Assembly: GCA_015494065.1 (NCBI GenBank)
Contig: WGCA01000011.1
Span: 1-32,484 of the forward strand
Direction: 5' to 3'
DNA length: 32,484 nt
Source of the DNA: Thermodesulfobacteriaceae bacterium
GTDB lineage: Bacteria; Desulfobacterota; Thermodesulfobacteria; Thermodesulfobacteriales; Thermodesulfatatoraceae
A program made the position numbers and the translations under genes. This document shows positions 1 through 32,484 of the stretch, one piece after another. Under the pieces are notes generated by a model that saw only the letters and a program-made list of their open reading frames with translations, did no database searches and was not told where the DNA came from. Each line of letters opens with the position of its first letter. Position 1 is the first letter of the stretch.

Positions 1-1193
1 GCCTGCCAGATCTCACCGTGGACAAACACCTGTCCGCCTTCCGGCCCGACCCTAGTGATGGCGTGGCCCGTTTCTCCCACCAGCCCTTCCGCCCCGGTGG
101 CGGGTTTGCGTCTCGTGGCCTTGACGGCCAGATAGGTGACCCCGGCCAAAAAGACCCCCGTACTGGTCAAGACTGGCACCAGCACCTGGGAGGTGAGTCT
201 CAGCCCGGCCGGGCTTTTGTCAAAAAGCATGAGGGAGCCTAAGATCAGACTGACAAAGCCTGCCAGAGCAAGCAGCCCATAGCTGGTTACCTTGATCTCT
301 AAAAAGAACAAGAGTCCGGCCAGAAGGATCAAGAGCAGGCCCGCGTAGTTTACCGGCAGGAGGTGCATGGCGTAAAAGGCCAGTACCAGACACAGGACCC
401 CTACCACCCCGGGGAGGATGGCCCCGGGGTGGGAGAGTTCAAAATAAAGCCCGGCCAGCCCCAACATGAGGAGGATGTAAGCAATGTTAGGGTTGGTGAT
501 GAGGCGCAGGATCCGGCTCCTCAAGTCCTCTTTCAGGGTAATCACGGTGGCCTGTTTGGTACGGAGCACCACTTCCCGGTCAAGGAGTTTTACCTTACGG
601 CCGTCTAACTTTTGCAAAAGGTCAGAAATACTTTCGGCCATCAGGTCGATCACGTGCCGTTTAAGGGCCTCTTCCGCGGTAAGGGAAACGCTTTTGCGTA
701 CGGCCTTTTCGGCCCAGTCGGCGTTTCGGCCCCTCAGTTTGGCCAACGATCTGGCAAAAGCCGCCAGGTCGTTTTCAACCTTTTTGGCCATCTCTTCGTC
801 CATTTTCTGACCCATAGTCACGGGGTGGGCGGCCCCAATGTTGGTCCCCGGGGCCATGGCGGCTACGTGGGCGGCTAGTGTAATAAAGGTGCCGGCGGAG
901 GCGGCCTGGGCCCCAGGCGGAAATACGTATACCACCACCGGGACCTCGGCGTTTAAGATCATCTTGACGATCTTGCGGGTGGTGGTAACCAGTCCTCCAG
1001 GGGTATCCAGCGTGATGATCAGGGCTTCGGCGGAGTTCCTTTTGGCCTCGCTGAGCGCCTCTTCGATCTTGGAAGCAGTAAGCGGGGTGATGGCCTCTTG
1101 TAAAGGCAGCACCAGGACTTTCTCCTCCGCGGCTTCTGCGCCGAAGGCAAGCGCCAGGAAGAATATGGTGGCTAAGGTCAAGTTTTTAAGGAT
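1..1193 (-). CDS. nfeD: NfeD-type membrane-bound serine protease (ClpP class), 3' end outside window
   Basis: This frame is open from 1193 to the left edge (397 codons seen). It encodes a signal peptide-like start (LKNLTLATIFFLALAFGAEA), a Clp-fold protease domain and four or five membrane segments after about residue 215, and it ends in the start of the NfeD C-terminal OB-type domain (VHGEIWQ), which the window cuts. The protease domain shows DTPGG near 63-67 and the nucleophile Ser99 in AASAGT. Lys137/138 in AKKVEN is the likely general base, by comparison with the archaeal NfeD homologue 1510-N, which uses a Ser/Lys dyad. Family members cleave hydrophobic stretches of membrane partners such as stomatins; no stomatin gene is visible here. 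The gene follows the uracil-DNA glycosylase by 26 bp, so it is probably in the same transcript. The start is unusual: GGAGGAGG at 1200-1207 is ideally spaced only for an AUC codon at 1193-1191. A TTG at 1181-1179 is 18 nt from the SD and would remove the charged n-region. No in-frame ATG or GTG exists after the upstream stop. Confidence 0.9.
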   Translation of the reverse strand, partial: MLKNLTLATIFFLALAFGAEAAEEKVLVLPLQEAITPLTASKIEEALSEAKRNSAEALIITLDTPGGLVTTTRKIVKMILNAEVPVVVYVFPPGAQAASAGTFITLAAHVAAMAPGTNIGAAHPVTMGQKMDEEMAKKVENDLAAFARSLAKLRGRNADWAEKAVRKSVSLTAEEALKRHVIDLMAESISDLLQKLDGRKVKLLDREVVLRTKQATVITLKEDLRSRILRLITNPNIAYILLMLGLAGLYFELSHPGAILPGVVGVLCLVLAFYAMHLLPVNYAGLLLILLAGLLFFLEIKVTSYGLLALAGFVSLILGSLMLFDKSPAGLRLTSQVLVPVLTSTGVFLAGVTYLAVKATRRKPATGAEGLVGETGHAITRVGPEGGQVFVHGEIWQ

Positions 1194-1219
1194 GTCTTTC
1201 CTCCTCCGAGAGATGGTTT

Positions 1220-1894
1220 TTATTTTACTTCTTCATAAATCTTTTTTAAGAGTTTGAGGTCTTCGAAGGCCAGCCTTTTGTTGGCGGGAAAACGCAAGAG
1301 AAACGCCGGATGGTAGGTGACCACCACTTTGAGGTGGTCAAGCTGGTGTACCCGGCCCCTTAACCGGGAAAGGGGTTCGGTGGTACCCAATACGGTCTGG
1401 GCGGCGATGAGGCCCAGGGTACAAATAATCTTTGGAGAAATTACCTTGATCTGCTTGCGCAGATAGGGCAGACAGGCCTCGATCTCTTCCGGCTCCGGGT
1501 TGCGGTTGCCCGGGGGGCGACATTTGACCACGTTGGTGATGTAAACGTCAGCCCGCCTTATGTTGATGGCCTTTAGCATTTGGTCCAAGAGTTTGCCCGC
1601 CCGTCCCACGAAAGGCCGACCTTCCAGGTCTTCTTCCCGGCCGGGGGCTTCCCCTATGAGCATCAGTTTGGTGTGGGACGGTCCTTCCCCCAGGACGATG
1701 TTGGTCCTGGTCCGGTGCAGGGGGCATCTGGTGCACCCCTTAATTTCCGCCGCAATTTCTGCCAGGTCTTTCGGGGCAGGACTTAAATCGAGCTCCAGGA
1801 ATCTCTTGAAGGCCTTTTTGGCAGGCAAAGTTTTGACTCCTAATCTTTCAAGATAAAGCAGGTAGTTTTTGAGTCCCTCCCAAAAATCATTCAT
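1220..1894 (-). CDS. udg: Type-4 (Fe-S) uracil-DNA glycosylase
   Basis: This 224-residue protein removes uracil from DNA, which matters most in thermophiles where cytosine deamination is fast. Four cysteines that hold the family's 4Fe-4S cluster are present: Cys54 and Cys57 (CTRCPLH), Cys125 (KCRPPGNRNPEP) and Cys141 (ACLPYL). Motif A is GEAPGREEDLEGRPFVG at 81-97, and the C-terminal motif is HPAFLLR at 195-201. I chose the ATG at 1894, whose first base overlaps the stop of the pump gene (TGATG). A TTG one codon upstream is possible but less likely. Translation is probably coupled to the RND permease gene, so a repair enzyme rides on an efflux operon. About 50 residues precede the catalytic domain, somewhat more than in the shortest family members; they look like a helical extension. 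Confidence 0.93.
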   Translation of the reverse strand: MNDFWEGLKNYLLYLERLGVKTLPAKKAFKRFLELDLSPAPKDLAEIAAEIKGCTRCPLHRTRTNIVLGEGPSHTKLMLIGEAPGREEDLEGRPFVGRAGKLLDQMLKAINIRRADVYITNVVKCRPPGNRNPEPEEIEACLPYLRKQIKVISPKIICTLGLIAAQTVLGTTEPLSRLRGRVHQLDHLKVVVTYHPAFLLRFPANKRLAFEDLKLLKKIYEEVK

Positions 1895-4800
1895 CAAAGG
1901 ACCAGGCGTCTTTCTTGTTTGATCCGGTGGTCAAGATAATAAAGGATGGGTACCACCATCCGGGAAAAGAGGGTCGAAGCCACCTCTCCGGACATCAGGG
2001 AGAGGGCCAGCCCGTTAAAAATAGGGTCAAATAGGATCACAAAGCTGCCCACCACTACGGATAACGCGGTAAGGAGCATGGGCCGGAAACGGATCGCCCC
2101 GGCGTCGATCACGGCCTCTTCCAGGGGCATTCCCTCTTTTAGCCGGAGTTCGATGAAGTCAGCCAGGATGATGGAATTTCTCACCACGATCCCGGCCCCG
2201 GCGATAAAGCCTATCATGGAGGTGGCGGTGAAAAAGGCCCCGTAAAGGGCGTGGGCTGGCACGATTCCGATGAGGGACAGCGGAATGGGGGCCAGGATTA
2301 CCAGCGGAATGGAATAGGATTTAAACCAGGCCACCACCAGGATATAGATCAGGATCAGGCAGACTCCGAAGGCGATACCCAGGTCCCGGAAGACTTCGTA
2401 GGTGATGTGCCATTCACCGTCCCATTTGACGGCCCATTCCTTCTCGGAAAAGGGCAGGTGGGTGTAGTAAATCTTTAGTTTTTCACCATTTGGTGCCTTA
2501 AGCTCTTTAAGGACCTTGTTGATCTTCAAGATCCCGTATACCGGGCTTTCTTCAAGACCCGCCATGTCCCCTACCACGTACACCACGGGATGGAGGTTTT
2601 TGTGGTAGATGGGATGCGGTACAACGGCCTTTTCCCAGTGCGCGATTTCGGCCACGGATACCAGGGAACCGTAAGCGGTCTTGACCTTTATGTTGGAGAG
2701 ATCAGGGAGGGAGGAGCGTTCCTCTCTGGGAAAACGCACTTTTAACAGGACGTCTTCCCGGGCGTAATCGTCGTGAAAAAGGCCCAACATACGCCCGGAA
2801 AGTGCCGTCTCCACCACCTGGAGCACCCGTTCCGGGGTAACCCCTGAGAGGAGGGCCTTTTTACGGTCCACCACCAGGCGCCATTCCACCTGGGGGTCCG
2901 TCATATACCAGCCCACGTCCACCACCCCGGGTGTCTTTTCAAAGATCTCCTTTATTTTACGGGCCAGGGCGATCTGTTCCTCGTAATCGCTGCCGTAAAC
3001 TTCAGCCACCAGGGTTTGTAGCACCGGTGGGCCAGGGGGTATCTCGGCCACGGTAAGGGTCTTGACCCCCAGTTCTTCGGCCAGGGGTTCCAGAAGCTTT
3101 CTCACCCTTTTGGCGATATCATGGCTCTGGAGTTTGCGTTCATGTTTGGGTACCAGGTTGACCTGGATATCGCAGACGTTATCCCCTTCCCGGAGATAAT
3201 AGTGGCGTATCAAGCCGTTAAAATTAAAGGGGGCCGCGGTACCCACGTATATTTCAAAATCGGTTACGTAAGGTTCTTCAAGCAGTTTCCGCCCCAAGGC
3301 CTCGGCCACGCGCCCGGTCTTTTCAAGGGGGGTGCCCTCGGGCATGTCAATAATGATTTGGAATTCGCTTTTGTTATCAAAGGGAAGCATTTTCACCCTT
3401 ACGATCTTAAAGTAAAAAAGGGAACAGGCCCCTACAAAGAGCAGGCTCACTGCGAAGAGGAAGCTCCATCGCCATAAAGGATGGCGTATTAGGTGCCCCA
3501 TCACCCAGCGGTAATACCGGGTGATAAGGCTTTCTTTTTCTTCTTCTCCGGGCTTTTTGGGCAGAAAGTGGTAGGCCGTCCAGGGGGTGATGATGAAGGC
3601 CACGATCATGGAAAGAAACATGGCCACCGAAGCCCCCACGGGCATGGGGCGCATGTAGGGGCCCATAAGGCCTCTTACAAAGGCCATGGGTGCAATGGCG
3701 GCGATAACCGTGAAGGTGGCCAGGATGAGGGGTGCCCGGACCTCGTTTACCGCATAAACGATGATCTCTTTGAAGGGCTTGCCCCGATTTTCTGGCAGAC
3801 GCAGGTGTCGGACGATATTTTCCACGTCGACGATGGGGTCGTCCACCAGGATGCCGATACAGAAAATGAGGGCAAAAAGGGTGACCCGGTTCAGGGTGTA
3901 ACCGTAAAGCCAGTAGACGGCCAGGGTGATGGCCAGGGTCACCGGGACCGCCACCATTACCACCAGACTGGCTCTCAACCCCAGGAAGAGGCCCACCAGA
4001 CACGCCACCGCGGCGGTGGCAATAAAGAGGTGTTCAAGGAGTTCGTCCGTCTTTTCCCGGGCGGTTTCGCCGTAATTACGGGTCACGGTGACCTGGACGT
4101 CCTCAGGGATAACGTGACCCTTGAGGATTTCGATTTTTTCCAGGATCTTTTCCGCCAGTTTGGTGGCGTTTTTCCCCTTTCGCTTGGCGATGGCCAGTGA
4201 TACCGCCGGAAAGACTTCACCGGGCGCAGCCTTAATCCCTTTTCTCTCAGCCGCCGGGCCGGGGATGAAGAGGACGTAGTTTTCAGGCTCCTCCGGGCCA
4301 TCAATGACCCGGGCCACGTCTTTGAGATAGACGGGCTTGCCCGCCACCACTTTGATCACACTCTGCTCCAGTTCGTGTAAGTCCCGGAAGAAATTTTCGA
4401 GCCGGACCACAAAGTGGTAATTATCTTCCCGGAAGGAGCCCACGAGGCGGGCCTGGTTCTGGCGCCGGATAATCTCGGCCACTTCTAAGGGATCAAGCCC
4501 CAGGGCGTAGATTTTCTGGGGGTCGACCTCGATCCGGACCTCTCTCCTGAGTCCGCCTTTGATAAAGGTTTCGGAGATCCCCGGAATGTTTCTGATTTCG
4601 TCGTCCACCTGGGCTACGATCCGGCGCAGGGTAAAGGAATCATAGCCTTCGCCCCAGAAGGTAAGGACCACAATGGGGACGTCGTCAATGGAGCGGGGTT
4701 TGAGCAAGGGCATGGAACAGCCCGGCGGGATCCAATCCAGGTGCTGGTAAAGCTTGTCATAAGTCTTGACCAGACTTTCCTCGACGTCTTCCCCCACGTA

Positions 4801-5106
4801 AAAACGAACCACAGTGAGGGCACGCCCATTCATCGCGGTGGAATAGACGTATTCCACCCCGGGGATTTCCCAGAGGAGTTTTTCCATGGGGTAGATGACC
4901 CGGTTTTCGATCTCTTTGGCGGTGGCCCCGGGCATTTCCACAAAGACGTCTATCAAGGGGACCACTATCTGGGGTTCTTCCTCAGAAGGGGTATTGATGA
5001 CCGCAAAAACCCCCAGGAGGATGGTGGCAAGGATGATGATGGGGGTCAGTTTGGAATCGGCAAAGTAAGAAGTTAAGCGGTAAAGAAAAGAATGCTCCTT
5101 CACCAT
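1894..5106 (-). CDS. RND-family inner-membrane efflux permease (AcrB/AcrD/AcrF type)
   Basis: A 1070-residue proton-driven exporter of full family length, with one N-terminal membrane helix (about 20-38), a large periplasmic loop, six helices, a second loop and a final bundle. The conserved TM4 acidic pair is Asp422-Asp423 in GILVDDPIVDVEN. In the TM10 region the motif is VRNSIILADF, where Arg sits at the place of the Lys of AcrB; this is common in some RND subfamilies. The periplasmic loops have the usual EMPGATAKEIENRV and EMPEGT-like elements (DMPEGTPLEKTGRV). The gene starts 2 bp after the adaptor gene and overlaps the next gene by one base, so translation is coupled. With the adaptor and the TolC-type protein it forms a full tripartite pump. 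Substrate cannot be read from sequence; the lack of heavy-metal Met/His clusters argues for organic substrates rather than CzcA-like metal export. Confidence 0.95.
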   Translation of the reverse strand: MVKEHSFLYRLTSYFADSKLTPIIILATILLGVFAVINTPSEEEPQIVVPLIDVFVEMPGATAKEIENRVIYPMEKLLWEIPGVEYVYSTAMNGRALTVVRFYVGEDVEESLVKTYDKLYQHLDWIPPGCSMPLLKPRSIDDVPIVVLTFWGEGYDSFTLRRIVAQVDDEIRNIPGISETFIKGGLRREVRIEVDPQKIYALGLDPLEVAEIIRRQNQARLVGSFREDNYHFVVRLENFFRDLHELEQSVIKVVAGKPVYLKDVARVIDGPEEPENYVLFIPGPAAERKGIKAAPGEVFPAVSLAIAKRKGKNATKLAEKILEKIEILKGHVIPEDVQVTVTRNYGETAREKTDELLEHLFIATAAVACLVGLFLGLRASLVVMVAVPVTLAITLAVYWLYGYTLNRVTLFALIFCIGILVDDPIVDVENIVRHLRLPENRGKPFKEIIVYAVNEVRAPLILATFTVIAAIAPMAFVRGLMGPYMRPMPVGASVAMFLSMIVAFIITPWTAYHFLPKKPGEEEKESLITRYYRWVMGHLIRHPLWRWSFLFAVSLLFVGACSLFYFKIVRVKMLPFDNKSEFQIIIDMPEGTPLEKTGRVAEALGRKLLEEPYVTDFEIYVGTAAPFNFNGLIRHYYLREGDNVCDIQVNLVPKHERKLQSHDIAKRVRKLLEPLAEELGVKTLTVAEIPPGPPVLQTLVAEVYGSDYEEQIALARKIKEIFEKTPGVVDVGWYMTDPQVEWRLVVDRKKALLSGVTPERVLQVVETALSGRMLGLFHDDYAREDVLLKVRFPREERSSLPDLSNIKVKTAYGSLVSVAEIAHWEKAVVPHPIYHKNLHPVVYVVGDMAGLEESPVYGILKINKVLKELKAPNGEKLKIYYTHLPFSEKEWAVKWDGEWHITYEVFRDLGIAFGVCLILIYILVVAWFKSYSIPLVILAPIPLSLIGIVPAHALYGAFFTATSMIGFIAGAGIVVRNSIILADFIELRLKEGMPLEEAVIDAGAIRFRPMLLTALSVVVGSFVILFDPIFNGLALSLMSGEVASTLFSRMVVPILYYLDHRIKQERRLVL

Positions 5107-5108
5107 GA

Positions 5109-6275
5109 TTAGATGACCCGGTCTCCGTCTCGTACCAGATTAAGGGGGGAGATTACGATCTTTTCCCCTGCCTCAAGCCCGGCCAACACTTCCGCCCAAA
5201 GGCCTTCGGCCTTGGCCTTTTCCCGGGTAAGAGGGGTGGTGGTCGGGAAAAAGGCCCCGGATTCTTCTTTTTGGTAAGAACGTCCCAGTCGGACTACGCG
5301 GAAGCGGGCTAATCCGTCCTTTTCCACCACCATCACCCCGGTAAGCTCTCCCCTCAAGACTACGGCCCGCCAGGGGATCAAGACTGCTTTTTTGTGAGAA
5401 ACGGGGAAATAAAGCTCTCCGTAAAGTCCCGAACGAAAAACTCCATTTTTCGGAAGCGCCAGTTTTACCAGGAAAGTGCGGCTTTGGGGGTCGATGTGGG
5501 CCACTATTTCTTTGACCGGGGCTTCTTCCACCAGGTCAACGGCGGGAAACATTATCTTAAACCTTTGGCCAGGACGTAATTTGCCCAAAAAGGCCTCGTC
5601 CAGTTCCACCCGAAACTCAAAGCCCCCGGAGAGATCATCGATGAAAACGAGGGGAGTGCCGGCGTTTACAAAGCTCCCTTTATCCGCCAGGCGTTTGGCC
5701 ACCAGCCCTTCAGTCGGGGATTTGATCTGGGTGTAAGGGAGTATGCTTTTTACCTCCTTGAGTCGGGCCAGGATCTCCTTCTCTTTGGCCGCAAGGGCCT
5801 TTTCCCGGGCCAACAGGGCCTTGTATTCCGCGGTGACCCGGTCGAATTCCTCCTTAGTGGCGGCCTTTTCCGCCAGCAGGTTTTTGAAACGCCGGTAATT
5901 GGCTTCCGCGTAGCTTAAACGGGCCCTTACCGCCTCTTTTTCTCTGGTGGTGGCTTTATAGGCCTCTTTGAGGGCCTTTATTTGGGCCCTGATGGGGGCG
6001 TCGTCTAAGGTGATGATAGGGCTTCCCGGTCTGACCACGTCTCCTTCCTTAACGTGAACGGCCTTTACGTAACCGGAAATTTTGGAAGAAAGGGATATCT
6101 GGTTTACGGCCCTTACGGTACCGGGAAATACCCGGACCTTGGGGACCATCTTCGGGTTCACGGTCAAAAGGGTGGCCTTTATTTTGCGGGGAGGGGTTTG
6201 CTGGGGCTCCTTTTCTTCTTGACCGCAAGCCCCCAAAAACAAGACCAGGATTAGAAAAAGCCAGTATTTTTTCAT
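5109..6275 (-). CDS. RND efflux periplasmic adaptor (membrane fusion protein), lipoprotein
   Basis: A 388-residue adaptor that links the inner-membrane pump to the outer-membrane channel. The N-terminus has a lipoprotein signal with lipobox LGAC (Cys17), so the mature protein is probably lipid-anchored in the inner membrane. Then come the first half of a lipoyl-like barrel (SLSSKISGYVKAVHVKEGD, about 60-80), a long alpha-helical coiled-coil hairpin rich in Ala, Glu and Lys (about 95-170), the second lipoyl half (IKSPTEGLVAKRLADKGSFV) and beta-barrel domains. The start is the ATG that overlaps the stop of the tolC-type gene (ATGA), behind a good GGAGGAG Shine-Dalgarno. Length and order of domains are typical of the HlyD_D23/AcrA-type adaptors. 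Confidence 0.94.
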   Translation of the reverse strand: MKKYWLFLILVLFLGACGQEEKEPQQTPPRKIKATLLTVNPKMVPKVRVFPGTVRAVNQISLSSKISGYVKAVHVKEGDVVRPGSPIITLDDAPIRAQIKALKEAYKATTREKEAVRARLSYAEANYRRFKNLLAEKAATKEEFDRVTAEYKALLAREKALAAKEKEILARLKEVKSILPYTQIKSPTEGLVAKRLADKGSFVNAGTPLVFIDDLSGGFEFRVELDEAFLGKLRPGQRFKIMFPAVDLVEEAPVKEIVAHIDPQSRTFLVKLALPKNGVFRSGLYGELYFPVSHKKAVLIPWRAVVLRGELTGVMVVEKDGLARFRVVRLGRSYQKEESGAFFPTTTPLTREKAKAEGLWAEVLAGLEAGEKIVISPLNLVRDGDRVI

Positions 6276-7606
6276 TGGTCTCCTCCGGAAAGGGTTCCGG
6301 CGCGGAACTTCAGTTCCGTTAAGGCCAGGCGATATCGGTAAAGGGCGTCCAAATGTTGAAGTCTGGCCTTTTTGAGTGCGGTTTGGGCGTCAAGTAATTC
6401 TACGATGATGGTAAGCCCTTCCCGATAACGTTTTTCGACGATCTTTAACCCTTCCTTGGCTTCGGCTACCGCGGCCTCGGTGACTTTTACCTGTTTGTGG
6501 GCGGTCAGGAGGTTGAGGTAGGCTTTTTCGACCTGATGGTATACCTCCCGTTCGTATGCCTTGAGTTGGGACTGCTGGGCCAGTTCCCGGGCCCTGGCCT
6601 CCGCCAGTCGGGCCTTGTCCCCGAAGCCCCGGAAGACATTGAAATCTACCTGGGCCCAGAGGGTAAAGGCGTCTCCCTGGGCCCCGCCTATCCCTTCGGA
6701 GTTGTATTCGTAAACCCCTTTGAGATTCACCGCCGGGCCGAAATTGAGTTTGGCCCCGCGGACCTCTTCTTGGGCCAGCTTGAGTTTGGCCTTTTCGGCC
6801 AGGAGATCAGGGCGCTGGCTCAAGGCCTTTTGCGTCCAGAAAGCAAGGTCCGGGACCTTAACAAAGGAAAGGGAGACCTTTTGGGGGACCCACTCTTTGG
6901 TGAGGGGGACACCCAGGATCACGTTCAGCCTGGAACGGGCAATTTTGGCCTTGGCTTTGGCGTCCAGCAATTCTTTTTCAAGGCTGGCTAAAAACACCTT
7001 GGCCTGCAGGTAATCAGAACGTAAGGCCATTCCCTGGGCCAGCCGGGCCGAAACTGTTTTGAGGTTGGCCCTGGCCGTTTCAACGGCGCTCTTCATCACT
7101 TCTATCCGTTCTTGGGCCAGGAGCCAGGAAAGATAGGCGCTTTCTGTTTCGTAAAGGATCCTTTGCTTGACGGCTTCACGCCAGAAAAGGGCCATTTCGT
7201 GGTTAATTTTGGCCTTGCGGTAACCGGTTATTTCCTGGCCCCGGTTGAAAAGGGGCTGGGTGATAGCAATTTCTGTCTTGAGGTTGGTAAGGGGCGAGGG
7301 GTAATTCAGACGGTCCAGTTCAAAGTCTTTGGCCTGAAAGTTTTGCTGGGCAAGCTTGCTTGAAAAGACGTAGACTGGGCTGTCGCTGCGCTGGTAAAGC
7401 TCTCTGATATCCACCCGGGGGAAGAAGGCGCTGCGGGCCTTGGTTATACCAGCCGCGGCCGCTTCCACCTGGGCTTCGGCTGCCTTCAGATAGGGGTTCT
7501 TGGCCAAGGCTATCTTTTGGGCCTTCTCCAAGGTCAAAGGCTCGGCGGCGTATGCCTTTGCCAGCAGCAGAAAAACCAGCCAAAACCCCCAGCGGGCAAG
7601 ACGCAT
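6272..7606 (-). CDS. TolC-family outer-membrane efflux protein
   Basis: A 444-residue outer-membrane channel component. A Sec signal peptide ends near residue 20 (VFLLLAKAYA-AEP). The mature protein has the internal duplication of the OEP family: LTLEKAQKIALAKNP at the start of the first repeat, and a second helical repeat around residues 250-430 that includes FNVFRGFGDKARLAEARAR and the late helix EGLTIIVELLDAQTALKKA. It is the first gene of the pump operon and overlaps the adaptor gene by 4 bp. The 98 bp between it and the KptA-like gene upstream probably holds its promoter, because the KptA-like frame ends there and no strong terminator is seen. Confidence 0.94.
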   Translation of the reverse strand: MRLARWGFWLVFLLLAKAYAAEPLTLEKAQKIALAKNPYLKAAEAQVEAAAAGITKARSAFFPRVDIRELYQRSDSPVYVFSSKLAQQNFQAKDFELDRLNYPSPLTNLKTEIAITQPLFNRGQEITGYRKAKINHEMALFWREAVKQRILYETESAYLSWLLAQERIEVMKSAVETARANLKTVSARLAQGMALRSDYLQAKVFLASLEKELLDAKAKAKIARSRLNVILGVPLTKEWVPQKVSLSFVKVPDLAFWTQKALSQRPDLLAEKAKLKLAQEEVRGAKLNFGPAVNLKGVYEYNSEGIGGAQGDAFTLWAQVDFNVFRGFGDKARLAEARARELAQQSQLKAYEREVYHQVEKAYLNLLTAHKQVKVTEAAVAEAKEGLKIVEKRYREGLTIIVELLDAQTALKKARLQHLDALYRYRLALTELKFRAGTLSGGDQ

Positions 7607-7704
7607 GTTTTCAAGCTTTAACGCAGCCTAGCAAATAGGTCAACAAAGACCAAAAATTCACATGGCACCGTTTTTTCGGGGTTGGCGGAGCAAGGGTGAA
7701 TTTA

Positions 7705-8421
7705 TCATCCACGGTGGCGCCGCCGTCTTTCTCTTTTCCAGGCGGGGTCTTTTTTGCGCCCTTTGGTGAGTTTGCGGAAAGGGATGGCCTTTTCGGGGAT
7801 GACGATTTCCTGAGCAGCCCTTTCTTCTTGTGGTTTTTCTTTAGGTCTAGGGGCGTAACGGGCCCGAAAGGCCTCGTCGACCTTGGGGCCCCTGAGGGCC
7901 GGGGCAGGGATCCAGCTTGAAAGGAAGATTTTTTCAAGATAGCGTTCAAAAACCGCCCCTTCCTGCATGGCCTTCTGGGTATCCACTTCGATTATCAGGG
8001 CCCCGCGTCTTCGAGCCATACGTGCGGCCAGATCCTTTTCCGGGGTAAGGATGATCTTTTCTGCCGCCAGGCCTTCTTCGGCGACCTTGATCCAGGCCCT
8101 GGGACGCACGGGAGTAAAAAGCCAGGGCGGAGGGTGGGCTTCAAAGACGGTCTTATAAATATGTGGGTCAGCAAATTCTTTTCGGACCCCGAGGAGTTGT
8201 TCTTCTTCCAGATAAACGAACTTTTCGGGCTTAAAAATGGCAAAGAAATCTCTGATCTGCTTGGCCTTGATGTTTTTAAAACCATCGATTTCGTTTAAGG
8301 CCTTAAGCAGATCCTTTAATTTTACTAGTCCGTTTACGGGGAAGAGTCCAAATTCGTCAGGACGGCGGCCTAACACGTAATAGAGGAGTTTTTCGAGTCT
8401 TTTTGCCTCACGGTCAGTCAT
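7705..8421 (-). CDS. Divergent Tpt1/KptA-fold protein (RNA 2'-phosphotransferase family), catalytic residues altered
   Basis: This 238-residue protein follows the KptA layout. It has an N-terminal winged-helix-like part (LEKLLYYVLGRRPDEFGL, about 9-26, against the usual LSKxLRHxPxxxGL), then KFVYLEEEQLLGVRK, and an ADP-ribosyltransferase-like half: PPPWLFTPVRPRAW (98-110), IILTPEKDLAARMARRRG (123-140), ALIIEVDTQKAMQEGAVF (141-158) and SSWIPAPAL (168-176). Active KptA/Tpt1 uses an Arg-His-Arg-Arg set within LRH, YHGT, RxYVHLS and RHG. Here these read LGR, LFTP, KIILTP and RRG, so the key His and Arg residues appear lost. A Lys/Arg-rich tail (about 215-238) suggests nucleic-acid binding. The gene lies alone, divergent from rpoD. 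The fold assignment is pattern matching by eye; a non-catalytic RNA-binding role or a changed reaction are both possible. Confidence 0.72.
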   Translation of the reverse strand: MTDREAKRLEKLLYYVLGRRPDEFGLFPVNGLVKLKDLLKALNEIDGFKNIKAKQIRDFFAIFKPEKFVYLEEEQLLGVRKEFADPHIYKTVFEAHPPPWLFTPVRPRAWIKVAEEGLAAEKIILTPEKDLAARMARRRGALIIEVDTQKAMQEGAVFERYLEKIFLSSWIPAPALRGPKVDEAFRARYAPRPKEKPQEERAAQEIVIPEKAIPFRKLTKGRKKDPAWKRERRRRHRG

Positions 8422-8502
8422 AATTACCCTTGACTTTTAGCCGAGATTCACCATTTTGCAAATTAGCTTTAGAAGAGTCTGAAAAATTCTAAATTTAAAA
8501 TC

Positions 8503-8531
8503 TTTACAAATTGCTCCGAAAGGGTTATTTT
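8503..8531 (+). promoter_or_regulatory. Probable sigma-70 promoter for rpoD
   Basis: TTTACA at 8503-8508 and TATTTT at 8526-8531 are separated by 17 bp, in an AT-rich 217 bp region between the divergent KptA-like gene and rpoD. A second candidate, TTGCCG then 17 bp then TAAATA, lies about 45 bp downstream. Both would give a leader of more than 50 nt. Confidence 0.4.
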
Positions 8532-8599
8532 ATTGGCAAGGTCCTGGTTGCCGAAAATTAAAATTAGTGCTAAATATTGTAGGCTTAAAAATTTAAAAA

Positions 8600-8615
8600 T
8601 TTCAAAATTTTGAAA
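8600..8615. promoter_or_regulatory. Perfect 16 bp palindrome in the rpoD leader
   Basis: TTTCAAAATTTTGAAA is a perfect dyad 24 bp upstream of the GTG start of rpoD. It is preceded by two AAATTTAAA-like stretches. It could be an operator or simply AT-rich leader DNA; no T-run follows it, so it is not a standard terminator. Confidence 0.35.
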
Positions 8616-8638
8616 ACCAAGATCACCGGAAGGGGTAG

Positions 8639-9970
8639 GTGATAAAAAGTATGAAAAAAGGCAAAGATTTGCGGGAGAAGCTGCTGGAGGCGGGCAAAGA
8701 CGGAGCCATTACCTACGAGATGCTAAACGACCTTTTGCCCGAAGATTACGGCGATCCCAAAAAGATCGAAGAAATTTTTGATTTTCTCTACAAGAACAAC
8801 ATCGAAGTCCTTGATGAAAAACAGCTTTTTGAAAAGGAACACCCTGATTGGCCTGAGCGTTCTCCCGAGAAAAAGATCGAAGAGGTGGTAGCGCAGGAGG
8901 AGGAACCCGAGCCGGTGGCCGAGTCAGAAGAGGTCACCTCGGCCTACCTGCGCGAAATGGGGAAGTATGAACTCCTTACTCCGGAAAGGGAGGAAGAACT
9001 TTCCAAGATCATTCGGGGTGGTTTCCAGTTCATCGTCAACGCCATTATGGAACACCCTTCCACCCTTCCTGAGATGGAAAAGCTGCGTGAGACCATAAGG
9101 CTCTGGAAAAAGCGTGACCCGGGCCTTAAACCCAAAAAGAGCCATCTAAACATCATGTTGCGCACGGTACGCGCCATTCACGAGAAATATCCGGAAGACG
9201 AGTCCATTGCCGAACTCTTGCGGCAGATCGAGGAGCGGGCGGCAGAAGTGGAGAAGGCCAAGGACGAGATGGTAAAGGCCAATTTGCGTCTGGTGGTCTC
9301 TATCGCCAAACGCTACATGGGGCAGGGGCTTTCCCTGGCTGATCTCATTCAGGAAGGGAACCTGGGTCTCATGCGGGCGGTCTTCCGCTTTGACTACAGC
9401 AAGGGCAATAAGTTCAGCACTTACGCTTCCTGGTGGATCAGGCAGGCCATTACCCGGGCCATTCTGGACAAAACGCGCACCATCAGGTTGCCGGTACACT
9501 TCCTGGAGTTGCGCAGCCAGTTTTTCAAGGCCTTTTACGAGCTGGTGAAAGAGCTGGGTCGTGAGCCCACACCGGCTGAGATCTCTGAACGTACGGGGAT
9601 CCCGCAGGAAAAGATACTGGCCATCTTTGAGGCCTCCAAAGAGCCGGTATCCCTTGAGCTCCCCATCGGGGACGAAGACAGCACCCTTGGGGATTTTATC
9701 GAAAACAAAGAAAGCCCATCTCCTTACGAACAGGTCAAGGATAAGGATCTTTCAGAGAAAGTGCGCAATCTCCTCTCCACCCTTTCTCCCCGGGAAGAGA
9801 AAATCATCCGGCTCCGTTTCGGTATCGGGGAGGAAAACGAATATACCCTGGAGGAGATCGGCAAGCGCTTCGGGGTGTCCCGGGAACGTATCCGTCAGAT
9901 AGAAAAGAAGGCCCTTTCGCGGCTGCGGCAAATGACGAAAAAAGACCACTTTAAGTATTATTCAGACTAA
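8639..9970 (+). CDS. rpoD: Primary RNA polymerase sigma factor (sigma-70/RpoD)
   Basis: The main sigma factor, 443 residues. Region 1.1 is a short acidic/helical N-terminus (about 1-95). Region 1.2 is SAYLREMGKYELLTPEREEE at 101-120. The insert between 1.2 and 2.1 is short compared with E. coli. Regions 2.1-2.4 run from about 211 (KANLRLVVSIAKRYMGQGL) through DLIQEGNLGLMRAVFRFDY and FSTYASWWIRQAITRAI to RTIRLPVH. Region 3 contains GREPTPAEISERTGI, and region 4.2 ends the protein (EEIGKRFGVSRERIRQIEKK). The GTG at 8639 is preceded by GGAAGGGG; an ATG at 8651 with AGGTGA in front is an equally good start and would remove four residues. The gene is followed at once by a strong terminator, so it is largely monocistronic. 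Confidence 0.97.
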   Translation: MIKSMKKGKDLREKLLEAGKDGAITYEMLNDLLPEDYGDPKKIEEIFDFLYKNNIEVLDEKQLFEKEHPDWPERSPEKKIEEVVAQEEEPEPVAESEEVTSAYLREMGKYELLTPEREEELSKIIRGGFQFIVNAIMEHPSTLPEMEKLRETIRLWKKRDPGLKPKKSHLNIMLRTVRAIHEKYPEDESIAELLRQIEERAAEVEKAKDEMVKANLRLVVSIAKRYMGQGLSLADLIQEGNLGLMRAVFRFDYSKGNKFSTYASWWIRQAITRAILDKTRTIRLPVHFLELRSQFFKAFYELVKELGREPTPAEISERTGIPQEKILAIFEASKEPVSLELPIGDEDSTLGDFIENKESPSPYEQVKDKDLSEKVRNLLSTLSPREEKIIRLRFGIGEENEYTLEEIGKRFGVSRERIRQIEKKALSRLRQMTKKDHFKYYSD

Positions 9971-9977
9971 ACTTTAG

Positions 9978-10003
9978 GCGGGGGCTCGGCCCCCGCTTTT
10001 TTT
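9978..10003 (+). terminator. Rho-independent terminator of rpoD
   Basis: GCGGGGGC (9978-9985), loop TCG, GCCCCCGC (9989-9996), followed by seven T. This is a textbook GC-rich hairpin plus U-run 7 bp after the rpoD stop. The next gene starts only 5 bp later, so that gene needs read-through or a promoter inside this stretch. Confidence 0.93.
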
Positions 10004-10008
10004 AATTT

Positions 10009-10338
10009 ATGCAAGGTAGCTATTATCGACCCCGAAAGAAGACTAAAAGACGCCGCCTTTCAAAATTAGCTTCCAGGAAGTCATATTTCCGGGTTTGGTC
10101 CCCCAAACTCGCCCTTTTCCTTGTTCTGGTCCTGTTATTGATCGGTTTTTCCGTCTACGTGTATCTGGGCTATAAGATCGAGGGCCTAAAAAGGGAGAAA
10201 GAAGATTTGGTCTTGACTAACGCCCGCCTTTCCGCCAAGATTTCTCGCCTGGAAAAGGATCCCAAGGCCTACGAAGAGATTGCGCGGAAAAAGTATGGTC
10301 TGGTAAAAGATAACGAACGCCTGGTGATTTTTCGTTAA
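10009..10338 (+). CDS. FtsB/DivIC-like septum formation initiator
   Basis: A 109-residue bitopic membrane protein. It has a very basic cytoplasmic N-terminus (RPRKKTKRRRLSKL at 7-20), one membrane helix (about 33-53), a short coiled coil (54-83, LKREKEDLVLTNARLSAKI) and the family's closing motif ARKKYGLVKDNERLVIF (92-108). FtsB/DivIC proteins act with FtsL and FtsQ/DivIB in the divisome. No clear Shine-Dalgarno precedes the ATG, which lies directly behind the rpoD terminator, so expression may depend on terminator read-through. efp follows after 17 bp. Assignment to FtsB rather than another small coiled-coil protein rests on topology and the C-terminal motif. Confidence 0.8.
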   Translation: MQGSYYRPRKKTKRRRLSKLASRKSYFRVWSPKLALFLVLVLLLIGFSVYVYLGYKIEGLKREKEDLVLTNARLSAKISRLEKDPKAYEEIARKKYGLVKDNERLVIFR

Positions 10339-10355
10339 TTCTCAAGGAGGAGATC

Positions 10356-10919
10356 ATGTCGATTTCTACTTCTGATTTTCGTCGCGGTCTGAAGATCGAA
10401 TGGGAAGGAAAGCCTTATGAGATTTTAGAGTTTCAGCACTCCAAGGTGGCCAAGGGCCAGGCCACGGTGCGGACCAAGTTGCGGGACCTGGTGACGGGCC
10501 GGGTGCTTGAGGTAAACTTTCGTTCGGGGGAACGCTTTGAACGACCGGATTTAGAAGAGAAGGAAATGCAATACCTGTATGCCGAAGGGGATCGTTACGT
10601 TTTTATGGATTTGGAAGATTACGACCAGGTTTATCTGGACAAAGACCAGCTCGGCGAAGCCTGGAAATATCTTCAGGAAAACATCAACGTTAAGGTCCTC
10701 TACTACAAAGGAAAACCGATAGGGGTGGAACTGCCCATTACGGTAGAGCTCAAGGTGGTGGAAACGGAGCCCGGGGTGCGGGGGGATACGGTTTCAGGGG
10801 GTTCTAAACCCGCCAAATTGGAAACCGGAGCGGTGATAAAAGTTCCCCTCTTTATTAACGAAGGAGACGTCATCAAGGTGGATACGCGCAGCGGCACTTA
10901 CGTGGAACGGGTGGAGTAA
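10356..10919 (+). CDS. efp: Translation elongation factor P
   Basis: EF-P (187 residues) relieves ribosome stalling at proline runs. All three beta-barrel domains are present. Domain I carries the exposed loop QHSKVAKGQATVRTKL, with Lys33 at the tip where a post-translational modification usually sits. Domains II and III run through EEKEMQYLYAEGDRYVFMD and the closing signature KLETGAVIKVPLFINEGDVI and DTRSGTYVERV. The start is firm: AAGGAGG 5-6 nt before ATG. The loop reads VAKGQ instead of the common PGKGQ. No EpmA/EpmB-type modification gene is seen in the window. The stop overlaps the next start (TAATG). Confidence 0.97.
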   Translation: MSISTSDFRRGLKIEWEGKPYEILEFQHSKVAKGQATVRTKLRDLVTGRVLEVNFRSGERFERPDLEEKEMQYLYAEGDRYVFMDLEDYDQVYLDKDQLGEAWKYLQENINVKVLYYKGKPIGVELPITVELKVVETEPGVRGDTVSGGSKPAKLETGAVIKVPLFINEGDVIKVDTRSGTYVERVE

Positions 10920-11134
10920 TGCTCACCCTTAAAAAGCTCCAGCAGTTCAAGGAATACCTTGAAAGCGGCGCTTTTTTCGAAGACTTTGACCAGCGTCCCC
11001 AGGACGGCCAGGCGGAAATGCTTGACATGTTAGAAGTCCTCTTTGAAATTTGTGAAATCGCAGACCAGAAGCTCACTGAACACTTTTACCGGCGCCTGAG
11101 GGGAGAAGACCAAGGCGAGGGCGAAGGGGACTGA
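10919..11134 (+). CDS. Small acidic protein of unknown function, coupled to efp
   Basis: A 71-residue protein that I do not recognise. It is mostly helical by composition, acidic (LESGAFFEDFDQRPQDGQAE; tail GEDQGEGEGD), with one Cys and no signal or membrane segment. It is supported by its context: its ATG overlaps the efp stop (TAATG) and its TGA overlaps the next ATG (TGATG), which is the sign of a translated, coupled gene. It may work with the following helical protein. Confidence 0.72.
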   Translation: MLTLKKLQQFKEYLESGAFFEDFDQRPQDGQAEMLDMLEVLFEICEIADQKLTEHFYRRLRGEDQGEGEGD

Positions 11135-11547
11135 TGCCTTATTACATTCGGGCCCGCACCTATTACCGCTATGCAGAAGAGAAACTGGCGGAGGCGGAAA
11201 TGGCGGCGGCCAAAGAGCCCGCCCGGGCCGTCAGATTGGCTTTGGACGCGGTGGAAAAGGCCATCCGGGCCCTATGGGCCATCGTCCAGATCGAAGCTCC
11301 CAAAGAGAAACCCTCGGTAGAAAAGATAATACCAACACTTGCGCAGGCCTGTGAGCCCTGGCTGGCCAAAGAAATCGAAAAGGCCTTTAAGCGGATCAAA
11401 GAGCTAGCGGAGACTCCCACCGGTGAAGGGGCCAGAGAGGCGGTAGAACTGGCCCGTTTTGTGGTGCGCGAGGCCAAGAAAGTTCTAGAGCCTATTATCG
11501 GTCCCCAGGAGACCCTCTCCAAACACCGCAAGCTGTATTTGCTTTAA
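11134..11547 (+). CDS. Helical protein, possibly HEPN-like, unknown function
   Basis: A 137-residue all-helical protein. Its first half (RARTYYRYAEEKLAEAEMAA, then ARAVRLALDAVEKAIRALWA) resembles the repeated Ala/Leu helices of HEPN-domain proteins, which bind nucleotides or RNA. The RNase signature Rx4-6H of active HEPN toxins is not present, and no partner nucleotidyltransferase gene is adjacent. It is coupled to the preceding small gene by a TGATG overlap. Its stop overlaps the stop of nth, which is transcribed from the other strand. The HEPN link is a weak visual match only. Confidence 0.65.
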   Translation: MPYYIRARTYYRYAEEKLAEAEMAAAKEPARAVRLALDAVEKAIRALWAIVQIEAPKEKPSVEKIIPTLAQACEPWLAKEIEKAFKRIKELAETPTGEGAREAVELARFVVREAKKVLEPIIGPQETLSKHRKLYLL

Positions 11548-12218
11548 GCTGCTTTGTCCCGAGAAGGGCATAGATCCCTCACTACGCACTTGGCGCAGAG
11601 GGGCTTTTTGGCCTTACAGATCTGGCGCCCGTGTTGCTGGAAGACGTAAGGAATAAAGCCCCAGTCTTCTCTTGGGATAATAGCCATCAGGTCTTGTTCG
11701 ATTTTGTTGGGGTCCTTTTCGTTGGAAAACCCGAGCCGCTTGGCCAGCCGCCGCACGTGGGTGTCCACGGGGATTCCTTCCACGATACCGTACGCGTTGG
11801 CTAGCACAATGTTGGCCGTTTTGCGGGCCACTCCGGGCAATTTCAACATATCATCCATGTTTCTGGGGACTTCCCCGCCGAACTCTTCCTCAATCATCCG
11901 GCAAGCTTCTTTGATGTATTTGGCCTTTTGCTGGTAAAAACCCGTGGGACGGATGTCTTCAGCCAGCTCCTCTAAAGGAGCTTCCGCGTAGTCTTTGGCG
12001 CTACGGTATTTTTTAAAGAGTTGGCGAGTTACCTGGTTCACCCTTTCATCGGTACATTGAGCGGAAAGGATGGTGGCCACTAACAGTTCCAGGGGATTGC
12101 TAAATTTTAGGGCGATTCTGGCCTCAGGATAGGCGGCCTTTAAACGTTCAATAATTTTAAGGAGTCTTTCCTTCTCTTCAGGGGGTAGTTCTTTTTTCTC
12201 TTTCTTCTTTTTGGCCAT
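11544..12218 (-). CDS. nth: Endonuclease III (DNA glycosylase/AP lyase)
   Basis: A base-excision enzyme of 224 residues that removes oxidised pyrimidines and cuts at abasic sites. The helix-hairpin-helix is LPGVARKTAN (127-136) with the catalytic Lys133. The catalytic Asp152 lies in VDTHVRRLAKRLG. The Fe-S loop has Cys201, Cys208, Cys211 and Cys217 with the exact C-x6-C-x2-C-x5-C spacing. A Lys-rich N-terminus (MAKKKKEKKE) precedes the domain. The gene starts 3 bp after the stop of the unrecognised gene upstream (12222-12899) and is probably co-transcribed with it. Confidence 0.96.
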   Translation of the reverse strand: MAKKKKEKKELPPEEKERLLKIIERLKAAYPEARIALKFSNPLELLVATILSAQCTDERVNQVTRQLFKKYRSAKDYAEAPLEELAEDIRPTGFYQQKAKYIKEACRMIEEEFGGEVPRNMDDMLKLPGVARKTANIVLANAYGIVEGIPVDTHVRRLAKRLGFSNEKDPNKIEQDLMAIIPREDWGFIPYVFQQHGRQICKAKKPLCAKCVVRDLCPSRDKAA

Positions 12219-12221
12219 TTT

Positions 12222-12899
12222 TTACAGAAAGGGGGTGGTTTTTTCCCGTAGGTCTTCCACCAGGGAAGAGAGGAGTTCCTCCTCTGTGGGATAATTTTTT
12301 CTTTCCCAGCGTTTATAGTCTTCTATAGCGATACTCTTTTCTGCCACCGGCAGGGCCTTTTCCTTGATTAAACGGCTGCTAAGAGTCGGCCTTATCGTTT
12401 CAGCCAAAACGAAAAAAGACATCAGCCTGCGAAAGACGTTAAGATCGTAAGTATCCAGACTCTTGCCTGCCTCCTGGCAGTCCCGACAGGCGTAGGTCAG
12501 ATGTTTTACCCTTTCCAAAAGGGGGATCTTGATCTGAGATTGGACCATTTCGTCCAGTTTGGTGTATTCCCAGGCGATATCCACGTATTCCTCCAGGGTG
12601 AAATCACGCATCAGGAGGGTTTCCCGAAACCATTCGGAAAACTTGGTTTTGAGATAGTCTACCAGGGTCATGAAATCAAGCTGGGCCCGGTGAAATTTAA
12701 GTTCCTCAAGGGGAAGGCCAGCCAGTTCGGCGATCTGCGCCAGTTTAAAGGTGCCCGTGTAGATGTGGAGGAGGGCCGCCAGGTAGTGGTAATTGGAGAA
12801 GATGATGCGTTTGCCCATGATGGTGGCCCTGGGAGGGCGGTGGTGGTAGCGGTCTAAGGCCTCTCCTACCCACTTGGCTGCCAAAAAAGTCCTGCCCAT
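12222..12899 (-). CDS. Conserved-looking hypothetical protein upstream of nth
   Basis: A 225-residue soluble protein that I do not recognise. It is rich in aromatic and charged residues and looks mainly helical. Visible points are an N-terminal AAKWVGEALDRYHHRPPRAT, a helical stretch FKLAQIAELAGLPLEELKFHR that reads like a helix-turn-helix, and one CxxC (ACRDCQ, around residue 137). There is no signal peptide or membrane helix. Only a weak AAGG Shine-Dalgarno precedes the ATG. The 3 bp spacing to nth suggests a shared transcript, so a link to DNA repair is possible but not shown. Confidence 0.75.
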   Translation of the reverse strand: MGRTFLAAKWVGEALDRYHHRPPRATIMGKRIIFSNYHYLAALLHIYTGTFKLAQIAELAGLPLEELKFHRAQLDFMTLVDYLKTKFSEWFRETLLMRDFTLEEYVDIAWEYTKLDEMVQSQIKIPLLERVKHLTYACRDCQEAGKSLDTYDLNVFRRLMSFFVLAETIRPTLSSRLIKEKALPVAEKSIAIEDYKRWERKNYPTEEELLSSLVEDLREKTTPFL

Positions 12900-13016
12900 G
12901 CCTTAAAAATATCACAACTTTTTCCCAAGCCAAATCGCTACTTTTAATGGGTCATCAAATAGTCGACATCATTGTTTATCATTACGTACATGCCTCACGT
13001 ACTGCCTCCGCCCTCA

Positions 13017-13158
13017 GTCATTGCGACCCCTGTCGTGGTTAAATCATCACGACAGAGGGAAACAATCCTTGTCGCGAGGCCTTGGCAAGAGCCGTGGCGA
13101 TCTGAGATCGCCACGCCCCCTCCACGCTTTGGAATGCGTGGAGGGGCCTCGCGATGAC
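13017..13158. repeat. Palindromic dispersed repeat, copy A
   Basis: The 351 bp gap 12900-13250 holds no gene but contains this element. Its ends are inverted: GTCATTGCGA (13017-13026) and TCGCGATGAC (13149-13158). Inside are nested hairpins. CTGTCGTG (13030-13037) pairs with CACGACAG (13048-13055). CGTGGCGATC (13093-13102) pairs with GATCGCCACG (13106-13115), with loop TGA. CCCCTCCACGC (13117-13127) pairs with GCGTGGAGGGG (13136-13146). TCGCGAGGCC (13072-13081) pairs with GGCCTCGCGA (13145-13154) and encloses the last two. The GTCATTGCGA core belongs to a widespread bacterial intergenic repeat type; two related blocks occur at 20832-21050. Confidence 0.88.
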
Positions 13159-13207
13159 CAACGTGGGGGCTTAATCGATACGGAATCTTTCATTAGGCCC
13201 TTCTGGT

Positions 13208-13235
13208 TTGACTTTTGGCGGCAAAAGTTTAAATT
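13208..13235 (+). promoter_or_regulatory. Probable promoter of smc
   Basis: TTGACT (13208-13213), 16 bp, TAAATT (13230-13235), ending 15 bp before the smc ATG. The transcript leader would be very short. It has the same spacing and nearly the same boxes as the candidate promoter at 17041-17068. Confidence 0.5.
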
Positions 13236-13250
13236 TGCGGTGGTAGCTTT

Positions 13251-16200
13251 ATGCGCATCAAAAGACTTGAGCTTTTCGGTTTTAAGACCTTCCCGAATCG
13301 TACTATCCTTTCCTTTTCTCCCGGTATTTCTGCCATAGTGGGGCCGAACGGGGCGGGAAAGAGCAATATCGTCGACGCCCTGCGCTGGATCTTGGGGGAG
13401 CAGAACCCGCGCCATTTACGGGTGAGAGAAATGTCAGACCTCATCTTCGCCGGGGATAACGGTCGGCGCCCAGAATTTGCCGAAGTCAAACTGGTTCTGG
13501 AAAACGAGCAGGGAAGGGGCCCCAAAGACCTGGCTCACCTCCCGGAAATAGTGGTGGCGCGGCGCCTTTACCGAGACGGTGAAAGTGAGTTTTTCCTGAA
13601 TAACCGTTTGTGCCGCCTAAAAGACATCGTGTACTTGTTTCTGGACACCGGAGCCCACGCCCGGGGCTACGGTATCATTGACCAGGGCCAGGTAGGGCAA
13701 TTCCTGGAGCAGTCTCCCAAGGAAAGGCGCCGTTTCCTGGAAGAACTGGCAGGAATTGCGCGCTATAAGCTCAAAAAGGAAGAAACCGTACGCCAACTGG
13801 AACGTAGTAGAGAGAATCTCTTAAGGTTAAAGGATATCTTAACCGAAGTGGATAACCAGCTCAAAAAGTTGGAAAAGCAGGCAGAGAAGGCAAAACTTTA
13901 CCTGAAACTCCAAGAAGAACTCAAGGGCCTTGAACTGAGCAGGCTAAATCAGCTCTATCTCACTACCTCCCGAAAGAAAGAAAAGCTTTTGCCCAAGAGA
14001 CAGGAACTTCAAAGACAAAACGACCGGCTACGCCAGGAATATGAAGAGCTTTTGCCCCAGAGGGAGGAAGTTTCGGCTGAGGCAGAACTTTTGCGGGAGG
14101 AAATCCAAAAATTGGAAGAGAACTGGCAAAAAATAATGGCTGATTTGCGCCGGGCAGAACAGGACTACGAAAACATCCTCCAGGAGGAAAACAACCTAGC
14201 CCGAAATATAGCAAGTTTGACGGGAAAACTAGGTGAAAAAGAACAGCAACTAAAAGAGCTGAAATCTACCTTGGAAGAAATAAAAAAGAGAAAGAAAGAG
14301 GCCTCTCAGGAGCTTTTCGAAATAAAGGAAGAAAAAGAGGTTTGGTGGCAGAAAAAAAAGAAACTTGATAAGACCCGAAGGGAGATTGAACAAAAACTCA
14401 AAGAGCTTGACGAAAAGATAAGCTCTTTGAAACAAGTTATCAGTAGTAAGGAGAGAGAAAGAAAAAGCTGGGAAAAAGAACTTTCTTTTTTAAGAAAGGA
14501 AGCCCAAAAAATAGAAAACAAAAAGGATACCCTGGCCACCCGTTACAGAGAAATCGTCAGAGAAAAAGAAGAACTTTTGGAAGAAAAAAGGGTTTTAAAC
14601 CAGCAGTTAGGTTCGTTATCCACCCAAAAGGCAGCCCTGGCCAAGGAAGTGGAAACGCTTAAGGCTTCGCTGGCAAAGTGTAGGGAAGAAGAGAGTCTTT
14701 TGCGCCTTAAGCTGAAAGAACTTCACCAGGAGGTCAGCTGGCTTACCAATTTTCTGGCAGAAAACAGTCCGGAAGCAATCAAAGTCCTTAAAGAGGCCGG
14801 TTATCCGGCAAAGATGCTCTTTGAAACGGTAAGCCTTGACGAACAGGAAGAAAGGACTTTGGAGCTGGCTTTTCCCGAATTGGTCAAGGCCTTGTGGCTT
14901 CCAGAAGGAAAAAGGGAGCCGATGGCCTTCCTCAAAGAGAAAGACGTTTCCGCCTTGATCTATGTGGGGAAAGATCCTGAGCTTTTCCTACGCAAACGGC
15001 TCCAAAAGACCGTTTTGAAGGAGGAGCTGACCCTGGAAAAGGAGGCCTGGGTGGTTTCTCCTGCCGGGGATCTCCTAGAACCGGATGGTCTCCTCCACCT
15101 TAGAGGAAAGAAGAAAGCCCCCTTTATCCTTAGTAAACGCCGGAAACTTATAAAAACTAAGGAAGATCTGAAATGTACCGAAAAAGAGCTTTCTCAAAAG
15201 ACTGAACTTCGTTTGCGACTTGAAAAGCACTTGGCAGATAAAGAGAAAGAATTACAAAAGATTAAGAAAGAATTACAAGAACACGAAAAGGAACTCGTAA
15301 GTGTAGAAAAAAGACTTGATCGCTTAGAAATAGAAGAAGAAAAGTTTACCCTTGAAAGAAATGTCTTATATGAAAAGGAAAGAGAAATTTTAGCAAAAAC
15401 CGCGTCTTTAGAAGAAAAATTGTCCCAAATAAAGGGCGAAATATCTTCTTTTCTGGAACGCCAAAAGGTTCTTTTCCAAGAAATAGAACCGCTTCAAAAA
15501 GAGCTTGATTCTATACAGAAAGAGTTGAGGCATGTGTCTTCGCGGATAAGGGATCTTGAATTGACAAGCTCTGCTCTTCAAGAACGCGCAAGGCAGGCAA
15601 GACACGAAGAAGAACGCCTCCTCAAAGAAGAAGTAAAATTGGCCAATGAACTAGAAAGGTTAAAAGAAAAACTGAACTTTTTGGAGGTCAAGTTAAGAGA
15701 AATCAAGAAGGACTTGGCCTCTAGGCGCAAAGAAGTAGAAGGTTTGCGGGAAAAAGAACAAAATATTAAGGCTTTACTGGAAAACAAAAGGAAGCTTTTG
15801 CATGAAAAAGCAGAAAAGGAAAGATCTCTTAGCGAAAGGTTGACCAAGTTGGTCAAAGAAATCTCAAAGACCGAAAAACAGCTGAACCGTCTGGAAGTAG
15901 ACCTGGCGGAGCTTGAGTTGACGTTGAGACATTTAAACGAACAAGCCCTGGAGAAATTTGGTCAAACGCTTCCGCAAGAAGAGACAGCCGGGGTCGTCTC
16001 TCCTAGCCAGCTCGAAAGGGAGATCGAAGATATCAGAGCGCAACTGAATAGGTTGGGCGCGGTAAATCTCGCGGCTTTAGAGGAGCTTGAGCAGACTAAG
16101 GAACGGAAAGAATTCTTGCTTGCCCAGAAGAATGACCTCGAAAAGGCCATCCGGGATCTAGAAGAGGCGGTGCGCCAGATCAACAGTAAGTGTCGGGCAC

Positions 16201-16646
16201 GGTTAAAAGAAGCCCTGGAAGCGGCCAACGAAAAATTAAACCTGGTCTTTGCGCTCCTTTTTCCCGGGGGGAAGGCAAGGCTTGATTTTACCGAGGCCCA
16301 GGATCTGCTTGAGGCGGGGCTTGAACTTGCGGTAAAACTTCCCGGCAAACCCGTGCGCCATCTGGCTATGCTTTCAGGAGGGGAAAAGGCCCTTACGGCG
16401 TTGGCCGTCCTTTGTGCCTTTTATTTGGTAAAACCCGGGCCCTTCTGTATCCTGGACGAAGTGGATGCCCCTTTAGATGAGGCCAATACGGCCCGTTTCA
16501 TCCAGCTCCTTAAAGAACTTAACCGGCACAGTCAGATAATACTGGTCACCCACAACAAACAGGTGATGGAGGCGGCGGATACCCTCATCGGGGTGACCAT
16601 GGAAGAGAAAGGGGTCTCCAAGATCGTAAGCGTCTCCTTGGTTTAA
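13251..16646 (+). CDS. smc: Chromosome segregation ATPase SMC
   Basis: The bacterial condensin core, 1131 residues. The N-terminal head has Walker A GPNGAGKSN at 31-39, followed by ALRWILGEQNPRHLR, and DTGAHARGYGIIDQGQV in the Q-loop region. Two long coiled-coil arms (about 165-495 and 630-960, rich in Glu, Lys and Leu) flank a hinge at about 500-625. The C-terminal head has the signature LSGGEK at 1041-1046, Walker B FCILDEVDAPLD near 1065-1076 and the closing HNKQVMEAADTLIGVTMEEKG. The hinge is divergent: it contains the closing GDLLEPDGLLHLRG element but lacks the GRATFLPL-like motif and the TGG dimer-interface glycines of most SMC proteins. No scpA or scpB is in the window. The upstream 351 bp carry a palindromic repeat and the promoter. 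The stop overlaps the convergent lipoprotein gene by 4 bp. Confidence 0.96.
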   Translation: MRIKRLELFGFKTFPNRTILSFSPGISAIVGPNGAGKSNIVDALRWILGEQNPRHLRVREMSDLIFAGDNGRRPEFAEVKLVLENEQGRGPKDLAHLPEIVVARRLYRDGESEFFLNNRLCRLKDIVYLFLDTGAHARGYGIIDQGQVGQFLEQSPKERRRFLEELAGIARYKLKKEETVRQLERSRENLLRLKDILTEVDNQLKKLEKQAEKAKLYLKLQEELKGLELSRLNQLYLTTSRKKEKLLPKRQELQRQNDRLRQEYEELLPQREEVSAEAELLREEIQKLEENWQKIMADLRRAEQDYENILQEENNLARNIASLTGKLGEKEQQLKELKSTLEEIKKRKKEASQELFEIKEEKEVWWQKKKKLDKTRREIEQKLKELDEKISSLKQVISSKERERKSWEKELSFLRKEAQKIENKKDTLATRYREIVREKEELLEEKRVLNQQLGSLSTQKAALAKEVETLKASLAKCREEESLLRLKLKELHQEVSWLTNFLAENSPEAIKVLKEAGYPAKMLFETVSLDEQEERTLELAFPELVKALWLPEGKREPMAFLKEKDVSALIYVGKDPELFLRKRLQKTVLKEELTLEKEAWVVSPAGDLLEPDGLLHLRGKKKAPFILSKRRKLIKTKEDLKCTEKELSQKTELRLRLEKHLADKEKELQKIKKELQEHEKELVSVEKRLDRLEIEEEKFTLERNVLYEKEREILAKTASLEEKLSQIKGEISSFLERQKVLFQEIEPLQKELDSIQKELRHVSSRIRDLELTSSALQERARQARHEEERLLKEEVKLANELERLKEKLNFLEVKLREIKKDLASRRKEVEGLREKEQNIKALLENKRKLLHEKAEKERSLSERLTKLVKEISKTEKQLNRLEVDLAELELTLRHLNEQALEKFGQTLPQEETAGVVSPSQLEREIEDIRAQLNRLGAVNLAALEELEQTKERKEFLLAQKNDLEKAIRDLEEAVRQINSKCRARLKEALEAANEKLNLVFALLFPGGKARLDFTEAQDLLEAGLELAVKLPGKPVRHLAMLSGGEKALTALAVLCAFYLVKPGPFCILDEVDAPLDEANTARFIQLLKELNRHSQIILVTHNKQVMEAADTLIGVTMEEKGVSKIVSVSLV

Positions 16647-17017
16647 CAGCCGTAATCGTTCAGGCTGTAACCATGGCGCTCGAAGCTTCGGCGTACCCGG
16701 CTCCTTTTTTCCTTTTCCAGACCGTAATAGATCTGCAAAAAGCGGACGGCAGAGGCCTCTTTACCGCAGGCGGCTTCAAAAAGGGCCTCCTGTTCTGCGG
16801 TCTCAAGCCGGGCCTCCTTTAAAATGTTGAGCAGTTCTTTTTCCTGGCAGAGCCTCTTTTCAAGCTTCTGGGAGCCTGCCCCCTTTTGGCCGATAATGAC
16901 CCAGGGGCGGTCTAGGTCATACCGGGCCGCGTCCCCTTTTTCCTGGTAGAGGTATACCCCTCTGCCCCCACAGCCAAAAAGCAAAAACAACGAGAGGAAA
17001 AGCCAAAACCTTTTCAT
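16643..17017 (-). CDS. Small putative lipoprotein
   Basis: A 124-residue protein with a lipoprotein signal peptide (MKRFWLFLSLFLLFGC; lipobox LFGC, Cys16), followed by a Gly-rich linker and a compact helical domain with three or four Cys (RLCQEKELLNILKEA; FEAACGKEASAVRF; C-terminal NDYGC). I do not recognise the family. The GC next to the lipobox (CGGRG) gives a +2 Gly, consistent with export to the outer membrane. Its 3' end overlaps that of smc by 4 bp on the opposite strand. Confidence 0.78.
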   Translation of the reverse strand: MKRFWLFLSLFLLFGCGGRGVYLYQEKGDAARYDLDRPWVIIGQKGAGSQKLEKRLCQEKELLNILKEARLETAEQEALFEAACGKEASAVRFLQIYYGLEKEKRSRVRRSFERHGYSLNDYGC

Positions 17018-17040
17018 AAACCCCTCTTCTTTTTTCTAGT

Positions 17041-17068
17041 AATTTAGTATACTTTGGAGGGAGGTCAA
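17041..17068 (-). promoter_or_regulatory. Candidate promoter of the small lipoprotein gene
   Basis: On the minus strand: TTGACC (17068-17063), 16 bp, TAAATT (17046-17041). It sits in the 58 bp between the manC stop and the lipoprotein start and would give a leader of about 15-20 nt. Confidence 0.4.
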
Positions 17069-17075
17069 ACGAAAT

Positions 17076-18461
17076 TTAATCCTTTTCCCGGCCGTACACG
17101 TCTTCGAACCGGACGATATCGTCTTCGCCCAGGTATTCGCCGTTTTGGACCTCGATGATTTCTAGGGGAATTTTGCCAGGGTTTTCCAGGCGGTGTTTGG
17201 TGGACTTGGGCACGAAGACCGATTCGTTTTCGTGCAGAAACATTTCTTTGTCCCCTATTTGTACCTTGGCGGTGCCCCGAACCACTACCCAGTGTTCCGA
17301 ACGGTGGTAATGCATCTGGAGGCTTAACCTTTCCCCCGGGTTTACCACGATCCGCTTTATTTTGTAGCGGGGCCCTTCTTCAAGGACGGTATAACGTCCC
17401 CACGGGCGATAGGTGGTAACGTGTTCGGTGGCTTCCCGGTAGCCAGAAGCCTTGAGTTTTTTGACCAGCTGGCTTACTTGCTGGGTGTGGCCCCTTTTCA
17501 CGATGAGCAGGGCGTCTGGGGTCTCCACTACCAGGTGGTCTTCCAGCCCGATGGTGGCGATGAGGCGCTCTCCCCCCCAAATGAGGCAATTTCGGGTGTC
17601 AAGGGCGATGACTTTCCCGGTTTGGGCGTTACCTGCCTCGTCTTTGGCCAGAATGTCAAAAAGGGCGTCCCAGGAACCAATGTCGTTCCAGTAGACCTTG
17701 AGGGGGATGACGGCCACCTGGGCGGATTTTTCCATAAGGGCGTAATCAATGGAAATGTCAGGGAATTCCGAAAAACGTGCCTCTATCGTGGGAAACCCCT
17801 CGCTGTAAAGGGCAAAAATGTCCGGTGCGTATTGGGCCAGTTCTTTTTCAAAGGTCTTGAGGCTGAAGAGGAAGATGCCGGCGTTCCAAAAATAGCCCCC
17901 TTCTTTAAGGTAGCTTTCTGCGGTTTGGCGATCCGGTTTTTCCGTAAAGCAGGCCACCTTGAAGGCGTTTTTCCCCAAAGATTCTCCCCGTTTGATGTAA
18001 CCGTAACCGGTTTCAGGTCGCTTGGGCTCAATACCAAAGGTAACCAGATAACCTGCCTGGGCGGTGGGGGCGGCTTGCTGGACGGCTTGAACGAATTCCT
18101 CTTCCGGTCTGATTACGTGGTCTGAGGGGCAAACGAGGAAGGTTTCCTCCGGGGAGACGCCAAGTTTTTCTTTGGCGTAGGCCAGACTGAAAGCGATGGC
18201 CGGGGCGGTATTGCGCCCTTTAGGTTCACACAGGAGATGGTAACCCTCAAGCCCCGTCAGATGAGATTTTACGTGAAATTTATAGTCCTTACGGGTGATG
18301 ATAATAAGGTCTTCGGGGGTCAGGAAACGGAGCAATCTGTTTACCGTTTGTTTAAGGAGGGAATCCTCCCCGTTAAGCCTCAGGAATTGTTTCGGGTATT
18401 CTTCCCGGGATAGGGGCCAGAGTCTGGTGCCAGAGCCACCTGCAAGGATAATCGCTTTCAT
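17076..18461 (-). CDS. manC: Mannose-1-phosphate guanylyltransferase / mannose-6-phosphate isomerase
   Basis: A bifunctional enzyme of 461 residues that makes GDP-mannose for surface polysaccharide and interconverts mannose-6-phosphate and fructose-6-phosphate. The nucleotidyltransferase half has LAGGSGTRLWPLSREEYPKQ (6-25), PSDH (112-115), TGYGYI (151-156), FTEKPD (172-177) and FWNAGIF (191-197). The C-terminal cupin half, from about 345, has RPWGRY, PGERLSLQMHYHRSEHW with the metal-binding His residues, and ENESVFVPKSTKHRLENPG. The gene follows the phosphofructokinase by 9 bp, so both enzymes acting on fructose-6-phosphate are likely in one operon. Confidence 0.95.
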   Translation of the reverse strand: MKAIILAGGSGTRLWPLSREEYPKQFLRLNGEDSLLKQTVNRLLRFLTPEDLIIITRKDYKFHVKSHLTGLEGYHLLCEPKGRNTAPAIAFSLAYAKEKLGVSPEETFLVCPSDHVIRPEEEFVQAVQQAAPTAQAGYLVTFGIEPKRPETGYGYIKRGESLGKNAFKVACFTEKPDRQTAESYLKEGGYFWNAGIFLFSLKTFEKELAQYAPDIFALYSEGFPTIEARFSEFPDISIDYALMEKSAQVAVIPLKVYWNDIGSWDALFDILAKDEAGNAQTGKVIALDTRNCLIWGGERLIATIGLEDHLVVETPDALLIVKRGHTQQVSQLVKKLKASGYREATEHVTTYRPWGRYTVLEEGPRYKIKRIVVNPGERLSLQMHYHRSEHWVVVRGTAKVQIGDKEMFLHENESVFVPKSTKHRLENPGKIPLEIIEVQNGEYLGEDDIVRFEDVYGREKD

Positions 18462-18470
18462 ACTCGCTCC

Positions 18471-19811
18471 TTACTGGTTTTTTAAGGGAGGTTGGCCGGT
18501 AGATTCCAGCACCGACTGCCAGAAACGGCTCTTTAAATTTACGTGTTTGCGTTTGGTAACCGCCAGTTTAAGCGGTACGTGGATATAGCGGTCGTTCAGG
18601 TAGCTTACCATCAGACCGGTCTTTCCCGCCATAGCGGCGTGGGTAGCGTACTGGCCCAGAAAACCGCAATAAATACGGTCATCCACGATGGCAGGCACGC
18701 TCCGAATAATGTAGCTCGGATCAATATAGCGGAGATAGATTTCTATTCCCTTGTTGGTGAAATATTCCTTGATCTTGTCTTTTAAGAACTTACCAATGTC
18801 TCCCAGTTTCAGATTGCCGGAGGCGTCGTATTGGGGCGGGTCAGGGCGGACGTATTTTTGCCCAGCCCCTTCCGCCACCACGATCACCGCGTGTTTGCGG
18901 TCTTGAAGCCTCTTTTCCAGGGCGGCGAGCAGCCCGTTGGGAGGCTCGATATCAAAATCCTCCTCCGGGATGAGACAGAAATTGACCTCTTTGCGGGCAA
19001 GGGTAGCGGCCGCGGCGATAAAGCCGGAATAGCGGCCCATCACTTTGACCAGGCCGATACCGTTGGGCGCCGCTACCGCTTCGGTATGGGCGCACCTGAT
19101 GGCCTGGCAGGCCATCTCTACCGCCGTGTCAAAACCAAAGGTTTTGGAGATGAAAAAGATGTCGTTATCAATGGTCTTGGGCACCGCCACCACCGCGATC
19201 TTGAGACCCCGGGCACTTATTTCATCTTTGATCTTGTTAGCGGCCCGAAAGGTTCCGTCACCACCGATCATAAAGAGTATTTGTACGTTCATGCGCTCAA
19301 GGGCGTCTACGATCTCATCAATCGGTTGGTGGCCGCGGGAGGTCCCTAGGATGGTCCCTCCAAGCTCATGGATATTGGACACCACCTCGGGGGTGAGTTC
19401 CATGACGTCGTGCCCGTATTTGGGGATAAAACCCTGGAGCCCGTACCGGATGCCGAATATGTGACGGACTCCGTAAGAAAAATAGAGGGTCAACACGATG
19501 GAACGGATGACGTCGTTTATACCCGGGCAAAGTCCTCCGCAGGTAACGATCGCCGCCCTGGTCTTGGCAGGATCAAAATAGATCTTGGGCCTGGGGCCAG
19601 CCAATTCGGCCGAAGGAGGAGTTCGCCCTTCTTTGAGACATTTCTTCAGGTAGTCTTCTGAAACTACCAGGCTGGCCTTCATATCGTCGGTTACGTAACA
19701 AAGGCGGTCTTTTTGCAAGGGATTTTCAACTTTACAGGCCCCAAGGGTTTCAATGGAAAGATCGAGTTCTTCGGCGGGGATCTCTTCGATGAGTTCCAGT
19801 TGACATTCCAT
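18471..19811 (-). CDS. pfkA: 6-phosphofructokinase of the long plant/trypanosome-like clade, probably ATP-dependent
   Basis: A 446-residue phosphofructokinase with an N-terminal extension of about 80 residues before the first Rossmann motif (AAIVTCGGLCPGINDVIRS, 86-104). Donor-determining positions are mixed. GGDGT (183-187) has Gly, as in ATP-dependent enzymes, where PPi enzymes have Asp. PKTIDND (211-217) has Lys, as in PPi enzymes. This Gly/Lys pair is known from long-chain ATP-PFKs of plants and trypanosomes, so ATP is the likelier donor. Substrate-site elements are visible (VMGRYSGFIAAAATLA; IPEEDFDI). A good GGGAGG Shine-Dalgarno precedes the ATG. The TIGR01777-type gene lies 36 bp upstream and manC 9 bp downstream, on the same strand. 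Confidence 0.92.
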   Translation of the reverse strand: MECQLELIEEIPAEELDLSIETLGACKVENPLQKDRLCYVTDDMKASLVVSEDYLKKCLKEGRTPPSAELAGPRPKIYFDPAKTRAAIVTCGGLCPGINDVIRSIVLTLYFSYGVRHIFGIRYGLQGFIPKYGHDVMELTPEVVSNIHELGGTILGTSRGHQPIDEIVDALERMNVQILFMIGGDGTFRAANKIKDEISARGLKIAVVAVPKTIDNDIFFISKTFGFDTAVEMACQAIRCAHTEAVAAPNGIGLVKVMGRYSGFIAAAATLARKEVNFCLIPEEDFDIEPPNGLLAALEKRLQDRKHAVIVVAEGAGQKYVRPDPPQYDASGNLKLGDIGKFLKDKIKEYFTNKGIEIYLRYIDPSYIIRSVPAIVDDRIYCGFLGQYATHAAMAGKTGLMVSYLNDRYIHVPLKLAVTKRKHVNLKSRFWQSVLESTGQPPLKNQ

Positions 19812-19847
19812 CTCTGTCCTCCCTGGTAAATTTTAAATCGTTTAAGC

Positions 19848-20750
19848 TCATTTTTTCTTTAAAAGGTCCCTGAGGGCCGCCTCCAGCTCGGGAAAAGCAA
19901 AACCAAAACCCGCTTCCAGCAAGCGTTTGGGTCTCGCCTTAACGCCCCCGGTCAGCAGGTGGGCCAGCTCCCCGAAAAAGAGCCGCAAGACAAAAGTCGG
20001 CACCGGAAAAACCGCTGGTCTTCTAAGCACACGGGCCAGTATTTTTGCGAAATCTCTGTTCCTTACCACGCCCGGGGCCACAAAATTAAAAGGGCCAGCA
20101 AGCTCTTTTTGCTGAGTCAGGAAAAGGGCGGCCTTTACTAAGTCTTTAATATGAATCCAGGGGAACCATTGTTTACCCGAACCGATTGGGCCTCCCAGAC
20201 CCAGGCGGAAAGGTAAGAGCATTTTGGCCAGGGCGCCGCCATCTCGGCCGAGGACGATCCCGAAACGCATCAGGCACACCCTGGCCCCTTTCCTCTGGGC
20301 GGCGATGGCCTCTGCCTCCCAGGCCTGACACACCTGGGCCAAGAAATCTTTCCCAGGGCGGCTTTCCTCGGTTATTTCTTCTTCCCCCCGGTCCGCCCCG
20401 TAAAAACCCACCGCCGAGGCGTTTAAGAGGACGCTTCCTTCCTTGAGGCAGAACACCAGGTTGCGGGTGGCCTCAAGGCGGGTCTCCCGGATGAGTTTTT
20501 TATAAGCCGTGGTCCAGCGGGCAAAAATATTAGCCCCTACCAGATTGACCACTACGTCCGCCCGGGCACATGTTTCCTGCCAGGGGCCCGGGAGTAAAGG
20601 GTTGCCAAAGATGGGTTCAACACCCGGGGGGATACGCTCGGCCTTTTCCGGACGCCGCACCAGGGCTTTGACTTGATAGCCCGCTTCCTTAAAGCCCTTC
20701 AAAAGATGGGGACCAATAAAACCCGTACCACCAGCTACGAAGACCAGCAC
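19848..20750 (-). CDS. TIGR01777-family NAD(P)-binding (SDR epimerase-like) protein
   Basis: A 300-residue extended short-chain dehydrogenase/epimerase-like protein. The dinucleotide site GGTGFIG is at 7-13. Family hallmarks follow: DVVVNLVGANIFARWT (66-81 region), NASAVGFYG, CQAWEAEA, MRFGIVLGRDGGALAKML and GSGKQWFPWIHIKDLV. The C-terminal DUF1731-like part ends the protein (KRLLEAGFGFAFPELEAALRDLL). The reaction of this family (YfcH, plant SulA-like/GC1) is mostly unknown. The GTG start is supported by GGGAGG with 5 bp spacing. It is the first gene of a possible three-gene unit with the kinase and manC. Confidence 0.9.
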   Translation of the reverse strand: MLVFVAGGTGFIGPHLLKGFKEAGYQVKALVRRPEKAERIPPGVEPIFGNPLLPGPWQETCARADVVVNLVGANIFARWTTAYKKLIRETRLEATRNLVFCLKEGSVLLNASAVGFYGADRGEEEITEESRPGKDFLAQVCQAWEAEAIAAQRKGARVCLMRFGIVLGRDGGALAKMLLPFRLGLGGPIGSGKQWFPWIHIKDLVKAALFLTQQKELAGPFNFVAPGVVRNRDFAKILARVLRRPAVFPVPTFVLRLFFGELAHLLTGGVKARPKRLLEAGFGFAFPELEAALRDLLKKK

Positions 20751-20831
20751 GTTACCTCCCTAAATTTTTATATTTAACAAAGTTTTGGCCCTAAATCCAT
20801 TTCTTCCTTCTCTCTATCCGGTCTTCCCTTA

Positions 20832-20916
20832 GTCATTCCGAGAAACCCGCTTGGCGGGTTGACGAAGCAATCTCTGAGATCGCTTCGGGAGGGCTGGTGC
20901 CCTCCCTTGCGATGAC
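20832..20916. repeat. Palindromic dispersed repeat, block B1
   Basis: The gap 20751-21142 has no gene. This block begins GTCATTCCGA (20832-20841) and ends TTGCGATGAC (20907-20916), roughly inverted. Inner hairpins are AACCCGC/GCGGGTT (20844-20850, 20854-20860) and GGGAGGGC/GCCCTCCC (20887-20894, 20899-20906). The middle contains GAAGCAATCTCTGAGATCGC, close to the well-known bacterial intergenic repeat that begins with CGTCATTGCGAG. Confidence 0.8.
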
Positions 20917-20926
20917 TTTTCAATCA

Positions 20927-21055
20927 GTCATTGCGCCCCGGTCGCAAGCTAAAGCAGGAGCCTGCCCCTCGTCACGGTGAGCCACCGTAAACCTTTTTGT
21001 CATTACAGGCCTGCTACGCTTTAAAGTGCGTAGAGGGTCGTGGCGATCTCGTGAG
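20927..21055. repeat. Palindromic dispersed repeat, degenerate block B2
   Basis: This block begins GTCATTGCGC (20927-20936), with a second GTCATT at 20999. The hairpin CTACGC/GCGTAG (21014-21019, 21028-21033) matches the CCACGC/GCGTGG hairpin of copy A (arms within 13117-13146) with a paired C-G to T-A change. The 11-mer CGTGGCGATCT at 21039-21049 is identical to 13093-13103. It is more eroded than copy A. The remaining 21056-21142 carries no feature I can name. Confidence 0.7.
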
Positions 21056-21142
21056 CTAAACCGCGGCGCGTCCCAGTCTTTGGGTAAAAATATCCCACAA
21101 ATAAGGTGGGCCGTTTTTGAATTTCTGGTAAATTTCTAGGAA

Positions 21143-22174
21143 ATGGATGTCGGTGCCCTGTTGAACCTTTATTTGAGGAACCTCTTTTTCCTGCTGGCGG
21201 ACATTGCCCCGTATTTTCTGGTAGGGCTACTGGTGGCCGGGCTGCTCAAGGTCTTTTTGCCCCACAAAAAGCTCAGTAAACATTTAGGTCAGGAGAGCCT
21301 GGGGGCGGTTTTTAAGGCGGCGCTCATAGGGATCCCTCTTCCCCTTTGTTCCTGTGGGGTGTTGCCGGTGGCGGTTTCTTTGCGTCGTTCCGGGGCTGGC
21401 CTTCCAGCCACGATGGCCTTTCTGGTAACCACGCCTCAGACGAGTATAGACGCCATTTTCATCACTTTTGGTTTGTTCGGAGGGGCCTTTGCCTTGGCCT
21501 ATCCCCTGGCGGCTTTGATCGCCGGGGTTTCGGCCGGTTTACTCATTTATTTCTTTTTCTTACCGCAACCAGAACCTTCCCTGTTTGGTGGAGGAGGCTG
21601 TGCCGTTCAAAACGGGCCTTCTTCAGCCAACCCTTTAGTGCGGGCGATACGTTATTCCTTCCTTGAGCTACCGGCGGAGCTAACCAAACCCTTCGTGGTG
21701 GGTTTATTGTTGGCCGCGGCTTTAACCACCCTTTTACCCCCGGGTTTTTTGGGGGCCAGGGTGCCAAAGGGGCCGATGCAGTATCTTATCATGCTCCTGG
21801 CCGGTATCCCTATTTACACGTGTTCCACTGGTTCACTCCCTCTGGCTTATTCCTTTTATCTGCAGGGGTTCAGCCCGGGGAGTCTTTTGGTCTTTCTTAT
21901 GAGTGGGCCGGCCACCAACGTGACGTCCCTGGTGGTGGTGAAAAAGCTTTTTGGCCTCAGGGCCTTTGTGGTATACGCGGCCAGTCTTATAGGTACAGCC
22001 CTGTTGGCCGGGATAGGCCTTGATCTACTCAACCAGAAATTTACCCTGCCTCTCCGCCCGCCTCTGATTTCGGAAGAGACCTTGAGTCTCACCGAAGAGA
22101 TTTCCGCCCTCATCCTGGGTACCTTGCTCTTTTACCACCTCATAAGGCCTTATTTGACCTTTTCCGGAGGGTGA
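21143..22174 (+). CDS. Permease of the SO_0444/ArsP (DUF318-type) family, possible metal(loid) exporter
   Basis: A 343-residue integral membrane protein with about eight to ten helices. Two family motifs lie in re-entrant positions: GIPLPLCSCGVLPVA (63-77; Cys69, Cys71) and AGIPIYTCSTGSLPLA (220-235; Cys227). A short cytoplasmic Gly/Cys loop (FGGGGCAVQNG) separates the halves. Relatives export Cu/Zn (SO_0444 type) or organoarsenicals (ArsP type); which applies here cannot be told. No ArsR, MerR or redox partner is next to it. The start is the ATG after GGAAATG, with a weak Shine-Dalgarno. The upstream 390 bp consist mostly of the palindromic repeats. Confidence 0.85.
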   Translation: MDVGALLNLYLRNLFFLLADIAPYFLVGLLVAGLLKVFLPHKKLSKHLGQESLGAVFKAALIGIPLPLCSCGVLPVAVSLRRSGAGLPATMAFLVTTPQTSIDAIFITFGLFGGAFALAYPLAALIAGVSAGLLIYFFFLPQPEPSLFGGGGCAVQNGPSSANPLVRAIRYSFLELPAELTKPFVVGLLLAAALTTLLPPGFLGARVPKGPMQYLIMLLAGIPIYTCSTGSLPLAYSFYLQGFSPGSLLVFLMSGPATNVTSLVVVKKLFGLRAFVVYAASLIGTALLAGIGLDLLNQKFTLPLRPPLISEETLSLTEEISALILGTLLFYHLIRPYLTFSGG

Positions 22175-22200
22175 AAGAACCGGCCTTCCTGCCCGGTGGG

Positions 22201-23373
22201 TTAGTCGATTTGAGCCAGTCCTTGCAGTTTGCTTGCCCAGAAAGAGGTGGCTTTGGGGTAGATTTTGGCAAAGGTCACCCGGAGATAACCCTCATGCCAT
22301 TCCTTCCTGCGGATTTCAATCCTCACCTGTGCGGTTCTAAAGTGGGAGATCAGGGCTTCTAAGGCCTCTTCGTGCCTGAAGCGTACCCGGAAGACCTCTT
22401 CTACCGGTTCCCCTCGGGCCACGCGGTGGAGCACGCGGCCGGTCTCTTCAAAGATAGCCGCCCCTAACGCCTGATAAAACTCTTCGTCAAAACCCAGGCC
22501 GAGTTCCCAGCGGGAGATGGCCATCCTTACCAAGCGGTGTACCACGTAACTCGGATCGAGTTCCCCGAGATAAGGGAAGGCCACCCGCAGGTCTGAGACG
22601 TTGGAGGCGGGGGTGACGTATTTGATGACTCGTCCTTTTTTGAAAGAAAGGGGTTTTAAGACCACTCCCTCCCTTCCTTCTTCTTCGTAGCGAAGGAGGA
22701 GTTCTTTTAAGGGCTTGAGTTCTTCAGGGGAGAAGGGGCCGGATATTTCCGGGGTGGGAAAGGAAAAACGGCGCAGCAGGGCGTATTTTTCCTCCGGCTT
22801 GAGGAATCTTTCCGTTGCGACGTCCCAGATATCGAAACAAAAGAAGCGGACGTCTTCTTTTATGTAAGGCGGCCATTCGGTTACGAAGGGATTTTCCGGG
22901 CCCGCTACTTCACAGCAAACCACGTAAGAGGGATATTCGTCAAAAAAATCCGGTAAACGGGGTAAAAAATCCGGCCAGCGGTCCGTGGCAAAGGGGCACA
23001 CAAAACCCCTCCTGGTAAAGGCCTTGATTTCGCCACCAATGCTGGCCAGGCGGACGTTGTAGCCTTCAATTTTTTCTTCGGCATAAAAGGGGCCGTGTAA
23101 GTAACGGGAAATCCCGGTCTTTAAAACGAAGATCCTCGGGATATGCGGAAAACCCTCAATAAGCACCCCGGGGGCCACCACGGTCCCTGCTGCCAGACCG
23201 CGAAAGTCCCTTTTGAAGCGAAAGGCCGGGACCGCAAGCCCCTCCAGGTAGAGGATTTTCCCTTCCTCAAGGGCAGAAAGGAGGTCGTTTAGGGGGATCC
23301 TCTTTAGCCGGCTACAGGTGGCGTAAACTTCTTTCAAGAGTTCCTTCTGGCGCGAGAGTTCCTGGGGATCCAT
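22201..23373 (-). CDS. Archaeal-type ATP-dependent RNA ligase (Rnl3 family)
   Basis: A 390-residue covalent nucleotidyltransferase. Motif I is KIEGYNVR with the adenylated Lys101. Then come AFTRRGFVCPFATDRW (118-133), motif III CCEVAGPENPF (Glu155), FFCFDIWDV (177-185), motif IV EGVVLKP (235-241) and motif V VIKY (249-252, Lys251). An all-helical C-terminal domain follows (ALEALISHFRTAQVRIEIRRK). Positions match the Pyrococcus and Methanothermobacter Rnl3 enzymes, which circularise single-stranded RNA with 5'-phosphate and 3'-OH ends and whose lysine lies at 92-97. The gene starts 23 bp after rtcA, so the pair should be co-expressed. This points to an RNA end-healing and sealing unit. Confidence 0.92.
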   Translation of the reverse strand: MDPQELSRQKELLKEVYATCSRLKRIPLNDLLSALEEGKILYLEGLAVPAFRFKRDFRGLAAGTVVAPGVLIEGFPHIPRIFVLKTGISRYLHGPFYAEEKIEGYNVRLASIGGEIKAFTRRGFVCPFATDRWPDFLPRLPDFFDEYPSYVVCCEVAGPENPFVTEWPPYIKEDVRFFCFDIWDVATERFLKPEEKYALLRRFSFPTPEISGPFSPEELKPLKELLLRYEEEGREGVVLKPLSFKKGRVIKYVTPASNVSDLRVAFPYLGELDPSYVVHRLVRMAISRWELGLGFDEEFYQALGAAIFEETGRVLHRVARGEPVEEVFRVRFRHEEALEALISHFRTAQVRIEIRRKEWHEGYLRVTFAKIYPKATSFWASKLQGLAQID

Positions 23374-23396
23374 AAGGGTCCTTTCTTGGTTTTTAT

Positions 23397-24440
23397 TTAG
23401 AAAAGATGTTTCACTTCCCCGGGTTGTTCAAGCTCTCCCGAAATTTCTGGCCGAAACTCGGGAAAGAATTTTTGGATGACCCAGAGGTTGGTAAAAAAAT
23501 GTTGTGTAAGGAAAGAGGCGTCAAAATGAAAGGGCACCTTGGCCAAGACCAGGGGGATGAGGAGCTGGTCTGCCAGGTAAGGGTCAACGGCCTTTCCCGT
23601 CCGGTAAAAGGAAAGGAAGGCCGTGGTGGCCTCAAGGGCCACCTTTTCAGCGGGTTTCCCCTTCCGCCCTAGGGAGATGAATCCCGCCCGCTTGAGATCT
23701 TCGGCGATTTTCAGGAAGACAAAGGTGCCAGGGCTTGCGGCCTCAGCCTTTTCCAGCACGACCACGGGTCTGAACCCCTCTTCGGTGAGCCGGGCTGAAG
23801 CGGCCTTGGCCTGGCGGGTACGGATATGGGAGGGGAGATCCGTGGTGACTACCGAGAGCACGGTCACTTCCTTTTTCTGGTACGGCCCGCGAAGCGTAAG
23901 GGGGGTGGCCTTTTGCCGGGGATAAACTTTGATCCTTACCTCTCCGCCACCTGCGGGGTAAAAGCCGTAACGCCTCAATTCAAAGGAGAAGACAAAGCCG
24001 AGCCTCTGTACTACCGGCCCGTAAACCTCGGCCAGGTAATGGAAACTCGGGGCGTGGGGAACGTGGGTCCCTCCTTTGAGGGTTATTTTTGAGGGGATTG
24101 GGCCAAAGGCCAGGGCCGGGCCTATGGTCTGGAAGACGAGACTTACCGCCCCCGCCGTGCCGATGTCGAAATAATAAGAGCCCGGGCGTAAGGCCCCGGG
24201 GCTGAAATAAAGCTCAAGGCTTCCCACCCGGGCCCCTTCCACCTGGGCCCCGCTTATCTTCTGGGCGGCCTTTACACAGGTCAGGTGTTGGGGGCGGAGG
24301 CCAGGTTTGGGCCTTTTGGCCCGGATGTTTATCAATTCAAAGGGTTTCCCGGTTATTACGGAAAGGGTGAGCGCGGTGCGTAAAATTTGGCCGCCCCCTT
24401 CTCCGTAAGAGCCGTCAAGCTTAATCATCGTCGGTGACAT
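23397..24440 (-). CDS. rtcA: RNA 3'-terminal phosphate cyclase
   Basis: RtcA uses ATP to turn an RNA 3'-phosphate into a 2',3'-cyclic phosphate, and can adenylate 5'-phosphate ends. The 347-residue protein has LDGSYGEGGGQILRTAL (8-24), RAKRPKPGLRPQHLT, the GTAGAVSLVFQTIGPAL element and THVPHAPSFHYL. The nucleophile His314 is in TQHFFTNLWV, matching His309 of E. coli RtcA. The N-terminus has two ATG candidates: 24440 (16 bp overlap with dppF, used here) and 24428, which gives a classic 4 bp ATGA overlap and starts MIKLDGSYGEGG. Either way it is translationally tied to the ABC ATPase gene. No rtcB or rtcR is present in the window; the partner ligase here is of the Rnl3 type. Confidence 0.95.
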   Translation of the reverse strand: MSPTMIKLDGSYGEGGGQILRTALTLSVITGKPFELINIRAKRPKPGLRPQHLTCVKAAQKISGAQVEGARVGSLELYFSPGALRPGSYYFDIGTAGAVSLVFQTIGPALAFGPIPSKITLKGGTHVPHAPSFHYLAEVYGPVVQRLGFVFSFELRRYGFYPAGGGEVRIKVYPRQKATPLTLRGPYQKKEVTVLSVVTTDLPSHIRTRQAKAASARLTEEGFRPVVVLEKAEAASPGTFVFLKIAEDLKRAGFISLGRKGKPAEKVALEATTAFLSFYRTGKAVDPYLADQLLIPLVLAKVPFHFDASFLTQHFFTNLWVIQKFFPEFRPEISGELEQPGEVKHLF

Positions 24441-25387
24441 GCGATGGCGTGTCCTGCCGCAATTTTTTTAAGGGGTGGTTCTTTTTCTTTACAAAGAGAG
24501 ACAGCCTCCGGGCAACGGTTAAAAAAGGCGCAACCCGTTTTGATTTTGGCAGGGTCCGGGGGCTCGCCGTAAATCTTTTTCCGCTTCTTGCGCCGCTCAG
24601 GGTCCGGTTCCGGGACCGATTCTAGGAGCATTTCGGTATAAGGATGGTGTGGGACCTGGTAAAAATTCTGGCTCGGGCAAAGTTCCACTATCCGGCCCAA
24701 ATACATCACCACCACCCGGTTGCTCAAAAAGAGCACCAGGGGCAGATCGTGAGAGATAAAAAGGTAGGCTAGCTTCAGGTTGTTTTTGAAATGGAGCAGC
24801 AGCTCAAGGATCTGGGCCTGGACCGAGACGTCAAGGGCCGAGGTGGGTTCATCAAGCACCAGGGCTTTGGGGGAGAGGATCAGGGCCCGGGCCAGGGCGA
24901 TCCGCTGCCGCTGGCCTCCGCTGAACTGGTGCGGATATTTGGCTAGATCCGTTTCCGAAAGTCCTACTTTTTCGAGCATCGCCACCACCCGGTCCCTGAT
25001 TTCCGAAGCCGGACAAAGTTTGTGGATGATCAAGGGTTCAGCCAAAAGATCGTAGACCTTTTTGCGGGGGTTTAAGGAGGCGTAGGGGTCCTGAAAGACG
25101 ATCTGGATTTTCTGGCGCAATTTCTGCCGCTCTTTCTGGGACAAGGTCCAGAAGTCTTTCCCGTCTATGATCACCCGGCCTTCTTCCGGCCATTCTAGCC
25201 CTAAAGCCACTTTAGCCAGAGTACTTTTTCCGCAGCCAGACTCCCCGAGGACTCCCAGGATTTCGTCCGCGGTAAGCGAGAGGTTTATGTCCTTTAAGGC
25301 GTAAAAGGTCTTGCCTTCCCGTCCAAAGAAGCCGCCCCTTAAGTGATACTTTTTGGCTATTTTTTCCAACCGCAGGACCTCAGGCAT
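24425..25387 (-). CDS. dppF: Oligopeptide/dipeptide-type ABC transporter ATPase, second subunit
   Basis: A 320-residue ATPase of the Dpp/Opp importer class. Walker A is GESGCGKST, the signature FSGGQRQRIALARAL, Walker B LVLDEPTSALD and the switch His in LFISHDLPLV. The C-terminal oligo/dipeptide domain has four Cys (GCAFFNRCPEAVSLCKEKEP and AIACHRR), a pattern reported to hold a 4Fe-4S cluster in a mycobacterial oligopeptide permease. The gene overlaps dppD by 8 bp and rtcA by up to 16 bp. The permease and binding-protein genes of such a system are not adjacent on this side. Confidence 0.92.
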   Translation of the reverse strand: MPEVLRLEKIAKKYHLRGGFFGREGKTFYALKDINLSLTADEILGVLGESGCGKSTLAKVALGLEWPEEGRVIIDGKDFWTLSQKERQKLRQKIQIVFQDPYASLNPRKKVYDLLAEPLIIHKLCPASEIRDRVVAMLEKVGLSETDLAKYPHQFSGGQRQRIALARALILSPKALVLDEPTSALDVSVQAQILELLLHFKNNLKLAYLFISHDLPLVLFLSNRVVVMYLGRIVELCPSQNFYQVPHHPYTEMLLESVPEPDPERRKKRKKIYGEPPDPAKIKTGCAFFNRCPEAVSLCKEKEPPLKKIAAGHAIACHRR

Positions 25388-26324
25388 AAAAACACCTCAC
25401 CCAATGTCCCCTCTTAACTTCTTTTAGGGGAGGTTCCTGACGCGTGCAATCTTTTCGGGCCCTGGGACAGCGCGGCTGGAATTTGCACCCCTCTGGCCTC
25501 TTGCCCGGCGGGGGGACGACCCCGGACAGGACCGTGAGTGTCTTTTTGCCCGGCCGGGGTAGGGCTTCAAGCAGGGCCTTTGTGTAGGGGTGACGCGGGC
25601 TTTGATAGAGACGGTGGCAGGCGGCCACCTCTACCAGACGGCCGGCGTACATGACGGCGACCCGGTCGGCCAGTTCAGCCACTACCCCGAGATCGTGAGA
25701 AATCAAAAGGATGGTTAATTGATGTTGTTCCCTGAGCCTGGCTAAGAGTTCCAGGATCTGAGCCTGGATGGTGACGTCAAGGGCGGTGGTGGGTTCATCG
25801 GCGATGAGGAGGGCTGGTTGGCCAGCCAGGGCCATGGCGATCATCACCCGCTGCCGCATGCCCCCTGAAAGTTCATGCGGATAAGCCTTGAGCCTTTCCC
25901 GGGCGGCCGGGATACCTACCTCGCGCAGGAGCGCTTCAGCCTGTTTTAAAGCCTCTTTTTTGGAAAGGCCCTGGTGCCAGCAAAGGACTTCGGCGATCTG
26001 GTCCCCCACTGTAAAGACAGGGTTCAGGCTCACCATGGGGTCCTGAAAAATGATGGCTATTTCCCGGCCCCTTAAACGGACGTATTCCTGGGGAGAAAGC
26101 CCGGCCAAGTCCTTTCCTTTAAAGAGGATCTTTCCCTTTTCTATCTTGATTCCAGCCGGTAGTAGGCCAAGCACAGCAAGCCCTGTAAGGGATTTGCCGC
26201 AACCGGATTCCCCTACCAGGGCCAAAATTTCCCCGGCCTCCACGGTCAAAAAGAGATCTTCGACGATGGGCGGGCCCTTTTCGTAACCCACTACCAGGTC
26301 TTTGATTTCTAACAAATTTGGCAT
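25380..26324 (-). CDS. dppD: Oligopeptide/dipeptide-type ABC transporter ATPase, first subunit
   Basis: A 314-residue partner ATPase. Walker A is [19 protein letters not shown], the Q-loop [20 protein letters not shown], the signature [16 protein letters not shown], Walker [13 protein letters not shown] and the H-loop [10 protein letters not shown]. The C-terminal Cys-rich domain is present ([20 protein letters not shown] plus WVRCFYA). It is the first gene of the four-gene minus-strand unit and is divergent from the rhomboid gene, so its promoter must be in the 86 bp at 26325-26410. It is an orphan in this window: no permease or solute-binding gene accompanies it. Confidence 0.92.
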
Positions 26325-26410
26325 AAAAAATTAACCTTTTTGTTCTTTTTTTCTTGACCCGCTACCTTTCCGTTCCCATTTTTGAATTATCCTGAAGCAA
26401 GGAGGTGTTT

Positions 26411-27160
26411 ATGTTTCCGGTCCAAGATGATGCCCCTAGAACAGGTATTCCCGTGGCCACGTATCTTTTAATTGCCATAAACGTAGCGGTTTTTATCCTG
26501 GAAATTTCTCTTCCTCCGGCGGTACTTGAAAAAGTTATCTTTTATTTGGGCGTCGTGCCCGCCCGTTATACTGACCCCTCTTTTCAGGGTTCGGAGCTTT
26601 TTCCGGGGCTTAAATACCTTGCCTTTATCACCTGTATGTTTTTGCATGGCGGCTGGGTCCACTTAATCGGAAACATGTGGACCCTCTGGATTTTTGGGGA
26701 CAACGTAGAAGACCGCATGGGAAGTCTGAGGTTTGTAATCTTTTATTTCCTGTGTGGGCTTGCGGCCTCCCTCTGTCACATCTATATGCATCCCCATTCT
26801 ACGGTGCCTACCATCGGGGCCTCGGGGGCCATCTCCGGCGTACTGGGAGCTTATTACGCCCTCTTCCCCTTGGCAAGGATCGTAGTGATGATCCCCATCT
26901 TTATCTTTCCTTTCTTTTTTGAGTTACCGGCGGTACTCTACCTGGCCTGGTGGTTTTTTATCCAGGTATTTTCAGGCACGCTTTCGGTGGTGCACGGCCA
27001 GATTGCAGGAGGGGTGGCCTGGTGGGCCCACGCCGGCGGTTTCGTAGCCGGGCTCCTTTTGCATCGTCTCTTTTGCTGGGGGCGGCCTAAAAAAGGCTTT
27101 TCTGATGAAAGGACTCCCTGGGGAGTGCTTCCCCTTACCTTTGAAAAAATCAACCGTTAA
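26411..27160 (+). CDS. Rhomboid intramembrane serine protease
   Basis: A 249-residue protease with six or seven membrane helices. The catalytic Ser138 lies in IGASGAISG (135-143) and the catalytic His207 in WWAHAGGFVAG. HGGWVHLIGNMW (79-90) supplies the conserved His and Asn of the TM2 region. An amphipathic loop (about 39-75) precedes TM2, as in other bacterial rhomboids. The ATG at 26411 is right: AAGGAGGTG lies 5 nt upstream. A GTG at 26405 falls inside that Shine-Dalgarno and is rejected. The next gene begins 11 bp later behind another AAGGAGGTG, so the two membrane proteases form an operon. Confidence 0.95.
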   Translation: MFPVQDDAPRTGIPVATYLLIAINVAVFILEISLPPAVLEKVIFYLGVVPARYTDPSFQGSELFPGLKYLAFITCMFLHGGWVHLIGNMWTLWIFGDNVEDRMGSLRFVIFYFLCGLAASLCHIYMHPHSTVPTIGASGAISGVLGAYYALFPLARIVVMIPIFIFPFFFELPAVLYLAWWFFIQVFSGTLSVVHGQIAGGVAWWAHAGGFVAGLLLHRLFCWGRPKKGFSDERTPWGVLPLTFEKINR

Positions 27161-27171
27161 GGAGGTGTGAA

Positions 27172-28017
27172 ATGAGTGGGTTTGATATTTTTTGGCTGTT
27201 TTTCATCTTGATGACCTTACAACCCTTGATGAGGCAGCGCTTTTTAGAAGCTGCCCGGCAAAGGATGATCGAGAAGATCGAAAAAAAGCGTGGTTCCAGG
27301 GTAATCCTTTTGGTCCACCGGCAGGAGACCATGAGCTTTTTTGGTTTCCCCGTGATGCGTTATATCGACATCAATGATTCCGAGCAGGTCATCAGGGCTA
27401 TCCATTTAACCGACCCGGAAGTCCCCATTGACATCATTCTGCACACACCGGGAGGGCTCGTCCTGGCCGCCTTACAGATTGCCAAGGCCTTAAAACGACA
27501 TAAGGCCAAGACTACCGCTTTTATCCCGCACTACGCCATGAGTGGCGGGACATTGATCGCGCTAGCGGCTGACGAGATTGTTATGGACGAGCACGCGGTC
27601 TTGGGGCCGGTGGATCCCCAGCTGGGGCAATACCCGGCGGCGAGCATCGTCCGGGTGCTCAAAGAAAAACCGGTAGAAAAAATAGATGATCAGACCCTGA
27701 TCCTGGGGGACGTTTCGGAAAAGGCCTTAAAACAGATGAAAGAGCAGTTGCGGGAACTGTTGGCCGGGAAATACCCCAAAGAGAAGGTTGAGGAATTGGC
27801 CGAAACCCTCTCTCAGGGGAGGTGGACGCACGATTATCCTATCACCTTTGAAGAAGCGAAGAAATTAGGCCTTCCCGTGCGCAAAGACATGCCGGTTGAG
27901 ATATATCATCTGATGAATCTTTTCCCTCAGCCCTTGCGGCAACAACCCTCGGTGATGTATGACCCAACTCCTAGGCGGGTGGGTGGAGAACACCGGTTTG
28001 CAGGAAACCAACCGTAG
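27172..28017 (+). CDS. SDH-family Clp-fold membrane serine proteinase
   Basis: A 281-residue protein with one N-terminal membrane helix (about 4-22), a basic stretch and a Clp/crotonase-like protease domain (PF01972 type). IDIILHTPGGLVLAALQIAKAL (86-107) forms the oxyanion region. Ser124 in HYAMSGGTLIALAADEIVMDE is the nucleophile; Asp and His in the segment 134-148 (ADEIVMDEHAVLGPVD) would complete the Ser-Asp-His set that gives the family its name. A short tail rich in Gln/Pro/Arg follows. The start has AAGGAGGTG at 6 nt. It is downstream of rhomboid and ends before a strong terminator. A shared role in membrane protein turnover is likely, but substrates are unknown. Confidence 0.9.
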   Translation: MSGFDIFWLFFILMTLQPLMRQRFLEAARQRMIEKIEKKRGSRVILLVHRQETMSFFGFPVMRYIDINDSEQVIRAIHLTDPEVPIDIILHTPGGLVLAALQIAKALKRHKAKTTAFIPHYAMSGGTLIALAADEIVMDEHAVLGPVDPQLGQYPAASIVRVLKEKPVEKIDDQTLILGDVSEKALKQMKEQLRELLAGKYPKEKVEELAETLSQGRWTHDYPITFEEAKKLGLPVRKDMPVEIYHLMNLFPQPLRQQPSVMYDPTPRRVGGEHRFAGNQP

Positions 28018-28028
28018 TCCTTAAAAAA

Positions 28029-28052
28029 GAAGCCCCGCTTGGGCGGGGCTTC
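28029..28052. terminator. Bidirectional terminator between the SDH protease gene and slyD
   Basis: GAAGCCCCGC (28029-28038), loop TTGG, GCGGGGCTTC (28043-28052). On the minus strand it is followed by six T and would end slyD transcription well. On the plus strand AAATCTTTT follows, a weaker U-rich tail for the SDH protease gene. Confidence 0.85.
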
Positions 28053-28068
28053 AAATCTTTTAACTTTT

Positions 28069-28091
28069 AAAGAAGCGGACCGCTTCTTTTT
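28069..28091 (+). terminator. Second hairpin with U-run downstream of the SDH protease gene
   Basis: AAAGAAGCG (28069-28077), loop GAC, CGCTTCTTT (28081-28089), then TT. It would back up the first hairpin for plus-strand transcripts. It lies only 8 bp past the slyD stop on the other strand. Confidence 0.65.
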
Positions 28092-28098
28092 AGCAACT

Positions 28099-28587
28099 TC
28101 AGCCACCGCCGCAGTTGCGCATGTCACAAGCGGCCATATCAAAGGCCGTGGCCTGGCGTACCTCGTCAACCTTGATTTTCATGATCACGTTGTGGCCGGC
28201 CGCCGGGTGGTTGAAATCCGCCAGCACTTTTCCGTCTTCTTTTTTGAGGACGTAAAACATGAGTTGCCGGCCAGATGGGGTGACTTCCTGGTAATATTGC
28301 CCTTCTTCTACCTGTTCCGGGTGTTTTAGCTGGTCTAACGGGATCTCCTGGATAAGGTTTTTGTCGTAAGGGCCGTAGGCCTGTTCCGGGGGAATGGTGA
28401 CCTTCAGCTCCTCGCCTTCTTTGGCCCCGGCGATAGCCTGTTCTATGATGGGCATTAAAGGATCCCGGCCGAAGACAAAATTTACCCGCATGGGTCTGGC
28501 GAACCACGGCGGGGTTTCCTTGCCTTCGATCTCCAGCTGGTAGGTAAGCGTGACTACCATATTGGGGACGATCTTTTTCTCTTCCAT
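28099..28587 (-). CDS. slyD: FKBP-type peptidyl-prolyl isomerase, SlyD-like
   Basis: A 162-residue chaperone/isomerase. The FKBP half has VVTLTYQLEIEGKE (about 11-24) and the IF (chaperone) insert between LMPIIEQAIAGAKEGEELKVTIPPEQAYGPYDKNLIQ and VLADFNHPAAGHNVIMKIKVDEV, the order typical of SlyD. NHPAAGH is the family hallmark. The C-terminal tail is short and carries Cys and Gly (ACDMRNCGGG) rather than the long His/Cys tail of E. coli SlyD, so metal binding is possible but reduced. The ATG has GAGGAGG 5 nt upstream. A good promoter precedes it. Confidence 0.95.
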   Translation of the reverse strand: MEEKKIVPNMVVTLTYQLEIEGKETPPWFARPMRVNFVFGRDPLMPIIEQAIAGAKEGEELKVTIPPEQAYGPYDKNLIQEIPLDQLKHPEQVEEGQYYQEVTPSGRQLMFYVLKKEDGKVLADFNHPAAGHNVIMKIKVDEVRQATAFDMAACDMRNCGGG

Positions 28588-28632
28588 GGAACCTCCTCAA
28601 AACATAAAAATTAAATTTTTGCTTATCTTTGA

Positions 28633-28661
28633 AACATACTAAACAAATAGACAAAGGTCAA
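28633..28661 (-). promoter_or_regulatory. Promoter of slyD
   Basis: On the minus strand: TTGACC (28661-28656), 17 bp, TATGTT (28638-28633), about 46 bp before the slyD ATG. Spacing and boxes fit sigma-70. Confidence 0.6.
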
Positions 28662-28717
28662 AGGGAGTTGCCCCTATAATCGTAAAAAACTTTTCAGGGG
28701 TTGAATTTTGCCACTAC

Positions 28718-28745
28718 TTGACGGGCGGCCCATTTATTGACAATT
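28718..28745 (+). promoter_or_regulatory. Possible promoter of tRNA-Leu
   Basis: TTGACG (28718-28723) is followed by GACAAT at 28739-28744 after 15 bp, just ahead of the tRNA. A perfect TATAAT at 28675-28680 is another -10 candidate but lacks a clear -35. I cannot decide between them. Confidence 0.3.
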
Positions 28746-28760
28746 TTTGGTTAGCCTTCC

Positions 28761-28848
28761 GCGGGAGTGGCGGAATTGGTAGACGCTCCGGACTTAGGAT
28801 CCGGTGGGGCTATTCCCCGTGGGGGTTCAAGTCCCCCCTCCCGCACCA
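28761..28848 (+). tRNA. tRNA-Leu (anticodon UAG), CCA encoded
   Basis: The acceptor stem GCGGGAG (28761-28767) pairs with CTCCCGC (28838-28844), followed by discriminator A and an encoded CCA. The D-arm has GGCGGAATTGGTAGACGC. The anticodon stem is CCGGA/TCCGG with loop CTTAGGA, so the anticodon is TAG, reading CUN Leu codons. The long variable arm (GGGGCTATTCCCC region) is that of a class II tRNA, and the T-loop GGTTCAAGTCC is canonical. Confidence 0.97.
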
Positions 28849-28912
28849 GGGCCAAATTTTCCACTAAGCCCAATCCCTTACCTTAATAAATTCTTTCCTT
28901 CATCTTGACTGG

Positions 28913-28926
28913 CGAACGGAAGTTTG
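28913..28926. promoter_or_regulatory. LexA operator 1
   Basis: CGAACGGAAGTTTG fits the Gram-positive-type SOS box CGAACnnnnGTTYG at every fixed position. It lies directly behind a TTGACT (28905-28910) that could be the lexA -35 box, so LexA bound here would block RNA polymerase. Confidence 0.8.
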
Positions 28927-28943
28927 CTACCTCTCTTTTTAAG

Positions 28944-28957
28944 AGAACAAACGTTCG
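28944..28957. promoter_or_regulatory. LexA operator 2
   Basis: AGAACAAACGTTCG matches GAACnnnnGTTCG, with one base off (A for C) at the outer left position. Its centre is 31 bp from that of operator 1, close to three helical turns. It ends 12 bp before the lexA ATG. Confidence 0.78.
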
Positions 28958-28969
28958 CCAAGGTGGAGC

Positions 28970-29587
28970 ATGGCCCTTTCACCGAAAGAAAAAGAGGCGC
29001 TGGAATTTATTGAGGCCTATTTTGTTGATAACGGCTTTCCTCCCACCGTGCGGGAGATAGGGGAGGCTATCGGGTTCACCTCAAAAAGCTCTGTTTACAA
29101 GCTTTTAAGACGTCTTGAGGCCAAGGGATACCTTGAAATCGTTCCGGGAGAGGCGAGGGGACTCAGGCTCATAAGGCCGGCCAGAGGGATCCCTGTTCTG
29201 GGCAAGATTCCCGCAGGCGAGCCCCTTATCCCTTACGAGGATTTTGAGGAGGTCCTTCCCGTCGATCCCTCCTTTTTCGGAGAGGAAAAGCTTTTCGCCT
29301 TGAGGGTTAAGGGGGATTCCATGGTCGGGGCAGGCATCCTTCCCGGTGACCTGGTGGTCATCAGGGTCACGGAGGAGGCCAAAAACGGCGAAATCGTGGC
29401 CGCCGTCCTTACCGAACCGGAAGCAGAGGTAACCCTCAAACGGCTGGAACTCAAAGACGGCACCCTGGTGCTTAAGCCCGAAAATCCCTCCTATGAGCCG
29501 TTTGTTTTTGAGAAGGAAGACGTCGCCCGGGGCAGGGTAAAAATCTTAGGGGTCATGGTGGGGCTTATCCGCAAAGGAAAGGGCTAA
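28970..29587 (+). CDS. lexA: LexA repressor
   Basis: The SOS regulator, 205 residues. The winged-helix DNA-binding half has FPPTVREIGEAIGFTSKSSVYKLLRRLE (23-50). The self-cleavage site is Ala82-Gly83 in GKIPAGEPL. The catalytic Ser117 is in VKGDSMVGAGI and Lys157 in EVTLKRLE, so RecA-stimulated autocleavage should work. The ATG has AAGGTGGA close upstream. Two operators overlap the promoter region and imply autoregulation. The DnaE2-like polymerase gene begins 50 bp downstream with no terminator between, and is likely under the same control. Confidence 0.96.
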   Translation: MALSPKEKEALEFIEAYFVDNGFPPTVREIGEAIGFTSKSSVYKLLRRLEAKGYLEIVPGEARGLRLIRPARGIPVLGKIPAGEPLIPYEDFEEVLPVDPSFFGEEKLFALRVKGDSMVGAGILPGDLVVIRVTEEAKNGEIVAAVLTEPEAEVTLKRLELKDGTLVLKPENPSYEPFVFEKEDVARGRVKILGVMVGLIRKGKG

Positions 29588-29637
29588 AACCCGCTTTCTA
29601 ACCGATTAAAAGCCGCTTTTTCAAGGAAAGGCCAAAG

Positions 29638-32211
29638 ATGGGGTTTTTCTGTCCGATTACAAGGAGTGCCTTCAGCTTCCTTTTCGGGACCTTCACCCCG
29701 GAGGAGCTTGTGCTACGGGCCAAAGAGCTCGGACACCAGGCCGTGGCCCTTACGGACCGAAACGGCCTTTACGGAAGCGTAAGGCTCTTTAAAGCGGCAA
29801 GGAAGCTGGGGCTCAAAGCCGTATTCGGCGCCGAGGTTACCCTCAACGACCGGAGTCATATAACGCTTCTTGTCAAGAACAAAACCGGGTATCGCAACCT
29901 GTGCCGCCTTTTGACCAGGGCCCATCTCTCAAACAAACGCGGAAAACCGGCCTTAGACCTTGAAGAGCTTAAAAAGTACGCCGAGGGTCTTGTCTGCATT
30001 TGCGGCCGTTTTTCAAGGCCTGTGCATTTTGTCTCGGCCGGAAAATACTCTGAGGCCAAAGCGTATCTTTTGAGGCTTCTTGAAGGCTTTGGCCGCGAAA
30101 ATCTATATCTGGGGCTTGAAAACAATTTCCTGCCTGAAGACGAAATCTTTCTTGAAAAGATCCCGAAACTTGCCCGGGAACTTTCCCTCCCGGTGATCCC
30201 GGTAAACGAGGTCGCTTACCTGAGACCGGAAGATTATGAAATCCACAAGGCCCTGGTGGGGGTGGCGCGGGCTTTTCACCATCTTCCCGTCGAACCCTTG
30301 CCGAACGAAAGTTTTTATCTCCTTTCCGAGGCGGAGCTTAAGGCCCGCATCCCCATGCCCGAAGCCTTTGATGAACTCAAACGTCTCCTTACCCGCCTCA
30401 ACTTCTCCTTTGAGCTTGGAAAGATAAGGCCCCCAAAGCTTGAACCCGAAGAAAAATCCTTTAAGCGCCTGGCCAGGATCCTTATAAAAAACCTGGCCAG
30501 AGATAAAAAACCGGTTCCTTGCGCCTATCTCTTCCGTCTTGATAAGGAGCTTTCCGTAATCAAGGCCCGCAAGCTCGCCAACTTTTTTCTCCTGGTCAAA
30601 GAAATAAAGGACTTTGCGGACGAGCAGGGTATTCGCTGCACGGTAAGGGGTTCGGCGGCAGGCTCTCTCATCGTTCATCTCCTTTTGGGTGGGGTTGATC
30701 CCGTTAAGCACCGCCTTCTTTTTGAAAGGTTTTTGAATGACGGGCGTATGGACCTCCCTGACGTTGATCTTGATTTCGATTCTGACCGCAGGGATGAGGT
30801 CCTCTCCTACGTATTTCAACGCTTTGGTGAACAGGCTGCCCTTTTGGCCACCGTCCTTACCTTCAGGGTCCGCGGGGCGGTACGCATGATAGGGCGCGCC
30901 CTCGGTTACCCTTACGAAGAGCTGTCCCGTCTGGCAAGGGCGCTTCCTTCGGCCCTGCGTGGTGTGACCCTTGAGGAGGCACTCTTGCGTTTTCCTGAAC
31001 TTGAAAAGCATCCCATCCTCAAGGAGGAGAAACTTTTGAGGCTTTCCATGGCGGTAGCGGGCCTTCCCTTCCGGGTTTCCGTCCATTTAGGAGGGGTAAT
31101 CCTTGCCCCTGAACCGGTTGGTCACCTGAGCCCCCTTGAGAGGTCTCTTAAGGGCTATCCGGTGATCCAGTTTGATAAGGACGACGTGGAGGCCCTGGGG
31201 CTTTTAAAGCTTGATCTCCTGGGGCTTCGGATGCACACCGCTATCCGAAAAACCATAGAAACTTTAAAAAAACAAAAAGTTAAACTTGATCTGGCAAAGA
31301 TTCCTCTTGATGACCGAAAGACCTATCGGCTTTTGCAGGAAGGCGATACGTTGGGGGTATTTCAGCTTGAATCTCCGGGCCAGCGCCAGCTGGTGGTAAA
31401 ACTCAGGCCCCGGCGTTTTGCGGATATCATCGCCGAGATCTCTCTTTTCAGGCCCGGGCCGGTTGAGGGAGACATGGTAACCCCTTACGTACGCCGGAGA
31501 AACGGCCTGGCGAAGGTGGTCTATCCCCACCCGGACCTCAAACCGATCCTTGAAGAGACCTATGGGGTGGTCCTTTTTCAGGAGCAGGTCCTTGAAATTG
31601 CCCATCGTTTTTCCGGGATGAGCTACGCCGAGGCGGATGCCTTCAGGCGGGCCATGACCAGGGACCGGAGTCCGCAGGAGATGGCCCGCCTGAAAGAACG
31701 TTTTATCTCAGGTGCCCTGAGGAAGGGTTATACCCTTGAGGTGGCTGAAAGGGTCTTTGAGATGGTTTCTGCCTTTGCCGCTTACGGCTTCTGTAAGGCC
31801 CACGCCGCCTCCTTCGCCCATCTTACCTATCAGAGCGCTTACCTCAAGGCCCATTACCCGCGGGAGTTTTACCTAGGGCTCTTAAACGCCGGCCACGTGG
31901 GTTCCTACCCGCCTTTTGTGATCTTAAATGAGGCCAGAAGGAGGGGTATTCCCGTCTATCCCCCGCACGTAAACCGAAGCGGGCTCGAATATCTGCCCGA
32001 AGGGAAGGGCATAAGGCTGCCTCTTACCCAGGTAAGACTTCTGGGCCCCAAAACTTCTAACAAAATAATCGAAGAGAGGGAGAAAAATGGCCCGTACACC
32101 TGTATTACAGATTTCCTCGCTCGCCTCTCCGTCCCGCGCAGAACTTTTGAAATGCTTCTCCTCGCAGGGGCCTTCGCCGGGCTCCCCCTTGAGGAAAGAA
32201 AGGTTGCTTGA
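29638..32211 (+). CDS. dnaE2: DnaE2/ImuC-like DNA polymerase III alpha subunit, reading frame broken near the 3' end
   Basis: A 857-residue frame of a C-family polymerase. The N-terminal PHP domain (SAFSFLFGTFTPEELVLRA, 10-28; GLKAVFGAEVTL) lacks the HxHxxxS metal motif (it reads PITRSAFS), so PHP metal binding looks lost. The palm has RGSAAGSL (337-344), PDVDLDF with Asp375 and Asp377, and KLDLLGL with Asp526, the three catalytic acids. Fingers and beta-binding parts follow (RPGPVEGDMV, FQEQVLEIA, AFAAYGFCKAHAASFAHL, then an HhH region PLTQVRLLGPKTSNKIIEE). SAFSFL, the replaced PHP residues and the total length favour the error-prone DnaE2/ImuC type over replicative DnaE1. The frame stops at TGA 32209-32211, but homologous sequence goes on in the +1 frame. 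ImuA and ImuB are not between lexA and this gene. Confidence 0.85.
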   Translation: MGFFCPITRSAFSFLFGTFTPEELVLRAKELGHQAVALTDRNGLYGSVRLFKAARKLGLKAVFGAEVTLNDRSHITLLVKNKTGYRNLCRLLTRAHLSNKRGKPALDLEELKKYAEGLVCICGRFSRPVHFVSAGKYSEAKAYLLRLLEGFGRENLYLGLENNFLPEDEIFLEKIPKLARELSLPVIPVNEVAYLRPEDYEIHKALVGVARAFHHLPVEPLPNESFYLLSEAELKARIPMPEAFDELKRLLTRLNFSFELGKIRPPKLEPEEKSFKRLARILIKNLARDKKPVPCAYLFRLDKELSVIKARKLANFFLLVKEIKDFADEQGIRCTVRGSAAGSLIVHLLLGGVDPVKHRLLFERFLNDGRMDLPDVDLDFDSDRRDEVLSYVFQRFGEQAALLATVLTFRVRGAVRMIGRALGYPYEELSRLARALPSALRGVTLEEALLRFPELEKHPILKEEKLLRLSMAVAGLPFRVSVHLGGVILAPEPVGHLSPLERSLKGYPVIQFDKDDVEALGLLKLDLLGLRMHTAIRKTIETLKKQKVKLDLAKIPLDDRKTYRLLQEGDTLGVFQLESPGQRQLVVKLRPRRFADIIAEISLFRPGPVEGDMVTPYVRRRNGLAKVVYPHPDLKPILEETYGVVLFQEQVLEIAHRFSGMSYAEADAFRRAMTRDRSPQEMARLKERFISGALRKGYTLEVAERVFEMVSAFAAYGFCKAHAASFAHLTYQSAYLKAHYPREFYLGLLNAGHVGSYPPFVILNEARRRGIPVYPPHVNRSGLEYLPEGKGIRLPLTQVRLLGPKTSNKIIEEREKNGPYTCITDFLARLSVPRRTFEMLLLAGAFAGLPLEERKVA

Positions 32212-32484
32212 AGCGTTTTTACGCGACCAGAGGCTTAAGGTCTTTGCCAGGGTTCATCCCCTTGAGTTTTTAAGACCGGTGCTCAAACGTCTTGGTTTCG
32301 TTACCGCAGAGGAGCTCAAAAAACTTCCTCCTGGGAAGGAGGCCAAAGTTTCCGGCCTGGTAATACTGGTTCACACCCCGCCTGTGCGCTCCGGCAAACG
32401 TATCATGTTCGTGACCCTTGAGGACGAAACGGGGTTAATCGATACGGTGATCCTTCCCGAGGTCCAGAAGGACTGCGGCAAGGC
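32189..32484 (+). pseudogene. dnaE2: C-terminal OB-domain part of the DnaE2-like polymerase in the +1 frame, runs off the window
   Basis: In the +1 frame relative to the upstream polymerase the sequence reads LRKERLLEAFLRDQRLKVF, then HPLEFLRPVLKRLGF, and then an OB fold (KVSGLVILVHTPPV, FVTLEDETGLIDTVILPE). That last motif is the usual DnaE/DnaE2 C-terminal OB domain, so this is the same gene continued. Removing one C from the run at 32184-32188 joins the frames without loss (AGLPLRKERLLEAF). It could be a sequencing or assembly error, a true mutation or a programmed shift. A TTG at 32204 behind GAGGAAAG could start a separate protein. The frame is open to the right edge. Confidence 0.8.

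Follow-up and report, generated by a model that had tools for sequence, protein, structure and literature searches.

A basic-tailed KptA homologue with a replaced catalytic tetrad, a candidate non-catalytic RNA-binding protein of Desulfobacterota

What keeps a KptA-like gene in a genome once the residues that Tpt1/KptA enzymes use for catalysis have been replaced? The question is raised by one gene in the window, the 32,484-nucleotide stretch of Thermodesulfobacteriaceae DNA analyzed here, which belongs to a genome of ~2.03 Mb in 67 contigs. The role of KptA/Tpt1 in bacteria is itself an open question, as E. coli and others have no yeast-like ligase to make the substrate (PMC6333775). Our analysis favors, with moderate confidence, a KptA-derived pseudoenzyme kept as a non-catalytic RNA-binding protein in Desulfobacterota. 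The 238-amino acid reading frame was present as first described and begins with ATG. The gene, its ribosome-binding site, its two predicted lobes, and its divergent neighbor are as follows.

7705..8421, minus strand: KptA-derived, tetrad-broken, basic-tailed protein, 238 amino acids plus stop
8427..8431, minus strand: Shine-Dalgarno-like AAGGG, 5 nt 5' of the ATG
8146..8421, minus strand: N-terminal "RNA lobe", a winged helix, residues 1-92, Lys11 kept (AlphaFold model, Foldseek to Tpt1, alignment to CthTpt1)
7891..8145, minus strand: C-terminal ADP-ribosyltransferase-like "NAD lobe", residues 93-177 (AlphaFold model, Foldseek, family profile)
8639..9970, plus strand: rpoD-like sigma factor, divergent neighbor

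Homology to KptA was faint in the single sequence and strong in the family. Alone, the window protein scored 15.2 bits against Pfam PF01885, under the cut-off of 26, and fell below the cut-offs of two NCBIfam KptA models (PRK00819 equivalogs; 35.1 bits, E 1.2e-8, vs 239, and 29.6 bits vs 231). It did match the Clostridium thermocellum Tpt1 structure (CthTpt1, PDB 6e3a; E 5e-4). The PF01885 search suggested in the initial annotation therefore fails for this protein by itself but succeeds for its relatives, 53/56 of which matched at E ≤ 0.01. A profile of 56 relatives matched all listed bacterial and archaeal Tpt1 structures, with a best E of 1.5e-37 (6ede/6e3a). The AlphaFold model of the window protein (mean pLDDT 92.5, pTM 0.78) combines a winged-helix lobe with an ART-type lobe, and every significant Foldseek match to it in the PDB was a Tpt1/KptA (E 5e-12). 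The block order and fold first read from the letters are thus real, and so is the gene, a true homologue of KptA/Tpt1. Structural agreement held for the lobes but not for their arrangement: best matches of the window model and of a Desulfobacterales relative (mbb6a12b33709, m74bf14dd7315) reached a TM, taken by target, of 0.46-0.54, with an rmsd of ~11 Å to Tpt1. In both models each lobe matches Tpt1 singly and the relative placement differs, which may be a modelling artefact.

The catalytic residues were located by alignment to CthTpt1, where the Arg18-His19-Arg68-Arg121 tetrad is described as essential (PMC6333775).

8359..8373, minus strand: L17-G18-R19-R20-P21 at the L-R18-H19-x-P position, both catalytic residues replaced
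8107..8115, minus strand: T103-P104-V105 at the NAD-binding HGT position (H101-G102-T103 in CthTpt1), replaced
8044..8067, minus strand: A119-T126 (AAEKIILT) at the GRQYVHLS position, shortened, Arg121 absent
8002..8013, minus strand: R137-R138-R139-G140, equivalents of Arg139/Arg140 of the NAD diphosphate cage kept (alignment; roles from PMC6333775)

The tetrad reads Gly18, Arg19, Lys, and a gap in the window protein, and no shift of the alignment restores the first pair because L17 and P21 flank it. The claim that the catalytic signature had been replaced was therefore sound, with the HGT motif reading TPV. 2'-phosphotransferase activity would not be expected of this protein, the tetrad being essential in Tpt1. 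An enzyme that is still active, with neighboring residues or the tail standing in for the tetrad, is very unlikely. Some close relatives do keep an arginine at the Arg68 position, R19 and R20 adjoin the lost Arg18, and in Runella Tpt1 step 2 became only threefold slower when His17 was substituted (PMC6333775). When the Arg18 equivalent was changed to alanine, however, both steps slowed several-hundredfold (PMC6333775); HGT and Arg121 are also gone, and the family as a whole does not keep the Arg68 position. Judged from the residues, some residual or migrated catalysis may persist.

The substrate-facing surface was not lost as a whole. In CthTpt1, H101 and T103 hold the adenosine of NAD, and Arg139 and Arg140 hold the ADP-ribose diphosphate (PMC6333775). 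From the R121/R139/R140 cage the window protein has the latter two, as R138 and R139, without R121. The change from RHG to RRG had been counted as a further loss; CthTpt1 itself reads R139-R140-D here, so the window protein has both arginines and that part of the reading is withdrawn. Across a non-redundant alignment of 154 sequences that includes CthTpt1 and 151 tailed proteins, Arg139 was kept in 136, Arg140 was Arg or Lys in 98, and the Lys11 position was Lys or Arg in 150. Some nucleotide or ADP-ribose binding may therefore remain, given that Arg139 and often Arg140 are two of the three NAD-diphosphate arginines. A sensor that lacks 2'-phosphate chemistry, uses these two arginines to bind a phosphate ligand (NAD+, ADP-ribose, or another), and signals through the tail would account for their retention. 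We regard such a sensor as unlikely: the two residues that bind adenosine, His101 and Thr103, are gone, as is the third residue of the cage (Arg121), and the kept arginines could equally contact RNA phosphates. Of the initial proposal of RNA or NAD binding, RNA binding is left as a plausible role.

A protein search found relatives in 36/60 nearby genomes and a profile search found the family in 135/395 Desulfobacterota genomes (96/251 genera). PF01885, which is blind to the tail, matched 81/395 genomes of the phylum with one match each. Its scores were bimodal, with mostly intact motifs at 93-135 bits and the rest at ≤71 bits. The source genome contained no PF01885 protein over threshold, and a plasmid search with the window protein returned no match. 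A GTDB-wide scan with the pattern Lx[RYH]RPDEFGL yielded 195 relatives, and the 80 of these that were retained are titled Thermodesulfobacteriota, Desulfobacterales, Deltaproteobacteria, or similar; the pattern columns are invariant by selection among loci so fetched (alignments A3 and A4) and were not counted as evidence. With one match per genome and no other PF01885 protein, this is the lineage's own KptA and not an extra copy, and we rejected the view that it is a paralogue of an active KptA, as first suggested, since neither the genome nor any sampled relative showed a second PF01885 gene. The family is the chromosomal, single-copy KptA-like gene of the phylum. It is not universally essential, given several Thermodesulfobacteriales genomes in which it was not found. 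Separately, one genome of the same order (locus L031, genome G039) carried a tail-less, tetrad-intact KptA fragment adjoining a helicase reading frame that looked Cas3-like by eye; this fragment is probably a separate acquisition.

The history of the tetrad was reconstructed from the 154-sequence alignment, with the tree computed without the catalytic columns. An intact RHRR was present in 15 sequences (CthTpt1, two tail-less KptAs, and 12 tailed proteins), and the remaining 139 were broken in many different ways. Tailed proteins grouped as one clade, apart from tail-less KptA (UFBoot 98, SH-aLRT 99), with outgroups that are intact and tail-less. The intact tailed proteins were basal within the tailed clade, and the window protein belonged to its large broken crown. 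The best tree required five state changes and the starred branches force at least three. We read these as losses, since the outgroups have the tetrad and its recovery once lost would be implausible; loss of the tetrad was repeated after the tail was gained. Breakage is also visible at short range. An AHEY tetrad (G169, L172) is nested in an otherwise intact family, beside the members of f40, and the Arg18 position reads Leu, Gln, and Val in three close f13 genomes (L058, L059, L061). A sequencing error or frameshift was rejected, the broken state being inherited and frames being open across relatives: intact tailed homologues, which the initial annotation had named as a sign of such error, do exist in other families, but the broken sequences come from many lineages.

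The same alignment bears on whether the replacements form a new active site. The motifs are replaced throughout the relatives, but with no one fixed residue set. Residues in place of the tetrad differ widely by lineage (GRPH, GRSQ, AYDP, SHAD, YHPR, and others), which is unlike a shared new active site. That residues newly placed in the cleft or close to it run a different ADP-ribosyl or phosphoryl reaction is accordingly quite improbable, even though the fold is retained and the broken group has gained conservation at a few positions, for example Gly where CthTpt1 has Asn165.

Nor does the gene appear to be decaying. Between the window gene and its nearest named relative found, the 95%-identical copy in Thermodesulfatator atlanticus assembly HyVt-533, dN/dS was 0.024/0.193 overall (Nei-Gojobori), or ~0.12, and 0.029/0.150 in the tail, or ~0.19. 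By weight, 89% of the broken set has Arg at the Arg77 position, which is Gly in the window protein. The protein is under purifying selection. A decaying gene without function would fit its absence from the search results of several genomes in the same order and the faster divergence of broken lineages. Such decay has been largely refuted already and is barely credible: the frame was open in nearly all genomes of a sample spanning 96 genera, the tail was in every member, and conserved positions were still common to broken sequences across deep divergence.

The added basic tail noted at the outset was confirmed and is a family trait.

7708..7890, minus strand: basic C-terminal tail, residues 178-238, net charge +12, without counterpart in KptAs of known bacterial or archaeal structure
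7708..7776, minus strand: conserved tail end RKLTKGRKKDPAWKRERRRRHRG with Trp228-Lys229 and a predicted helix at 227-237 (alignments, AlphaFold model)

Family tails are basic and ~50-90 amino acids long, and other KptAs have no such tail. At least 52 residues followed the domain in 151/151 tailed proteins, with a mean tail charge of +11.5 in intact and +11.4 in broken members. Trp and Lys near the tail end were found in 59 and 62 of 68 sequences, a subset chosen without the peptide pattern. Phage KptAs, among the matches listed, spanned residues 5-178 of the tailed query, and 0/69 records covered 80% of it.

Genomic context did not supply a pathway. The window also encodes an Rnl3/Pab1020-type RNA ligase (PF09414, PF18330; 22201-23373, minus strand) adjoining RtcA (PF01137; 23397-24440, minus strand), and a link of the KptA-like protein to these RNA-end enzymes had been raised. 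The ligase was in nearly all Thermodesulfobacteriales genomes searched, whether or not the KptA-like gene was found there; in the rest of the phylum, the genomes searched had no ligase, even those that carry the KptA-like gene. The two genes lie ~20-540 kb apart in complete genomes. We rejected a functional link, as the ligase tracks the order and not the KptA-like gene. The KptA-like gene of Thermodesulfobacteriales is usually transcribed divergently from rpoD, a pairing that recurs in Thermodesulfatator, Thermosulfurimonas, and f3/g5-g6 genomes. Many Desulfobacterales have it divergent from hemL with tRNA-Lys(CTT) downstream, and other neighbors by lineage, most named by eye, include a poly(A) polymerase/CCA-type gene, an HDOD-like protein, and rpsF. 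A function based on an operon was likewise rejected, since neighbors vary by lineage and no pathway follows. A same-strand tRNA-Lys(CTT) lay 56-490 nt downstream in 33/66 named loci with enough sequence (L085, L101, L109, L139, and 29 others, all of the Desulfobacterales type). By eye, most of the gaps inspected contain a TTGACA-type promoter that belongs to the tRNA gene itself, and inheritance alone may explain the block. A link to defence was dropped as well, with no family among the PADLOC anti-phage profiles matching the window protein at E ≤ 1. Elsewhere in the window are a HEPN-domain protein (PF05168; 11134-11547, plus strand), directly after an elongation-factor-P-like gene, and a 1131-amino acid SMC-type ATPase (PF02463; 13251-16646, plus strand).

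The reading we favor, a non-catalytic RNA-binding protein, runs as follows. An ancestral intact KptA of the phylum first gained a Lys/Arg-rich tail of ~60 amino acids ending in a K-rich/W-K/R-rich stretch. In several descendant lineages, Thermodesulfatator among them, both the Arg-His-Arg-Arg tetrad and the HGT motif then disappeared, and neither 2'-phosphate removal from RNA nor ADP-ribosylation of RNA ends would still be expected of their proteins. Purifying selection continued to act on the two-lobe fold, on the tail, and on some of the basic surface that faces the substrate (Lys11, Arg139). The selected function would be non-catalytic binding of structured RNA (tRNA, rRNA, or the ribosome), with the La-like winged helix and the tail forming the grip. 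We infer RNA as the ligand, tRNA or the ribosome as the target, and the lack of activity; the basic tail could instead bind DNA, polyphosphate, or a membrane. A broader version, in which the tailed enzyme already had a second role in tRNA or ribosome binding that was kept after repeated catalytic loss, making this a phylum-wide RNA-binding factor, is a tentative suggestion that we put at somewhat under even odds.

Annotation is affected as well, since naming a KptA by fold or by a weak match to a profile can give the name RNA 2'-phosphotransferase to an enzyme that is probably dead. A search of the literature for a KptA pseudoenzyme, or for KptA in Desulfobacterota, returned no relevant report. 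That the protein was retained through at least three separate catalytic losses points to a non-catalytic role strong enough for selection to act on it alone; relatives with both tail and tetrad are natural controls for such a role. With Tpt1/KptA (PF01885; CthTpt1 6e3a, TkoKptA 9ld4, PhoTpt1 8tfi) the window protein has in common the two-lobe fold, block order, Lys11, Arg139, and core structural residues; it differs in lacking the tetrad and HGT, in adding the ~60-amino acid basic tail, and in scoring under the family's curated cut-offs. The tailed, tetrad-intact KptAs of other Desulfobacterota (G044, G050, G077, G218, G244; L032, L033, L071, L060, L068) have the same kind of tail, belong to the same clade, and are likewise a single chromosomal copy, but they keep RHRR and H-G/A-T and are a minority of the family. 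From their motifs they are probably active enzymes. Similarity to La was reported for CthTpt1 (PMC6333775), and La/LARP winged helices gave a weak fold match to the RNA lobe in our models, with no significant E-value (0.38 to 1s29 for the window model, 0.37 to LARP1 7sot for the Desulfobacterales relative); only the first lobe is comparable. With pseudoenzymes of the ADP-ribosyltransferase fold, the family shares the loss of a catalytic motif from a fold that has been kept.
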